Origin: an uncultured Pseudomonadales bacterium
Lineage (GTDB): Bacteria > Pseudomonadota > Gammaproteobacteria > Pseudomonadales > Azotimanducaceae
Reading direction: 5' to 3'
Assembly: GCA_958296195.1 (NCBI GenBank)
Contig: OY282455.1
Span: forward strand, 2,790,001-2,854,000
Length of the DNA stretch: 64,000 nt
A program made the translations under genes and the position numbers. Positions within the stretch are counted from its first letter, which is position 1, and each line of letters begins with the position of its first letter. Shown one piece after another: positions 1-64,000 of this stretch. Under the pieces are notes generated by a model. The model ran no database searches. It was not told the DNA's origin and saw nothing but the letters and a program-made list of their open reading frames with translations.

Positions 1-1757
1 TTGTAGCCGAAGATGATCCGCCCGACCAAGTGCCCGGCGGAGCGGTCCGCGTAGTTGCCGTGGCGGTCGGGTGGCGGCAGGGCGTCGCCCCAAGGAAAGC
101 GCAGCAGCGTCGTCACGCCGTCTTGGGTGCGGGCCGCCCAAGCCCACTCCGCCTCCGTCGGCAGCCGATAGCCGGTGGCCTGGGGGTTGAAGCCGGTCGC
201 CTTGCCGAACTCCTCAGTGTAGAACAGGGGCATGTTTTCTTGGCGGGACAGCCAGTTGCAGTAGAGCGCGGCGTCGTGCCAGCTTAGGGCTACGGCGGGC
301 TGGTCGTCCTTGTTCAGGGGCTGGTCCTCGTAGGATCCGGAGTCGTGGCCGCTGGCGAAGGCCCTGAATTCGGCGTTGGTGACCTCCTTGACGGCGAGGT
401 AGAACAGCCGTTGCAGCGCCACTTCGCGCAGGGTTTCGTTGGCCCGTCGGCCGGCTTCCCTTCTTGAGGCGCCTAGGGTGATGGGGCTGGGCTGCATCAA
501 CCTCAACACCTGGCCTTGGGTGGTGGCGATTTCCGGGCGCAGCGCCGCCAGCCGGGCCTCCTCCAGAGTCAGCAGGCTGACCTGCACCTCCAAGGTAAGC
601 CCTGGCCGCGGGATGACTTTGGTGCGGTGGTCAGCGTAGCCCGGTGCGGTGATTTTCAAGTCGTGGGGGCGGGCCGGCAGTTTCAAGATTTGGTTGGCCG
701 GCCCGGCCGGACGTCCGTCCACATGCAGTTCGGCCGTGGCTGGGGAGGCTTGCACCGAAACCGACCCGACCAGTTGCTTGAGTTCCAGGGACAGCGTTCG
801 CGTTTCGCCGGCTCGAAGGTTTAGGCTCGCCTCCCGTGCCGTAAAGCCGGCTTTGAAGGCCCGTACGCGATAGGCGCGGCCGGAGCGTAGTTCCGCCCGC
901 AGCGGTGACTCGCCCTGATATTGGCCGTTGATGGTCACGCCGGCGCCGGCCGGTCGAGTGCTTACGCTCAACCGGGCGTCGGCCTGCCGGAGCTTGATGA
1001 GGGCGGGTGTACGCCGCTCTTGGGCGGCAACCAAAATGCGCTGGCGACGGGTCTGATGGCCGTCGAGCAGCAGGGCCACCTCGTGCTCCCCAGCTAGGAT
1101 CTCCACCGTCGCCGGGGTGCGTCGGCCAGTGTCCTCCCCATCGACCAGAATGCGGGCGCCGGGCGGCTCGGTGACGTAATGTACTGCGCCCCAATTGGGC
1201 GCCAATTCGACCCTGACCCGCTCCGGCTGCTGTCGTCCGGCAACTGTCACGGACAGCTCTTTTGCTTGATGGCGCGGATGGGTGAAGCGCAAGCGCCGCT
1301 TCCCAGCCGGCACGGGAATGTCCGCCAAGGGGGTTGTGCCGATGGCCTTGCCGGCGATGCTCACCGAGGCGCCGGTGGGCGTGGAGTGGAAGCTCAGCAG
1401 GCCAGGCAGTGGAGTGAACTCGAAGGCGAAGGCTTGGTTCCGTTCGGGGCCGACCTGCAGCATTTCGTCCAGCGGATGGTGGCCGGCGAGTTCGGCCCGC
1501 ACCCGATAGGCTTGGCGCAGCAGCAGGTGAACGCCGCCGAAGGCGAGGGCGGGGCCACCGGACAGCTCCACCTGTTCGGCCGGCGGCGAAAACGCCAACT
1601 CCACCGAGCGGGCGGTGAACAAGAAGATCAGCAAGGCGGCGGCGGCCAGCGCGACCGCCCCTAGGGCAGCCGGCAACGGCGCGATCCTGAAGCGCCTTGG
1701 CGCCGCTGCGTCCGGCGGCCGGTAGCGGACGGGTTCGATCACCGGACCGTCGGTCAT
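1..1757 (-). CDS. PEGA-repeat membrane protein with C-terminal formylglycine-generating-enzyme (SUMF1-like) domain, 3' end outside window
   Basis: The protein begins at 1757 and is still open at position 1, so at least 585 residues are encoded and the C-terminus is missing. A cytoplasmic stretch of about 25 residues precedes one membrane helix (about residues 25-42, rich in Ala, Leu and Phe). Then come at least four PEGA-type beta repeats, recognised by recurring P-G-A/A-x-V-x-I/V-x-G-x-x-x-G-x-(S/T)-P motifs. From about residue 440 the sequence follows the FGE/sulfatase-modifying-factor fold (EVTNAEFRAF, VALSWHDAALYCNWLS, GYRLPTEAEWAWAAR, FPWGD). Many bacterial FGE-fold proteins do not oxidise cysteine, and the active-site part lies outside the window, so catalysis is unproven. 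The start overlaps the stop of the upstream gene (ATGA at 1757-1754), which supports translational coupling. Likely periplasmic or outer-face display domain. Confidence 0.85.
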   Translation of the reverse strand, partial: MTDGPVIEPVRYRPPDAAAPRRFRIAPLPAALGAVALAAAALLIFLFTARSVELAFSPPAEQVELSGGPALAFGGVHLLLRQAYRVRAELAGHHPLDEMLQVGPERNQAFAFEFTPLPGLLSFHSTPTGASVSIAGKAIGTTPLADIPVPAGKRRLRFTHPRHQAKELSVTVAGRQQPERVRVELAPNWGAVHYVTEPPGARILVDGEDTGRRTPATVEILAGEHEVALLLDGHQTRRQRILVAAQERRTPALIKLRQADARLSVSTRPAGAGVTINGQYQGESPLRAELRSGRAYRVRAFKAGFTAREASLNLRAGETRTLSLELKQLVGSVSVQASPATAELHVDGRPAGPANQILKLPARPHDLKITAPGYADHRTKVIPRPGLTLEVQVSLLTLEEARLAALRPEIATTQGQVLRLMQPSPITLGASRREAGRRANETLREVALQRLFYLAVKEVTNAEFRAFASGHDSGSYEDQPLNKDDQPAVALSWHDAALYCNWLSRQENMPLFYTEEFGKATGFNPQATGYRLPTEAEWAWAARTQDGVTTLLRFPWGDALPPPDRHGNYADRSAGHLVGRIIFGY

Positions 1758-3316
1758 TGTTGCAGAACTTCCCGGCAACGAATGTCTATGGGTGCCATGC
1801 CTTCGACCACGGTGATCTGGGTGCGGACGTCCCGGCAGCCGTCCCGGCTGCCGATGAGCGTATAGGCGCCGGGGCGCAGGTGCAGGCGTTTTTCGGAAAA
1901 ACGCCCTAAGGGGCCGATGTTGGAGAGCAGCACCTCGGTGGCGTTGTCCGAGCGCAGCACCACCGGCACCGGATTGCCGTAGCGCTGCAGCAGGGCGTCC
2001 GCTTCGCCGATGGCGGCGCTCAGCAGGGGGCCTTGGGGCGCGACTTGCTTGGCTTTTTGCAGCGTGTCCAAGGCGCCCCGATAGTGTGCGTCGGCAGACA
2101 GCTGGTCCGCGTTGGCTAGAAGGTCGTGCAGGGCCTCCAAGGTTTGCCGTTGAGCGTCGGCCTGCTGGAGTCCCGTTCGAGCGAACTGGACGTTGGCGTC
2201 CAAAGCCATGATGGCCCGATAGGCGTCAGCCGCCTCCCGCCATTGTTCAGCGGCTGCAAAGGTAGCTGCCTGTTGCTTGAGGCGGCTGATTTCCACCAGC
2301 ACCGACTGCTCCGCGATCTGCTGCAAGCCGCCGAGGGCGGAGGAGTTGTTCGGATCCATGGCCAGCGCCTGCTCGAAGGCCCTCTGCGCCGCCGAAAACG
2401 CCTGCCGCTCCAAGGCCGCGAAGCCGGAGGAAAGATGACGGCGCAGCCTTTGCGCCGCCTCTTTGCGGCGAGCTTTGGCAATGGCGTCGGCGAGGCCGGA
2501 CGTTGCTGCGTCCAAGGCGCGAATGCCCTCGTAGGCTTGGACAGCGTCGGCCCAGCGTCCGGCCAGTTCGTGGTTGCGGGCTTGGCGAAAACGGTCGAGC
2601 AACTCCGGCAACCGGGCGGCGCGGGCCGTGGCTTGCGCCAATTCGGCATCGTCCGGCCTGATTTGCTTGGCGTGGTCGAGTTGGGCGCGGGCCTCTTCCG
2701 GTCGGCGGGCGTCGATGGCGGCGACAGCCTCGGCCAAGGCGTGGTCAAACTGGGCGTGGCCAGCTTCGAGCAGCACGGCCAAGGCGTCCGCCGCTTGCCG
2801 GTAGCCGCCGATCGCCTGTTCAAACCGTTCGGCGACGAAGGCTTCATCCCCGGCTTGGGCTAGGTTGCGGGCCTCGTCGTAGTCCTCCTGCCCCCATTGG
2901 CCGAGGTTCAGTTCGTCGCGCAGGCGCAGCTCCAGTTCGACGAAGCGGGCCAGTGCGGCGCTGGCTTCCGCCCGCGCCTGCTCTCGACGCAATGCGGCGA
3001 ACGGCGGCGGTTGCTCGGCGGTGCGACTGGCGTGTGGCGCCTCGGCGCTCCTCCCTTGCATTGCCGGGGGAGGTTTGGCGACGGGCGTGATCCATTGCGG
3101 GACCAAGGTGAACAGCGCCGTCACCACGGCCGCGGCCAAGCCGATGGCGGTGTACAGGGGCCAGCGGCGCCCGGCGCTGCGCCGTTCGGCCGGCGCCCGG
3201 TCGGTGTGGGTGAGGGGAACCGCCTGCGGTTCGATTAGTGCCGAATCGTCGGCGAGCCTACGCTCCGGCCCGACGTGGGATGGAGCCTCAGGTTTGGGTC
3301 TTGACGCATTCTTCAC
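1754..3316 (-). CDS. membrane-anchored TPR-like repeat protein
   Basis: A 520-residue protein starting at GTG 3316. About 50 polar N-terminal residues are followed by a single membrane helix (about 54-75). A long helical region (about 100-440), rich in Ala, Gln, Glu and Arg, has TPR-like periodicity (for example GRWADAVQAYEGIRALD and EQWREAADAYRAIMALD). The last 50 residues resemble a small beta domain like the PEGA repeats of the next gene, including a G-A-Y-x-L-x-G-x-x-D-G-C core. It sits 23 bases after the lipoprotein gene and overlaps the PEGA/FGE gene by 4 bases, so the three are probably one transcript. The likely role is a scaffold protein on the periplasmic side of the inner membrane. 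No enzymatic motif was seen and I do not recognise a named family. Confidence 0.8.
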   Translation of the reverse strand: MKNASRPKPEAPSHVGPERRLADDSALIEPQAVPLTHTDRAPAERRSAGRRWPLYTAIGLAAAVVTALFTLVPQWITPVAKPPPAMQGRSAEAPHASRTAEQPPPFAALRREQARAEASAALARFVELELRLRDELNLGQWGQEDYDEARNLAQAGDEAFVAERFEQAIGGYRQAADALAVLLEAGHAQFDHALAEAVAAIDARRPEEARAQLDHAKQIRPDDAELAQATARAARLPELLDRFRQARNHELAGRWADAVQAYEGIRALDAATSGLADAIAKARRKEAAQRLRRHLSSGFAALERQAFSAAQRAFEQALAMDPNNSSALGGLQQIAEQSVLVEISRLKQQAATFAAAEQWREAADAYRAIMALDANVQFARTGLQQADAQRQTLEALHDLLANADQLSADAHYRGALDTLQKAKQVAPQGPLLSAAIGEADALLQRYGNPVPVVLRSDNATEVLLSNIGPLGRFSEKRLHLRPGAYTLIGSRDGCRDVRTQITVVEGMAPIDIRCREVLQQ

Positions 3317-3339
3317 CCTTGGGCCGCGGTCTGGATGGC

Positions 3340-4542
3340 TTACGCGCGGTCGTCCGTCTCGGCCGGCGCCGGGGCGGGCAGCCCCAAGTCTTCAAAGTAG
3401 AGCTCGCGCAGGATGCGGCGCAGTTCCTGATATTGCTGGTCCACCGTGCCCTGCAGGCGCACGGTCTGATTCTCCAACTCCAGGGTGTGCGGCATGATTT
3501 CGGCTTCTGCCGCCATGCCGACCTCCTGCAGCGCTTCGGCCTGCATGGCGGCCTCGTTCCTTTTCGCCACGGCGTTTTTGATCAAGGCGGCGCCGGCGCC
3601 GATGGCGACAAGGCCCGTGGCGTCGATGTAGGGATTGCTGCTGTCGTAGATGGCGCCGATGCCGGCGCCGATGGCGGCGGCGCCGATCAGGGCCCGGGTG
3701 CGCGCCTGGGCCTTGAGCTCGCGCAACGTGATGGCCTCCGAGTAAGTGGCGTTGCGCCATTCCTGATAGGGGCGGTACATCTGCCGGTGGTAGTTGGCGT
3801 AGTACTCGTCCAAAGTGTCGATGAAGAGGTGTTCCCGCTCCCGCACTCGGCGCACCCGCACCAGCATGGGATCGTCCTCCGCCGGCAGCCGCAGCAGCCT
3901 GAAGCCGCCTTCGGGCAGCGCCTGCACATGGCTGGCGAAGGCGTCCGGCGCGAAGTCCCGGGCGAACTTCATCTCCGCGGTGGCGCGAATGGCGCGAACG
4001 GCGGCGTCGTCCAACCCCTCGCGGTGGGCCAGCATGTCGTCCGCCAACTGCCGATAGTTGGCTTGGAAGGGGTCGATGCCCGGCGGCACGGTCGGCGAGT
4101 AGGCGTATTTGCTGGCCAGCGCCCGATAGGTTTTGGTGAACCAAACTTGGCCTCGGGCGTCCTCAACCGTGAATTCCTGGGTGAGGCGCTCGCCGTCCGA
4201 CTCCAGAATTTTGCCGGTGACGGTGACGTCAACGGCGTGGGTGGGTCGGGGCACCACCCGCACAGCGCCCCAATTGCCGGTGCTTTGCAGCACGTTCTTG
4301 GCGAAGTAGGGCATGAACTGCGCTTCGGCGCGGCGAATGTCCGGATTGATGAGCTGGGCGACCTGCTCATCAAAGCTCTCCGGGATGTTGGGGTCCAATA
4401 CGGCGACGCCGATATCGAGCAGGTGCGCCTCGTCCTGAACGCCTTGGAACTGCTTGGGCGGCGTCAGGTCCACCGTGCGCACGGACTCGGAGACGCAGGC
4501 CGTGAGCGCCGCCATGATGAAGGCGATGGGAATGCAGCGCAT
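3340..4542 (-). CDS. predicted lipoprotein of unknown function
   Basis: This 400-residue protein starts with a short lipoprotein signal (MRCIPIAFIMAALTAC, probable lipidated Cys16) followed by a conserved-looking globular part. Around residues 265-310 a Gly/Ala-rich hydrophobic stretch (GAAAIGAGIGAIYDSS, then VAIGAGAALIKNAVA) looks like a glycine-zipper or membrane-inserting hairpin. The C-terminal 60 residues are helical and acidic. It starts 2 bases after the preceding lipoprotein stop and ends 23 bases before the TPR gene, so it belongs to the same operon. Membrane insertion through the Gly-zipper is an inference. I do not recognise the family. Confidence 0.75.
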   Translation of the reverse strand: MRCIPIAFIMAALTACVSESVRTVDLTPPKQFQGVQDEAHLLDIGVAVLDPNIPESFDEQVAQLINPDIRRAEAQFMPYFAKNVLQSTGNWGAVRVVPRPTHAVDVTVTGKILESDGERLTQEFTVEDARGQVWFTKTYRALASKYAYSPTVPPGIDPFQANYRQLADDMLAHREGLDDAAVRAIRATAEMKFARDFAPDAFASHVQALPEGGFRLLRLPAEDDPMLVRVRRVREREHLFIDTLDEYYANYHRQMYRPYQEWRNATYSEAITLRELKAQARTRALIGAAAIGAGIGAIYDSSNPYIDATGLVAIGAGAALIKNAVAKRNEAAMQAEALQEVGMAAEAEIMPHTLELENQTVRLQGTVDQQYQELRRILRELYFEDLGLPAPAPAETDDRA

Positions 4543-4544
4543 GA

Positions 4545-5540
4545 TCAGCGTCCCTTGTATCTCTCGTATTCCGCCCAGAGCTTCTCGCGCAGCGCCGGAT
4601 CCTGCTCCGCCATGGCCGCTTCGCGCAGTTGCCGAGCGATGATGTCGTCGTCCTTGGCGTCTGGGACGCCGCCTGACCCCTGAACGCCGCCGCCGCGGCC
4701 CGGCATGGTCGGGGCGGAACGCGGTGCCCTGGGCGTTGACCCACCGGAAGAGGCGGCCTTGCCCGTGTCGCCGCCTCCGCCCGACTTGCCGGAGGCCGGC
4801 TGCGGAACTTGGCCGCCGGTTCCGCCGCCGCGGTTGGAGCGCTCGGCGATGACGGAGCGCTCCGCCAGAATTTCTCCGTCAAATGCCTCAAGGGCTTGGT
4901 CTAGGGTGCCTTGCCCACTTCGGGTGGCGCCGCCGCTGGACCCTGAACTCGGCAGGTTGCCGGAATTGCCGCCGCTGGGCGCTTGGCCGCTGGAAGCCGG
5001 TCCGCCCGGCACCGAAGCGCCGGGTGCGGAACTCCCAGGAGTTGAGCCACCGCCGGGAATTGAGCCACCGGGCGTCGTTCCCTTGGGCATGGAATCCGCG
5101 GCTGTTGAATTGCCCGGCATGGCGCCGCCTGGCGTCGAATGGCCGGAAGAAGGAGCGCCGCCCGGGGCGTTGCCGTTGCCCCCTGAACTGGGGGCGTTGG
5201 GCGGCGGCGGTATGCGGGCGTTCCCAGCACCGCCGGGCATGGAGCCTGACGCCCCACCGCTTGCTGGGCCGCCTTGGCTGGGAGCGCTTGGCGACCCAGG
5301 GCCGCCCGGCAAACCGCCGGGGCTGGGCAGCCCTCCGCTGGGCAAGCCGCCCCCCGGCATCCCTCCGCTGGGCGCTCCGGCGCCTCCGCCGCTGGCCCCG
5401 CCCGAAGCTCCGCCGGAGGCGCTGCCGCTGGGGCCGGAAGATGCAGGGGATTGCGGCTGCGGATAAAGCGGAGTAATGGGCGCACAGGCCCAAAGCAGGG
5501 CGAGCAGGGCGAAGAAGGCGACCTTGAGAGGGGTGGCCAT
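4545..5540 (-). CDS. Gly/Ser/Pro-rich low-complexity lipoprotein
   Basis: I place the start at ATG 5540, because it gives a typical lipoprotein signal (MATPLKVAFFALLALLWAC, Cys19); the frame is open further upstream but without such a signal. The next roughly 220 residues are almost entirely Gly, Ser, Pro, Ala and Thr in loose PGG, SGG and GGxP repeats, so they are predicted to be disordered and extended. A short helical segment (LDQALEAFDGEILAERSVIA) follows, then more Gly-rich linker, and a compact charged C-terminus (DDDIIARQLREAAMAEQDP) that looks like a binding module. The layout suggests an outer-membrane-anchored flexible tether displaying the C-terminal helix to a partner, perhaps the adjacent TPR proteins; that is inference. 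331 residues; it is 2 bases from the next gene. Confidence 0.75.
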   Translation of the reverse strand: MATPLKVAFFALLALLWACAPITPLYPQPQSPASSGPSGSASGGASGGASGGGAGAPSGGMPGGGLPSGGLPSPGGLPGGPGSPSAPSQGGPASGGASGSMPGGAGNARIPPPPNAPSSGGNGNAPGGAPSSGHSTPGGAMPGNSTAADSMPKGTTPGGSIPGGGSTPGSSAPGASVPGGPASSGQAPSGGNSGNLPSSGSSGGATRSGQGTLDQALEAFDGEILAERSVIAERSNRGGGTGGQVPQPASGKSGGGGDTGKAASSGGSTPRAPRSAPTMPGRGGGVQGSGGVPDAKDDDIIARQLREAAMAEQDPALREKLWAEYERYKGR

Positions 5541-5705
5541 AGTTAGCTTTCCATCCGGTTGGGACGATCGATCCGGGTCTCGGCGCTTTGAATTTGAGCC
5601 CAGTGTGCCACGGGTTTCCTGAATCAAAGCTGTACGGCCCGCTTCACTGGTCTGAGGACCCATGCAGGAGCGGGACGCCGGGACTCTCCGCAATCGGCAA
5701 GCGGG

Positions 5706-7109
5706 CTAGGCGCCCTCATCTTCAACCTCCTCCACCTGCGCAAAGTACCTGAACTCATGCCGGTAGGTTTCCTGCTCGAAGGCCGCGGTTTGGCCATCGA
5801 CCAAGACGGGGCGATAGCGGGCGTTGCGCAGGCTGCGGCGCACCGAGAAGTCCATCATGCCCTCGGGTTCGGACGCCACCACCTGCATGTTCTGGACGCC
5901 GCCGGTGGGCGAAACCCGAAACGCCACCTCCACGAAGCCGAGGCCCTCCTCCAGACTGCCGCGCCTGGATGGCGGCTTTGGATTCTTCGGCAAGGGCAGG
6001 TGCAACAGCTTCGGCTTGGCGAAGTAGGTGGCGGCATCCACCGAGTCGAGTTGCTGCATCACCCCATAGACGTACTCATAGAGGGTTTTCGCCTTGTTGA
6101 AGCGCTCCCAGAGCAGGTGCCAGTCCGCTAAGTCCAGAATGGCTTCCGAAACGGGGAGGGGGCCGCCGGCCGGGTCGTCGCGACGAATGCGAATGACCTG
6201 CTGCAGCGCCCTTTCCGCGACGGGGAAATTGTTGAACGTCAGCGGCGCCTCAAAGGCGGAAGTGCGCATTCCCGGCCGAGTGGTCGCAGCGAACGCCGGC
6301 GCCTCCCGTTCGCTGGCGTAGAAGGGCGGAAAACGCTCCATGCGGTAGGTTTCGGCAAGCCCCCGCAGCGCCGGAATGGCCTTTGGCGAACCGTCGTCGC
6401 CGTTGGCCGCATGAATTCGCAGCGCCTGCTCAAGCAGGGCGCGGGCGGCGAAGATATTGTACCTGTCGGTGTGCCACTTGGCGAGGCGGAAGATGCCCGG
6501 CAGCAGGGCTTCGCTGTCCGGACCATGGGTTTTCCACAAGACCTCGAAGGCGTACTCCTCGCGGCTGGCGGCCTCCTCCTCGTCGCCAAGCCGCTGCAGC
6601 GCTTCCGACTGCTTGTAAACCGCCTCCACCTGCTTTGGCGTGAACAGGCCCTCGCTGACCCGGCTGACATGGACGGCCATGGCGTAGCTTTGCAGCGCTT
6701 CAGCGTATTGGCCAAGGCCGAATTGGGTGTCCCCAAGCAGGATCAGGGGCCTCGCCAAGTCCCCGTGGTGGCGATGGCGGGCGGCTTTGAGGGCGCGGAT
6801 GTAGGCGCTGAGGAAGGTTTGCGCCTTTTCATACTCGGCGTTGTCGATGTCAACCGCCACCGCATCGAGCGGCGAGCCGGTTTCGCCAAGGGCTTCCTCG
6901 ATGCGCTCGATGGACGCCGCAACCGGGTGCTCTTGAGCCGAGGCGGCAGCTTGCGGCGCAGTGGAGGCAACGACCGCCGCCGGACGGGCCTGGGGTTCGG
7001 CGGGGGCGCCGGCCACGCCATGCAGCGGCAGCACAAGCAGGCCGAGAGCCGAAATCGGGAGAAAGCAACTGAGCCGGCGCTCGCCGCGAATTTGAAAGGA
7101 CTTCGCCAT
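5706..7109 (-). CDS. secreted TPR protein with TonB-like C-terminal domain
   Basis: The start at ATG 7109 gives a 467-residue protein with a signal-type N-terminus (hydrophobic about residues 15-33, PISALGLLVLPLHGVAGA). TPR-like helices span about residues 90-330 (GQYAEALQSYAMAVHVSRVS and similar). The last 80 residues match the TonB C-terminal fold: GFVEVAFRVSPTGGVQNMQVV, then a run ending NARYRPVLVDG. There is no classical TonB transmembrane anchor plus Pro-rich spacer, so it is more likely a periplasmic protein borrowing the TonB-C fold than an energy transducer for receptors. It lies 165 bases upstream of the lipoprotein gene on the same strand and is transcribed divergently from clpX. 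It may head the operon running to position 1. Confidence 0.8.
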   Translation of the reverse strand: MAKSFQIRGERRLSCFLPISALGLLVLPLHGVAGAPAEPQARPAAVVASTAPQAAASAQEHPVAASIERIEEALGETGSPLDAVAVDIDNAEYEKAQTFLSAYIRALKAARHRHHGDLARPLILLGDTQFGLGQYAEALQSYAMAVHVSRVSEGLFTPKQVEAVYKQSEALQRLGDEEEAASREEYAFEVLWKTHGPDSEALLPGIFRLAKWHTDRYNIFAARALLEQALRIHAANGDDGSPKAIPALRGLAETYRMERFPPFYASEREAPAFAATTRPGMRTSAFEAPLTFNNFPVAERALQQVIRIRRDDPAGGPLPVSEAILDLADWHLLWERFNKAKTLYEYVYGVMQQLDSVDAATYFAKPKLLHLPLPKNPKPPSRRGSLEEGLGFVEVAFRVSPTGGVQNMQVVASEPEGMMDFSVRRSLRNARYRPVLVDGQTAAFEQETYRHEFRYFAQVEEVEDEGA

Positions 7110-7201
7110 TGTGAACTTGCTAACCGCTTGGCCTCCTGTTCGCCAGCTTGTTTGCAGTGTGGAACCCACCCTTCGGCAAGTCAAGGAAGGCGGTGCCGGC
7201 C

Positions 7202-7216
7202 GCCGCAATTTGCGGC
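7202..7216. promoter_or_regulatory. 15-bp perfect palindrome in the divergent clpX intergenic region
   Basis: GCCGCAATTTGCGGC is an exact inverted repeat with 7-bp arms and one central base. It lies between the divergent starts at 7109 and 7298. Its position suits an operator or a transcript hairpin in the clpX leader; no specific regulator can be named. Confidence 0.3.
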
Positions 7217-7297
7217 CCTTGCGTTTGCAGGGCCAACCACTTGCATTATTGGCCAAGAGAACGCAAGGTAGCGCCACCCAAGCGAATTGAGTGGAAC

Positions 7298-8578
7298 ATG
7301 GCGGACAAGGGTGGTAAGCGGGACGACTCGGCAAAGATCCTGTATTGCTCCTTCTGCGGCAAGAGCCAGCATGAGGTGCGCAAGCTCATTGCGGGGCCTT
7401 CGGTCTTCATCTGCGATGAATGCGTCGATCTTTGCAATGACATCATCCGCGAGGAGGGGGCCGAAAAGGGGCAGGGCGGGGACGTCAACCGCTTGCCCAT
7501 TCCAGCCGAGATCAACGACATCCTCGATCAGTACGTCATCGGCCAGGAACACGCCAAAAAGGTGCTTTCCGTGTCGGTTTACAACCACTACAAGCGTCTC
7601 AACTACAGCGGCAAGAAGGATGAGGTGGAGCTTTCCAAGTCCAACATCCTGCTGGTCGGCCCTACCGGCTGCGGCAAGACGCTGCTGGCCGAAACCTTGG
7701 CCCGGTTGCTGGACGTGCCCTTCACCATTGCCGACGCCACCACGCTCACCGAGGCCGGTTATGTGGGGGAGGACGTCGAGAACATCATCCAAAAGCTGCT
7801 GCAGAAGTGTGATTACGATGTGGAGCGGGCGCAAGTGGGCATCGTTTACATCGATGAAATCGACAAGATATCGCGCAAGTCGGACAATCCCTCCATCACT
7901 CGGGACGTTTCCGGCGAGGGCGTTCAGCAAGCCCTGCTGAAGCTCATAGAGGGCACCATCGCCTCCGTGCCCCCCCAAGGCGGGCGCAAACATCCGCAAC
8001 AGGAGTTCCTGCAGGTGAACACCGCCAACATTCTGTTCATCTGCGGCGGCGCCTTCGCCGGCTTGGACAAGGTGATTCTGGACCGCTCCGACAAATCCGG
8101 AATAGGTTTCAGCGCCGAGGTCAAGGGCGAGGAGTCACGCCGGCAGATCGGCAAAGTCTTGCGCCAAGTGGAGCCGGAGGACCTGATCCGCTTCGGCCTG
8201 ATTCCGGAGTTCGTGGGGCGGCTGCCGGTGGTCGCCACCCTTGAGGAGCTTGATGTTGGCGCCCTCATGCGGATTTTGACGGAGCCCAAGAACTCGCTGA
8301 CCAAGCAGTACGGCAAGCTGTTCGACATGGAGGGCGTCAAGGTGGATTTCCGCGATGACGCCCTGCAAGCCATCGCCCAGAAGGCCATGGAGCGCAAGAC
8401 GGGCGCTAGGGGCCTGCGCTCCATTCTGGAGTCGGTGCTGCTCAACACCATGTACGATCTGCCTTCCTTGGACTCGGTGGCCAAGGTGATCATTGACGAA
8501 AGCGTCATCAAGGGCGAAAGCGACCCGATGCTGATGTACGAGAACAAAGAACCGGCCAAGGCCGCCCAAGAGGATTAG
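7298..8578 (+). CDS. clpX: ATP-dependent Clp protease ATP-binding subunit ClpX
   Basis: ClpX is the AAA+ unfoldase that feeds substrates to the ClpP peptidase in the cytosol. The 426-residue length is standard. The N-terminal zinc-binding domain has its four cysteines (C17, C20, C39, C42). Walker A (GPTGCGKT, about residue 121), the pore loop GYVGED, Walker B (VYIDEID, about 184) and the sensor-2 [10 protein letters not shown] are all present. ATG 7298 is chosen because it begins the usual MADKGG-type N-terminus; the upstream open frame has no ClpX homology. Neither tig nor clpP lies upstream (the neighbour is divergent and unrelated), and lon is not downstream, so the usual tig-clpP-clpX-lon order is broken here. 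Confidence 0.98.
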
Positions 8579-8628
8579 CGTTGCTGCGCCCGTGAAAGTC
8601 TGATCCCGTCCCAATAGTGGGGCTTGAT

Positions 8629-9843
8629 ATGGCGAAAGGGCCAGCTTTCAAGAGCAGGGTGCTGGTTGCCGGGGGCGGCATCGGTGGGCTGACGGCCGCA
8701 CTTTGCCTAGCCCGGGCCGGGTTCGAGGCGACGGTCTTCGAGCAGGCGCCGGAGTTTGGCGAAGTCGGCGCCGGAGTGCAAATCAGCCCCAACGGCAGCC
8801 GTGTGCTGCACCACTTGGGTCTTGCGCCGCAGCTTGAGGCATTGGCGTTGCGGCCGGCCGGCATGGAGTTCAGGAATTGGCGCTCCGGCAAGGTCATCAG
8901 CAGTTCGGCCATGGGGGAGACGTCGGTCGCCGCCTACGGCTTTCCCTACTACCACATCCATCGCGGCGATCTGCTGCGCCTGCTGGTGGAGGCGGTTCAG
9001 CGCGAAGAATCAATCGAACTGCAGGCGAACGCCAGGGTAAGCGGCTTCGAGCAAAACGGCGCGGGAGTCCGTGTTGCGGTGGCCGGCGGCGCTGGGGAGA
9101 CCGAGCATCCAGGCGTCGTTTTGGTCGGCGCCGACGGCATCCACTCTTGGGTGCGCCGGGCGCTGTTCGGCCCGCAGGCGCCGAGGTTCACCGGCAACGT
9201 CGCTTGGCGCGCCTTGGTTCCCACAGAGCGCCTGCCCACGAGCAGGGTTCGGCCGGTCGGCACCGCTTGGTGGGGGCCGGGTCGCCACTTCGTGCATTAC
9301 TGCGTTCGAGGCGGTGCCTTGGTGAACTGCGTGGCCGTGGTGGAGAAGGCCGGCTGGGAAGTGGAGTCTTGGACCGAGCCCGGCAACCAAGGGGAGCTGA
9401 AGGCGGACTTCGCCGGTTGGCATGAGGAGATTCAGGCCCTGATCGACTGCATGGACCGGGGTACCTTGTATAAGTGGGCGCTCCATGACCGTCCACCCAT
9501 GCCGCGTTGGAGCAAGGGTGCGGTCACCCTGCTGGGCGACGCCTGCCATCCGATGCTGCCGTTCATGGCCCAGGGCGCGGTCACCGCCATTGAAGACGCA
9601 GCGGTGCTGGCCGCCTGCTTGGCCGGCGGCTCGGAGCCGAGGGCCAGCCTCAGGCGCTACGAAAACTTGCGCCGCAACCGCACAGCGCGCATTCAGGCCC
9701 AGGCGCGGCGCAACGCCAAGATTTTCCACCTTTCCGGCGTTCCGGCATGGTTGCGCAACCGCACCGCCAAGCGGGCCGGTGGGCGCCTCATGGACAGCTT
9801 GTTCCGCTACAACGCCCTCACCGCCGGGCAAGGGCAAGCCTGA
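8629..9843 (+). CDS. FAD-dependent monooxygenase, salicylate/3-hydroxybenzoate hydroxylase-like
   Basis: A single-component flavin aromatic hydroxylase family member (404 residues from ATG 8629; a GTG four codons upstream at 8617 is an alternative). The N-terminal Rossmann motif VAGGGIGGLTAALCLARAG and the later GD motif GDACHPMLPFMAQGA, typical of the NahG/3HB6H branch, are clear, as is the central GADGIHSWVR (DG motif). Such enzymes hydroxylate aromatic carboxylates using NAD(P)H and O2; the substrate is not predictable here. It sits 50 bases after clpX on the same strand, in the place lon occupies in most relatives, and has no aromatic-pathway neighbours. Related families include ubiquinone-type and zeaxanthin-epoxidase-like hydroxylases. 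Confidence 0.9.
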   Translation: MAKGPAFKSRVLVAGGGIGGLTAALCLARAGFEATVFEQAPEFGEVGAGVQISPNGSRVLHHLGLAPQLEALALRPAGMEFRNWRSGKVISSSAMGETSVAAYGFPYYHIHRGDLLRLLVEAVQREESIELQANARVSGFEQNGAGVRVAVAGGAGETEHPGVVLVGADGIHSWVRRALFGPQAPRFTGNVAWRALVPTERLPTSRVRPVGTAWWGPGRHFVHYCVRGGALVNCVAVVEKAGWEVESWTEPGNQGELKADFAGWHEEIQALIDCMDRGTLYKWALHDRPPMPRWSKGAVTLLGDACHPMLPFMAQGAVTAIEDAAVLAACLAGGSEPRASLRRYENLRRNRTARIQAQARRNAKIFHLSGVPAWLRNRTAKRAGGRLMDSLFRYNALTAGQGQA

Positions 9844-10064
9844 ACTGAGGCGGCCTTGCGCCAAACGCGGCAGCGCCCTGTCAGCTCTCTCAATTCCCGG
9901 TGCTGCCGGTTCCAGAATTGGCCCAGCCGACCAAGGCGGAGTCCTGCCCTATGAGGCGCACCAGCGGTGCCTTTGTCGTAGTGGAAACTCCATGGCTACC
10001 CGAACGGGCGCCCCGGCTCACCGGGCGCACAGTGTTTGATCTAGGCGTTAATCCCGAACAATTC
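9844..10064. other. intergenic region without recognised gene
   Basis: Between the monooxygenase and the hupB promoter. Short open frames exist on both strands but none has a convincing ribosome site or family resemblance. A GC-rich inverted repeat lies around 10008-10028 and could be part of a weak terminator for the monooxygenase transcript. No tRNA fold was recognised. Confidence 0.5.
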
Positions 10065-10093
10065 TTGCAAGAGGCTGTAGGTGTTGATATAAA
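10065..10093 (+). promoter_or_regulatory. sigma-70-type promoter of hupB
   Basis: TTGCAA (10065-10070) and TATAAA (10088-10093) are separated by exactly 17 bases and lie about 55 bases upstream of the hupB start, near-consensus for the housekeeping sigma factor. This is the clearest promoter in the conserved region and indicates hupB is transcribed independently of clpX and the monooxygenase. Confidence 0.7.
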
Positions 10094-10149
10094 TTCGCTG
10101 TGAGCATCCTCCGCTCTACTAATCAATCACCCAACATGAGGAAGCATAG

Positions 10150-10425
10150 GTGAACAAATCCGAGCTGATCGACCACATTGCCAGCGAAGCGGACATTTCC
10201 AGGGCAGCCGCCGGCAGGGCGCTTGACGCATCGCTTCAAGCGATCACCAATTCACTGAAGCAGTCCGAGCCAGTGTCGCTGGTCGGTTTCGGCACCTTCT
10301 TGGTTCGAGCGCGCGCTGCCCGCACTGGGCGCAATCCGCAAAATCCAACGGAGCCGATCCAGATTCCCGCCTCAAGGACGGCCGCCTTCAAGCCGGGTAA
10401 GGCGCTCAAGGATGCACTGAACTAG
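10150..10425 (+). CDS. hupB: DNA-binding protein HU
   Basis: HU is a small dimeric nucleoid protein that bends DNA. The 91-residue length and the sequence ([20 protein letters not shown], then [15 protein letters not shown] with the intercalating proline, and [11 protein letters not shown]) are diagnostic. It starts with GTG at 10150, five bases after a strong ribosome site GAGGAAG (10138-10144). Followed by ppiD as in E. coli (lon-hupB-ppiD). The family also contains IHF subunits, but the position next to clpX/ppiD and the sequence favour HU-beta. Confidence 0.96.
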
Positions 10426-10480
10426 GACCGCCGCCCCAATCCTCCATCGGGCGGGTCGAAAACTCAAGGTGCGTTCCCCA

Positions 10481-10500
10481 GCCGCCTCCGGGCGGCTTGT
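10481..10500 (+). terminator. probable hupB terminator
   Basis: GCCGCC and GGCGGC (10481-10486 and 10491-10496) form a 6-bp stem with a TCCG tetraloop, followed by TTGTCTT. The U-tract is interrupted, so termination may be partial and allow some read-through into ppiD. Confidence 0.45.
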
Positions 10501-10593
10501 CTTCCGGTGTGGGTTGGGTCGCACTATTGCCGCTATGCGGCGCTAAACTCGTTGCCGCTGGGGCGACGGGCAACTATGGCCGTTTGCTGAAAA

Positions 10594-12504
10594 ATGCTGC
10601 AGAAGCTCCGCGACCAAACTCAGAGCCTTGGTTTCAAGATCATCGTTGCCGTGCTGGTTTTCGCGCTGGCCTTTTTTGGCTTCGGCGCATTCAACATCTT
10701 CGCTCCGGGGGACCCGACGGTCGCCAGCGTCAATGGCGAGGACATTACCCAAGGCGCATTGTTGGCCGAAGCGGACCGGCAGCGTCGCCGCCTTATGGCC
10801 GAACTCGGCGATGACCCGGCACCCGACAGCATCGATCCCTTGGCGCTCCAGACGCAGGCCTTGGAGGGCTTGATTACCCGCAGTCTGATCGATCAAATGG
10901 TCGAGGATCTTGATTTGGCGGCCTCATCGGCCGAGGTTGACGCCGCGGTGCTTGCCGACCCTGGATTTCAGATTGACGGCAAGTTCAACCAGGAATTCTA
11001 CCGCCGGGCGCTGTCCGCCATGGGCTATACGCCCGCTGGCTATCTGGCAGACTTGGCCTCGCGCATCAGCGCCAATCAACTGCGCTTGGCGCTCGTTGAC
11101 ACGGCCCTTGCCGCCGACTGGGAGTCAGCTCTCTTCGTTCGCTTGCTGGACCAACGGCGGGACTTGGCTTGGTTGCCCTTCACGGTTGCCCGCTTCAGCG
11201 AAGATGTGACGGTGGACGCAGCCGACATCGAACTCCACTACGCCGAACATGAAGCCGAAATGATGACCGAGGAGAAAGTCGATGTCGCCTATGTGGAGTT
11301 GAGTTGGGAGCAATTGCTGGACGATCCAAGCATTGACATTGGCGAGGCCGACTTGCAGCGCGAGTATGAAGCTGACAAGGCGGCGGCGGCGGACCTGGAG
11401 CAGCGACGCAGTTCGCACATTCTGCTGCGCACCGGGGAGGAACGCAGCGACGAGGAGGCCATGCGCCTGCTGGAGGGCTTCCGGGAGCGTTTGCTGGCCG
11501 GGGAGTCCTTCGCCGAGTTGGCCGAAAACCATTCCGAAGATCCCGGTTCCGCCGCGGTCGGCGGCGACCTCGGCCTCGTTGGCCGCGGCATATTCGACCC
11601 GGCTTTCGAGGAGGCGCTGTGGCAATTGCAGGAGGGCGAAATATCGCCGCCGGTCAAATCGGCGTTCGGCTACCACCTGATTCGGCTGGAGGGCGTCGAG
11701 GTGGAGGAGTTCCCGGATTTCGCCGAGAAAAGGCAGGAGATTGAGCAGCGGCTGCGGGAGCAGGCGGCGCGGGACCTGTTTGCGGACCGAGTGCGGGAGC
11801 TCGACAATCTGGCGTTCGAGCAGAATGAATCCTTGGCCGGCATTGAGGAGGCGTTGGGGCTTGAACGGCAAGTCGTGGAAGGCGTCACCCGCAGCAGCGG
11901 CGGTGTGTTTGCTTCCGAGGAGCTTCGGGAAGCGGTCTTCGCGCCGGATGTCCTGGAGGACGGCAACAACACCGCCGCCATTGAACAGGGTGACGACCGG
12001 GCGGTTGTCGCCCGGGTTTTGAGCCACCAGCCGCGGCAACTAAGGCCGCTTGCAGACGTTCGGCCTGAAATCGAAGCCTTGTTGGTGCGGCAATCCGCTC
12101 GGCAGGCCTTGGCGGAGGCCCATGAGGCCGCCTTGGCGCGAGTCGAGGCAGGGGAAAGCACGGCGGCGGTGGCCGACGACTACGGTTTGTCCTGGCAGAC
12201 AGTGGAGAGTGCGCGACGGGCCGATGAGAGGGTGCCGGCCGCCGTTTTGGAGGCGGCGTTTGCCGTGCCTCGCCCTCCTGAAGACGGCAAGAGCGTCGGC
12301 TTCGCTAGTTTGGATGAAGAAGGGGAAGCCGTCGTGACCGTCACGCGGGTGGTTGAGGGAGATGCAGCGGCTTTGGCGGACGCTGAGTTGGACGGTTTGC
12401 GCCAACTACTGCTTGCCCGTGGCCAACGGCTCGATTTTGAAGCCCTGTATCAGAGCTATTTGGCCGATGCGGACATATCGCGCCGCATTTCCTCAGGGGA
12501 CTAG
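10594..12504 (+). CDS. ppiD: periplasmic folding chaperone / peptidyl-prolyl isomerase PpiD
   Basis: PpiD is an inner-membrane-anchored chaperone acting on proteins leaving the Sec translocon. The 636-residue protein has the family N-terminus (MLQKLRDQTQSLGFKIIVAV) with one membrane helix (about residues 14-34), a SurA-like N-terminal chaperone region, one parvulin domain (about 270-365, from RRSSHILLRTGEE to SAFGYHLIRLEG) and a long helical C-terminus. It follows hupB as in E. coli. The parvulin domain of PpiD is often inactive; activity cannot be decided here. Confidence 0.94.
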   Translation: MLQKLRDQTQSLGFKIIVAVLVFALAFFGFGAFNIFAPGDPTVASVNGEDITQGALLAEADRQRRRLMAELGDDPAPDSIDPLALQTQALEGLITRSLIDQMVEDLDLAASSAEVDAAVLADPGFQIDGKFNQEFYRRALSAMGYTPAGYLADLASRISANQLRLALVDTALAADWESALFVRLLDQRRDLAWLPFTVARFSEDVTVDAADIELHYAEHEAEMMTEEKVDVAYVELSWEQLLDDPSIDIGEADLQREYEADKAAAADLEQRRSSHILLRTGEERSDEEAMRLLEGFRERLLAGESFAELAENHSEDPGSAAVGGDLGLVGRGIFDPAFEEALWQLQEGEISPPVKSAFGYHLIRLEGVEVEEFPDFAEKRQEIEQRLREQAARDLFADRVRELDNLAFEQNESLAGIEEALGLERQVVEGVTRSSGGVFASEELREAVFAPDVLEDGNNTAAIEQGDDRAVVARVLSHQPRQLRPLADVRPEIEALLVRQSARQALAEAHEAALARVEAGESTAAVADDYGLSWQTVESARRADERVPAAVLEAAFAVPRPPEDGKSVGFASLDEEGEAVVTVTRVVEGDAAALADAELDGLRQLLLARGQRLDFEALYQSYLADADISRRISSGD

Positions 12505-12533
12505 CCCTGTGCCCTTGGCGGTGTGCGCGGGTC

Positions 12534-13409
12534 TTGGCCAAGGCCGGCCTTGACGGTGGGCGCCACGCCGCTGTGGATTGGCATCGCACCAAATTTGGGC
12601 AAAGGCTTTTGGCGGAGGAGCAGCCGCGTCTTGACGGCTTGGTCAGGCGCCTGCACGGTGACGTGTTGCTCTGGTCCGGCCCCGCTCCAGAAACGGCCCA
12701 GTGCCTCAAACGCTGCATGGTGCGCCGCCGGCTCTACCATTTGAGCCTGCACGGGGGTAGGGGGAGGGTGCGCCTCGGTCCCGACACCGATATGGTCGGC
12801 TTCGCCGGTCGCCTTTGCGCCCTGCCGTTGCCAAACAAGAGCGTTGACTGCCTAGTGCTGCACCACAGCTTGGAAACCGAAACTGACCCACGCCAAGCGC
12901 TGCGCGAAGTAAGCCGAGTCATCGCTCCCGGCGGGCGCTTGATCCTGTGCGCCTTCAACGGCTTCAGCGCTTGGGGGTTGCGTGGACTCTATGGCCGCCT
13001 GCGCACCGACATGCTGTCGGACCTGAAGTTCATCAACCCGTTGCGCCTGTTCGATTGGCTGGCCTTGTTGGGGTTTGAGCTCGATGAGCCCCCGGAGTAC
13101 TTGGGCTACGGCCTGCCCCTGCCGGCCGGCAAGCCGGCCGCCGGCCGGATGGCGGCTTGGCTTGGCCGGGCATTGCCGCCAGTTGGCGCAGCATTGCTGA
13201 TTTTCGCCGTCAAACAGGCCCAAGGGATGAATCTGAGTCGGCCTGACAGGCCCCTTGAGGGGCCCGAACTGGCGGTGGCGGGCTATCCGAAGGCGATGCA
13301 GGGCTTCGGCTTGAGGGGTTTGGGCGGACCGTTGCCGAAGCAAGAGCGCAGCCGTTCGCTTGATGGGCGCGATGCCGGCTCAGGTCAGGTGTGCGCAAGG
13401 GCCGCATGA
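12534..13409 (+). CDS. class I SAM-dependent methyltransferase, YafS-like
   Basis: A 291-residue protein that I start at TTG 12534, 29 bases after ppiD. The central part has a methyltransferase pattern: a LPLPNKSVDCLVLHHSLE segment (motif II/acidic region), then DPRQALREVSRVIAPGGRL and LILCAFNGFS (post-motif region of UbiE/YafS-type enzymes). The glycine-rich SAM-binding motif I is poorly conserved, as in YafS relatives. Its stop overlaps the rnhA start (ATGA at 13406-13409), giving the methyltransferase-rnhA-dnaQ order seen in E. coli (yafS-rnhA-dnaQ). The substrate is unknown. The start codon is uncertain because no strong ribosome site precedes TTG. Confidence 0.85.
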   Translation: MAKAGLDGGRHAAVDWHRTKFGQRLLAEEQPRLDGLVRRLHGDVLLWSGPAPETAQCLKRCMVRRRLYHLSLHGGRGRVRLGPDTDMVGFAGRLCALPLPNKSVDCLVLHHSLETETDPRQALREVSRVIAPGGRLILCAFNGFSAWGLRGLYGRLRTDMLSDLKFINPLRLFDWLALLGFELDEPPEYLGYGLPLPAGKPAAGRMAAWLGRALPPVGAALLIFAVKQAQGMNLSRPDRPLEGPELAVAGYPKAMQGFGLRGLGGPLPKQERSRSLDGRDAGSGQVCARAA

Positions 13410-13849
13410 GGGTTGAGATCTACACCGACGGGGCTTGCCGGGGCAATCCGGGGCCGGGAGGGTTCGCCGCCCTGTTGCGTTGCAAGGATGTGGAGAAGCT
13501 GGTCTCCGGCGCCGAACTCCACACCACCAACAACCGCATGGAGTTGATGGCGGCCATCGCCGGTCTGGAGCAACTCAAGGCCGGCAGTCGGGTGGTGCTG
13601 ACCACGGACTCCGAGTATGTGCGCAAAGGGATCACCGAGTGGGTGGCGGCTTGGCGGGCCAATGGCTGGCGCACCGCCGGCAAAAAGGCGGTCAAGAACA
13701 AGGATCTGTGGCTGCGCCTGGGCGAGCAGGCCGAAAGGCATAAAATCGAGTGGCGCTGGGTGAAGGGCCATAGCGGCCATGTTGACAACGAACGGGTCGA
13801 CCGGGAAGCGAACGCAGCCATCGACGCGATGCAGGTGGCCAATTCATAG
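13406..13849 (+). CDS. rnhA: ribonuclease HI
   Basis: RNase HI cuts RNA in RNA-DNA hybrids. From ATG 13406 the protein has 147 residues, the normal size. The catalytic carboxylates are in place: YTDGACRGNPGPGG (Asp8), NRMELMAAI (Glu), TTDSEYV (Asp) and the C-terminal VDREAN (Asp), with the handle sequence around GWRTAGKKAVKNKDLW. The start overlaps the upstream methyltransferase stop, and a GTG five codons upstream is a less likely alternative. dnaQ follows 12 bases later. Confidence 0.97.
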   Translation: MRVEIYTDGACRGNPGPGGFAALLRCKDVEKLVSGAELHTTNNRMELMAAIAGLEQLKAGSRVVLTTDSEYVRKGITEWVAAWRANGWRTAGKKAVKNKDLWLRLGEQAERHKIEWRWVKGHSGHVDNERVDREANAAIDAMQVANS

Positions 13850-13861
13850 GCGGAGGCGGAT

Positions 13862-14539
13862 TTGCGGCAAATCGTATTGGATACGGAGACCACCGGTTTG
13901 GAGCCGGAGCACGGCCATCGGATCATCGAAATTGGCGGCGTGGAACTCGTTGATCGGCAGTTGACGGGGCAGCAGTTCCACGAATACCTGAACCCGCAGC
14001 GCAGGATCGACCGGGGCGCCTTGGAGGTGCATGGCATTGATGAGGGCTTTTTGGCTGCAAAACCGACTTTTGCGGAAGTCGCCGAAACCTTTGTTCGCTT
14101 TGTTGAGGGTGCGGAGTTGATCATCCACAACGCCCCCTTTGACGTGGGTTTTCTTAATCACGAACTTTCCTTGCTGCCGGGCGAGCGCCGCCGCATGGAT
14201 GACCTTTGCGAGGTGACGGACTCCCTAGCTCTGGCAAGGCGCAAGTATCCAGGTCAAAAGAACAGCTTGGACGCCCTGTGCCGCCGCTATGAGATCGACA
14301 ACAGCGCCCGCCAAAACCACGGGGCCTTGCTTGATGCGCGGATTTTGGCGGATGTCTATCTAGCCATGACCGGCGGCCAGACCGCGCTGTTCGGCGGCGC
14401 TCAGGAGCAGGATTCCATGCTGCGCGACAGCCCAACGTTTGAGCCTCTGCCGGCGGCTCGTCCGAGGCTGAAAGTGGTGCTCGCCACCGCCGAGGAACTG
14501 GAGCGGCACGAGCGCATGATGCGGCGGCTTTCCGCCTAG
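13862..14539 (+). CDS. dnaQ: DNA polymerase III epsilon subunit (3'-5' proofreading exonuclease)
   Basis: DnaQ proofreads replication errors as part of the Pol III core. The 225-residue protein has the DEDDh exonuclease motifs: VLDTETTGLE (Asp7/Glu9), EVHGIDEGF, HNAPFDVGFLNHE and RQNHGALLDARILADVYL (His and Asp). The C-terminal tail after about residue 180 corresponds to the alpha-binding part. It starts with TTG at 13862 after a weak AGGCGGAGG site. In E. coli rnhA and dnaQ are divergent; here they are codirectional, only 12 bases apart. Confidence 0.96.
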   Translation: MRQIVLDTETTGLEPEHGHRIIEIGGVELVDRQLTGQQFHEYLNPQRRIDRGALEVHGIDEGFLAAKPTFAEVAETFVRFVEGAELIIHNAPFDVGFLNHELSLLPGERRRMDDLCEVTDSLALARRKYPGQKNSLDALCRRYEIDNSARQNHGALLDARILADVYLAMTGGQTALFGGAQEQDSMLRDSPTFEPLPAARPRLKVVLATAEELERHERMMRRLSA

Positions 14540-14614
14540 AATTTCCAAACTGCGCATTGCCTGCGCCACTCAGGAAAACTTGCCAAGCCGCTTTTTGGAT
14601 GGGCGAAGCACCCG

Positions 14615-16120
14615 CTAGGTAAGCAGGAAATGCACCGCCAGCCAGCCGGTCAGGCCGAGAACGAGGGTGTAGGGCAGGGCCATGACGACCATGCGCATGT
14701 AGGAGAGCCGCACCAGGGGCGCCACCGATGAAGTCAGCAAAAACAGAAAGGCGGCTTGGCCGTTGGGGGTGGCGATGCTGGGGATGTTGGTGCCGGTGTT
14801 GATGGCCACCGCCAGCAGGTCAAAGTGCTCCCGGCTGATGCTGCCGGCCTCAAAGGCGTCGTGGACTTGGTTGATGTAAACCGTGGCCACGAACACGTTG
14901 TCGCTGATGGCGGAGAGCAGGCCGTTGGCGATGTAGAACATGCCGGGCTGCACCGCCATATCCAGGCTCAGAACATACGTCAGGATTGGCTCGAACAGGT
15001 GCTGGCTTTCGATGACGGCGACGATGACGAAGAACACCACCAGTAGGGAGGTGAACGGCAGGGCCTCCTCGAACGCCTTGCCGAGCTGATGCTCCTTGAT
15101 GGTGCCGTTGAAGGCCGTTTGCACCACGATCACCATCAACCCGATCAAGCCCACCTCCGCCACATGGAAGGCCAGGGCGGCGACCAGCAGAATGCCGGCA
15201 ATGGCTTGGATGGCCAGCCTAGCGGCGTCTCTTTCGGTGCGACCCGCCGCTTCGGCGTCATCGTAGCGGCGCAGGATATCGCGCACCGCCAAGGGCATTT
15301 GCACACCGTAGCCGGCGATCTTGGTCTTCTCCAGCAGGACGCAGCAGAACAGGCCGACGGCCAGTACTGGCATGGTCACTGGCGACATCTGCTGAAAGAA
15401 CTCTATGAAGGTCCAGTCCATGCGGCTGGCGATCAGCAGGTTCTGCGGCTCACCGACGGTGGTGCAGACCCCGCCCAAGGCGGTGCCGACCGCGCCGTGC
15501 ATCAGCAAGGTGCGCAGGAAGGCGCGGAACTGGTCGAGGTCCCGCCGCTGTTGCCCCTCCATCTTGCTGTCGTCGTGCTGATCGTAGTAGTCGTCTCTGT
15601 GCATCGAGTTGGACGCCACCTTGTGGTAAACGAAGTAGAAGCCGGTGGCGACGCTGATGACTACCGCCATCACGGTCAAGGCGTCAAGAAACGCGGAAAG
15701 GAAGGCGGAGACCGCAGTGAACAGGAAGGCGAGCAGGGTTTTGGAGCGAATGCCGAGCAGGATCTTGGTGAAGGTGAACAGCAAAAGCTCCTTCATGAAG
15801 TAGATGCCGGCCACCATGAACATCAGCAGCAGGATCACCGGAAAGTTGTTGAAGACCTCCATGCGGATGAGTTCCGGCGTGGTCATGCCGAGCGCGGTGG
15901 CCTCCAAGGCCAGCAGGCCGCCGGGTTGCAGGGGGTAGCAGGTCAGCGCCATGGCGAGCGTGAAAATGAACTCCAGCACCAGCACCCAGCCCGTGACCGT
16001 CGGCCCGGCCACCACCAGCAGAATGGGGTTGGCGATCAGAAAACCGATGATGGTCACCTTGTACCAGCGGGGAGCATGGCCTAAAAAGTTCAGCCAGAAT
16101 GCGTGGGTTACTTCCTTCAT
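14615..16120 (-). CDS. nhaB: Na+/H+ antiporter NhaB
   Basis: NhaB expels sodium in exchange for protons across the inner membrane. The 501-residue polytopic protein matches the family throughout ([80 protein letters not shown]). It is transcribed divergently from sohB and convergent with dnaQ. Common in marine or halotolerant gammaproteobacteria. Confidence 0.97.
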
Positions 16121-16300
16121 GATGCTCCTTAAGCCCGTCCGCCCACGGCGGATGGCGGATTACGGGCCGGCCGGCCCTTGGCGACGCGACGCTATTTTTC
16201 TTGACCTCGCCTTGCCGAGCAAGCCTTGCGCGAAAACTTTTTGGTGGCCCACCATGCCACGAATCAGTAAAGTATGCCGCATTTTCACGGTCGGGTGTCC

Positions 16301-17611
16301 ATGACGCATCTTTATCAGTACTTGTTGTTTCTGGCCGAGGCGGCAACCGTGGTGGCTGCCATCCTCATCGTTCTGTCCGCGGCGCTTTCGATGAGCGCCC
16401 GGCGCCGCCAAGCGCCGCCGGGCATTTTGGAGGTGGTGCGCTACAACGACTATTTGGACAGCCTGCGCCACGGGCTGGAGCAGGCCCTGCTTACGCCGGG
16501 CCAGTATCGCAAACAGGCACGGCGCGAGGCCAAGGCCCAAGCCAAAAAGGCCAAGCAGGAGGCGAAACGGGCGGCACGGGCCGCCAAGCAGCGCCAGGCG
16601 GAGCAAGCTGCCGAAGCCGGGCAAGCCGCAACTGGGGACGAGACGCCGGCTGCGGAAAACGCTGCTGCGGAGGCGTCGGCAACCGCTTCTTGCGCCCCAG
16701 CCCAAGAGGTTGACGCAGCGTCCGGACACGGGGTTGACCATGCGCCGGAAAGCGCCGGTGGCGCGGTGCCGGTTGCAACGGACGCCGAGCCCATCGAAGG
16801 GGATGGGCCGGATGCGGCGTCTGGTCAAGCCGCCCCTACGGCGGCGGAAGCCGACGCCGGCCGCAGAAGCTGCGTGTACGCCCTGACTTTTGAGGGGGAC
16901 ATGGACGCCTCCAAGGTGTCCTTCTTGCGTCATGAAGTCAACGCCATCCTCACCAAGGCGGAGGAGGGCGACGAAGTGGTGGCGCGGGTCAAGAGTTTCG
17001 GCGGGCGGGTGCATGGCTACGGGCTGGCCGCCTCGCAACTGCAAAGGGTGCGGGAGCACGGCCTGAAGTTGGTGGTGGCGGTGGACCAGGTGGCGGCCAG
17101 CGGCGGCTACCTGATGGCCGCCGTAGCCAACCGAGTGATCGCCGCGCCCTTCGCCTTGGTCGGTTCCATCGGGGTGGTGGCCGAAATCCCCAACATCCAT
17201 CGCTTGTTGAAGAAGCATGACGTGGATGTGGAAGTCGTCACCGCCGGCCGCTACAAGCGCACCCTGACTGTGCTTGGCGAAAACACGGAGGAAGGCCGCC
17301 GCAAGTTCACCGAGGAGTTGGAGGACCTGCACACTCTGTTTCAGGAGTTCGTCACCGACAAGCGCCCCGGCGTGGATTTGCAGAAGGTCGCCACCGGCGA
17401 GGCTTGGTACGGCCAGCGCGCCATTGACTTGAACTTGGTTGATGAATTGATGACCAGCGACGAATACCTGATGCGGCGCTGCGGCGCTGCGGATGTTTTT
17501 GAGGTTCGTTGGGTGGAGCACAAAAAGCCCTTGGAGCGGATGCTCGCCCAGGTGGAAGGGGGCGTCAAATGGCTGCTTGGCTGGCTGCCGGGGCGGGCTG
17601 GGCAGGCCTGA
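16301..17611 (+). CDS. sohB: S49-family protease SohB
   Basis: SohB is an inner-membrane serine protease related to signal peptide peptidase A. ATG 16301 gives 436 residues: one membrane helix near the N-terminus (YLLFLAEAATVVAAILIV), then the S49 domain with the Ser-Lys dyad (Ser near 266 in VAASGGYLMAAVANR; Lys near 319 in AGRYKRTLTVLGEN). E. coli SohB is about 350 residues; the extra length is a low-complexity Ala/Glu/Lys/Pro-rich insert (about residues 65-190) between the anchor and the protease domain, probably a disordered linker. Confidence 0.92.
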   Translation: MTHLYQYLLFLAEAATVVAAILIVLSAALSMSARRRQAPPGILEVVRYNDYLDSLRHGLEQALLTPGQYRKQARREAKAQAKKAKQEAKRAARAAKQRQAEQAAEAGQAATGDETPAAENAAAEASATASCAPAQEVDAASGHGVDHAPESAGGAVPVATDAEPIEGDGPDAASGQAAPTAAEADAGRRSCVYALTFEGDMDASKVSFLRHEVNAILTKAEEGDEVVARVKSFGGRVHGYGLAASQLQRVREHGLKLVVAVDQVAASGGYLMAAVANRVIAAPFALVGSIGVVAEIPNIHRLLKKHDVDVEVVTAGRYKRTLTVLGENTEEGRRKFTEELEDLHTLFQEFVTDKRPGVDLQKVATGEAWYGQRAIDLNLVDELMTSDEYLMRRCGAADVFEVRWVEHKKPLERMLAQVEGGVKWLLGWLPGRAGQA

Positions 17612-17663
17612 CTGCAAAGCTCTCCGCAGGGTTGCTCGTGCGTGGGTGCGCTTGGGCTCGCGC

Positions 17664-18770
17664 CTAGTCCTGCCGCAGGGGTGCCCGCATGGCGATGGGG
17701 CTGGCGTAGCGGAAGGTCACTAAGTAGCTTGAAACAATCAAGGTTAGGACCGTTGCCGCCTGTATGACGTGGGCGGCCTTGACGTCGAGCAGCCCGACGG
17801 ACAGAGCCAACGTGCAAAGCAGCAGCGAGAATTCCGAGGCTTGCCCAAGTCGAAAGCCCACTTCCCAGGAGTCTTTGCGGCTCTCTCCTTGCCAGTGCAG
17901 CAGCTTGGCGAACACCGCCGGTTTGGCGGCTATGAGGATGGCCGCCAGAAGGACGGCGGGCAGGGCCACCTGCATGGCGACGCCCATGTCGAGGGCGGCG
18001 CCCACGGAGAAGAAGAAAAGCACCAGGAAGAAGTCCCGAATGGGCCGCAGGCTCTCGGCGATGTAGATGGATATGGGGTGGGTGGCCAAAGCCACCCCGG
18101 CGATGAAGGCGCCGATGGCCAAGGACAGCCCGGCCATGGCGGCGATGGAGGCCAGGCCCAGGCACCAGCCGATGGCCAGCAGAAAGATGAACTCGTGAAA
18201 GGCGTCAAAGCGCTTGATGAGGGGCAGCATCAGGAAGCGCACCGCCAGATAGGCGGCGCCGGCCAGCGCCGGCAGGGAGATGGCGATGGCGCCAAGGCTC
18301 GTGATTGTTGACTCCGCGGCGCCGCCGTAGCCGGCGACCAGCACCAAGGCGACGATGGCGAGCAAGTCCTGCACCAGCAGCAGGCTCACCACCATTTCCC
18401 CGATGTGGCGGTGGTGCAGAACGGTGGCCGGCAGCAGCTTCACGCCGAGGATGGTGCTCGAGAAGGTCATCGCCATGCCGGTGATGGCGGCGGCCGCGAA
18501 GCCGTAGCCGAAGGCGACCATCAGGGTGAAGCCTATGGCGAAGAAGACCGCCGAAGTGCCGAGCGCCGTCAGCATCGACTTGCCCAGCATGGCGGCGAGC
18601 TTGGCCGGCTGCATGTCCAGCCCGATCAGGAACAGCAGGAAAATGATGCCGAATTCGGCGATCTCCGCGAGCAGGTCGGCGTCCGTCACCAAGGAAAGGC
18701 CGTGCGGTCCGAACAGGATGCCGATGGCGATGTAGGCCACCAGCAGCGGCTGCCGACCGTACAGCGCCAA
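17664..18770 (-). CDS. CPA2-family monovalent cation:proton antiporter, 5' end ambiguous
   Basis: The protein is a Kef/CPA2-type antiporter membrane domain (GRQPLLVAYIAIGILFGPHG, EFGIIFLLFLIGLDMQPAKL, MTFSSTILGVKLL, FRLGQASEFSLLLCTLALS) without the C-terminal TrkA-N domain. Only a TTG at 18770 is available as a standard start, but the same frame continues upstream with the expected first-helix sequence (HQFSDIANSFFLIFSGAAA) without any ATG, GTG or TTG before a stop. One extra G in the six-G run at 18846-18851 would join ATG 18853 to this frame and restore a normal N-terminus. So either an unusual start, a real frameshift or a sequencing error. It overlaps the DUF934 gene. Confidence 0.8.
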   Translation of the reverse strand: MALYGRQPLLVAYIAIGILFGPHGLSLVTDADLLAEIAEFGIIFLLFLIGLDMQPAKLAAMLGKSMLTALGTSAVFFAIGFTLMVAFGYGFAAAAITGMAMTFSSTILGVKLLPATVLHHRHIGEMVVSLLLVQDLLAIVALVLVAGYGGAAESTITSLGAIAISLPALAGAAYLAVRFLMLPLIKRFDAFHEFIFLLAIGWCLGLASIAAMAGLSLAIGAFIAGVALATHPISIYIAESLRPIRDFFLVLFFFSVGAALDMGVAMQVALPAVLLAAILIAAKPAVFAKLLHWQGESRKDSWEVGFRLGQASEFSLLLCTLALSVGLLDVKAAHVIQAATVLTLIVSSYLVTFRYASPIAMRAPLRQD

Positions 18771-18799
18771 GGCGGCCAGCGCCGCCGCCCCGGAGAAGA

Positions 18800-19252
18800 T
18801 CAGGAAGAAGGAGTTGGCGATGTCCGAGAACTGATGGATGGCTGGCCCCCCATGCGACGATCGGCCGGCCGCGATTCGACAGCCGAAGCCTGATAGTAAT
18901 CCGAATAGGGGTGCAGCGTCGCCTCTCGTGGGGCTGCGTCTTTTTCCAGGACATAGCCATTGAAGCCGCAGCGCCGCATGTAGTGCAGCAGATCCTCATG
19001 CACCGCACCGACGGCGATGAGCTCCCCGGCATAGCCGAGGCGGGTGCGCAGCAGCACGGCCAGGGACAGGCCGCGGCCGTCGTTGAAGGCGGGAAAGTCG
19101 ATGGCGATCAGGGGCGCGGCCAGCCAGCGCTCGTCAACTTCTGCGTCCACCGCCAGCTTGACGCCCAAGCCGCTTTCCAGCGTCCATTGGCCGGTCTCCA
19201 GCAGCTCCGGCGGCGGCGTCAGTTCGCCGTTCAGCCTAAGCAGCCTTGGCAT
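18800..19252 (-). CDS. DUF934 protein, partner of assimilatory sulfite reductase
   Basis: A 150-residue protein from ATG 19252 (MPRLLRLNGELTPPPELLE), with the family core LAAPLIAIDFPAFNDGRG followed by GYAGELIAVGAVHEDLLHYM and GFNGYVLEKD. DUF934 proteins are almost always encoded directly after a hemoprotein-type sulfite/nitrite reductase, as here, with a 17-base overlap of the two reading frames. They are thought to assist sulfite reduction, but the biochemical role is not established. The C-terminal tail overlaps the 5' end of the antiporter gene in another frame. Confidence 0.88.
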   Translation of the reverse strand: MPRLLRLNGELTPPPELLETGQWTLESGLGVKLAVDAEVDERWLAAPLIAIDFPAFNDGRGLSLAVLLRTRLGYAGELIAVGAVHEDLLHYMRRCGFNGYVLEKDAAPREATLHPYSDYYQASAVESRPADRRMGGQPSISSRTSPTPSS

Positions 19253-20891
19253 AGGCCCGCTCTTTGAACGGCGCCATGCCGATGCGCCGAAAGCAGTGCA
19301 GGAAGCTCTCGTCCTCAATGCGGTACGCCAGATAGACATCCAGAATGTCGCTGATGACATTCGGCACCTCGGCGCGGGAGAAGGAGGGCCCCATGATTTG
19401 GCCGAGGGAGGCGTCCGCGCCGCTGTGCCCGCCGATGGAAACCTGATAGTACTCCCGCCCCTTCTTGTCCACCCCCAGAATGCCGATGTGGCCGACGTGG
19501 TGATGGCCGCAGGCGTTCATGCAGCCGGAAATGTTGAGGTCCAGTTCGCCGAGGTCGTGGAGGTAGTCGTAGTCCTCCAGTTGCCGTTGCAATGCCTCCG
19601 CCACGGGGATGGACTTGGCGTTGGCCAAGGAGCAGTAATCCCCGCCGGGGCAACAGATGATGTCCGTGGCGAGCCCCCGATTGGCGGTGCCGAGCCGGTG
19701 GGTGACGGCCGCTTGCCACAGGGAGTAAAGCTGCTCCTGCCCCACATCCGGCAGGACGAAGTTCTGCTGATGGGAGATGCGCACCTCGCCGAAGCCGTAG
19801 GCGTCCGCCCAATCCGCCACCGCCTCCATTTGCGCATCGGAGACGTCGCCGGGCGGGGTGCCGGTCTCCTTGGTCGATAGCACAGCGATGGCGTAGCCGT
19901 CTTGCTTGTGCGGCGAGACGTTGTGCCGCACCCAACGGTTGAAGGCGGGGTTCCGTAGCCGCTGCGCGGCCAGTGCCTCCGCGGCGCCGGGGCGTTGGGG
20001 GTAGGGGGACGGCTCGAAGTGGGCGGCCATCCGCCCGATGACCTCTTCGCTTAGGGTGCTTGGCGAGCCCTTGAGTTGCGCCCACTCCGCATCCACCTTG
20101 GCCTTGAAGCCCTCGGCGGTCATGGCCCGCACGAGGATCTTGATGCGCGCCTTGTATTTGTTGTCCCGCCGTCCGTAGCGGTTGTAGGTGCGCATGATGG
20201 CTTCTATGTAGGTCAGCAGGTGGCGGGCCGGCAGCCCTTCCCGAAGCAACGCGCCGATGGCCGGGGTGCGCCCCAAGCCGCCGCCGGCGAGGATGTCAAA
20301 GACCACCTCGCCGCCTTGCTGGCGGGCGATGACGCCAATGTCGTGGACGTTGACGGCGGCCCGGTCCGCCGCCGCGCCGGTGACGGCGATCTTGAACTTG
20401 CGCGGCAGCCAGTCAAACTCCGGGTGGCTGGTGGACCATTGGCGGAGCAGCTCGCAGTAGGGGCGAGGGTCCACCGCCTCGTCTTCTGCCACTCCAGCGA
20501 ACTCATCGGTGGTGACGTTGCGAATGCAGTTGCCACTGGTCTGGATGGCGTGCATCTGCACGGTCGCCAAGTCCGCCAGAATGTCCGGCACTTCGGCCAG
20601 TTCCGGCCAGTTGAACTGCATGTTCTGGCGGGTGCTGAGATGGCCGTAGCCGCGGTCGTAATGGCGGGAGATGTGCGCCAACATGCGCAACTGACGGCTG
20701 GAAAGAGTGCCGTAGGGAACCGCCACCCGCAGCATGGGCGCTAGGCGCTGAATGTACAGCCCATTGCGCAGGCGCAGTTGCAGGAATTCGTCATCGCTGA
20801 GTTCGCCAGCCAGATAACGCCGAGTCTGATCGCGGAAGTGGGCGACCCGCTCATCGACAAATTGCTGGTCGAAACTGTCGTAGCGATACAT
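19236..20891 (-). CDS. cysI: assimilatory sulfite reductase (siroheme / 4Fe-4S hemoprotein)
   Basis: This enzyme reduces sulfite to sulfide for cysteine synthesis. From ATG 20891 it has 551 residues. The siroheme/iron-sulfur ligands are the paired motifs CPGGDYC and CMNAC about 50 residues apart near residues 400-450, and the N-terminal substrate loop contains LSTRQNMQFNW and GNCIRNVTTDEF. Without a cysJ flavoprotein neighbour and with DUF934 downstream, it belongs to the CysI-DUF934 type. Upstream, TTTAACGGTAAA at 20938-20949 is a palindrome with TTTA/TAAA half-sites that could be a LysR-type (CysB) site; cysB itself lies at 57344. Some family members reduce nitrite, so annotation as sulfite reductase relies on DUF934. 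Confidence 0.92.
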   Translation of the reverse strand: MYRYDSFDQQFVDERVAHFRDQTRRYLAGELSDDEFLQLRLRNGLYIQRLAPMLRVAVPYGTLSSRQLRMLAHISRHYDRGYGHLSTRQNMQFNWPELAEVPDILADLATVQMHAIQTSGNCIRNVTTDEFAGVAEDEAVDPRPYCELLRQWSTSHPEFDWLPRKFKIAVTGAAADRAAVNVHDIGVIARQQGGEVVFDILAGGGLGRTPAIGALLREGLPARHLLTYIEAIMRTYNRYGRRDNKYKARIKILVRAMTAEGFKAKVDAEWAQLKGSPSTLSEEVIGRMAAHFEPSPYPQRPGAAEALAAQRLRNPAFNRWVRHNVSPHKQDGYAIAVLSTKETGTPPGDVSDAQMEAVADWADAYGFGEVRISHQQNFVLPDVGQEQLYSLWQAAVTHRLGTANRGLATDIICCPGGDYCSLANAKSIPVAEALQRQLEDYDYLHDLGELDLNISGCMNACGHHHVGHIGILGVDKKGREYYQVSIGGHSGADASLGQIMGPSFSRAEVPNVISDILDVYLAYRIEDESFLHCFRRIGMAPFKERAYAKAA

Positions 20892-21168
20892 GGGATGGGT
20901 GGCCAAACCGCCAAGAAAAAACACCCTAACATCTTGGTTTAACGGTAAAAGAGACGATTAGGTCTATGCATAGAACGAAATTGACTGACCGTCGGCGCAA
21001 TGCCCCGAGCCGCCAGATGGGTCGTGCATTTCCCAAATGCTCGTCGGCTGGACCAAGGCTGCTCAAGGTCTGAAGGAAATATCGGCCCTTTTGGTTTGGC
21101 CTTGCAGGGCTACTAAGGGCGCTGGACCAGAGCAACCGGAGTGGCGCGCAAACAAACGATGGGCGTCG

Positions 21169-24822
<3,654 letters not shown>

Positions 24823-25061
24823 GGCGGAGCCGGCATTGCTGGCGGGCTGACGCCCAAGCGGCAACCCCTCCTGTGCGTGGTGAAGTGCCAATGAGTATAG
24901 GGAGCAGGCCCGTTTCAGCAATTAGAGTTATGGTCGCGCAACTTGAATGGAGTTCATGCAGGGTGCCGGGACGCCAACCCTCAGATTGACAATGTGTCAG
25001 CCCCAAGCTGCAATGTCCCCATTCTGCAAATTTGAACGAAACCAGTAAGGAGGCCACTGTT

Positions 25062-26477
25062 ATGAAGAATCAAGAATCGACCGCAAAGCGGCTGTGCAGG
25101 TCGCGGCAAGGCCTGCTGGCATTGCTTGGCTGGGCGGTTGCCTTGGCGACGGCAGGCCATTTCGGAGCGGCGAATGCTCAAAAGACGGCTGCGGCGTCGC
25201 CGGGAACGGCGGTTGCGGAAACTGGCGCCCAATCGGCCTTGTTGTCCGTGGCGGAATTGGCCGGCTTGGTCGAAATATGCCGAGTGTCTGACCCCAAGGT
25301 CCCTTCCTCCGCTTTCGTGGTTAAGCGAAGCGACCCGGTGCAGAGGGACAAGGACTATTGGCTGAAGGACTATTGGATGCGCTATCGGTGCAAGGAGGTC
25401 TGCGCGGATTGGCGGCAATGCCAAGTCCCGGCCTACGCCCAGGACGACGGCGACCTCATGTACCACGGCCGGCAACCGGATCTGCCCAAGCAATCCGTTG
25501 CCTTTGTGGTGGACGGCATGGGCGGGCACTTGGCCTACACGACGGATGGCGGCGACCAAACCATCTTCACCCACAACGGGTCCGGCGGCATCGGCTACGA
25601 TCCAAGCGTTGCCTTGCTGGAGAAGCGCAGCCCGGTGAACACCGTGACCATGAGTTGGGCGATGGGCTACGCACCGCCCGACATTCCCGACCCGCCGTCC
25701 TTTCTTCAAGAACACTACGCACAGACGCAGATCTCGTGGGGCTGGTACACGCGCGATTCCGCCGCCGCGGAGCGGGTACACAACTTGAACCGGCGCGTCG
25801 CGGCTGCAATCGCTTGGAGTCATGAGAACTTGGCGGGGCCCTCCACTTTCGCCACACGGGGGTGCAGCATGGGTGCCGTGGCCACCTTTGGCGCGGTGCT
25901 GTGGCACGGCTTGGACGACATCATTGACTATCAAGCCCTAAGCGGCGGCCCGCCGCTCTACGACATCAACGCCGGCTGCGGCCGGCGCACCTATGTCCAA
26001 GGCTATTGCGACCTGGACGCCAATGTGCCTTGCACGGCGGATGCGGACTGCCAAGCCGTAGCGGCCAACAGCGTTTGCCGCGTTCCCGACATGATTACGG
26101 CCGGGTGGCTTTACGAAAGCGTCGTCAATCACGTCCACGCCACCACCGCCTGCCGCATACCGAAAGGCGGAGACGAACCCTATCCGCCCTTCGACGAAAG
26201 CAGCATGATGGCTGCGGACGATGGCGACTGGGACATCGATCACTCGGTTGACCTAGTGGTCGACGTCGGCCCGGAGTATGACCCGGAGCAGCTAAGCGGC
26301 GGCGACGAGCACTGGGCTCTCGGTCACTTCATGTACGTCTTCAACAGAATGAACATGCAGCCCGGGTCGGACAAGCAATGGCATGCGTTTGAAAACTCCA
26401 ACCACTGCGAAGCCTTCGGCGGCGAGGCCGTGATGGACCTCATAATGGCCCGCATGGGGCTTGAGGCGGCAGAATAG
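25062..26477 (+). CDS. secreted serine hydrolase (alpha/beta-hydrolase-like) with Cys-rich insert
   Basis: The start at ATG 25062 follows an ideal ribosome site (AAGGAGG, nine bases upstream). A signal peptide ends near residue 40 (GWAVALATAGHFGAANA). The mature protein has VVDGMGGHLAYTTDGG, a nucleophile-elbow motif GCSMG with Ser269, and a late conserved-looking HWALGHFMYVFN followed by WHAFENSNHCEAFGG, which could supply the acid and histidine. A disulfide-rich insert (about residues 300-345) contains CDLDANVPCTADADCQ, a spacing seen in Cys-rich extracellular domains. The fold assignment is inferred from the elbow only. It converges on the TonB receptor gene at 26542, a suggestive pairing of secreted enzyme and uptake. 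Confidence 0.7.
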   Translation: MKNQESTAKRLCRSRQGLLALLGWAVALATAGHFGAANAQKTAAASPGTAVAETGAQSALLSVAELAGLVEICRVSDPKVPSSAFVVKRSDPVQRDKDYWLKDYWMRYRCKEVCADWRQCQVPAYAQDDGDLMYHGRQPDLPKQSVAFVVDGMGGHLAYTTDGGDQTIFTHNGSGGIGYDPSVALLEKRSPVNTVTMSWAMGYAPPDIPDPPSFLQEHYAQTQISWGWYTRDSAAAERVHNLNRRVAAAIAWSHENLAGPSTFATRGCSMGAVATFGAVLWHGLDDIIDYQALSGGPPLYDINAGCGRRTYVQGYCDLDANVPCTADADCQAVAANSVCRVPDMITAGWLYESVVNHVHATTACRIPKGGDEPYPPFDESSMMAADDGDWDIDHSVDLVVDVGPEYDPEQLSGGDEHWALGHFMYVFNRMNMQPGSDKQWHAFENSNHCEAFGGEAVMDLIMARMGLEAAE

Positions 26478-26541
26478 TCGCCCTCCTGGATGCGTTTCCA
26501 CAACGACGTTGCCGCACCATTCGTCGCTGGGCGGTCGCCAG

Positions 26542-28989
26542 CTAGCGCCGCACAGCGAGCGATATGCCAAAAGTGCGGTCATTGCCGTTGTAGATCAACG
26601 ACTGCATCTCAAGGGCTTCAAAGCCCTCAACGATGTACTCCTCATCAGTCAGGTTCCTGGCGAACACGGCAACTTCGTAGCGGGCGTCGTTTGATTGCCA
26701 AGCTGCGCGGGCGTTCCAAATGGTAAAGTCCCCACCGACGTTGAACGGCGTGTTGTCCGAACTAAAGTAGTATTCGTCCGAGTGGGTGAAGTCCACCTGC
26801 AGGGAGCCCTCGCCTCCAAGCAGGGGTTGGTGGAACCGGAAGACGCCGTTGTAGGACAGCTTTGGCGAGAGCGTCAACTCCGAGCCGGAAAAATCCTCAA
26901 AAAGGGGCTGGTCGTTGCTGTCCAAGCCCGTGAAGCTGATGAAGTCCTTGGTCTCCGTTTCCAAGTAGCCCAGCCCCAGCAGAACCTCGAAAAAATCCGC
27001 AGGGCTGAAGGCCAGCTCCGCTTCAAACCCAGCAATCTTCACATTCCCGGCGTTGGTTAGCTGGGGGATGGGAGTGCCCAAAGTGCCCACATTGGCTATG
27101 GTCAACGCCTGAAAGTCGTCATAGTCGTAAATGAAGGCTGTTACGTTGGTGCGCAGGCGACTGTCAAATTGCGTGGTTTTGACGCCGGCTTCATACATCA
27201 GCATGGTTTCATCGTCGAAGGGCTGCAACTCAAAGGGAGTTGCAACGATGGCCCCGGAGTTGAAACCGCCGGTCTTTATCCCTTTGGCGACATTCACAAA
27301 TAGCATGGTCTCTTCGGCCGCGAACCAGTTTAAGCCCAGATTCCAGGAGGGCGCGTTGGTTTTGAAGGTGTCAGACAGGGAAAACTCCGGGTCGGGGATG
27401 CCGAAAAAACCCGAATCCATAATGGAGAAATCCAGGGTCTTCTTCTCATCCGTCCAGCGCAAGCCCGCCTTCAGTTCCAGTTCTTCGATTGGGCTCCAGT
27501 TCATGTGGCCGAAAACGGCAGCGGTCTTGGTGTCTTGGCCGTAGTCTGTGGTATAGAACAGGTTGCCAGGCAACGGCGGTAGGGGAAAGCCGAACACCGG
27601 CAACGTGTCAAATGACAGGACATTGACGTTTCCAGGCTTTTCGTCGCTGTAGTAGTAGGCGCCCAGCATCCAAGTCAGTCCGTCGGAGGCGTTGCTTATG
27701 CGGAATTCCTGCGAAAACTGCTTGGAGTCGACCAGCCAGTTCGTCTGCAACGGGACAACTGGCGTTGGCACAGTCACTTCCAGATGGTCCTTGTCCACAT
27801 TTTGCACAGCGGTTATGGAGACCGCCTCCCAGCCGTTCCGTCCCCAGGCCAACTTGGCTGAAGCGCCCCAAACGTCGTTTTTCAAGTAGGGAGCGGCGTC
27901 TGCGCTCGTCTCGTTGGAGCGTACGTCCGGGTCGGCGTCCATATAGCCGAAGAGATCAACGCACTGCCGCTGCAGCACCTCCTGCGGTGTGCAGTGGACC
28001 CCCCCTGCGAATTGCGGTGCGGTCAATAGGCCGCGATGCTTGTAGAACGTCGGCGTGTTGTCCACCGACGCCAACTGCAGCTTCAGCAGCAAGTTGGCCT
28101 CGGATGACAAGTCGATGTCCAGCTGCCCGCGAATGGCGTCAATGTTCACCACGGAACCGCGCCTTCCGTTGGCGCGGTCAACTTGATTGCCATCGCGTTG
28201 GTTGTGGTAATAGGAAAGCCTCGCCCTCAGGTTGTCCGCCAGCGGCCCGCCCACAGCGCCCTCAAACCTGACTTGATCATGGGTGCCGTAGGTTGCCTCC
28301 CCGAAGGCTTGCAACTGATCCGATGGTCGGCGGGTAATGAAGTGGACCAGCCCGCCGGTGGTGTTGCGCCCGTAAAGCGTGCCTTGAGGCCCCCGCAACA
28401 CCTCCACGCGCTCCACGTCGAACATGGAAACCCCTTGCGCTGCAAGAGTGCCCTGATAGACTTCATCCACATACATGGCGACAGCGCCTTCGGCGGAATC
28501 CGCAACGTCGTTCAGCCCGACGCCGCGAATTGACAAGGCGGTGTTGGTGCCCTCGCCGGCCGGCTGCCCGAAGGTGAAGTTGGGCGTTTGGGCGGCCACG
28601 GAGGCGGCGTTCTCGAACCCCAGATCACGGTATTGGTCGCCGCTGAAGGCGGTGATCGAGGACCCCACGTCCTGAATGCTCTGCTCGCGCTTCTGCGCTG
28701 TAACGACGATCTCCTCAATAATTGTGTAAGTCCGTCCAGCGACCGGCGGCTGCTGCGCGTCAGCCGCTTGCAGCCCGCTTGAGGAAATGCCCAAAGTGAG
28801 AAGGGCAAGGGCCAATAACGGCCACGAGTGTTGTTCTTCCTGCATGGTTCGCATCTCCATAGCCGATGACTCCGTGGCGTTGCTTGCCGGGCTGGCCGGT
28901 AGCAGCCCGCACAACCCCGTTGGTGAAGACGACGCGCGAAGCAGGAAAAACCCTAAAGCGGAGGCCATTTTTTTCTTCGCCTGCCCCAT
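26542..28989 (-). CDS. TonB-dependent outer-membrane receptor with a double signal-peptide N-terminus
   Basis: An 815-residue receptor: TonB box-like EEIVVTAQKREQ, plug domain (ALSIRGVGLNDV, VEVLRGPQGTLYGRNTTGG) and a beta-barrel ending in LAVRR. The first 48 residues (MGQAKKKMASALGFFLLRAS, later NATESSAM and RTMQEEQH) are a near copy of the start of the receptor at 31074. They are followed by a second complete signal-like stretch (SWPLLALALLTLGISSSGLQ), so the real start may be an internal ATG at about residue 43-48. No STN signalling domain is present, unlike the receptor at 31074. Immediately upstream lies a dead fecR fragment. The ligand is unknown; this group often imports plant or complex organic compounds rather than iron. 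Confidence 0.9.
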   Translation of the reverse strand: MGQAKKKMASALGFFLLRASSSPTGLCGLLPASPASNATESSAMEMRTMQEEQHSWPLLALALLTLGISSSGLQAADAQQPPVAGRTYTIIEEIVVTAQKREQSIQDVGSSITAFSGDQYRDLGFENAASVAAQTPNFTFGQPAGEGTNTALSIRGVGLNDVADSAEGAVAMYVDEVYQGTLAAQGVSMFDVERVEVLRGPQGTLYGRNTTGGLVHFITRRPSDQLQAFGEATYGTHDQVRFEGAVGGPLADNLRARLSYYHNQRDGNQVDRANGRRGSVVNIDAIRGQLDIDLSSEANLLLKLQLASVDNTPTFYKHRGLLTAPQFAGGVHCTPQEVLQRQCVDLFGYMDADPDVRSNETSADAAPYLKNDVWGASAKLAWGRNGWEAVSITAVQNVDKDHLEVTVPTPVVPLQTNWLVDSKQFSQEFRISNASDGLTWMLGAYYYSDEKPGNVNVLSFDTLPVFGFPLPPLPGNLFYTTDYGQDTKTAAVFGHMNWSPIEELELKAGLRWTDEKKTLDFSIMDSGFFGIPDPEFSLSDTFKTNAPSWNLGLNWFAAEETMLFVNVAKGIKTGGFNSGAIVATPFELQPFDDETMLMYEAGVKTTQFDSRLRTNVTAFIYDYDDFQALTIANVGTLGTPIPQLTNAGNVKIAGFEAELAFSPADFFEVLLGLGYLETETKDFISFTGLDSNDQPLFEDFSGSELTLSPKLSYNGVFRFHQPLLGGEGSLQVDFTHSDEYYFSSDNTPFNVGGDFTIWNARAAWQSNDARYEVAVFARNLTDEEYIVEGFEALEMQSLIYNGNDRTFGISLAVRR

Positions 28990-29200
28990 GCAAGCGTCAG
29001 GGCCTGCCTACAGAACAGTGGCCCCAGCGGACTCCCTGACCAGCGTGACAGGCACCGCCTAGGACAGAAGCTCGCTCGCCGCAATCGGGATTGCGGATCT
29101 GGATAATTCCAGCGACGGGGTGGTTGGGCACGTCTTCAGCAACGGCAATGCGCCCCGGCACAGCGGGAAATTTCCTTGACACCTTCCTCAGCGGTCCTTT
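28800..29200 (-). repeat. inverted duplicate, copy A (fecR 3' end plus receptor 5' end)
   Basis: Read on the minus strand, this stretch parallels 30875-31240 on the plus strand: the end of a fecR gene, a short spacer, and the first roughly 50 codons of a TonB receptor. The alignment is interrupted by small indels but runs of identical bases such as GGAATTATCCAGATCCGCAA and CAACGCCACGGAGTCATCGG leave no doubt. The homology stops abruptly inside each receptor. Confidence 0.85.
28990..29200 (-). pseudogene. fecR 3'-end remnant
   Basis: A minus-strand frame reads VPGRIAVAEDVPNHPVAGII, corresponding to VPGRIRVAEDVPDHLVTGII near the C-terminus of the intact FecR at 29996-31066. The reading frame is broken after the shared QIRNPD motif and a stop lies before the receptor start. 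Nothing of the FecR membrane helix or cytoplasmic domain is present. The adjacent 29200-29350 holds no recognised gene. Confidence 0.8.
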
Positions 29201-29351
29201 GCCGGCGCTTCCTGGCTCTGTTTGCCCTAGTGGCGGCGCATCAGCTCGGCAAGCGGCAGTTCATCTTGGGAGACGAGGATGACCCTGTGGACGGGGAAGA
29301 TATCCCCTCGGGTACCCCCCAGGAGTTTATGGATCTCAGATCGACAGCGGA

Positions 29352-29375
29352 TATAATGGCGGTGACGGAGGTCAC
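29352..29375 (+). promoter_or_regulatory. candidate promoter and operator of the sigma-factor gene
   Basis: A perfect TATAAT (29352-29357) has no good -35 hexamer at 16-18 bases, so it may need an activator or be fortuitous. GTGAC (29362-29366) and GTCAC (29371-29375) form a 5-bp inverted repeat at the expected transcription start. It is about 95 bases before the sigma gene. Confidence 0.35.
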
Positions 29376-29468
29376 TCAAAGCGGGTGCTGTCCTATTTTT
29401 CCCTAGGGCATTGCCTCACTGGGGTGTCATTACTTCTAACCACATCCATCCATTTTGGCGTTTGGCGG

Positions 29469-29993
29469 ATGAGCGAAAGGCCGCGACAGGCGGAAATCAT
29501 CAGGCTTTACCATGACGCATCGCCGGAACTGCAGCGGCTGCTGCGGCGCAAGCTCGGCAATCGCCAGGAGGCGGAGGAAATCGCTCAGGACGCCTTTGCA
29601 AAGCTGTGCGAGTTGGTCGAGCGTGAGGACATCAAGGACCTCCGCAAGTACTTCTTCACCATGGCGAATCGGCAGGCGGTCAATGTCTTGCGGCGGCGCA
29701 GGGTGCAGCAACACCACCTCATTCGGGAGCAGGCGGGGGATGGAACGGAGCCTGTGGGCGCCGATGTCGGGGGCAACCCCGAATTCGCCGCCATGCATGC
29801 GCAGAAACTTGCCTTGGTGAAGCAGGCGCTGCGCGGCCTTCCGGCGAAGACGCGCCATATCTTTCTGCTGCATCGTTTCCAAGGCTACACCTATAAGGAA
29901 ATCGCGCATCAGCTTGGATTGTCGCGCAAGGCCGTTGAATACCACATTAGTCGAGCGCTAAGCGCTATTCTTTCAGCAGTGCAAGAAGCTTAG
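29469..29993 (+). CDS. ECF sigma factor, FecI-like
   Basis: A 174-residue extracytoplasmic-function sigma factor. Region 2 (ELQRLLRRKLGNRQEAEEIA, DAFAKL, YFFTMANRQAVNVLRRRR) and region 4 (ALRGLPAKTRHIFLLHRF, YKEIAHQLGLSRKAVEYHIS) are complete. ATG 29469 is chosen because homology begins there; the longer upstream frame is not conserved. Two bases separate it from the fecR-like gene and the TonB receptor follows, a standard cell-surface signalling cassette: ligand on receptor, signal through FecR, release of sigma, transcription of the receptor operon. Confidence 0.93.
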   Translation: MSERPRQAEIIRLYHDASPELQRLLRRKLGNRQEAEEIAQDAFAKLCELVEREDIKDLRKYFFTMANRQAVNVLRRRRVQQHHLIREQAGDGTEPVGADVGGNPEFAAMHAQKLALVKQALRGLPAKTRHIFLLHRFQGYTYKEIAHQLGLSRKAVEYHISRALSAILSAVQEA

Positions 29994-29995
29994 AT

Positions 29996-31066
29996 ATGCA
30001 AAACCGAGAGGAGCGCCGGCTGGGGGAGGCTAGCCGCAATTTGGATGCCGCAACCCGGCAAGCGGTGCAGTGGTTCGTCAAGCTAAGGTCCCCGGCCGTC
30101 TCCAGTGCGGACCGACACGCGCATGCCGAATGGCTGGAAGCCGATGCAAGGCACCGATGCTTGTACGACTACGTCGCCAAGGAATGGGCGGACCTTGATG
30201 GCCTGAGCGATTGGGCGGGTGTCGAGATCGGACAGCTCAACCTGCAGGCGAAACCTTCGGCCTGGCGTCGCGCCGGCGGCTTTTGGGGGGTGGCTTTGGC
30301 GACGGTGGCGGCGGTCACAATCGGGGTGTTGCCTTGGCTGTTCAGCCAGCCCCTCCCGTCGGACCCGCCGCAAGTTCGTTACGAGACCGCCAAGGCGGAG
30401 CAGCGCCAAGTTGTTCTTCAGGATGGATCCCGGATGCATCTAAACACCGCGTCCCTAGTGGATGTTCGCTTCTCCGCACAGGTGCGCGAAGTGGTTTTGG
30501 CCGAAGGCGAGGCGGTGTTTGATGCTAAGCACGACAGTGCGCGGCCCTTTCTGGTACGCACTGGTGGCGTTGCCGTCAGGGCCTTGGGCACTCGCTTCGC
30601 CGTGCGCAACTTAGCGCAGGGAGACGTTGAGGTCACGGTTTTGGAGGGCCGTGTGGCCGTGGCGCCTAGGCGGCAAGCTGCGGATGCGACCGCCATGCCG
30701 GTGGTTAAGGACGAGTTGGTGGCCGGCGCTGGGGGTGGCGCCATCATTTTGCGGCCGGACCAGCAATTGCGCATCCCCCCGGCAGGGCCAGTCGGTGCTC
30801 CCAAGGAGGTGGACGCCGTCAACGAGGTCGCTTGGCTGCAAGGCAACTTGGTCTTTGAGGCGGCACCGCTGCGGGAGGTTGTCGGGGAAATTTCCCGCTA
30901 TGTGCCGGGGCGCATTCGCGTTGCCGAAGACGTGCCTGACCACCTCGTCACTGGAATTATCCAGATCCGCAATCCTGATGCGATGATCGAACTGCTGTCC
31001 CAAGTGGTGCCTGTCACGCCGGTCAAGGAGTCCGTTGGGGTCACTGTTCTGTATGTAGCCCCCTGA
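29996..31066 (+). CDS. FecR-type anti-sigma / sigma regulator
   Basis: A 356-residue FecR family protein. The N-terminal cytoplasmic part contains AVQWFVKLRSPAVSSADRHA and HAEWLEADARHRCLYDYVAK (sigma-binding DUF4880-like). One membrane helix (about 95-113, WGVALATVAAVTIGVLPWLF) follows, then the periplasmic FecR domain (LQDGSRMHLNTASLVDVRFS, ALGTRFAVRN) and a C-terminal STN-like segment (NLVFEAAPLREVVGEISRYV). It transmits the receptor signal to the sigma factor encoded 2 bases upstream; the receptor begins 7 bases downstream. Its 3' end is duplicated at 28990-29200. Confidence 0.92.
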   Translation: MQNREERRLGEASRNLDAATRQAVQWFVKLRSPAVSSADRHAHAEWLEADARHRCLYDYVAKEWADLDGLSDWAGVEIGQLNLQAKPSAWRRAGGFWGVALATVAAVTIGVLPWLFSQPLPSDPPQVRYETAKAEQRQVVLQDGSRMHLNTASLVDVRFSAQVREVVLAEGEAVFDAKHDSARPFLVRTGGVAVRALGTRFAVRNLAQGDVEVTVLEGRVAVAPRRQAADATAMPVVKDELVAGAGGGAIILRPDQQLRIPPAGPVGAPKEVDAVNEVAWLQGNLVFEAAPLREVVGEISRYVPGRIRVAEDVPDHLVTGIIQIRNPDAMIELLSQVVPVTPVKESVGVTVLYVAP

Positions 31067-31240
31067 CGCTTTCATGGGGCATTCGAAGAAAAAAGCGGCC
31101 TCTGCTTTAGGGTTCTTCCTGCTTCGTGCGTCATTACTAGTAGTGGGGCTGTGCTTGCTGCTGCAGACCAGTCCGGTAAGCAACGCCACGGAGTCATCGG
31201 CAATGGGGAGTAGAACCATGCAGGAAGAGCAACACTTGCG
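30875..31240 (+). repeat. inverted duplicate, copy B (intact source copy)
   Basis: Plus-strand counterpart of 28800-29200. It spans the last 190 bases of fecR, the spacer and the first 55 codons of the receptor. Reading frames are intact here, so this is likely the original copy. The two arms flank the sigma gene and most of fecR, so recombination between them could invert the intervening segment. Confidence 0.85.
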
Positions 31241-33842
31241 GCGGCCGGTTGAGGCGTCCAAGCCCGGCCCAATCGCGTTTGATATACCGTCTCAAGCCAT
31301 TGCGCCGGCGCTGATTCAGTTTGGTGAGCAGGCCGGGATGTCGGTGCTGATTCAGCATGAGGCGAGCAATGGGGGGACAGCTGGGCTAACCGGCGCATAC
31401 CCCCCGCTGGCTGGTCTGGAGCGGTTATTGGCGGGCACGGGCCTCGACTTCCGCGTTACTGACGTCGGGGTCACCGTCTTTCGGCCTAGGGCGGTGCATG
31501 GGGAGGCCGACAAGCAAGTTGGCGCGTCAGCCAAAACGCGGACATCCGTTTGGGGGCGCATCGGTGCCCTGTTGACCGGTGTTGCGCTTGGCAGCGGTGC
31601 TGGCTTAGCCGCTGCACAGGCAGGAGAAACGGACAGCGGCCAGTTTTGGCTTGAGGAAATCGTTGTAACAGCGCAAAAGCGTGAACAGGCAATTACCGAC
31701 GTCGGTGTGACGGTCAATGCCTTTAGCGGAGAAGAGGTTCGTAACCTAAGACTGGACGATGTAACCAATCTTGATAGCTACAACGCCAATATCAATATCA
31801 AGACAACCCTTGCCGGCAGTAACCCGGTGGTGACCGTTCGTGGTGTCGGACAGAATGATTTTAATGCTAATACCAACTCGTCGGTAGGAATATATGTAGA
31901 TGGTGTTTTTCAGCCTTCTTCCGCAAGTTTTGGTGCAGCGCTGTTTGACGTGGAACGTGTCGAGGTTTTGAAAGGGCCGCAAGGTACTTTGTACGGGCGT
32001 AACTCCACCGGTGGTGCGATTAATGTTATCAGTAGGCGTCCAACGCAGGAGTTTGATGGATACGTTAATGTTGGTCTCGGCGACTATAATCTGTTTGAAG
32101 CAGAAACGGCTGTCGGCGGTGGGCTTGGAGAAAACGTAGCCGGGCGTTTGAGCCTGAAATATTCGCGTCAGGGTGAAAGCTTTCATAGTAACCTGCTAAC
32201 GGGGGATGACTTCGGCAATGCCGATGATATTTCCGTTCGTGGCCAGCTTCTGTTTACGCCAAGCGACGATCTGGATATCAGGCTGATCGTACGCCATTCG
32301 ACGTTTGCGGGGCCGTCTTCCCCTCGCACCTTTTTCGGCACTCAGGATTCCGTTACAGGGGAGACCTGTGCGGCTGTTCTTGCCAATGATTCAAGCTTTC
32401 GGAACTGCGTCGGTCCGGCCGGCTTTCCTGGCGTAGCTATGTTCCCGGTTGCCGGCCCCCTGCAAACCTCTGACAACGATCCTTTCACGCATGTGCATGA
32501 TGAAGATGATTTGGCGTTGGTGACCTTTGATTCCGATATATCCGCTGTGGTTGTCGATATCAACTGGCTGCTTAGCGATACCCTGACGTTAACATCAATT
32601 AGTGGCTACGACATCCTGGATCGGACATTTGCTGAGAATGTCGGATCCCACGTCCTACAATTCGGCATCCTCACGCACGATGAAGAAATCAGTCAGTTCT
32701 CCCAGGAAATACGTCTTACGAATGAAACTGACGGGGTTTTATGGATCCTAGGCGCATATTACTCAACATTTGAGTTTGAATCCCAGAATCTCTTCAGGTC
32801 GCGTGACCTGCTGGCGTCCTTCCTAGGCGGCAATCTGTTTTGGGACAATGACCAAACCACGGCGTCCTGGGCGCTATTCGGAAATGCCGACTGGCGGTTC
32901 AGCGATACCTTGACATTAGTGTTGGGACTGCGCTATTCATCTGATGACGTTGATTTTACCGGCGGCACCGACATCGTCACCACTGATGATATCAGCAACA
33001 TTGGTGCTGATACCATTCTTGGTACAATGACCGAAGCAGACAATACTTTTGACGACGGAAATGTGTCAGGACGCGTTGCGCTCGAATACCGTCCTAATGA
33101 TAACTGGCTGGTTTATGGTGCTGTAGCTACGGGTTTCAAAACCGGTGGCTTTTTTGGTGACTTCACCTTTGAGGACGACGAACTACTCCCTGCAGATAGC
33201 GAGTCCCTAGTTGCTTACGAGGGTGGATTCAAGGCTACGCTCGCAGATGCCAAGGTCCAATTGAACGGTTCGGTATTTTTTTACGACTATAGCGATATTC
33301 AGACCATTGTGGCCGGCCCTGTATTTCCGATACTTGGCAATGTCGATAACGCCGAAATATTCGGCGTGGATCTGGATTTGACAGCCCTGCCTTTCCACGG
33401 GCTGACGACCAAGCTTTCGGTAAGTTTCCTCGATTCGGAATTGTCCGCCTACGGCACATTGGCGGATGGGTCGGCCGCTGTTCCGGCCGGCAACAGTCTG
33501 CCGAATGCGCCTGAGACGCAAGTAGTTGCATTGGCTCGTTATGAGTTTCCACTTACTGATGGCATTTCCGCTTCGATTCAGGTTGATTGCAAATATACGG
33601 ACGATATGTTCCGCGATGCGGAGAATACGGTAATCGTATCAACTGAGCCGTACACATTGGTAAATGCTCGCGCAACCGTTTTTGAATCTACTAATGCACA
33701 GTGGGAAGTTGCGCTCTGGGTAAAAAATCTCAGCGACGAGGTGTACAGGACTGGCGGAATTGTCGTGCCTTTTGGATTCGCTAACGGCGAATTCGGTGAG
33801 CCACGCACATACGGTGTGAGCTTTTCCCTCCATTTTCAGTAG
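31074..33842 (+). CDS. TonB-dependent receptor with N-terminal STN signalling domain
   Basis: A 922-residue transducer-type receptor. Order: signal peptide (to about residue 40), STN domain (about 60-118, FDIPSQAIAPALIQFGEQAG), a second signal-like hydrophobic segment (about 165-188, IGALLTGVALGSGAGLAAAQ), TonB box region LEEIVVTAQKREQ, plug (VEVLKGPQGTLYGRNSTGG) and barrel ending in the aromatic FSLHFQ. The STN domain would signal to FecR encoded just upstream. From about 31750 onward codon use becomes clearly AT-richer than in the 5' part, suggesting the barrel was acquired separately. The two amidohydrolase genes follow on the same strand and may share its transcript. Confidence 0.93.
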   Translation: MGHSKKKAASALGFFLLRASLLVVGLCLLLQTSPVSNATESSAMGSRTMQEEQHLRRPVEASKPGPIAFDIPSQAIAPALIQFGEQAGMSVLIQHEASNGGTAGLTGAYPPLAGLERLLAGTGLDFRVTDVGVTVFRPRAVHGEADKQVGASAKTRTSVWGRIGALLTGVALGSGAGLAAAQAGETDSGQFWLEEIVVTAQKREQAITDVGVTVNAFSGEEVRNLRLDDVTNLDSYNANINIKTTLAGSNPVVTVRGVGQNDFNANTNSSVGIYVDGVFQPSSASFGAALFDVERVEVLKGPQGTLYGRNSTGGAINVISRRPTQEFDGYVNVGLGDYNLFEAETAVGGGLGENVAGRLSLKYSRQGESFHSNLLTGDDFGNADDISVRGQLLFTPSDDLDIRLIVRHSTFAGPSSPRTFFGTQDSVTGETCAAVLANDSSFRNCVGPAGFPGVAMFPVAGPLQTSDNDPFTHVHDEDDLALVTFDSDISAVVVDINWLLSDTLTLTSISGYDILDRTFAENVGSHVLQFGILTHDEEISQFSQEIRLTNETDGVLWILGAYYSTFEFESQNLFRSRDLLASFLGGNLFWDNDQTTASWALFGNADWRFSDTLTLVLGLRYSSDDVDFTGGTDIVTTDDISNIGADTILGTMTEADNTFDDGNVSGRVALEYRPNDNWLVYGAVATGFKTGGFFGDFTFEDDELLPADSESLVAYEGGFKATLADAKVQLNGSVFFYDYSDIQTIVAGPVFPILGNVDNAEIFGVDLDLTALPFHGLTTKLSVSFLDSELSAYGTLADGSAAVPAGNSLPNAPETQVVALARYEFPLTDGISASIQVDCKYTDDMFRDAENTVIVSTEPYTLVNARATVFESTNAQWEVALWVKNLSDEVYRTGGIVVPFGFANGEFGEPRTYGVSFSLHFQ

Positions 33843-33903
33843 GATTGCGTCTAGCGCGTCCTGATGGAATCGCAACCAGCCTCTCGTTATCGTGCCGAGG
33901 TGG

Positions 33904-35349
33904 ATGATGCAAGGTCGGAGAACTCAGGCAATGATGAGCATAGTTTGGCATTCGCACATTAGAGCTCTGAACTTCCTTAAAGTTTTTTTCCCGCCCGTGG
34001 TCAAGGGGATGCTATTGACGATTGCTCCGATTGCTTGGGCAGGCGACCTGATCGTCACCAATGCCCGCCTGATCGATGGTACCGGGGCAGCGCCTGTTGA
34101 TGGCGTAAACATTGTGGTCTTCAATGACCGGGTTGTTTCGGTGACTAGGGGGAAGGTTAGCGCTAAAGGCACCGAAGTAATCGACGCCAAGGGTCGAACA
34201 GTCATGCCAGGGATAATCGATACCCACAATCATACGTCTTTGAATTTCCGCGCCCCTGAGGGCCAACTTGGGCAAGTATTTCTGCAGATTCCTGAACCAA
34301 AGTGGGGGGCGTTCAGCGACGACAAGATGCAAGCTTATAGCGATAAAGATCTTCGTAAATACTATCGTGATTTTATCGAGAGCGGAGTTACTAATATCGT
34401 GGATGTGGGTGGTGTATTCCCTTGGATAATAGACATACGTGAGCGCGTTAAGTCGGGAGGCATTCATGGGCCCAATCTGTATGTGGCGGGCCGTTTTTTT
34501 ACTTCTTCGTGGGGACATCCTGCATCCTCAGTATGTCAAGGGCAGGCTTGGTGTCTGGAGAACATGACCATAGCGACCGATGATCCCGAAGTCGCACGCG
34601 AAGGAGTGAGGTTCCTGGTAAAAGGGGGAGTTAACGGCGTTAAGATGGTCTATGACGGACCTCGAGATGATGGCCCTGCTCATCCCTTTGCGGATCCTGG
34701 CGATCACCTAAAAAAGGAGGTGATGGAAGCTATCATTGATGAGGCGCACAAGTTGGGTGTGAAGGCAGTGGCGCATACCTTTACTCCTGCTGATACGATG
34801 GAGGTTGTAAAGGCTGGCGTCGATGGATTGGTGCATTCGACTTTTAGACAAGACGAAAGTTATCAGACACCGGACGGGGAGTATTTGCCGGCGCTGCTTA
34901 ATCGTTTTGATGTGCCAATGACGACGACCCTTAATTTCGCTGATGATATTGGCGACTGGCCGGATGACATACCCGATGAAACGCGGGAGTGGGTGGCAAA
35001 CATGTTGGCACAAATCGGACCAAGTTTGCGAGCAATGTCTGACGCCGGTGTAACTTTGATGTTTGGCACTGACTTTATTGGCTGGAATGAGAATTCGATG
35101 CCAAGGAATTTTCTTCTCGAAGAAGCGCGGTCATTGGTTAGAAATGGCTTCACTGAGCTGGAAGTTATTCAAATGGCGACTGGCAATGGTGCAAAACATC
35201 CTTTTACTCCAGAGAGCATCGGCACCATCCGGCCCGGCAGTTTTGCCGATATCATTGTGCTGGAAGATGATCCGTTAAAACGCATTGAGGCCATGTTCGA
35301 GCCGATAGTTGTCATTCAGCGCGGCAAGATTGTAGTTGATAAACGTTAG
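33904..35349 (+). CDS. exported binuclear-metal amidohydrolase (imidazolonepropionase/prolidase-like)
   Basis: About 481 residues from ATG 33904 (GTG 33892 and ATG 33934 are alternatives). A signal-type N-terminus ends near APIAWAGDL. The amidohydrolase metal ligands are all recognisable: HxH in PGIIDTHNHT, the lysine normally carbamylated in NGVKMVYDG, His in AVAHTF and LVHSTF, and Asp in MFGTDF. Secreted members of this group hydrolyse dipeptides or N-acyl amino acids, or cyclic amides. It lies 61 bases after the receptor and one base before its paralogue. The substrate is not predictable. AT-rich codon usage suggests recent acquisition. Confidence 0.85.
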   Translation: MMQGRRTQAMMSIVWHSHIRALNFLKVFFPPVVKGMLLTIAPIAWAGDLIVTNARLIDGTGAAPVDGVNIVVFNDRVVSVTRGKVSAKGTEVIDAKGRTVMPGIIDTHNHTSLNFRAPEGQLGQVFLQIPEPKWGAFSDDKMQAYSDKDLRKYYRDFIESGVTNIVDVGGVFPWIIDIRERVKSGGIHGPNLYVAGRFFTSSWGHPASSVCQGQAWCLENMTIATDDPEVAREGVRFLVKGGVNGVKMVYDGPRDDGPAHPFADPGDHLKKEVMEAIIDEAHKLGVKAVAHTFTPADTMEVVKAGVDGLVHSTFRQDESYQTPDGEYLPALLNRFDVPMTTTLNFADDIGDWPDDIPDETREWVANMLAQIGPSLRAMSDAGVTLMFGTDFIGWNENSMPRNFLLEEARSLVRNGFTELEVIQMATGNGAKHPFTPESIGTIRPGSFADIIVLEDDPLKRIEAMFEPIVVIQRGKIVVDKR

Positions 35350-35350
35350 C

Positions 35351-36655
35351 ATGGTTAAAGCGCCTATTCTAGGGGGCCTAGTGCTGTGCCTGCTTTGTCC
35401 CCTTGCTTTAGCCGATGACCTGGTTGTTACCAATGCTCGGTTAATTGACGGTACCGGGAAGGAGCCGGTTGATGGCGTCTCGATTGTTGTCCAAGGCAAT
35501 CGAATCCAGTCGATATCCGGCGAGTTGGGCGCAACTCAACTCGGTCGCGTCATAGATGCCTCCGGCAAGACGGTGATGCCTGGATTAGTTGACGCTCATA
35601 CTCATGTGCTATTGGAAGAGCGTGAAAGCGGAGTGTTTTGGTTGCCCGCTAGCGACGAGCAGATGGATCGATTCATGCGGGAGTCGATGCCGCACAAAAT
35701 GCGCAGCTATCTTGAAAGCGGCATAACCTCTATTGTCTCGGTGGGCGATTACTGGCGCCATGTTATTGATTTGCGTGATAGTGTTCGGGAAGGGCGGATT
35801 TCCGGGCCGCGGATTTTTGTGACAGGCAAGCTGTTCACGGCGCCTGGAGGGCATCCAGTGACAACGGTCTGCGGCGGTGAGGGATGGTGTCGGAGCAATT
35901 TGGCTGCTGAAGTGGATGATGAGCAGTCTGCCCGGCATTGGGTACGTCGTTTGGCCGCGCGAGGGGTCGATGGCATCAAATTAGTATATGACGCCGACTG
36001 GCTACCGCCCCGAATGGACAAGCATGTCATGAAGACGGTCATCGATGAAGCTCACAATAATCAGTTGCCGATTCTGGCTCACAGCAGCAGCGTTGCCGAC
36101 ACCATGGACTTGGTTAGCGCTGGAGTGGACGCATTGGCGCATTTGATGGAAAGTCAGGATGAATCCGAAATACGGCGCATTGCCGGCGAATTGGCTACGC
36201 GGAACATCCCTGTTGCAACCACCCTAAGCATTTTTAGGCAATATGTCGAGGCGGATACCGAATTCAGCGCTGACTCCGATGCTCGCAAAATGCTGCAATG
36301 GCGGATGAATGCTGCCAGGATGTTGGCAAATGAAGGCGTTACGCTTAATTTGGGTACGGATACTCTTACCCCATTGACAGAACCGGGAGAAAGTATTTTG
36401 TCTGAGGCAAGCATTCTGGTTGGGGCCGGGCTGAGTCCGGCCTACGTTATACAGGCGGTTACCGGACATGCGGCCCAGCATCCCATGGTGCCAGACGATA
36501 TTGGCACCATAGAGGCGGGTAAGTTGGCGGACATTATCATCGTCGACGGCGACCCGCTGAAAAACATTGGGGCGCTATCCAATGTTGAGCTGGTCATTAA
36601 AGACGGAAAGGTTGTATTTGACCGTTGGTCCGCGCTAGGCTCCTACGACGATTAA
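35351..36655 (+). CDS. exported binuclear-metal amidohydrolase, paralogue of the preceding gene
   Basis: A 434-residue protein from ATG 35351, one base after the previous stop. Signal peptide MVKAPILGGLVLCLLCPLAL. It aligns along its length with its neighbour (DDLVVTNARLIDGTG, GKTVMPGLVDAHTH, DGIKLVYDADW, ILAHSSSVADTMDL, LNLGTDTLTP, IGTIEAGKLADIIIVDGDPL), so the pair arose by tandem duplication. All expected metal ligands are present (HxH, Lys, two His, Asp). Both proteins keep conserved cysteines in the TTVCGGEGWC / SSVCQGQAWC loop, which could form a disulfide in the periplasm. Probably cleaves an amide bond in the imported compound or in a related variant of it. Confidence 0.85.
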   Translation: MVKAPILGGLVLCLLCPLALADDLVVTNARLIDGTGKEPVDGVSIVVQGNRIQSISGELGATQLGRVIDASGKTVMPGLVDAHTHVLLEERESGVFWLPASDEQMDRFMRESMPHKMRSYLESGITSIVSVGDYWRHVIDLRDSVREGRISGPRIFVTGKLFTAPGGHPVTTVCGGEGWCRSNLAAEVDDEQSARHWVRRLAARGVDGIKLVYDADWLPPRMDKHVMKTVIDEAHNNQLPILAHSSSVADTMDLVSAGVDALAHLMESQDESEIRRIAGELATRNIPVATTLSIFRQYVEADTEFSADSDARKMLQWRMNAARMLANEGVTLNLGTDTLTPLTEPGESILSEASILVGAGLSPAYVIQAVTGHAAQHPMVPDDIGTIEAGKLADIIIVDGDPLKNIGALSNVELVIKDGKVVFDRWSALGSYDD

Positions 36656-36693
36656 TTCCGCTATTAGGCTGTTGACTGAATAAAGGAGGAGTA

Positions 36694-38079
36694 ATGCTCT
36701 TGCAAGACGTGGGCACAATGTCACCGGCGCAACTTGATGCCATCGACCGCCGCTCGCTACTGCACCCGTTCACCGACCTGGCGTCCTATAAACGCGATGG
36801 GGGCAGGACGCTCGTTGGCGCCGAACACATCTATGTGACCGACAGCAACGGCCACGAGATGCTGGATGGGATGTCCGGCCTCTGGTGCGTCAATCTGGGC
36901 TATAGCCAGCCGAAGATCGCGGCGGCGGTAGCCGAACAGCTGAGCAAGCTCCCCTATTACAACAGTTTTTTCAACTGCACCACGGACACCACCGTCGCCA
37001 TGACCGCCGCATTGAGCAGGGTGCTGCCGCCGGGATTCAACCATGTCTTCTTCACCGCCTCGGGTTCCGAGGCCAACGACACCAACATCCGGCTGGCGCA
37101 TCGTTATTTTGACCTGATTGGCAAACCAAACAAGAAGGCCATCATCGGCCGCAGGAACGGCTATCACGGCAGCACCATTGCCGCAGCCAGTCTCGGCGGC
37201 ATGCGCGACATGCATAAACAGTTCTCGCTCCTCCCCTACGCGCACCATGTTCAGCAGCCTTACGCGTTCAAGGAGGCCGGCGAACAGGACGCGGAGGCAT
37301 TCGGACGGACGGCCGCCAGGTCGCTGGCCGCAAAGATAGACGAGCTCGGGGCCGACAACGTCGCCGCCTTTATCGCCGAGCCGATCCAGGGCGCTGGCGG
37401 CGTCGTTATCCCTCCGGAAAGCTATTGGCCAGAGGTTGGGCGCATCTGCCGGCAGCGCGATATCCTGCTGATCAGCGACGAGGTGATCTGCGGGTTCGGC
37501 AGAACCGGCAACTGGTTTGGTTGCCAGACCTATGGTTATGAGCCCGACCTCATCACCTTCGCCAAGGCCGTCACCAATGGCTATCAACCCCTCGGCGGCG
37601 TTGCCGTTGGCGACAGAATAGCGGATGTGGTCACCAGCGGCGGTGGTGAGTTCGCCCACGGGTTTACCTGGTCCGGGCACCCGGCGGCCTGCGCGGCCGG
37701 CATCGCCACGCTCGCCATTTACGAAGAGACCGGCATAGTCGAGCGGGTGCAACGCGACACCGCCGGCTATTGGGCCAGCCGCTGGCGATCATTGGCGGAA
37801 CACCCCATCGTCGGCGAAGCTCGCGCCAAGGGCATGCTTGGTGCCCTCGAACTCGTCCGTAACAAACCCGGTAGAGAGCGTCTCGACCAAGACAGCCGGG
37901 CCGCGATCTTCTGCCGCGACACCGCCGTCGGCAACGGCCTTGTGGTCCGGCAGGTCGGCGATGTCGTAATCAGCGCGCCGCCGCTCATCATCAACCGAGC
38001 CGAAATAGACATGCTAATCGACCGGCTGACTGTCGCCTTGGATGCCACCGCCAAGCGTTACGGCGTTGCTGGCGGCTAG
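36694..38079 (+). CDS. class III (omega) PLP-dependent aminotransferase
   Basis: A 461-residue aminotransferase behind an ideal ribosome site (AAAGGAGGAG ending two bases before ATG). Family landmarks: LDGMSGLWCVNLGYS, FFTASGSEANDTNIRL, GRRNGYHGSTIAAASLGGM, FIAEPIQGAGGVVIPP, ISDEVICGFGRTGNWFG and the PLP lysine near 291 in ITFAKAVTNGYQPLGG. These features fit the omega-amino acid/amine:pyruvate group (beta-alanine, GABA, putrescine or taurine type). The gene is more GC-rich than the AT-rich amidohydrolases upstream and the operon downstream, so the island is a mosaic. Predicted role: remove the terminal amine of a degradation product. Confidence 0.92.
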   Translation: MLLQDVGTMSPAQLDAIDRRSLLHPFTDLASYKRDGGRTLVGAEHIYVTDSNGHEMLDGMSGLWCVNLGYSQPKIAAAVAEQLSKLPYYNSFFNCTTDTTVAMTAALSRVLPPGFNHVFFTASGSEANDTNIRLAHRYFDLIGKPNKKAIIGRRNGYHGSTIAAASLGGMRDMHKQFSLLPYAHHVQQPYAFKEAGEQDAEAFGRTAARSLAAKIDELGADNVAAFIAEPIQGAGGVVIPPESYWPEVGRICRQRDILLISDEVICGFGRTGNWFGCQTYGYEPDLITFAKAVTNGYQPLGGVAVGDRIADVVTSGGGEFAHGFTWSGHPAACAAGIATLAIYEETGIVERVQRDTAGYWASRWRSLAEHPIVGEARAKGMLGALELVRNKPGRERLDQDSRAAIFCRDTAVGNGLVVRQVGDVVISAPPLIINRAEIDMLIDRLTVALDATAKRYGVAGG

Positions 38080-38147
38080 GCGAGACGCAAACCACGACGG
38101 AACGGAGCGCTGCGCATGTGGTGCCCGATGGTCGCCCATTTGAGTGA

Positions 38148-39071
38148 CTAGTTTGCCGGTATCGGTGGATGGGTTGTTATCCAGTGGCGGGCAATATCCA
38201 CTCGACGACAGATCCAGACTCGATCTCGAGTCATAATATGGTCCATAAAACGTGCTAAACCAGCGGCCCTGCTCGGCCGGCCAATGAGGCGCGAGTGCAG
38301 TCCAATGGATAGCATTTTGGGTGAATGGGCGCCTTCTTCGTAGAGCAGGTCAAAACCATCTTTCAGGTATGAAAAAAAGTCATCCGCCGTGGCTACGCCA
38401 CCTCCAGGACCGAATTTGACATCGTTGGTGTCCAGCGAATAGGGAATCACCAAATGTGGCTTATTGCAGACCTCCAGCCAGTAGGGAAGCTCGTCATTGT
38501 AGGTATCGCTGTCGTATAGAAAACCGCCAATTTCAGCCAGCAGCTCCCGGGTGTGGATGCTGGGTCCATATCGGCAATACCAGCCCGCCGGTGCTTCACC
38601 TGTCAGATCCTGAATAAGGGCGACCGCCTGCTCAATCTGTTGCTTTTCTGCGTCCCGGTCCAATTTGAATTGCTCAATCCAACGAAGGCCATGGCAGCAA
38701 ATATCGTAATTGGCCGCCATGAGAGCTTCAACAAGGGCAGGGTTTTTCCGCAAGGCTTCTGCGCAGCCAAACACGGTTAGTGGTAGGCCGCGGTCCTGAA
38801 ACAGACGGAAAATACGCCAGATACCAACGCGGCTGCCAAATTCATACATACTTTCCATAGCAAGGTCTCGTGTGCCGGGACCCGTGCGCCCACCCACAAC
38901 ATCCGCCAAGCCCTTCTCGGCATGGGGAGCACCTTCCAGGACGGAATATTCCGAGCCCTCTTCATAGTTCACCACAAATTGAACAGCGATCCGGGCTTGG
39001 CCCGGCCACTTCGGGTGGGGAGGGTTTGCGCCATATCCTACTAAGTTGCGGCTGGGTCCGATGTTGGTCAT
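38148..39071 (-). CDS. puuE: PuuE-type allantoinase / polysaccharide-deacetylase-fold hydrolase
   Basis: PuuE-type proteins hydrolyse allantoin to allantoate using a metal-free polysaccharide-deacetylase-like fold. The 307-residue protein matches the family: RNLVGYGANPPHPKWPGQAR, VQFVVNYEEGSEYSVLEGA, YEFGSRVGIWRIFRLFQDRG, CHGLRWIEQFKLDRD and LHSRLIGRPSRAAGLARFMD. It is the last gene of the minus-strand operon, 108 bases after allA. Allantoicase and urate oxidase genes are absent nearby, so it may act on another cyclic ureide or imide. Confidence 0.85.
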   Translation of the reverse strand: MTNIGPSRNLVGYGANPPHPKWPGQARIAVQFVVNYEEGSEYSVLEGAPHAEKGLADVVGGRTGPGTRDLAMESMYEFGSRVGIWRIFRLFQDRGLPLTVFGCAEALRKNPALVEALMAANYDICCHGLRWIEQFKLDRDAEKQQIEQAVALIQDLTGEAPAGWYCRYGPSIHTRELLAEIGGFLYDSDTYNDELPYWLEVCNKPHLVIPYSLDTNDVKFGPGGGVATADDFFSYLKDGFDLLYEEGAHSPKMLSIGLHSRLIGRPSRAAGLARFMDHIMTRDRVWICRRVDIARHWITTHPPIPAN

Positions 39072-39179
39072 GGTATTCGATATTCCGTGTTAGCAGCGAA
39101 AGATTCAGTCATAGGGCTTGCCCAGTACATTAGAGATCCGTATTCCCGAACCGGAACATCCTGCTGATATCCTCGATGA

Positions 39180-39674
39180 CTATTCATTCGGAACACCGAC
39201 GGGTATCGGCTGATCTAGCGAACGAAATTCAACATCGTCCTCGGTTCCGTCATTCCAGCGCAGCACCACATATTCCCCCCGCCGGTCAAGGATTGTCATT
39301 CCTTGGTGCCAGGTTCCTGCTGCATAGTTCACCGCCTGACGGCCGGAAGCGACAAAGGCTCGGCATTCCGATACCTGCGGACTGCCATCCGGGGCAGTGG
39401 GAGCGACAACAAGGAGATAGCGCGATAGTGCTGTGGGGATAAATAGCTGTGACGAATAAGGATGTCGTTCAAAGGCTTTTACGACAAAGGGCCCCTTCAT
39501 AGCGTCAGCTCGGCCAACCGCCAAGCTGGGTGTGGCGTGACTACGTCTATTATCCAGATAAGCGGCCGGGTCAAGGCGCTGCAAGGTTGGCTGCCCTAGT
39601 TCGATAACATCGCCGTACATCTCGAATGCGTCGGCAGAAAGAGGCTGAGCGAGAAGTAAATTCACGATTAGCAC
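39180..39674 (-). CDS. allA: ureidoglycolate lyase AllA-like protein
   Basis: AllA splits ureidoglycolate to glyoxylate and urea. The 164-residue size and the sequence (LSADAFEMYGDVIELGQP, KAFERHPYSSQLFIPTALSR, ALSRYLLVVAP, NYAAGTWHQGMTIL) fit the family. The first start, GTG 39674, overlaps the MFS stop by one base (TAGTG); GTG 39665 is an alternative. Together with puuE it represents two non-consecutive steps of allantoin breakdown; the allantoicase step between them is not encoded in the window. Confidence 0.85.
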   Translation of the reverse strand: MLIVNLLLAQPLSADAFEMYGDVIELGQPTLQRLDPAAYLDNRRSHATPSLAVGRADAMKGPFVVKAFERHPYSSQLFIPTALSRYLLVVAPTAPDGSPQVSECRAFVASGRQAVNYAAGTWHQGMTILDRRGEYVVLRWNDGTEDDVEFRSLDQPIPVGVPNE

Positions 39675-40861
39675 TAGTTGGCGGCACCATGTTTTCGGGC
39701 GGAAGGCAATATCAGCAATGCGGCTATAGCTACCAGGATAGCAGAAAATATATTGACTGAGAAATAGGAATCGCCAACGATAAACAGGGAAGCAAGTCCA
39801 GGTGCTGCGGCCAGGCTTATGGTCATGACCGTAGGTGTAATGCCCACCAGTTTATCGGCCGGATCGTGTGCGGCAATGTTCGCCAAAAAGTAGGGAACGC
39901 CAAAATACCAGCCCAAGTTAAATATTGTAAAGGCGACGAAGAAGGAGGCTGCGGAGGCACCCTCCTGCAACATATAGACCGCAGTCATGGCAGCGACCAG
40001 TGCCGCGGTCAGAGGAATGACGCGTCCCAGACGGTGCGCCAGTGCGGCCGCCGCCAATCCGCCGATGATGCCGGCGCCTCCACCGCCAATCGCGATGGTG
40101 GTGCCAATAAACTCAAGGGACAAGGAGGAATTTGAGCCTATGCGCTCCATGAATGCAAAGAGTGCAAACAATCCTGTTTGGAAAAGCGCCATGGCGATGA
40201 GGCTTAACACGCCAAACAGGGCATTGCCGGATTTCGATGTCTGTTCCTGTTCCTCCTCAACTTCAGGGGAATCTGCATCCAGATGGACCGCGTCGTACTT
40301 GGGCAGCCACCAAAGTGTCGCTGTGATTATCAGCATGCAGACGCTGACAGCACTGACATAGCCGGTCACACCCCAGGTATTAATCAAATAAGGGCTAATA
40401 AAGGCAAAAACAGAAAATATGAAAATCTGTATTGCCATCATAATGCCGTAGGCGCGGTCGGGATTGCTGGTGTTGCCGACAAAATACATGGTCAGAGCCA
40501 TACCGGTCCCAAGCCCTACTCCCACAATAAAACGAACGGGAAACAGCATATCGGCTGAGGTTACCGATAGGGAAAACTGATTCGCCAGCAAGGCTACAAC
40601 GGCCCCGACCAGCAAAATGACGTGCCAGTTTAGCTTTGAGCGAGTAAAGTACACAATCAGCGTACCGGTCACTAAACCTACCTGTTCAATAGTGCCGAGA
40701 AATCCGCCTTGCTGTGGAGAAAGCGACAGTGCATCAGAAAAACTGCCGATCAGGAAGGGCAATGTTCCCCAAGTAATGCCAGCCATTGCAAAGATAATGG
40801 AGCCAATAATAATGACTGTAAGACGGTCGTATTCAGCAAAGAATTTTGTTCCGGTATTCAT
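39674..40861 (-). CDS. major facilitator superfamily transporter
   Basis: A 395-residue protein with about 12 hydrophobic segments (MAGITWGTLPFLIGSF, GVGLGTGMALTMYFVGNTSN, GLFALFAFMERIGSNSSL, FNLGWYFGVPYFLANIAA). The central cytoplasmic loop is acidic (DADSPEVEEEQEQ). It lies 13 bases after the dehydrogenase gene and overlaps allA, so it is cotranscribed with the catabolic enzymes and probably imports their substrate. The MFS subfamily and substrate are not recognisable. Confidence 0.85.
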   Translation of the reverse strand: MNTGTKFFAEYDRLTVIIIGSIIFAMAGITWGTLPFLIGSFSDALSLSPQQGGFLGTIEQVGLVTGTLIVYFTRSKLNWHVILLVGAVVALLANQFSLSVTSADMLFPVRFIVGVGLGTGMALTMYFVGNTSNPDRAYGIMMAIQIFIFSVFAFISPYLINTWGVTGYVSAVSVCMLIITATLWWLPKYDAVHLDADSPEVEEEQEQTSKSGNALFGVLSLIAMALFQTGLFALFAFMERIGSNSSLSLEFIGTTIAIGGGGAGIIGGLAAAALAHRLGRVIPLTAALVAAMTAVYMLQEGASAASFFVAFTIFNLGWYFGVPYFLANIAAHDPADKLVGITPTVMTISLAAAPGLASLFIVGDSYFSVNIFSAILVAIAALLILPSARKHGAAN

Positions 40862-40874
40862 AGCCTCACAACCC

Positions 40875-41942
40875 TCAATTTGTCATTGCTATGTGGCCAA
40901 GGCCGGCAACCTTGCCGGCTGTCGCAATGGCCTGATTAATGCCATTCAATGGATAGGTGGTGGCTTGAAAGACCGTAATATCCAAAGCCCCGCTGCCTAT
41001 CAGGCCAATCAGTTCAAACATTTTCCTGCGGGAAAACCAATTAGAACCCATAAGTTTGACCTCCCGGTCCAGCAAAGATTTATAGGTGACTGGAAGCGTG
41101 GCCAGACTGTTGCCGACCAAAGCCATGGCCCCTCCAGATGCAAGACTGGCATAGGCGGCCATGGTTGAGGTGGCATCCTGAACCTGACCGATTGCATCAA
41201 GCGCAATGTCAGCACCACTGCCGTTGGTTGCATCCATCACCGCTTGATTTGGGTCGGCGGTGTCGTGCAGGCTGACGGTGAAGATAGTTTGCGGATTTAG
41301 ATGTTTTAGTTCAGCAAGTATCTCCTTATTACGACCGATAGCCACTATGCGGCCCACATTCAAAGCCAAGGCGAGGACGACGGCACTGGCGCCGACCTTT
41401 CCGGTGGCACCATTAATGATTAGGGTATCTCCAGGCCTTAGCCCGGCCTTAAGAAAAGCCCCATAGGCTGTTCCCAGCCAGCCAAGCCGACAGAGCAGCG
41501 CCGGTGAGAAGTGAGACGCATCTCTCAATGGAATCAGGCATTTTGCCGGCAATACAATGCGTTCAGCATAGGCGCCATCCGGCCACTCCACAAGGCGATC
41601 ATAGGAGTTTTTGCCGTAGCCGAAAGCGCCGATGAAGCAGGTGTCGTCGGGAGAAAATACCCCTTCAGATTCATAAACATGGTCACAATAGACTTTTTCG
41701 CCTAAATTTAATCCGGGGACATCATTCGCGACCTGCTCTACGACACCAATGGTGTCAAAGCCGGGAGTAAAGGGCAAGGGGGGAGCAACATAGTCAAATT
41801 TGCCTTTAACTACATCATCGATAAAGGGTGGTACGAAGGCTGACTCAACACGCACGATGGCGCTACCCGGTCTTAGAGCGGGTTCTTCGACATCTTCAAT
41901 CCTCAACGGTTCGCCGAATTTATGTAGGCGCGCTGCTTTCAT
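40875..41942 (-). CDS. medium-chain dehydrogenase/reductase (quinone-oxidoreductase-like)
   Basis: A 355-residue MDR-superfamily protein: GroES-like N-domain (MKAARLHKFGEPLRIEDVEE, PFTPGFDTIGVVEQVA) and a Rossmann domain (LIINGATGKVGASAVVLALA with the NAD(P)-binding motif). It lacks the usual structural-zinc four-cysteine lobe, as do quinone-oxidoreductase-type members. Predicted NAD(P)-dependent oxidoreductase; substrate unknown. Positioned between the GFA and MFS genes in the operon. Confidence 0.85.
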   Translation of the reverse strand: MKAARLHKFGEPLRIEDVEEPALRPGSAIVRVESAFVPPFIDDVVKGKFDYVAPPLPFTPGFDTIGVVEQVANDVPGLNLGEKVYCDHVYESEGVFSPDDTCFIGAFGYGKNSYDRLVEWPDGAYAERIVLPAKCLIPLRDASHFSPALLCRLGWLGTAYGAFLKAGLRPGDTLIINGATGKVGASAVVLALALNVGRIVAIGRNKEILAELKHLNPQTIFTVSLHDTADPNQAVMDATNGSGADIALDAIGQVQDATSTMAAYASLASGGAMALVGNSLATLPVTYKSLLDREVKLMGSNWFSRRKMFELIGLIGSGALDITVFQATTYPLNGINQAIATAGKVAGLGHIAMTN

Positions 41943-41984
41943 AAATAAGGGCCTGGATGCTCAAAATTCAATGCAGAAAGTTAT

Positions 41985-42410
41985 CTAATCGTGGCAATCA
42001 AGGCGCGGCAGGTTATCGGTAATTTCATAATAATCCGGCTTTTCATTGGTTAAGATATGACGAGTGATTATCAGCCCGTTGGCGTTATCGAGAGACCCCG
42101 CGGACATATACATAATTTCCGGCTTATGTCCTTCCTGAGCCAGCAACGAAGAACCGCATTCCGTGCAAAAACCACGTCTTTCACCATCAGGTTGTGTCCA
42201 CCATCTTAAATTAGCGGATTTAAGCAATTGAAAATTGTCAACCTGCGTTTTCGTAAATGCACACAGATGGCCGTGATGCCGGCGACAACTTTGGCAATGA
42301 CAGATAAAAAGTTGGTCGAGGGAACCGTTGATTTCGTAGCGCACTGCGCCACAACTGCAGCCGCCGAACCAGATTTTTGGGCGCACTTCGGGAGAATTAG
42401 CATCACTCAT
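41985..42410 (-). CDS. GFA/CENP-V domain protein
   Basis: A 141-residue zinc-binding GFA-fold protein with the cysteine pattern GGCSCGAVRY, CHCQSCRRHHGH and GFCTECGSSL. The family is named after a glutathione-dependent formaldehyde-activating enzyme, but most members have unproven function; roles in removing glutathione or one-carbon adducts are speculative. It has a clear paralogue at 44543 (same cysteine spacing, similar end PDYYEITDNLPRLD / PSYYEVQNDLPHLD). Second gene in the minus-strand operon. Confidence 0.85.
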   Translation of the reverse strand: MSDANSPEVRPKIWFGGCSCGAVRYEINGSLDQLFICHCQSCRRHHGHLCAFTKTQVDNFQLLKSANLRWWTQPDGERRGFCTECGSSLLAQEGHKPEIMYMSAGSLDNANGLIITRHILTNEKPDYYEITDNLPRLDCHD

Positions 42411-42449
42411 AGGTTGTTTCCTGAAACCTGATGGCTATGAACAGCCTGC

Positions 42450-43994
42450 CTAACCACGGGTATTGGGGGTGTAGCGAGGATTCACGGGTTTTTGCCATTG
42501 CCAAGCTTGATAATAGTCTGCGACATGCCGGCGGACTTCCTTTATGCTCCTAATAAATTCCTCGAGTTCCGGACCAACTTTAGCACTAGCTATGCGTTTA
42601 ATGCTTTCCATCAATGCCTCTTCGTCGATGCGGGTCAGTCGTCCGTTTTCGTAAAGTACCTTACCCGAAACCATCACTAGGTCGACGTGCTGCGGCTTGG
42701 CAAAACCGATAAAGCAGTCAACCGGGTGGAGACTGGGGTCAACATAGGGGGCTGTCATGGCATCGAAATCAAGCAGCAACAGGTCCGCCTGCTTACCGAC
42801 TTCCAAGGAGCCTGTGACATCGTCCATTCCAGATGCTTTGGCACCATTGATGGTCGCCATGCGAAAAACATCATAAGCGTTGGGATAGCCAGTGGTGTCC
42901 GGCCAAGATGGCATGCGATGCAAATTGGCAACTAGGCGAATCTCCTGGAGGAAGTCCTCGTCGTTATTCAAACCGAAACTATCCGTACCAATCGCTACAG
43001 AAACACCTTCGGCTACCATACGAGATACCGGGGCGATGCCGGCGCGCAGACGCAGGTTGCAGCTAGCGTTGTTGCAGATTGTGGTGCCGGTCTCTGCGCA
43101 GATTTCAATGTCGCGCTGATTTAACCAAGTGCCATGGGCTAAGGAAGTTTTCGGACCGAGCACCCCGAGTTCATGTAAATGTTCAACGGACGATTTGCCA
43201 AAGCGTTGATAGGATGTGTCATGCTGCTTGGCGGTTTCGTCGCAATGCATGTGAACGCCGATGTCGTGGTCCTTTGCAAAGGCGGCAGCACGTCTAATGA
43301 GTTCATCGGTACAGTATTCAATGCCCGTTGGGCTGGTTGCAATGCGAATAAGCGGGTGGTCTTTGTATTTGTCCAAAAGTCCGGAAAGAAGCTCGAAGCT
43401 GCTTTCTGTAGTCCTTTCGGAAAGACCGCCGATCAATTCAGATACTCTCCGGCCAAGGTCGTCAGGTAGTGAATCGATGAAGTCTTGTTCATCCCTAAAT
43501 ACTAAGCCGGCTTTATCCTGAAATAGAGATGCGAAACTGGCCCTTAATCCGCTGTCCTGATAGGCGCGTAGTACGTCCAGTGTTTCCTGCTCGATATTGT
43601 CAGGGTTTCTGGCAATGGCAGAATGCTGTACGCAGGTTACGCCCGAGCGAATCAATTTGGTGGCATTGAATAGGGTATCCAGATAGGGATCCAGCGGCTT
43701 CAAAGCCATATAATCAATGATATAGTCGTCAAGGTTATCATCCTTAAGCCCTAGCTGAAGAGGTGATAACCCACGGCCATGCAGATGGGCATTGATCAGC
43801 CCCGGTATAAGCAAGTGTCGATCAGAGCCAATTTCCGGTGCATCGGGACACTGATGTCGCAACTCCTGATAGGTGCCCACAGCTTCAATTTTCCCATTCT
43901 GTACTAATACAGCGCCATCACGAATAACACCGCCGCTCGGCAGTTCCTCCGGTTGTGTAACAGCGAATCGCCCTCTAGCGATCACCTGAGTCAC
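42450..43994 (-). CDS. amidohydrolase of the cytosine deaminase / ATZ-TRZ type
   Basis: A 514-residue cytosolic protein (no signal peptide) starting at GTG 43994. Mononuclear-metal amidohydrolase ligands are present: HxH in INAHLHGRG, His and Glu in VHMHCDETAKQHD, His in SLAHGTWLN, and Asp in IGTDSFGLNND. The C-terminal SLEVGKQADLLLLDFDAM is typical. Relatives deaminate or dechlorinate purines, pyrimidines, hydantoins and s-triazines. As the first gene of a six-gene operon with puuE and allA, it most likely acts on a nitrogen heterocycle or ureide. Confidence 0.85.
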   Translation of the reverse strand: MTQVIARGRFAVTQPEELPSGGVIRDGAVLVQNGKIEAVGTYQELRHQCPDAPEIGSDRHLLIPGLINAHLHGRGLSPLQLGLKDDNLDDYIIDYMALKPLDPYLDTLFNATKLIRSGVTCVQHSAIARNPDNIEQETLDVLRAYQDSGLRASFASLFQDKAGLVFRDEQDFIDSLPDDLGRRVSELIGGLSERTTESSFELLSGLLDKYKDHPLIRIATSPTGIEYCTDELIRRAAAFAKDHDIGVHMHCDETAKQHDTSYQRFGKSSVEHLHELGVLGPKTSLAHGTWLNQRDIEICAETGTTICNNASCNLRLRAGIAPVSRMVAEGVSVAIGTDSFGLNNDEDFLQEIRLVANLHRMPSWPDTTGYPNAYDVFRMATINGAKASGMDDVTGSLEVGKQADLLLLDFDAMTAPYVDPSLHPVDCFIGFAKPQHVDLVMVSGKVLYENGRLTRIDEEALMESIKRIASAKVGPELEEFIRSIKEVRRHVADYYQAWQWQKPVNPRYTPNTRG

Positions 43995-44036
43995 TTTTTG
44001 GCTCTTTTGAATATGGGGTAGGTAAGGCTATTCGAC

Positions 44037-44430
44037 CTAGGTGTCGATGGCAAGCGAAAATTGCACACGTCGAGGGGAGGCAGTCGGCGGGCCTCGCCCG
44101 TCCTCCCCGGTGTTTTCCTTCTTGGCCTCCTTAGGCGACTTGGTTAGCCCCCCCCCCCAGGTGCCGGAGCGCACCCGCCGGGTGCTTCCGGTGGCGGCTA
44201 TGGCTAGGCTGATGGTCAAGTGAGTTCTGCCCACCCCCGGCCGACTGAACCGTTCTCCCTCCGTCCCTTCGGCTTGTGGAGCAACAGTACAACCTCCTCG
44301 TAGTCCCCCAAAAAGGATCCAGGCGCTCCGCCGTCAGGGCCAAGGCGGCCTAACCGCCAAAGTCGGTCAGGCGGGCGTCCGTGAAATCCTGCTCGACTTC
44401 CAGCAGGCGGGAGAGTAATCTGTTCATCGG
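44037..44430 (-). pseudogene. degenerate IS21-type istB remnant and unrecognised fragments
   Basis: In this 548-base gap (43995-44542) no intact gene is seen. On the minus strand, PGVGRTHLTISLAIAATGS (about 44180-44245) resembles the Walker A region GPPGVGKTHL of IstB, the helper ATPase of IS21 elements, and a frame-shifted EEVVLLLHKPKG (about 44270-44305) fits the strand just before it. A further short frame (44350-44427) is unassigned. A run of ten cytosines and several stops break the frames. The resemblance is short, so other P-loop ATPases are possible. Confidence 0.35.
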
Positions 44431-44542
44431 CGCACTTTCAGGGTGGTTTTAGGAGGCCGGCATTTTGCCGGAAAAAACATGCATGGTGCGCCTTTCAGCC
44501 GCTCTCAACGATTCCTAATCAGGGAATCAGGAGGTAAAACAG

Positions 44543-44980
44543 ATGAAGAACATACGCACTGGCTCGTGTAATTGCGGATCGGTAACCTACGAAGTACATT
44601 GCGAATTTGACTCCGTGCTTAATTGTCATTGCGGGGCTTGCCTGCATCGACATGGTCATTTTGGGGCCTATGTACGCGTACCGTTCGAAGCAATGGTTAT
44701 AAACGAAACCCCCCACATGAAGTGGTGGCATTCTGCCAGCACCAGCGAAGACCACGGTTTCTGTGATACCTGCGGCGCGGCGTTGTTTGCGCATGCCGAG
44801 TATGAAAGGGAAGTTATCTATTTTACGCCGGGCACATTGGACAATTATGATAATCTAACAACAACCAGTCACTACTGTCTAGATGAAAAACCTTCCTACT
44901 ATGAAGTACAGAATGATTTGCCTCATCTAGATTACATAACAGAGAAAAACAGGCGTGACAGAGGCGAACAGGGCTGTTAA
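44543..44980 (+). CDS. GFA/CENP-V domain protein, second copy
   Basis: A 145-residue protein with GSCNCGSVTYE, CHCGACLHRHGHFGAYV and GFCDTCGAALFAH, the zinc ligands of the GFA fold. It starts after a strong ribosome site (CAGGAGGT). It is a clear relative of the GFA protein in the operon at 41985, but lies alone on the opposite strand, between two sets of IS debris. Either a duplicate of the operon gene or an independently acquired copy; AT-rich like the rest of the island. Confidence 0.85.
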   Translation: MKNIRTGSCNCGSVTYEVHCEFDSVLNCHCGACLHRHGHFGAYVRVPFEAMVINETPHMKWWHSASTSEDHGFCDTCGAALFAHAEYEREVIYFTPGTLDNYDNLTTTSHYCLDEKPSYYEVQNDLPHLDYITEKNRRDRGEQGC

Positions 44981-45039
44981 CAACTTGCTATAAGTTGTAA
45001 ATTGGCCCATTGCTGTCCCACAAACTTTTCAATTTTTTA

Positions 45040-45109
45040 GAGCTTGGACCTCCGTTTTTGATACCATGCGATTTGCTGAAACCCGCATGAACAAAGGAGA
45101 TCCAAGCTC
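45040..45109. repeat. 14-bp inverted repeat around the transposase ribosome site
   Basis: GAGCTTGGACCTCC (45040-45053) and GGAGATCCAAGCTC (45096-45109) are inverted with a single mismatch. The second arm contains the ribosome site GGAGA for the transposase fragment. A transcript reading through from outside would fold and hide the ribosome site, the usual way IS elements silence impinging transcription. Confidence 0.6.
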
Positions 45110-45200
45110 ATAGCGCACCATAGCACATCCATCGCGCAGTTGCTCAAGCTGATGCTGAGACATGAATTCGAGGCGCTGGCCAAGCGCCACCACCAGGGGC
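45040..45200 (+). mobile_element. left-end fragment of an IS4-type element (DUF4372 transposase N-terminus)
   Basis: From 45110 the plus strand encodes AHHSTSIAQLLKL followed by [14 protein letters not shown], matching the DUF4372 N-terminus of IS4-type transposases (HN-x-QLLKLxPRHEFExLAK). The expected start ATG is ATA here, directly behind AAAGGAGA. After about 30 codons the similarity ends at the stop codon of the adjacent gene on the other strand, so the rest of the element is lost. It marks the right edge of the AT-rich catabolic island. Confidence 0.7.
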
Positions 45201-45201
45201 C

Positions 45202-46239
45202 TCACCCCTGCTTGTCCGTTGTCAGGCTGGACACGCGGGACAGCAGCTCGCCGCCGTTGCCGCACTCGAGGATCCAATCGCCCACCCTGTCCAGATCTTC
45301 CTGCGCTGTCATATCCTGCAGCAGGCCGGCCAAGCGCTCCGCCGTCCCGGCGCCGAACTTCAGCGCCGCCAGCCGACCGATGAGCCGTGCGCCGCCCCGT
45401 TCAATGCCCCGCTCAAAGGCTTCCGCCCGCACCTTGGCGTCCCACCTGTCCCAAGCCGCTTCCGCCACCGTCGCCATGACTGCTCCTTTCGTTTGCTCAA
45501 GTTCCTCAAAGGCCGGAAAGCCCGCGCCGCCGCCGCTCTTGTGCTCCCACAGCGCCCGCGCCCAAGCGTGCAGCGCCCGGCGGAACGCCAGGTTCGCCGG
45601 TCCGGGGAAGCGGGCCGACTCCTCCAACAGCCGCGGCAGCAACGCTTGGGGCGTTCCCGCCGCCTGCAGCCGCATCGTCGCCGAGACCCGGTTGTCCAAG
45701 GGCCAATCGTCCGCCGGCCGCGCCCCCGAAGTCAAGGCCCCGCCTGCCGCCAGAAGACGGTACGCCTGCGGCTGCAAAAGCGCCAAGTCCGCCGCCGCCC
45801 GCTCCGAGGGCAGAAGCGCCAGGTCGCTCGCCTGGCCGGCTGCGGTCCAAGGCTCGCTGCCGTTGTACACCACCACCGGCAGCACCCAGGGCCGGCCGTC
45901 CCTCCGCCCCGGTGCGCCGCCTTTGGCCGCCCGAGCCAGCAGCATCTCCGCGTACTCGCGCATGCGCTTGGCCATGCGCCGGTCCACCTCGGACTGAAAT
46001 TCCACCAAAACCAGGACGTGGGGCCTGCCGCCGCCGCGCAGTCGGCCCTTGCGGAAGCACACCCTCCAGGCCATGTCGCCCAGGCGCTTGCGGAGGGCTG
46101 CGTCCAGATACTCCGAAGAACGATCCTCCAAGGTGGCGAGGTCCAGTTCGTCCGCCCAGCCCAGGGCGACAAGACGCAGCAGATCGGCCGCCACTTCGGG
46201 CAGGCCGTGGATGTACTTGTGCGCGGCGTCGTGATCCAT
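45202..46239 (-). CDS. Rpn/YhgA-type PD-(D/E)XK nuclease (transposase-like, recombination-promoting)
   Basis: A 345-residue protein from ATG 46239. The N-terminus ([20 protein letters not shown], then [17 protein letters not shown]) and the core [21 protein letters not shown], with E-F-Q as the E-x-K/Q catalytic motif, followed by LPVVVYNG, are typical of the Rpn family. Members promote recombination or act as nuclease effectors. The C-terminal third ([15 protein letters not shown]) is the usual helical tail. It abuts a truncated IS element and a methyltransferase fragment, so this is a mobile-gene hotspot. No antitoxin-like partner is adjacent. Confidence 0.8.
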
Positions 46240-46317
46240 GCAGCCACCGTAGGAGGTCCGCAAGGGAAAATATGTAGGAAATGTCTGCACTTGACTTGCG
46301 ATATCCGCCCTTTGCTC

Positions 46318-46521
46318 GTTGAACCGCTTCCCGGGCGTGATTTCCCGTTCGGCGGAGGGCTGCTCAAGCTGGAGCCGCGGAAGACGGCCGGCATCGTGCT
46401 ACCGTTGGCGCAAGCGATTGCGTGGATAGCGAAGGCCATAGGCGCACCAGCGTGGCTGGGCGATGTGCCGCTTGGTTTGCCGCGGTTGCGAGAGTACCAT
46501 AGGCATCCTAATCAACTAGGC
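46318..46521 (+). pseudogene. C-terminal fragment of an adenine DNA methyltransferase
   Basis: In the gap before nfuA the plus strand reads [20 protein letters not shown] followed by [14 protein letters not shown]. The GGG(L/A)LKLEP(R/G)-x5-(L/V)P pattern is characteristic of the end of N6-adenine methyltransferases of restriction systems. No upstream methyltransferase motifs are present; the divergent nuclease start lies within 80 bases. The frame runs into nfuA without a stop, so nfuA probably uses a promoter inside this fragment. Assignment rests on one motif. Confidence 0.4.
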
Positions 46522-46527
46522 ATGGAC

Positions 46528-47109
46528 ATGATTGAAATTTCTCCCCAAGCGCAGGCGTACTTGCGTGAGTTACTGGCCAAGCAGGAGGATGCCGATGTGG
46601 GCATTCGGGTGTTTGTGGCGCAGCCGGGTACGCCCCATGCGGAGACCTGCATCGCCTACTGCCGGCCAGGGGAGGCGCAGGAAGGCGACATGCCCTACGA
46701 GTATGAGGGCTTCCGCGCTTGGGTGGAGGCGCGCAGCGAGCATTACCTCGTGGATGCGGTGGTGGACTTTCAGGAAGACCGCATGGGCGGTCAGCTCACC
46801 ATCAAGGCGCCCAATGCGCGGGTGCCCAGCGTTGCGGCGGATTCGCCCCTTGAGGACCGCATCAACTATGTGCTGTACAACGAGATCAATCCCGGCCTTG
46901 CCGCACACGGCGGCATGGTCACCCTAGTGGAGCTGCTGGAGGACAACATCGCGGTGCTGCAGTTCGGTGGCGGCTGCCAAGGCTGCGCGGCGGTGGACAT
47001 CACCCTCAAGCAAGGCGTGGAGGCGGCGCTGCTGGCGCAGATTCCCGAGCTCGCCGCGATCAAGGACGTCACCGACCACAGCGTCACCGAAAACGCCTAC
47101 TACCGATAA
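46528..47109 (+). CDS. nfuA: Fe-S cluster biogenesis protein NfuA
   Basis: NfuA carries 4Fe-4S clusters to target enzymes. The 193-residue protein aligns end to end with E. coli NfuA: an A-type-like N-domain ([40 protein letters not shown]) and the C-terminal Nfu domain with the cluster-binding [18 protein letters not shown] 46528 is chosen because it matches the family start and has AGG seven bases upstream; ATG 46522 is possible. It converges on the DAHP synthase gene. Confidence 0.96.
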
Positions 47110-47372
47110 CGCCAGCCCGCACGTTCGCCTTCCTGACTAGTCTGCTTGCTCCCGTAGAGCGGAACCGGCCTTCCGGAATTTCCGCTGGGAGCCACCTGCT
47201 CGAAGGTTCCAACCCATCATCGGCCTCAACTTGCCGGAAATCGGGGATGAAGAGCGTAGCGGACTGGGCCGACAATATCCCAATATCCCATTGAGCGCTC
47301 CCCGATGGATGTTGAATTACCCTAATGGAGGTTTGGCTTTCCGCAGTTCTGCTCGAAGTCCACAAAGCGGCC

Positions 47373-48440
47373 CTACGCCACCCGTCGGGCCAGCAGTGGG
47401 CGTAAGTTCTCGGCCGCCTCGAGCAGCAGCGCTTCGGTTTCCGCCCAACCGATGCAGCCGTCGGTGACGGACACGCCGTAGCGCAACTCCTCCGGGTTCT
47501 TGGGGATGGGCTGGCTGCCGCCATGCAGGTGGCTTTCCAGCATGAGGCCGACGATGGAGGCGTTGCCCTCCACTACCTGCCGCAGCACGGCGCGGGCCAC
47601 GTCCGGCTGCGCCTCCGGCTTCTTGTTGGAGTTGGCGTGGCTGCAATCCACCATGATGGTTGAGTGTGTGTCGGTTTGGTTAAGCTCCCGCTCGCAAGCT
47701 CTGATGCTGTCCCGGTCGTAGTTGACGCCCTTGGAGCCCCCGCGCAGGACGATATGGGCGTTGGGATTGCCTCGGGTCTTGATGACGGACACCTGCCCGG
47801 CCGGGTTGATGCCCAGAAAGCGGTGCGGCTTGGCCACCGAGCGCATGGCGTTGATGGCGGCCCCCAAGGTGCCGTCGGTGCCGTTCTTGAAGCCCACTGC
47901 GGAACTCAGGCCGGAGGCCATCTCCCGGTGGGTTTGGGATTCCGAGGTGCGGGCGCCGATGGCGGACCAGGCGATGAGATCCTGCAGGTACTGCGGGGTG
48001 ATGGGGTCCAGCGCCTCGGTGCATAGGGGCAGGCCCAAGGCCGCCAAGTCCAGCAGCAGGCGGCGGGCGATCTGCAGGCCGTCCGCCACATGGAAGGTGT
48101 CGTTCAGGTAGGGATCGTTGATGAGCCCCTTCCAGCCGATGGTGGTGCGCGGCTTCTCGAAGTAGGCGCGCATGGCCAGCAGCAGGGCGTCATCCACCCG
48201 CGCGACCAGCTTCGCCAGCCGGGAAGCGTACTCCTTGGCCGCCGTCACGTCATGGATGGAGCAGGGGCCGACCACCACCAGCAGCCGCGGGTCCTGGCGG
48301 TTGAGGATGGCGTTCACCTGCCGCCGCGCCCTCTGTACGCTGGCCTGCACGGCGGCGGACGCCGGCAATTGCGCCTTCAACTGCTCCGGCGTGACCAGCA
48401 CCTCAAGCTGCTCCACATTGATGTTCTCCAACTCGGACAT
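47373..48440 (-). CDS. aroG: 3-deoxy-7-phosphoheptulonate (DAHP) synthase, class I
   Basis: DAHP synthase condenses phosphoenolpyruvate and erythrose 4-phosphate, the entry step of aromatic amino acid synthesis. The 355-residue protein has the class I signatures LLVVVGPCSIHD, AYFEKPRTTIGWKGLINDP, CTEALDP, GARTSESQTHREMASGLSSA, KNGTDGTLGAAINAM and TIMVDCSHANSNKKP. AGGAGG lies upstream of ATG 48440. A leader peptide and terminator lie directly upstream, so transcription appears to be attenuated by aromatic amino acid supply. Which amino acid inhibits the enzyme itself cannot be read from sequence. Confidence 0.96.
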   Translation of the reverse strand: MSELENINVEQLEVLVTPEQLKAQLPASAAVQASVQRARRQVNAILNRQDPRLLVVVGPCSIHDVTAAKEYASRLAKLVARVDDALLLAMRAYFEKPRTTIGWKGLINDPYLNDTFHVADGLQIARRLLLDLAALGLPLCTEALDPITPQYLQDLIAWSAIGARTSESQTHREMASGLSSAVGFKNGTDGTLGAAINAMRSVAKPHRFLGINPAGQVSVIKTRGNPNAHIVLRGGSKGVNYDRDSIRACERELNQTDTHSTIMVDCSHANSNKKPEAQPDVARAVLRQVVEGNASIVGLMLESHLHGGSQPIPKNPEELRYGVSVTDGCIGWAETEALLLEAAENLRPLLARRVA

Positions 48441-48485
48441 GACTGCATCCTCCTAAACGCCGGCCGGCATGGCCGACGAACGGGC

Positions 48486-48520
48486 AAAAAAAAGCCCCGC
48501 ACTTTCCTTGGCGGGGCCTT
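48486..48520 (-). terminator. attenuator terminator before DAHP synthase
   Basis: On the minus strand GCCCCGC (48517-48511) and GCGGGGC (48500-48494) form a 7-bp GC stem, extendable by G-U and A-U pairs, followed at once by eight T residues (48493-48486). It is a strong intrinsic terminator located 45 bases before the aroG start codon, where it would block expression unless antitermination occurs. Confidence 0.85.
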
Positions 48521-48528
48521 GCCTTGAA

Positions 48529-48600
48529 GGAAGGCGCCCGCCGTGGCCGCCTTCCGTTCATTGCATCGACAAAAGGGGCTACGTCACCGTGGCGCGGCCA
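48529..48600 (-). promoter_or_regulatory. mutually exclusive leader hairpins of the aroG attenuator
   Basis: Three complementary segments lie between the leader codons and the terminator. Segment 1, TGGCCGC (48600-48594), overlaps the Phe14-Gly15-Arg16 codons. It is perfectly complementary to GCGGCCA (48550-48544) in segment 2. Segment 2 also contains GGAAGGCG (48555-48548), perfectly complementary to CGCCTTCC (48536-48529). The two pairings share 48548-48550, so they exclude each other. A stalled ribosome on the aromatic codons would decide between them. Confidence 0.65.
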
Positions 48601-48641
48601 AAGTAACGGGTGCGGAAAAACCAATTGTTGCCGATGCTCAT
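48579..48641 (-). CDS. aromatic leader peptide of the DAHP synthase attenuator (20 residues)
   Basis: A 20-codon frame from ATG 48641 to TAG 48579 encodes a peptide with Trp7-Phe8-Phe9 and Tyr13-Phe14: five aromatic residues in eight positions. Placed about 60 bases before an intrinsic terminator and 138 bases before aroG, it has the form of an attenuation leader peptide (compare pheL and trpL). Low charged Trp-, Phe- or Tyr-tRNA would stall the ribosome on these codons. The ribosome site is weak. No database homologue can be claimed from memory. Confidence 0.75.
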   Translation of the reverse strand: MSIGNNWFFRTRYFGRATVT

Positions 48642-48729
48642 GGCGGCGCATGGTACGCATATTTGCGCCGAAGGCAAGGGAAAATTGCGGGGCGGGTATT
48701 TCCTCATTTGGGGCATGGCCAGAATTAAT

Positions 48730-48885
48730 GCCTCCGTACTCCGTAGTGATCTTTTCGACTGTCTCGCCGTAAGCGAGCATGTTGAGGATCTGTTCCACCG
48801 TCAAGCGAGTGCCCTTTATGACGGCCTTTCCCGCCATAACTTGAGGGTTCAGTTCGATGCGCTCCAACAGATATCGATCTTCCAT
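48730..48885 (-). pseudogene. DUF433 antitoxin-like fragment
   Basis: From ATG 48885 the first 52 codons (MEDRYLLERIELNPQVMAGK, then VIKGTRLTVEQILNMLAYGE) match the DUF433 winged-helix domain, often the antitoxin of a PIN-type toxin pair. Homology stops after KITTEYGG, roughly 20 residues short of the usual end, and the frame continues through unrelated sequence into the aroG leader. No toxin partner is found. It may be a remnant left by insertion of, or recombination with, the aroG leader region. Confidence 0.6.
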
Positions 48886-48983
48886 TTGGCGGGCTTCCCA
48901 TTTCCTTCTCGAGCAGTTGCGGAGGTAGCATGAGCGGTCCGTATCGCGTTGCCTTTGGGCTCATGTGCAAGCGCCCTGACCCA

Positions 48984-51900
48984 TTAGGTGGATATCTCCA
49001 CCAACCTAGGGATCGCCGTTAGGTAAAGGGCGGTTTTGATCGGCTGGTCGTAGAGGCTTGTCGCCAAGATTCGGTAGTGGGCCAGTTGCGGCTGGTGGCG
49101 GGACGCCAAGGCGTTGATGGCGGCTGCGTCGCCTTCGACTCGGCTGGTCTTGAAGTCGATGATCCAGCGTGTGCCTTCGTGCTCGAAAATGCGGTCGAAG
49201 TAGGCGTTGGCCAAGGCGCCGTCAATGTGGGCGGTGACGCCGAACTCGGACGCCGCGTCCGTGCGCGGGCCGAGCAGCCAGCGCCCGTCCGGGTCGGCCA
49301 GCACCGCCTTTAGCTGCCGCTCCACCTCCTGCAGGTGATCGTTCGCTTCGTCCTCGTTCAAACCCGCCGCCTGCAGGCGGCGCCGCCATTGGCTGCGCCT
49401 TGGCTTGATCCAAGCAGCGGCGTCCTCGGGCAGGGAGGCGCGGCCCCAAGCGCAGAGGCTTTCATGAATCAAGTTGCCCAGCACCACGTCCCGCGTTCTA
49501 GCGGGCCGGCCCTCGGCGGCGTCGGAGCGATGCTCCGGGACGTTGGGCAGGGCCAAGGGCGGCAACGGTGCGGGGCGCCAACTGAAGTCTTCGGGCAGCC
49601 GCAGCAGCCTTGGCGGTGCCGATGGGGTTGGTGCAGTCTTGGACTCGGCTGCGGTTTCCTCAATCTCCGGCTGATCCTCTTCGAGGCTTGGCCACAGCAG
49701 GGCCAGCATGGAGCCTGCTGCAGGAGGCTTGATTTTTGGCTCGGCTTGGGTTTCGTCAATCTCATTCCCTGCGGATGGGTTCCGAGCCCTCGGTTTGTCG
49801 GCAAGATCAACGGAGGCGGTCAGCAGCAGGCTGCGCTTGGCCCGGGTGCAGGCGACATAGAACAGCCGCTGCCGTTCGTGCCGCTCCCGAGTGAGGTCCT
49901 CCTCATGCAACCACTTGTACAGACCGCCGGACTCCTTAGCCGCAATCAACAGCCCTTCGTGCCGACGCCGCCAGTGCAGGATGGGCTGGGATGGCGGGCG
50001 CACTCCCCGCTCCAGGCAGGGCAGGAGCACATGATCGAACTCCAGCCCCTTGGCCTTGTGGATGGTGAGGATTTGCAGTTGCGCCGGGGCGCTGTCGCTG
50101 GCGAAGAGTTGTTCGGTGCGCAAGTGCAGTTGCTCCGCATCCAGGCCATCGGCGCCGAGCTGGTCCACTAGGTCGAAGAAGCGCTGCGCTTGCTCCAAGG
50201 CGGTCGGTTCGGCGTAGGCGAAGGGTCCGCCGCATTCCAGCCACACCGCTTCCAGCACGGTTCTGGGCGCCTCCTCGTAGAGCCGGGGCAGCCAACGGGC
50301 CAAACTGCTGGTCAACCGAGCAAGGCGGCTGGCGGCGGTGCGTTCAAGCCGTTCGGCCAGCCCGTGCAGAGCCGGAGCGTTGAACTCCGGCAATTCCGCC
50401 GCCTTCTCCAAATCCGGCAGATCCAGCCCCACCCAGGGCGTGCGCAACAGGCTGAGCCAAGCCAAGCGGTCGATCGGGTCGACTAAGGCGCTGGCTAGGG
50501 ACAGGAGATCCATGACCGCCGGCCTTTCCATCAAGGCGTCGATGTCCGTTGCCTGCCAAGGAATGCCATGCCGCCGCAGGGTCTCCAACAAGTCCGGTAG
50601 ATGGCTGCGGCTGCGCACCAGCAGGGCGATGCTGCTGTTCGGCTCCGCTTGGTGGAGCGCTTGGATTTCCTCCGCCAAGGCTTCGGCCTCCGAGCTGGCC
50701 TCTGCTGCCGCGCCGGCTTTGGCGAACAGGCGAACCTTGGCCGCCGGCGCTCCTTTGGTGGGGGTAGGATCCGTCCTTTCCGCCCCATCCCGGCGGTTGG
50801 CGCTCTGGTCGTCCGCGCCCGCAACGCGCAATTCCGCCGGCTGGTGCGCAATGGACTTGTGGTGGCGCACCGCGCCGGACTCGGCGTCGTCCAGAGCGCC
50901 CATGATGGGCGCGAACGTTTGGTTGAACCAATCCACCAGCACTGGCGCGGAGCGGAAGTTGACGGTCAACTGCAAGGGCTGCAGGCGCAGGGCGTTGATG
51001 CCCGCGTCCTTGGCCCTTTGGAACAGGCCCACGTCGGCGTCGCGGAAACGGTAGATGGACTGCATCGGGTCGCCGACGGCGAAGATGCTGGCGCCGTCGC
51101 GGCCGGTCCAGCCCTCGATCAGCAGGGACAGCAAGTCGAATTGGGTGATGGAGGTGTCCTGAAATTCATCGATCAGGATGTGGCGGATGCGGTAGTCGAG
51201 GGCTAAGGCCAATTCCGTGGGTGCGCCGTCCTGCTGCAGGGCCTGTCGGGCGGCGATGTTGAGTTGGGTGAAGTCGATGCGCCCTTCGGCCCGCATCGCT
51301 TGGTTCAGGTCCAGCACCGCCAAGGCGAGGGTGGCGCAGATGGCCACGAGGTCTTGCACTTGCTGATCGTCAAGGCCGCCTTCCGGCAGGTTGCCCAGCG
51401 CAGCGAAGCGCTCCCTAAGCCCTAGGTCCCGCAGTTTGGCGATGGCCGCCAAGGCGCGTTCCTTTTCCGTCCTTAAGGTCGCCGGGAAGCCCTCCCGCTT
51501 GGTGAGCTTTTTGCGGAACTCGGCCTTTTTTGCGCTGGTCATGCATAGCGTCTTGGCGGTGGGCCAGAAGGCGCCCTGTGGACCGCCGTGGTTGGCGGCG
51601 AACTGCACCAGCCATTGAATCTCCGCCTCCAACTCGCGGCCTAGAGTCTCTCGGAGACCTTGGATTACGGCATCGGTCAGCTTGCGAATGTTGGCGTTCA
51701 GGGCCGGCGCCACCGATTCGGGGTCTTCAAGGTGGGCGTTCAGCAGTTCCTGCACCGGCGCAAGCCATTGGTCTCGACGGGCCAGCATCTCGACGATCAG
51801 GCGGCGCGCCTTGGCGGCGTCGTTGTCCACCAGCATCAGGAAGCGGCCGATGTCCGGGGCTAGGCTGGCGGACGGGGACGCAGCGTCGTCGCGCAGCCGC

Positions 51901-52445
51901 TCGAACAGCCGCTCCACGGCACTGTCATAAAGCGGGCCGGCGTCCTCCGCGGGAGTGGCGCGGCCCTCCGGCCCGGCGCCGAGGGGCAGGGCGCTGGCCA
52001 GCGAGCGGGCGAAGCTGTCGATGGTCTGCATCTTCAGCCGGGAGGGATTGAGCGCCAAGCCCCAGCCTTGCTTCCGGTCTTGGTGGCGTATGGCTTGGCT
52101 AAGCTCGGCATCCTTGCCCCTGAGCTGGCCAGTCCCACGCAGCAGCTTTAGAACGCGCTGCCGCATCTCGGCGGCGGCCTTGCGGGTGAAGGTGATGGCG
52201 AGAATCTGCTCTGGACGCTCGACTTGGGCCAGCAGAGTGGCGAAGCGCTGCACCAACAGGGTGGTCTTGCCGGCGCCGGCCGGCGCCTGCACGATGCAGG
52301 AGGTTTCCGGGTCCAGTGCGCGGTCGCGCTCCTCTTGGTCCACAGGTTTGTCGTTTGCGGCTTTCCCGAACTCCAGGGCGCTGGCTGGCGCAAATGCAGC
52401 GTCGGCACAGGCGGACGGAATTTGTGGGCGGGGCGAATCGCTCAT
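48984..52445 (-). CDS. UvrD/RecB-type helicase-nuclease (AddA-like)
   Basis: A 1153-residue superfamily 1A helicase fused to a RecB-family nuclease. ATG 52445 overlaps the stop of the upstream partner (ATGA). Helicase motifs: Walker [18 protein letters not shown], motif Ia ILAITFTRKAAAEMRQR, motif II ILIDEFQDTSITQFDLL, GDPMQSIYRFRDAD, motif V LTIHKAKGLEFDHVLLP and motif VI RQRLFYVACTRAKRSLLLT. The C-terminal PD-(D/E)XK nuclease has WIIDFKTSRVEGD. With its partner it should resect double-strand breaks for RecA loading, replacing RecBCD, in the manner of AddAB. Confidence 0.92.
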   Translation of the reverse strand: MSDSPRPQIPSACADAAFAPASALEFGKAANDKPVDQEERDRALDPETSCIVQAPAGAGKTTLLVQRFATLLAQVERPEQILAITFTRKAAAEMRQRVLKLLRGTGQLRGKDAELSQAIRHQDRKQGWGLALNPSRLKMQTIDSFARSLASALPLGAGPEGRATPAEDAGPLYDSAVERLFERLRDDAASPSASLAPDIGRFLMLVDNDAAKARRLIVEMLARRDQWLAPVQELLNAHLEDPESVAPALNANIRKLTDAVIQGLRETLGRELEAEIQWLVQFAANHGGPQGAFWPTAKTLCMTSAKKAEFRKKLTKREGFPATLRTEKERALAAIAKLRDLGLRERFAALGNLPEGGLDDQQVQDLVAICATLALAVLDLNQAMRAEGRIDFTQLNIAARQALQQDGAPTELALALDYRIRHILIDEFQDTSITQFDLLSLLIEGWTGRDGASIFAVGDPMQSIYRFRDADVGLFQRAKDAGINALRLQPLQLTVNFRSAPVLVDWFNQTFAPIMGALDDAESGAVRHHKSIAHQPAELRVAGADDQSANRRDGAERTDPTPTKGAPAAKVRLFAKAGAAAEASSEAEALAEEIQALHQAEPNSSIALLVRSRSHLPDLLETLRRHGIPWQATDIDALMERPAVMDLLSLASALVDPIDRLAWLSLLRTPWVGLDLPDLEKAAELPEFNAPALHGLAERLERTAASRLARLTSSLARWLPRLYEEAPRTVLEAVWLECGGPFAYAEPTALEQAQRFFDLVDQLGADGLDAEQLHLRTEQLFASDSAPAQLQILTIHKAKGLEFDHVLLPCLERGVRPPSQPILHWRRRHEGLLIAAKESGGLYKWLHEEDLTRERHERQRLFYVACTRAKRSLLLTASVDLADKPRARNPSAGNEIDETQAEPKIKPPAAGSMLALLWPSLEEDQPEIEETAAESKTAPTPSAPPRLLRLPEDFSWRPAPLPPLALPNVPEHRSDAAEGRPARTRDVVLGNLIHESLCAWGRASLPEDAAAWIKPRRSQWRRRLQAAGLNEDEANDHLQEVERQLKAVLADPDGRWLLGPRTDAASEFGVTAHIDGALANAYFDRIFEHEGTRWIIDFKTSRVEGDAAAINALASRHQPQLAHYRILATSLYDQPIKTALYLTAIPRLVEIST

Positions 52446-54871
52446 GCCAGCGTTGGCTGCTGCAAGGCGTTGATGCGGCACAGGGCCGGCAAGTGGCAGT
52501 AGCGGCAGGCTTCTCTGGGGCTGGGGTAGGGAGCAACTGCGGCCCGTCCAGTGCGGTGCTCTTGCAGCAGTCCTTCCAGCTGACTCTGCCAGCGCGTTCT
52601 GAGCGCTTCCCAAGGTCGCTCCTGAGCTGCAAGGTCATCCAGCCTCTCGACCGGTTGACCAACGTTCAATGCCTGCTCCGCAAAGCCATCGACCTTGGCT
52701 TCGTCGCTGCCGACCTTGGCAAACAGCACCGCGCCGACCCGTTCATCGGTCAGGGCGTACATGGGCAACTGGGGTTCGGTCAGGCGGTCGTCGAGCAGGC
52801 GTTTGGGACGTACCTCGCCGGTCTTGTAGTCGATGACGAGGAGGCGGTTCGTGGCCTCGTCCCGGTCGATGCGGTCCACCCGCAGGTTGAACAGCGCACC
52901 GGCGAGGGTCAGCGTCATTTCTTGCTCCAAACCCACCACCACGAAATCGGACCGCTCCGCCTCACACTCCAGCCAGCGCTCCAGCAGTTCGAGCAAGCGC
53001 CGGTGCTCGTTTTGACGATAGATTTTGGGCGTCTCGGCGATGTGTTCGGCAATGGCCGCCGCTGCCGCCGCATTCAGGTCCGCAACGGAGAATGGCGCTT
53101 CATTGCCGTCATAAAGCGCGAACAGGGCGCTATGCACCAGCCGGCCGCGCACCGCTGCGTCCGGCAGCACGGCAACGCTGTGCGGCGGCTTAAGCTGCAA
53201 GCGATGCTGCGCCCAAGCCTTGAACGGGCACAGCGCTTGGTCGCGCAGCAGGGCGGCGCCGCCGCTCAGTTGCTGCTCCTCACGCGGAGAGGCTTGGTCC
53301 GGGGGCGCAGGCTGCAATCCGACCGTTGGGAGGTCCGTCAGCCAAGGATGCCAAAGGTGCCGATGCTGGGAAACTACGTCCGCCGCCTGAGCTTTCTGGA
53401 ATGATTCGATCAGGGCGCTGCATTCATGCTGCTCGCCACCGTCTTCGCTGGCCCAGCTAGCGACCAAGTGCCGGCAGCAATCGCGCCATTGGTCAAGCCG
53501 CCGCCGGGCGAACTCCGCCTCCGCCGTCGGGTCGATGCGGGGAACGTCGCGCTGCCGCAGCAAGGGGAGGGGCAGCAGGGGATTGGCTGGGCGGCTCATC
53601 GGCCAGCCGGTGTCCGTCATGCCCGCCACCCAGAGATGGCTGAAATGCAGCCCAGTGGTTTCCAAGTAGCCCAACACCAGAATGGGGGCGGAAGGTCGTT
53701 CAGCGGCGAACGGGCTTTGCGCAAGCAGTTCGCCTAGGGTTTGCAGGGCTTGTTGATGGTCGATGGCCGGCAATTGCGCCAACTCCGCGTATTGGTCAAG
53801 GCGCTTGGCGATGGTTTGCAGCGCCTGTCGCTGGACGCTGCCGGCGTTCCTGCCCCAGCCGGCCCGGCGCAGCTTTGCAGCAAAGCCGCGCACCCACTGG
53901 GCGAGGGATTGCTGCTGAGGGGGTGCCGCTTCCGCTTCCCATGCCGCCAGCCGATTAAGGCCGAGGTTGAGGAAAGGTGCCTTAAGCAAAGACTCCCGGC
54001 TTGCCAAGGCGGGTGCCGCCAAGTGCTCCAGCAGACGCTCCGCCGAACGCCAGACCGGCTGGTCGGCCAAGGAGGCACCGCCGGCGATGTCGTAAGCATT
54101 GGGGGCATCAGTGAACTCCACCCGGAAGGCATGGCTGACGGGGTGGTAAGCCTCCGTAAGGTAGGGGAAGACGATGCCGATGCGGGCGCTTGGGTCCGCG
54201 TTCAGTATTTGTCTCGACCACTGAGCGGCAGCGCGGATTTCATCGGCCCGCTGGTCGAACTGCACACGCCGCTCGGTCTGCGCCGGCGTGGACCGCGGCT
54301 GGTGGTGGTGAACGCTTATGCCGGCCGTTGCGCAGCGGGCGAAGAAGTCGGCCTGCTGGCGGTTCAGTTGATCGAAGCCCAGCAGGTGCAGAGTGGCGGC
54401 GCCAATGCCGATGTGGTCCGGCAATTGTGCATGAGTGATCAAGCCGTCCTGCTGCAAGCGCTGGTGAAAACGCCGCGCCCAACGCTGAAAAAACAACGCG
54501 CCGGCGGTGGGCGGCTGTAGGTCCGCGTCAAGGTCGATGCGCCAGCTATGGGCGAGCCGCCAAGCCTCGACAGCCAGTTCCGCCAAATGCGCCTGCTGGA
54601 CGCCCGCCAGTTCCCGCCACAACAGCATTTCCGCCTCCCCGGACAGCAGCTCCGGGGCGCTGGCGGAGGCTCGCGCCCCGAATTGCTGACGCCAATAGCG
54701 GTCGATGCTGGCCACCTTGGGCTGCTGCCAAGCGCTGCGGCCGAGCTCGACTTGCCGTGCATCGTAGGCGGCGGTGAACTCCCGCGCTAAGCGCTCGTTG
54801 GCGGTAAGAATCTGGTCGGCGCCGGCCGCGTCGATTAGGCTGGGGGGGAGTTGGGTGAAATGCAGGGGCAT
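52442..54871 (-). CDS. AddB-like PD-(D/E)XK nuclease with iron-sulfur cysteines
   Basis: An 809-residue protein of the type annotated as probable DNA repair protein paired with AddA-like helicases. The N-terminus (LTANERLAREFTAAYDARQV) and the middle (LGYLETTGLHFSHLWVAGMT) match the inactivated-helicase-like half of AddB. The C-terminal nuclease has VDRIDRDEATNRLLVIDYKT with DYKTG as the catalytic motif. Cysteines in ALCPFKAWAQHRL and in ACRYCHLPALC are arranged like the 4Fe-4S staple of AddB nucleases. It overlaps its partner by four bases; both are cotranscribed. Confidence 0.88.
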   Translation of the reverse strand: MPLHFTQLPPSLIDAAGADQILTANERLAREFTAAYDARQVELGRSAWQQPKVASIDRYWRQQFGARASASAPELLSGEAEMLLWRELAGVQQAHLAELAVEAWRLAHSWRIDLDADLQPPTAGALFFQRWARRFHQRLQQDGLITHAQLPDHIGIGAATLHLLGFDQLNRQQADFFARCATAGISVHHHQPRSTPAQTERRVQFDQRADEIRAAAQWSRQILNADPSARIGIVFPYLTEAYHPVSHAFRVEFTDAPNAYDIAGGASLADQPVWRSAERLLEHLAAPALASRESLLKAPFLNLGLNRLAAWEAEAAPPQQQSLAQWVRGFAAKLRRAGWGRNAGSVQRQALQTIAKRLDQYAELAQLPAIDHQQALQTLGELLAQSPFAAERPSAPILVLGYLETTGLHFSHLWVAGMTDTGWPMSRPANPLLPLPLLRQRDVPRIDPTAEAEFARRRLDQWRDCCRHLVASWASEDGGEQHECSALIESFQKAQAADVVSQHRHLWHPWLTDLPTVGLQPAPPDQASPREEQQLSGGAALLRDQALCPFKAWAQHRLQLKPPHSVAVLPDAAVRGRLVHSALFALYDGNEAPFSVADLNAAAAAAIAEHIAETPKIYRQNEHRRLLELLERWLECEAERSDFVVVGLEQEMTLTLAGALFNLRVDRIDRDEATNRLLVIDYKTGEVRPKRLLDDRLTEPQLPMYALTDERVGAVLFAKVGSDEAKVDGFAEQALNVGQPVERLDDLAAQERPWEALRTRWQSQLEGLLQEHRTGRAAVAPYPSPREACRYCHLPALCRINALQQPTLA

Positions 54872-54970
54872 CCCGGCATTCTATATCGTCGCCGGCGTTT
54901 TCTTGGGTCGCCGCAACAGTTGGAGGTCGATGGCGCCGGATTCACGGTGTGATTGCGCAATCGGTTCGAC

Positions 54971-54990
54971 TAGAATGCCCACACTGTGGG
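54971..54990 (+). promoter_or_regulatory. -10-like box and palindrome upstream of the small membrane protein
   Basis: TAGAAT (54971-54976) is followed by the perfect 13-bp palindrome CCCACACTGTGGG (54978-54990), at the likely transcription start, about 36 bases before the small gene. No good -35 box was seen. The palindrome could be an operator. Confidence 0.3.
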
Positions 54991-55025
54991 TTCGGGCTTG
55001 GCGACAAGTTAGGAAGGGGCAAAAA

Positions 55026-55157
55026 GTGCGCTATTTGTTCAGAGACTTCAAAAACCAAAGCTGGTTCATGAAGGCCGTCATCGGCTGGGGTTGGCTGTGC
55101 GTGTTGATCATGGTCGCCAGCCTGATCGACAACCTGCGCATCATCACCGGCGCCTAA
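55026..55157 (+). CDS. 43-residue membrane protein
   Basis: GTG 55026 is preceded by a strong ribosome site (AGGAAGGGG, six bases away). The peptide begins MRYLFRDFKNQSWFMKAVIG and has one hydrophobic helix (WGWLCVLIMVASLI) and a short polar end NLRIITGA. It lies 10 bases before the TerB-like gene and is probably cotranscribed. Such short single-helix proteins are easily missed. No family is recognised; a role as a small partner of the TerB protein is conjecture. Confidence 0.6.
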   Translation: MRYLFRDFKNQSWFMKAVIGWGWLCVLIMVASLIDNLRIITGA

Positions 55158-55167
55158 GCATCCCGCC

Positions 55168-55560
55168 ATGTGGCTTTCGGCGCTTTCTGGCGAGCAACGC
55201 GGCGCCCTGCTGGGGCTGGCGCACAATGTGGTCGTGTCCGACGGCCTGCTCGACCCAAACGAAGAGGGCATGCTCAACGAATTCAAGCGGGAGATGGAGC
55301 TCAGTCCCGCGCTGGAAGGCGAATACTTGGAGCTCGACGGCATCGGCGCCACGTTCGACACCCGCAAGTCCCGAATCATCGCGCTGCTGAACCTAATCCG
55401 GCTGAGCTACGCCGACGGCGCCTTTGAGATCGAAGAGGAGTGCTTGCTGAAGGAGATCAGCCGGGGGTTCGGCATGGACGACGAGGAGTTCAAGCTGTTG
55501 GACAACTGGGTGCGCCGATTGTTGAGCTTGGAGTCCGAAGCTCGAGATCTGATGCGCTGA
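55168..55560 (+). CDS. TerB-like protein
   Basis: A 130-residue soluble helical protein of the TerB/tellurite-resistance fold: LVHNVVVSDGLLDPNEEGML-like segment (here LAHNVVVSDGLLDPNEEGML), then ALLNLIRLSYADGAFEIEEE and CLLKEISRGFGMDDEEFKLL. The repeated acidic D-G-x-x-x-x-E-E helix pairs are the TerB signature, thought to bind metals or membranes. In DjlA a TerB domain precedes a J-domain; here a J-domain protein is encoded 19 bases away on the opposite strand. Confidence 0.8.
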   Translation: MWLSALSGEQRGALLGLAHNVVVSDGLLDPNEEGMLNEFKREMELSPALEGEYLELDGIGATFDTRKSRIIALLNLIRLSYADGAFEIEEECLLKEISRGFGMDDEEFKLLDNWVRRLLSLESEARDLMR

Positions 55561-55579
55561 CGGGAGGCGATGGCGCTGA

Positions 55580-56071
55580 TCAGCCGAGCAAGGTTCGCTT
55601 CGCCTCGTTGAGTTGCTGGGCGATGTAGTTGGAACCGCCCTTGTCCGGGTGGTTCTTCGCCATCAGACGTCGGTGGGCGTCAATGATCTCCTGTCGGCTG
55701 GCGTTCGCGCCAAGCCCTAGGACTTTTAGCGCCTCCCCCCGGCTCATGGCGCCGGCCTGGGCTCGGCCCGCGCTTCCCCCATGATGGGCGCCTTGGCGTT
55801 GACGAAAGGCCGTGAACAACCTGCCCAAGAGGGGGAAAAACCGCACTAGAAGGATGGAGCTGCGGCGCAGGAAGGGCAGGATCGCCGCAAAGGCCGCCGC
55901 CAGCCAATGCAGGCGCCCGGTCGCCGCCAAGGCGACCAAGGCCACCACCAACGCGACGGACGCCAAGGTGATGATCGTAGTGGCCCGGCTGGGGCGCACC
56001 GACAGCCACAGCAGCCGAAACAGCACGACGAAGGCAACGGCGGCGATGAGGCCGAGCAATATGGCGATCAT
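55580..56071 (-). CDS. membrane-anchored J-domain protein
   Basis: A 163-residue protein from ATG 56071 with two N-terminal membrane helices (IAILLGLIAAVAFVVLFRLL and a second Ala/Val/Leu-rich one) and a short C-terminal J-domain containing the essential HPD motif (LMAKNHPDKGGSNYIAQQLN). The layout resembles Pam18/Tim14 and bacterial DjlB-type co-chaperones, which recruit DnaK to the membrane. It is convergent with the TerB-like gene. Domain and motif are clear; the partner is not known. Confidence 0.85.
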   Translation of the reverse strand: MIAILLGLIAAVAFVVLFRLLWLSVRPSRATTIITLASVALVVALVALAATGRLHWLAAAFAAILPFLRRSSILLVRFFPLLGRLFTAFRQRQGAHHGGSAGRAQAGAMSRGEALKVLGLGANASRQEIIDAHRRLMAKNHPDKGGSNYIAQQLNEAKRTLLG

Positions 56072-56151
56072 GTTGCGGTTGCGGCATCCCAAACGGACCG
56101 GCGCTTAGGGTATCATGGCCCACGATCGATCTTAGGCGAGGCCCATGCCCG

Positions 56152-56349
56152 ATGGACGACGCGGATCTCAACCAATGGCTTGAGGAATTGCGTGTGGAGC
56201 ATCGGGACCTTGACCAAGTAATCCTGCATCTACTTGGAGCCGGCCATCATGACGCGATGCGCGTGCAGCGGCTGAAGAAGCGCAAGCTCAAACTCAAGGA
56301 CATGATCGCCAAGCTCGAAAGCAAGCTCATCCCTGACTTGGACGCATGA
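56152..56349 (+). CDS. YdcH/DUF465 family protein
   Basis: A 65-residue helical protein with the family pattern VEHRDLDQVI, MRVQRLKKRKLKLKDMIAKL and ESKLIPDL at the end. The family is common and its function is unknown. Its stop overlaps the ATG of the 5'-nucleotidase gene (ATGA at 56346-56349), indicating cotranslation. Confidence 0.82.
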   Translation: MDDADLNQWLEELRVEHRDLDQVILHLLGAGHHDAMRVQRLKKRKLKLKDMIAKLESKLIPDLDA

Positions 56350-57248
56350 AGCCGAAGCCCCTCACCGTCGCCATTTCCTCCCGAGCGTTGTTTGATCTGC
56401 GCGAGAGCAACGCCGTCTATGAGGAGCAGGGCCTGGAGGCCTACCGACGCTTTCAAATCGACAACGAAGACCAACCACTGGCCCCGGGCGAGGGCTTTCT
56501 TTTCGTTAAGAAATTATTGAATATCAATAGGTTAAGCGAAAATAGAAAGGTTGATGTCATCTTGCTGTCGCGCAATTCGGCGGACACTGGACTGCGCGTC
56601 TTCAACTCCATCCAGCATCATGGCCTAGATGTCACCAAGGCGGCGTTCTGCGGCGGCGAAAGCCCCTACCGCTACGTCAATGCATTTGAATGCGACCTGT
56701 TTTTGAGCACCCACGGCCCGGATGTCCGCCATGCCTTGGAACATGGTGTTGCGGCGGCCAACCTGCTGCCCGCCGACCAAGCCGGCAGCAAGAGCGAACG
56801 GCGCGGGACGGATCAACTGCGGTTGGCGTTCGACGGCGATGCCGTGCTGTTTTCCGATCAGGCGGAGAAGATCTTCCAGAAGGAGGGCCTTGACGCATTC
56901 GCCGCCGCCGAGGAGGCCGATGCCACCAAACCCCTGCCCGGCGGGCCGTTCAAGTCCTTTTTGGGCGCCCTGCAGGACTTGCAGCAGGAGTTCGAGAGGG
57001 ACTGCCCCATTCGCACCGTCTTAGTCACCGCCCGCGAGGCTCCGGCCCATGAACGGGTCATCCGCACCTTGCGGGCTTGGAACATCCGGCTCGATGAATC
57101 CCTTTTTCTCGGTGGCATGAGCAAAGCGGAGTTTCTGAAGGCGTTTGCGGCGGATGTGTTCTTTGACGACCAAGCGCAGCACTGCCAAGCCGCCGCCGCT
57201 CACACATCCGCTGGACATGTGCCCATCGGAGTGGCCAATGAGCGCTGA
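56346..57248 (+). CDS. 5'-nucleotidase (cytosolic IMP/GMP-type family)
   Basis: A 300-residue protein of the bacterial branch related to cytosolic 5'-nucleotidase I: MKPKPLTVAISSRALFDL with the start of the HAD-like core, VDVILLSRNSADTGLRVFNS, AAFCGGESPYRYVNAF, RLAFDGDAVLFSDQAEKIFQ and FLGGMSKAEFLKAFAADVFF ending in FDDQ. It probably dephosphorylates nucleoside monophosphates. It overlaps the YdcH gene and precedes cysB on the same strand. Confidence 0.85.
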   Translation: MKPKPLTVAISSRALFDLRESNAVYEEQGLEAYRRFQIDNEDQPLAPGEGFLFVKKLLNINRLSENRKVDVILLSRNSADTGLRVFNSIQHHGLDVTKAAFCGGESPYRYVNAFECDLFLSTHGPDVRHALEHGVAAANLLPADQAGSKSERRGTDQLRLAFDGDAVLFSDQAEKIFQKEGLDAFAAAEEADATKPLPGGPFKSFLGALQDLQQEFERDCPIRTVLVTAREAPAHERVIRTLRAWNIRLDESLFLGGMSKAEFLKAFAADVFFDDQAQHCQAAAAHTSAGHVPIGVANER

Positions 57249-57263
57249 TTGCATGGGTTTTCG

Positions 57264-57288
57264 GTTATAACTAGGCTTTACGTTATAT
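57264..57288 (+). promoter_or_regulatory. candidate autoregulatory site of cysB
   Basis: An 8-bp palindrome GTTATAAC (57264-57271) is followed ten bases later by GTTATAT (57282-57288), in the 95-base leader of cysB. LysR-type regulators, including CysB, commonly repress their own gene through such AT-rich sites. TTGCAT (57250-57255) and TAGGCT are spaced 17 bases and could be the promoter. Confidence 0.35.
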
Positions 57289-57343
57289 CAATGCGCCGCA
57301 ATTGAGCTTAGAATTGCCGGCTACGCAATCCGCAGCAGGGGCC

Positions 57344-58327
57344 ATGAAGCTTCAGCAACTGCAATACATCTCCGAAGTCGTGCGCCACGACCTCAATGTG
57401 TCGGCGACCGCGCAAAGCCTGTTCACCTCCCAACCCGGCATCAGCAAGCAAATACGCCTGCTGGAGGACGAGCTGGGCGTGGAGATATTCGCCCGGCGCG
57501 GCAAGCGCTTGACCCAGGTGACGCCGGTTGGCGAGATCATCGTCGGCCTTGCGGACGACATCCTGCATCAGCTCGGCAACGTCAAGCGGGTGGCGGACGA
57601 GCACCGGGACGAAAGGACCGGGCTGCTCGCCATCGCCACCACCCACACCCAGGCGCGCTACGCCCTGCCGCCGGTGGTGCGCAAGTTCCGGGCGGCCTAC
57701 CCGCATGTTTCCCTGAAGATGCATCAGGGTTCGCCGGCGCAGCTTGCGGAGCTGGCCAGAACCGGGGAGGTGGACTTCGTCATCGCCACCGAGGGCCTCG
57801 ACCTGTTCAAGGATCTCGTCATGCTGCCGTGCTACCGCTGGTATCGGGACGTCATCGTGCCGCGAGGGCATCCGCTGGAGGCTTTGGCCGAGGAGCGCCA
57901 ACTCACCTTGGCTGACGTAGCTGCCGAACCCATCGTCACCTATGTGTTCGGGTTCACCGGCCGCTCCGCGCTTGACCAAGCCTTCCGTGCTGCTGGACTG
58001 CAGCCGAAGGTGGCCTTCACCGCCACCGACACCGACGTCATCAAAACATACGTTCGCTTGGGCTTCGGCGTCGGCATCATCGCCTCCATGGCTTTCGACC
58101 CGGCCGTTGACCCGGATTTGCGCACCATAGACGCGGCCCATCTTTTTGCGCCTTCCGTCACCCACATCGGCTTTCGCCGGGGCACTTTCCTGCGCCGATT
58201 CATGTATGAGTTCATCGAATGGTTTGCGCCCCATCTGCACCGCCGGGTGGTCGATGCGGCCATCGACCGCCCCTCCGGCGCGGCGCGGGAGAAACTATTT
58301 GCGGACCTGCAGTTGCCGGTCCGCTAG
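57344..58327 (+). CDS. cysB: LysR-type transcriptional regulator CysB
   Basis: CysB activates sulfur-assimilation genes with N-acetylserine as inducer. The 327-residue length is standard. ATG 57344 gives the family N-terminus MKLQQLQYISEVVRHDLNVS, followed by the helix-turn-helix (TAQSLFTSQPGISKQIRLLE) and the effector domain (LAIATTHTQARYALPPVVRK with the sulfate/inducer-binding TTHTQ, GEVDFVIATEGL, GRSALDQAF, VRLGFGVGIIASMAFDP). The likely target in the window is cysI at 19236. The polysaccharide exporter starts 5 bases after its stop. Confidence 0.95.
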   Translation: MKLQQLQYISEVVRHDLNVSATAQSLFTSQPGISKQIRLLEDELGVEIFARRGKRLTQVTPVGEIIVGLADDILHQLGNVKRVADEHRDERTGLLAIATTHTQARYALPPVVRKFRAAYPHVSLKMHQGSPAQLAELARTGEVDFVIATEGLDLFKDLVMLPCYRWYRDVIVPRGHPLEALAEERQLTLADVAAEPIVTYVFGFTGRSALDQAFRAAGLQPKVAFTATDTDVIKTYVRLGFGVGIIASMAFDPAVDPDLRTIDAAHLFAPSVTHIGFRRGTFLRRFMYEFIEWFAPHLHRRVVDAAIDRPSGAAREKLFADLQLPVR

Positions 58328-58332
58328 GCTTC

Positions 58333-59139
58333 GTGAGCTTCCCAGCGCCAGCCAGCCAAGCCGCCCGCGCCGTTTCCGACATCGTGGAGGGCACCCGCGC
58401 CGTCCATCTGTGGGGGCCGCTAGGCTGGCAGGACATTCGCAAGCGCTACCGTCGCTCCATCCTTGGGCCGTTCTGGCTGACCATCAGCATGGGCATGCTG
58501 GTCGGCGCATTGGGCCTGCTCTACGGCGCCCTGTTCAAGGCCGAGCTGGCCCGCTTCATGCCGTTTCTGGCGCTGGGCTTCATTTTCTGGACTTTCATCT
58601 CGAATCTTATTTCCGATTCCTGTCGAGTCTTCATCAATGCCCAAGGCATCATCGAGCAGATAGACCTGCCTCTTTCGGTGCATGTTTGCCGCATGGTGTG
58701 GCACAGCCTGATCGTGTTGGGCCACAACCTCATCATTTTCGTTCCCATCGCCATTGCGTTTTTGATCTGGCCCGGCTGGACCGGGTTGCTCATCGTGCCA
58801 GGCCTGGTGTTGCTGTGCCTGAACGGCGCCTGGGCCGGGCTGCTGCTCGGCTTGGTTTCCGCCCGCTTCCGCGACGTGCCGCTGGTGGTGGACAGCGTCA
58901 TCAGAATCGCGTTCTTCGTCACGCCCATTATCTGGATGCCGGACTACCTGCCTTCCCGCTTTCGCCTGCATGACTGGAATCCGTTTTACCACTTTCTGGA
59001 GGTGGTGCGGGCGCCTCTGCTTGGCGAGGCGCCGAGCCTAGTCTCCTGGTTGGCGGTGCTCGGCATAAGCTGCTTGGGCTGGGTTGGGACCCTTCTAATG
59101 TACAGCCGCTTTCGGCGGCGCATCGCCTACTGGGTTTGA
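58333..59139 (+). CDS. wzm: ABC-type polysaccharide export permease (Wzm-like)
   Basis: The 268-residue permease starts at GTG 58333. The N-terminal amphipathic segment ([20 protein letters not shown]) and six hydrophobic segments fit the ABC-2 type O-antigen/teichoic acid exporter family ([78 protein letters not shown]). With the adjacent ATPase it exports undecaprenyl-linked glycan across the inner membrane. Confidence 0.93.
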
Positions 59140-59149
59140 ACGGCCGCTC

Positions 59150-59902
59150 ATGCAAGCCAATCTCCAACTCGAAGGCGTCTGCGTGGACTTCCCCATCTAC
59201 AGCTTGGCGGCCCGGTCATTGAAGAAGACCCTGCTGCACCGGAGCGTCGGCGGCGCCATCGCCCGAGATGTCGGCAACCGGCTGTGCGTGCGGGCGCTGG
59301 ACAATGTGCATCTGAAGTTCGAGCAGGGCGACCGCGTTGGGCTCATTGGCCACAACGGCGCCGGCAAGACGACTCTCCTGCGGGTGCTCGCCGGCGTTTA
59401 TGAGCCAACGGCAGGGCAGATTTGGCGAACCGGCCGCACCGCGTCGCTTTTGAACATCTCGCTGGGCATCGATCCCGAGGCGACTGGCTACGAGAACATC
59501 ATGGTGCGGGGCCTGTTTCTTGGCCTGACGCCGGCGCAAATACGCGAGCGCAGGGCTGAGATTGAAGCCTTCACCGAACTTGGCGATTACTTGGCGATGC
59601 CCGTGCATACCTATTCGGCGGGGATGCGGCTCAGGCTCGCCTTCGCCGTTTGCACCTGCGATGAGCCGGACATCCTGTTGATGGACGAATGGTTCGGCAC
59701 TGGCGACGCGGCCTTTGTGGACAAAATTCGACGGCGCTTGGAGGACTTCGTGGAGCGAGCGGGAATTCTGGTGCTCGCGTCGCACAACCTGAGTTTGCTT
59801 AGGCGGGTGTGCCGCACGGGTGTGCTTATTGAACAAGGCCGAGTGGTGGCCAACGGCCCCATTGACGAAGTGCTTGATCGCTACGATTCGTCAAGCGGCT
59901 GA
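59150..59902 (+). CDS. wzt: ABC-type polysaccharide export ATPase (Wzt-like), short form
   Basis: A 250-residue ATPase 10 bases after the permease. Walker [22 protein letters not shown]-loop-region [19 protein letters not shown], signature [15 protein letters not shown] and Walker [15 protein letters not shown] with DEW are complete, as is the switch histidine in [10 protein letters not shown]. The C-terminal glycan-recognition domain of E. coli O9a-type Wzt is absent, so the exporter is of the type that does not read a capped non-reducing end. Confidence 0.93.
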
Positions 59903-59941
59903 AGCCCAACGACGAACCTAGGGACAAGGACCTAGCCTCAT

Positions 59942-62900
59942 TCACTCCCGATATCGATGGGGCTTCCAAGGCCCCCACTTCTCTTCGTAGATGGCCTTGT
60001 TGCGCTCAAAGAGTGCTTGCCGGCTGTCTTCATCCAGCTGTTCAAAGGAGGCCGACAGATGGTGGTGAATGAACACGTCCTCCGCCACCGCCACCTGGAA
60101 CCCCGCCTTGCGCACCCGTTGGCAGTAATCGTCGTCCTCGAAAAAGCCCAAGCCGAAGCGCTCCTCCAAGCCGCCCACCGTTTCGTAAACGGCGCGGGGC
60201 ATGGCGGCGCAGAAGAAGGCGATCACCGGCAGATCAAGTCGCTCGCCGGCGCGGCTTGAAGTGTAGGCCCGAGCCGCGTTCTGCATCTCCTGCATGTCCG
60301 CGTACTGAATGTCGATCTTGGCCTCGTTGCCGATGTTGTTGGTTACTGGCCCCACCAAGCCAAGGTGCGGATCTCTGCGCAGATGGCGGGTCAGGTCGAG
60401 CAGCCATCCGGGCGTCACATAGGTGTCGTTGTTTAGAATGACGAGCATTTCGCCGCCCGCCGCCTCCAGACCGCGGTTGTTGCCGGCGGCGAAGCCCAGA
60501 TTTTCGTCGTTTTGAACCAGCTTGGCGCGGGGGTTGTTGGCGGCGTATCCGCCAAGAAAGTCCTGCGTTCCGTCGCTGGACCCATTATCGACCAGCACCA
60601 ACTCCCAATCCGGGTAGTGGGTGTTGGCCTCCAAGCTCTGCAGGCAGGCTTGGGTGAACGAGAGGTTGTTGTAGGTCAGAACGATCACGGAGACCTTGGG
60701 GAACGCCGTTTCGATGGCTTTCTCCAGCTGGTCAACGCGGGCCTTCCAATCGTGTTGGCGAGCCCATTCGGCCCTCTGGGCGGCCCTTTGCCGGTCGTCG
60801 CTCTCCATCATGGCGGCGCCGAGATGCTGCGTGAACTGATCGGCATTCTCCGCCACCTGAACCCAGTCCCCCATGAGCTGCAATTCCGGCAGGGCGGTCG
60901 CCACCACCGGCTTGCCTGCGGCTAGGTATTCATAGACTTTTACGGGGCTGGTGCAGAGCGTCAGTTCGGTGAGCTGAAACGGAATGAGGGCCACGTCGAA
61001 GCTATGCACCCAGTTGGCGGCGTCCGCATAGGGCACTTCGCCGATCAGCTTGATGTTGCTGATTTTTTTCGCCTTGGACAGATCGCAGAAGGCGGTGTCG
61101 CCGACCAGAACGAAGTCCCAGTCCTGGAATCGTTCGGCGGCGGCGATGACCAAGTCCATGTCGAACCAGTCCGCAATGGCGCCGAGGTAGCCGGCCACCG
61201 GGCGTTCGGACGGATAGGCAAGCCGCTCCGGCGCCGTGCTGAAGCGCTCGATTTCAGCGGCGTTGCGAATCAAAACATTTGCGGCGGACTGCCCAACAAT
61301 CCCCGACAATCTGGCCGAAGTGGTGATGACCAAATCGGCGGACTTGAGCAAACGCTCCTCCTCTTGGAGCATGGCTGGGCTGTTGGAGGAGAACCCGGCG
61401 TGGTGGTCCATGCAGTCATAGACGACCAAGGCGCCCGGCAGCGCTTCCGCGAGCGGCCTCCAAAACGGCAAATTGACCAGCGCCACCAAGTTGCTCAGGC
61501 CGCCGGCAGCCGTCAGTTGGCCCACCGCAGCGACCAGTCGCTCCCGCGTCGAGTCGGACAGCAAATCTTCGTAAATGACGGGCTGCCTGCCCGGAATGCA
61601 GAGTTGCACGAGAAAGACATTGGGCGCCGGCTGCTCCAGCACCCGGAACCCGGGCACGGCGGCGTTGCCGAACCTAGTGGAAAGATAGAAGACTCGATGC
61701 CCCCGCTCCGCCAGCAGCTTGGCGAGATGCTGCGGACGCTGAAACCGGAAATGCCAATCGATCACCGGGCAAACCAGTATGTCGTGGTGCTGCGCAGACG
61801 GCTGCCCGAGGTCTGGCACGGGCTCCGCGTCGGCATCTGTCGCCGGCAGGGGACGGCCGGCTGTCACCCGCAAGGCCACCGATCTTGGCAGCACCAGCCG
61901 TTTCAAGCGTTGCAGCAACCGTCTGACCGGCCCCGGCAGACGCATGGCGACGGCTACCCCTAGACGGTAGGCCCGCCGCAGCAACGGCTTGAACACCGTG
62001 TACCTTTCCCGGTCGAGTTGCTCGATGACGACAGCCATGTCCGCCTTAACCCGCAACAGGTGCTCGCGGGTCTCGTCAATGCGCTGCCCCGTAACCTCGA
62101 ACTGCTCGCGCAAGGTTTCGGCCACTTGCTGCTGCAGGTTGTCCAAGCCGGCGGCGCCGTCCTCACGCACCTGGTCAATGCGCCGGCCGCTCTCGTCGAA
62201 CTGCTCGCGCAGGGTTTCGGTCACCTGCCGCTGCAGGTCGTCCAAGCCGGCGGTGCCGTCCTCACGCACCTGGTCAATGCGCCGGCCACTCTCGTCGAAC
62301 TGCTCGCGCAGGGTTTCGGCCACCTGTTCACGGAGGCTGTTCAGGTCGGTAGCGCTGCTTTCTGCCAACTGAGCTAATTGGCCCTCGAGTTCGCGCCGGC
62401 TGCTTTCGCTGATGGACGATGCGTCCACAAGGGGCGAGATTGCCGCGAACATCGCCGCCTCCTGGCGGATGTCACGCCACTCAGCCAGAAAGGCCCGGTC
62501 TTTTAGGAATCCCTCGTTCTCGGCTAGGCTTCCTAAAGCGCCGTAGGCTCGGTCCGCAACCCGCTCCGCTCCGGTTCGGAGCGACTCGGCGCCAGGCTGA
62601 TCAAAGTGCTTTAAGCCAGTGTCCAGAAAGTCGTTGATGAATGCATCGACAACCGAACCATCGGCCGGTTCGAGCGCCAATGCTTCGCCGATGCGCGTAA
62701 TCTCCCGCCGCGGCTGGCTGAGCAATCGATCGTAGTCGATCAGCACATGCTGACTGGCGGTGATGTCCTCGAACGGGTTCAGATTGTGGTTCAGCCACAG
62801 CAGATGGGACTTCAAGGAACCGAAACCATCGCGGCGGGCGAGGGACTGGGCAACCGCCCAAGGATGCCTGATGACCCAAACAAAACTGGTGTGGAAGTGG

Positions 62901-63298
62901 TTTTCCTCGAGCAGCACCCGTCGCCAAAACGGCCACAGCCGCGCTGTCCTGGGGTCCTTGAACGCCCAAATTGGATGCTTGGCGGTTTTCGCCTGCAGGA
63001 GTGCTTGACCTCGTTCAACCAAGGGCGTTAGGCCGGCGGCGCCCATGAGCGCCTCGTCGTTGGCGCCGACCAGGTCCCATTGCAGCGCCAAGGCCGACAG
63101 CACCTGTTTGTTCAGTTCGATGACATCCCGATCCTCCCAATGGCCCTTGGCGTTGTCCGGCGCCGGCTCCACGGCGAGGTTGTCGCCCAAGGCCACGCCT
63201 AGGGCGTGCAGGGCGCGAGTGGCCAAGCTGGTTCCGGACCTGTGCATGCCGATGACCGCGATCACGCGGCTTTTGGGCGCTTGGCTGCTATGGCCCAC
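59942..63298 (-). CDS. multidomain sulfotransferase / coiled-coil / GT1 / GT2 glycan-assembly protein
   Basis: A 1118-residue protein with four parts. (1) Sulfotransferase-like domain (about 1-270): PAPS loop VIGMHRSGTSLATRALHALG, 3'-phosphate motif VWVIRHPWAVAQSLARR. (2) Three 33-residue coiled-coil repeats (about 320-415). (3) A GT-B fold glycosyltransferase (about 500-840): DWHFRFQRPQHLAKLLAERG, VVYDCMDHHAGFSSNS, VAGYLGAIADWFDMDLVIA, SPVKVYEYLAAGKPVVATAL. (4) A GT-A family 2 transferase (about 850-1118): VSVIVLTYNNLSFTQACLQS, LVLVDNGSSDGTQDFL, VILNNDTYVTPGWLLD, GFFEDDDYCQRVRKAG. It lies convergent with wzt. Sulfotransferase activity is likely from motifs only. Confidence 0.9.
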   Translation of the reverse strand: MGHSSQAPKSRVIAVIGMHRSGTSLATRALHALGVALGDNLAVEPAPDNAKGHWEDRDVIELNKQVLSALALQWDLVGANDEALMGAAGLTPLVERGQALLQAKTAKHPIWAFKDPRTARLWPFWRRVLLEENHFHTSFVWVIRHPWAVAQSLARRDGFGSLKSHLLWLNHNLNPFEDITASQHVLIDYDRLLSQPRREITRIGEALALEPADGSVVDAFINDFLDTGLKHFDQPGAESLRTGAERVADRAYGALGSLAENEGFLKDRAFLAEWRDIRQEAAMFAAISPLVDASSISESSRRELEGQLAQLAESSATDLNSLREQVAETLREQFDESGRRIDQVREDGTAGLDDLQRQVTETLREQFDESGRRIDQVREDGAAGLDNLQQQVAETLREQFEVTGQRIDETREHLLRVKADMAVVIEQLDRERYTVFKPLLRRAYRLGVAVAMRLPGPVRRLLQRLKRLVLPRSVALRVTAGRPLPATDADAEPVPDLGQPSAQHHDILVCPVIDWHFRFQRPQHLAKLLAERGHRVFYLSTRFGNAAVPGFRVLEQPAPNVFLVQLCIPGRQPVIYEDLLSDSTRERLVAAVGQLTAAGGLSNLVALVNLPFWRPLAEALPGALVVYDCMDHHAGFSSNSPAMLQEEERLLKSADLVITTSARLSGIVGQSAANVLIRNAAEIERFSTAPERLAYPSERPVAGYLGAIADWFDMDLVIAAAERFQDWDFVLVGDTAFCDLSKAKKISNIKLIGEVPYADAANWVHSFDVALIPFQLTELTLCTSPVKVYEYLAAGKPVVATALPELQLMGDWVQVAENADQFTQHLGAAMMESDDRQRAAQRAEWARQHDWKARVDQLEKAIETAFPKVSVIVLTYNNLSFTQACLQSLEANTHYPDWELVLVDNGSSDGTQDFLGGYAANNPRAKLVQNDENLGFAAGNNRGLEAAGGEMLVILNNDTYVTPGWLLDLTRHLRRDPHLGLVGPVTNNIGNEAKIDIQYADMQEMQNAARAYTSSRAGERLDLPVIAFFCAAMPRAVYETVGGLEERFGLGFFEDDDYCQRVRKAGFQVAVAEDVFIHHHLSASFEQLDEDSRQALFERNKAIYEEKWGPWKPHRYRE
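62060..62340 (-). repeat. 99-bp in-frame tandem repeat (three units) in the glycan-assembly gene
   Basis: Three copies of a 33-codon unit built around ETLREQFDESGRRIDQVRED, the last diverged, encode the coiled coil between the sulfotransferase and glycosyltransferase parts. Units 1 and 2 are nearly identical in DNA, so they may be recent and variable in number between strains. Confidence 0.8.
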
Positions 63299-63303
63299 GC
63301 TGG

Positions 63304-64000
63304 TTAGCCCTCGGCATTTTGCGGACCGGCAAGCCGGCTGCGAAGAAAGGAGGACTGCTCGAATCTTGACCGCCAGGAGTTCGCCATGCGGAAGCGCTCA
63401 AGCGCTTGCGGCGAACTAGGCGAAAGTGCTTCAAGGCGTTTCAAAACGGCGCGAAAGTCCGTGCATCGGTTAACTAGGCAGATCCTTGGGTCGGCCCTGC
63501 GTTGGCGCATCTCGCCGAACTCCGTGGAAATCACCGGCAGCCCCGCTGCTCGGTACTCATAGTACTTTATGGGATCGACCGCCGCCGTGAGGCGGTTCAC
63601 CTTGAAGGGAATGAGTCCTGCGCTGAAGCGCCGCAGCCTTGCCGGCACTGCTTCGCTGGCGCATTCTCCCAGGCAGCGCACGTTGGCGGGTAGAGACGCC
63701 TTCGGGGGCGCCATTGCCGGGCCGATCAGGTCAAAACGCACTTCGGGAAGGGTACGCGCCATTGCCGCGACCAACGCCCAGTCGAACCAGTCCCCGATGG
63801 TGCCGACGTAGCCAAAAACCCGCTCAGCGCCGACCTGTCCCGCCGACGGCTGCTGACTTGGGTCCAGTCCGTTGCGCAGCAACTCCGCGCCAAGGCCAAG
63901 ACGGTTGAACTTTTCGTGCAGGAAGGTGGAGGAGACGATGATCTGGTCAACCCGCCGAGCTATCTTGGCCTCGATTCGACAACTCAGCGCACGGGCGCCA
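63304..64000 (-). CDS. GT-B glycosyltransferase, 5' end outside window
   Basis: The open frame runs in from beyond position 64000 and stops at 63304, five bases before the fusion gene, so they are probably cotranscribed. The visible 231 residues cover the C-terminal half of a GT1-like transferase (QIIVSSTFLHEKFNRLGLGA, RVFGYVGTIGDWFDWALVAA, KYYEYRAAGLPVISTEFGEM). It resembles the GT-B part of its neighbour (YLGAIADWFDMDLV versus YVGTIGDWFDWALV), suggesting duplication. Donor and acceptor are unknown. Confidence 0.88.
   Translation of the reverse strand, partial: GARALSCRIEAKIARRVDQIIVSSTFLHEKFNRLGLGAELLRNGLDPSQQPSAGQVGAERVFGYVGTIGDWFDWALVAAMARTLPEVRFDLIGPAMAPPKASLPANVRCLGECASEAVPARLRRFSAGLIPFKVNRLTAAVDPIKYYEYRAAGLPVISTEFGEMRQRRADPRICLVNRCTDFRAVLKRLEALSPSSPQALERFRMANSWRSRFEQSSFLRSRLAGPQNAEG

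Follow-up and report, generated by a model that had tools for sequence, protein, structure and literature searches.

A predicted attenuator with Trp, Phe and Tyr codons in front of a DAHP synthase gene in Azotimanducaceae

An aroG-type DAHP synthase gene of an uncultured Pseudomonadales bacterium is preceded by a leader that very probably acts as a ribosome-mediated transcription attenuator, tuning the enzyme to the charging of Trp, Phe and Tyr tRNAs. DAHP synthase is the first, committed enzyme for the synthesis of all three aromatic amino acids. The leader lies on the minus strand of a 64,000-nucleotide stretch of DNA, the whole of which we call the window. It holds what characterises the attenuator class: an aromatic-rich short frame, an intrinsic terminator before the gene and a mutually exclusive antiterminator. 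The choice between structures by ribosome position has the right sign in silico, in the cut transcript only. The reading is built on observed features: the frame, the helices, their conservation, the partner-specific fit between genera and, in prediction, the sign of the switch.

Results

Leader frame, terminator and gene

The DAHP synthase gene (48440-47373, minus strand, 355 aa) matches profile NF009395 at 516.5 bits, against a cut-off of 343. Upstream of it on the same strand, positions 48641-48579 form a 20-codon frame, MSIGNNWFFRTRYFGRATVT, closed by a stop codon, which contains Trp-Phe-Phe and Tyr-Phe (aromatic codons 7, 8, 9, 13 and 14). The original prediction, made from the letters of the window, had described this frame, and also a GC-rich terminator with eight T before aroG; we find both, the terminator as arms 48517-48511 and 48500-48494 followed by the U8 tract at 48493-48486. 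The order on the minus strand is leader frame, U8 terminator and DAHP synthase gene. The 261-nt stretch 48700-48440 folds with a z-score of -3.3.

Rfam, T-box models included, gave no match at gathering score anywhere in the whole window, and the best score against the leader itself was 22.1 bits, for a family whose gathering score is 50. A strict single-sequence pattern scan of the window called neither a promoter nor a terminator; it passed over this terminator because its loop limit of 8 excludes the 10-nt loop.

The leader is also crossed, in a different reading frame, by a 160-aa frame on the minus strand (48885-48403, start MEDRYLLERIELNPQVMAGKAVIKGTRLTVEQILNMLAYGETVEKITTEYGG). Its N-terminal part is like what we take to be a DUF433-type antitoxin and the remainder presumably resembles unrelated read-on: it is probably a gene remnant.

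Five alternating segments

We lettered the segments as in the his operon; five of them, B to F, alternate. Segment B, the sensor (48579-48568), consists of the stop codon's last base and the next 11 bases, and pairs with segment C (48559-48546) over 12 bp with two bulges. Part of C (48555-48548) can instead form 8 bp with 48536-48529 in segment D (48542-48528). As a whole, D can capture segment E (48524-48510), whose core, 48517-48511, is the 5′ arm of the terminator; E otherwise pairs through this core with segment F, the 3′ arm GCGGGGC (48500-48494). The antiterminator D:E is a 14-bp helix (48542-48528/48524-48510) with two bulges and an energy of -23.0 kcal/mol, next to -12.5 for B:C and -13.4 for each of the C:D and E:F cores. 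Two mutually exclusive sets result: B:C with D:E (read-through) and C:D with E:F (termination). The original prediction had left unclear how its alternative pairing would affect the terminator; the answer is that D:E takes the terminator's 5′ arm.

Further upstream, segment A (48637-48628, codons 2-5) has a 10-bp pairing option with 48572-48563 when the ribosome is absent, formed with a computed probability of 0.89 in the cut transcript and 0.98 in the full leader.

Conservation in the family

At an orthologue criterion of E ≤ 1e-115, 144 of 206 family genomes were positive. We examined 146 upstream regions and dropped two (L030 and L147, upstream too short), leaving 144. The detector called a leader when a frame had at least 3 aromatic residues in its last 16 and a terminator lay 15-75 nt downstream. 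It found one in 110 of the 144 regions, of which two (L205 and L216) are doubtful, compared with 4 of 432 dinucleotide-shuffled upstreams and 1 of 73 out-of-family window-type aroG genes. The combination of leader frame and terminator is far above chance, and the claim that an attenuator with Trp, Phe and Tyr codons precedes the DAHP synthase gene gains from this conservation. The upstreams of other DAHP synthase paralogues in the genus gave no attenuator (0 of 10).

Loss of the peptide frame in close relatives is mostly not seen: 7 of the 8 orthologues in the window's genus keep a similar frame, the eighth (L007) being without a detectable leader, and one of the nine genomes of the genus has no window-type gene. 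Across the family, no leader was detected in 34 of 144 upstreams; by genus, none was found in g11, g14 (0/2), g18 and g33 (0/4), and occurrence is patchy in g22 (13/28), g23 and g25. In L006, an insertion bounded by inverted repeats separates the leader terminator from aroG.

Trp, Tyr and Phe all occur within the last 20 residues in 97 of the 110 peptides. Each is concentrated in the last 16 residues relative to the preceding ones: 7.7% versus 0.3% for W, 11.8% versus 1.0% for Y and 13.9% versus 4.4% for F.

Partner-specific fit and covariation

For the tests on 106 leaders, L205, L216, L174 and L236 were left out (doubtful or same genome). Swapping partners between 28 genera was meant to distinguish helices from shared composition. 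The own partner fitted better than the swapped one in 26 genera for B:C, 27 for C:D, 26 for D:E and all 28 for E:F, in a genus-level test that treats genera as independent, so that kinship among them remains in the figures. The swap was not significant for A:C, A:D, B:D, B:E, C:E and A:E in the same 28 genera.

Alignment A1 comprises 92 leaders, 16 of 108 having been excluded (near-duplicates, sequences containing N, L174 and L236). At its fixed columns, C:D and E:F are paired in 93.7% of cells and B:C and D:E in 71.4%, with B:C alone at only 62%. Both sets exceed all 500 shuffles in percentage paired, two-sided cells and covariation score, and B:C+D:E exceeds all slid versions of itself on the same three measures. 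C:D+E:F also beats every slid version of itself and, further pair types apart (1/500), exceeds the shuffles on all measures. RNAalifold recovers C:D and E:F by itself, and 11 of 15 pairs show two-sided changes. For B:C+D:E, two-sided change affects 10 pairs (shuffle mean 10.4) and further pair types number 26 (shuffle mean 29.9), neither being above the shuffles. Alignment with orthologues had been proposed as a check on the original prediction: the aromatic codons are widely kept and two-sided changes appear in C:D and E:F; for B:C+D:E, two-sided cells exceed the shuffles and the number of two-sided pairs does not.

A candidate helix A:B found no comparative support as a conserved element. 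Its own partner was preferred in 17 of 28 genera (p 0.19), and a scan of positions gave nothing convincing, the smallest p being 0.048 among the windows tried (rows with energies of about +707 were disregarded as artefacts). Compared with synonymous recoding, it stood out in 16 of 28 genera (p 0.19), and 8.7% of the recodings of the window's leader were equally good.

Ribosome position and the choice of structure

We removed the ribosome-covered part and folded the rest, with the transcript cut directly upstream of the terminator's 3′ arm. With the ribosome at the stop codon, C:D forms in the window's leader with probability 0.99. Stalls at W7, F8, F9, Y13 and F14 reduce C:D to 0.01 or less, while B:C reaches 0.74-0.96 and D:E 0.985-0.997. 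In silico, B is hidden by a ribosome standing at the stop codon and stays accessible during a stall at any of the five aromatic codons; with ribosome edges assumed at 7 to 15 nt, the change from one structure to the other occurs between codon 18 and the stop codon.

The same calculation was run over genera with at most two leaders per genus and one mid-cluster aromatic codon; it covered 27 of 28 genera, one being removed by skipping leaders in which fewer than 8 nt separate the stop codon from the start of the automatic hairpin. C:D is more probable at the stop than in the stall by +0.54, a difference that drops to +0.07 when B alone is shuffled; in 25 of 27 genera the real value exceeds the B-shuffled one. 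Twenty-six genera have a difference above 0.05 and none has one below -0.05. Leader by leader, with the ribosome at the first aromatic codon, 71 of 106 switch as expected and 14 the opposite way. The automatic assignment of the C:D hairpin is wrong in L156, one of these 14, and in L160.

In the full leader at equilibrium, E:F in the stalled states has a probability of 0.49-0.99 in the window and 0.94 on average in the family. Because this equilibrium favours the terminator or is even, D:E must win kinetically. Moreover, C:D is predicted to form first in the window's stalls (0.95-1.0 at transcript ends 48523-48514) and must be displaced once E emerges at 48511. Timely formation and persistence of the antiterminator are the usual requirement in attenuators. 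The stall at Tyr-13 looks the weakest of those in the window.

A predicted leaderless start

The best promoter-like pair in the window's leader is a -35-like TTGCCT (48677-48672) and a -10-like TACCAT (48655-48650), 8 nt upstream of the leader ATG, in the layout TTGCCT-16-TACCAT-8-ATG; its position relative to the AUG is kept in the family. Promoter scoring by hexamer weights took in 105 of the 106 leaders, in 27 genera. In 87 of the 105, the best sigma-70-like -10 ends 6-10 nt upstream of the in-frame start, most often at 7 nt, and for control starts in other frames a -10 lies at 5-10 nt in 3 of 168. At least half of the leaders agree on its position in 25 of 27 genera. A Shine-Dalgarno-like motif precedes 4 of 105 leader starts versus 74 of 106 aroG starts. 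From this layout we infer that the leader mRNA is leaderless, with a predicted transcription start at about 48643-48641.

Spread in the order

Model R1 is a covariance model built from the 92 leaders. In the window's genome it matches this leader alone at E ≤ 1, among the 150 of 2358 candidates scored: no wider regulon appeared there. Across the order, R1 tallies 161 of 293 genomes, a figure that we do not use as a count of leaders because the weaker matches often lie away from DAHP synthase. We fetched 30 loci of the order, 25 of them outside the family; 20 of these 25 are followed, at about 35-340 nt, by the start of a DAHP synthase, and most of the 20 leaders encode a peptide such as GYFFYGYWFSQRRA or FFWWFGYGFYFSQSSGRP. 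Among 18 named genomes scanned, eight showed a leader before DAHP synthase: Pseudomonas straminea, Stutzerimonas stutzeri, Halomonas alkalisoli, Billgrantia pellis, a Marinobacter, an Oceanobacter and two in-family metagenome bins. The other ten, including Pseudomonas taiwanensis, Phytobacter, Pantoea and Photobacterium, had none before DAHP synthase in the loci fetched, which are part of their matches. Beyond the order, 274 genomes of the class yielded 12 loci at E ≤ 1e-5, none adjoining a DAHP synthase.

Fifteen leader-bearing DAHP synthases from outside the family form a separate clade (support 100/99). Nine leader-bearing enzymes of the family group with the window-type orthologues of other families, without a clade of their own, and no leader was detected at 72 of 73 such out-of-family orthologues. 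From these two placements it follows that the paralogue downstream of the switch differs between families. A single origin with a change of gene or losses and two origins are both compatible with the placements, which cannot tell them apart.

Outside the order, locus L303 carries at 1501-1641 (oriented) a leader-like peptide ending GGLWVGYLYALT and a similar terminator; the gene that follows, with start MLGYNRVVVAEHERGIEW, is not a DAHP synthase.

Link to Rfam P15

Four of the aromatic leaders of DAHP synthase match Rfam family P15 (RF00627): those of Pseudomonas straminea (L286, 1513-1634, minus strand, 105.7 bits), Stutzerimonas stutzeri (L277, 1513-1631, minus strand, 104.7 bits) and two genomes of the same order (L257 and L262, both 1515-1635, plus strand, 103 and 105.2 bits). 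There was no match in the other 17 of 21 loci scanned, nor in the window's leader, whose relationship with P15 rests on R1 finding P15 leaders, with E-values of 3.8e-8 for L257, 8.9e-5 for L277 and only 0.0077 for L286. Like the window's, the P15 leaders are aromatic and stand before a DAHP synthase. They differ in that the enzymes of L257 and L277 belong to another clade, and in L257 an SD-like GGAG precedes the start.

P15 is named among the P. aeruginosa sRNAs of Livny et al. (PMC2375449), and Rfam classes RF00627 as a gene, not as a leader. Judging by sequence and position, we read P15 as the putative terminated leader of a DAHP synthase gene; its annotation probably needs to change from sRNA gene to cis-regulatory leader. 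Our literature search, largely of papers open without subscription, found no mention of RF00627.

By eye, a second short Tyr-rich frame lies between the P15 terminator and DAHP synthase in L257 (from 1705, plus strand) and L286 (from 1469, minus strand). These frames begin MNTTYYRYYRNSDWRF and MTAYATYQTYYRYSWRF, respectively, and are possibly tandem second leader peptides.

Discussion

Proposed switch

Transcription would most likely start at the leader AUG or within about 2 nt of it, and ribosomes would load without a Shine-Dalgarno sequence. When all aromatic tRNAs are charged, the ribosome would advance to the final codons or the stop, covering B; C:D could then pair, leaving E for F, and RNA polymerase would halt at U8. 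If any aromatic tRNA is scarce, the ribosome would wait at codon 7, 8, 9, 13 or 14. With B free, B:C would pair and release D, which may capture E before F is synthesised, and the polymerase would continue into aroG. Stalling, kinetic trapping by D:E and read-through in the cell are the inferred steps. In the window, a fourth state is predicted in which, without any ribosome, A would occupy part of B and transcription would terminate; comparison among the 28 genera gave this state no support.

Alternative readings

The original prediction had placed the switch elsewhere: codons 14-16 would pair with 48550-48544 as 1:2, and a stall at aromatic codons would shift 1:2 to 2:3. Both of its pairings exist. 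The first is a perfect 7-bp match of 48600-48594 with 48550-48544 (-11.7 kcal/mol), for which wobble-compatible forms can be seen by eye, uncounted, in other members of the genus; the second is the perfect 8-bp match of 48555-48548 with 48536-48529, and 48550-48548 are common to the two. In the cut transcript, the 7-bp pairing reaches 0.57 at the F9 stall and about 0 in the ensembles of the other states; on the full leader it stays at or below 0.13. The 5′ arm of this pairing, which lies in the frame, is not family-wide: the conserved partner of C is segment B (48579-48568), which begins with the last base of the stop codon. The 2:3 of the original prediction is C:D, an anti-antiterminator and not the antiterminator. 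In that scheme, forming 2:3 upon a stall would free the terminator, which has the wrong sign. We consider that arrangement very unlikely. A full his-type attenuator of six segments, in which A:B causes termination when the leader is untranslated, deserves more credit, although we still think it rather doubtful. The strong pairing of A without a ribosome (10 bp, P 0.89-0.98) speaks for it, and in the Rfam model for P15, which represents the Pseudomonas relatives, aromatic codons are paired with the stop codon and the nucleotides that follow; against it are the genus-level results for A:B, namely the swap fit (17/28, p 0.19), the scan (smallest p 0.048) and the lack of signal relative to synonymous recoding (16/28, p 0.19).

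Could the RNA instead be an independent small RNA acting in trans and not an attenuator, as the Rfam type of P15 ('Gene') has it? The terminated attenuator RNA rnTrpL of Sinorhizobium meliloti can act in trans (PMC7298713). However, the aromatic peptide, the alternating helices and the location before DAHP synthase are widely kept, and any action in trans would add to attenuation and not replace it, which makes this account highly improbable. Least credible of all is an ordinary terminator of an upstream transcript next to a chance frame: CCCCG..CGGGG terminators are common and many weaker R1 matches lie away from DAHP synthase, but conservation already contradicts it (110/144 versus 4/432 shuffled upstreams), together with the enrichment of W, Y and F and the partner-specific fit of the alternative helices. 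The five-segment attenuator sensed at the stop codon is the reading we retain. Beyond the window, we moderately favour a single ancient attenuator type across the order that reads all three aromatic amino acids, would be leaderless with a stop-codon sensor in the window's family, includes P15 as a member and precedes different paralogues in different families.

Significance

If the reading is true, a single leader responsive to Trp, Phe and Tyr would be one common control point in the family, and related leaders in Pseudomonas, Halomonas and Marinobacter would extend it. For the orphan Rfam sRNA P15 it suggests a testable function, and for these gammaproteobacteria it predicts an attenuator that is leaderless.

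Comparison with known attenuators

The trp, pheA and his operons of E. coli and Salmonella are controlled by a leader peptide, the position of the ribosome on it and a mutually exclusive terminator and antiterminator. In the trp/phe type, the antiterminator is 2:3, the terminator is 3:4 and a stalled ribosome masks segment 1. The window's leader does not fit this four-segment scheme: its five alternating segments, B to F, allow one pair more, and the finishing ribosome masks B, unlike the stalled ribosome that masks segment 1. The his attenuator shows the same alternation of neighbouring segments as the window's leader and adds segment A, which is without comparative support in the window's family.

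In Sinorhizobium meliloti, the 5′ end of the trpL attenuator RNA (rnTrpL) coincides with the AUG of the leader peptide (PMC7298713). That case differs from ours in concerning the trp operon only and an alphaproteobacterium, and its 5′ end is known whereas ours is predicted.

Closer in target is aroR-aroF of Corynebacterium glutamicum, where a leader peptide with Phe-Tyr-Phe precedes a DAHP synthase gene and ribosome stalling raises transcription, Phe limitation reportedly acting and Tyr limitation not (PMC4046766 and PMC11802643). It shares with the window's leader the aromatic codons in a leader peptide before DAHP synthase; it differs in that no Trp codons are named for it and in its phylum, and we liken the two by arrangement. 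The uORFC-13-1 motif of Acholeplasma, upstream of aroF, combines a predicted frame containing Phe codon(s) with a terminator (PMC8632094). Unlike the window's leader, it has an RBS within the motif and only Phe is named; its 24 representatives belong to a different phylum. Shewanella aroF is tabled as attenuated on the basis of a 1980 study in E. coli. With DAHP synthase attenuators already reported or predicted elsewhere, the kind itself is known; for this order, our search, mainly of literature outside subscription, showed none. Within the reach of our searches, the new elements are a leader that would read all three amino acids, a switch of five segments with its sensor at the stop codon, a leaderless start (predicted), the leader's conservation within the family and its connection with P15.
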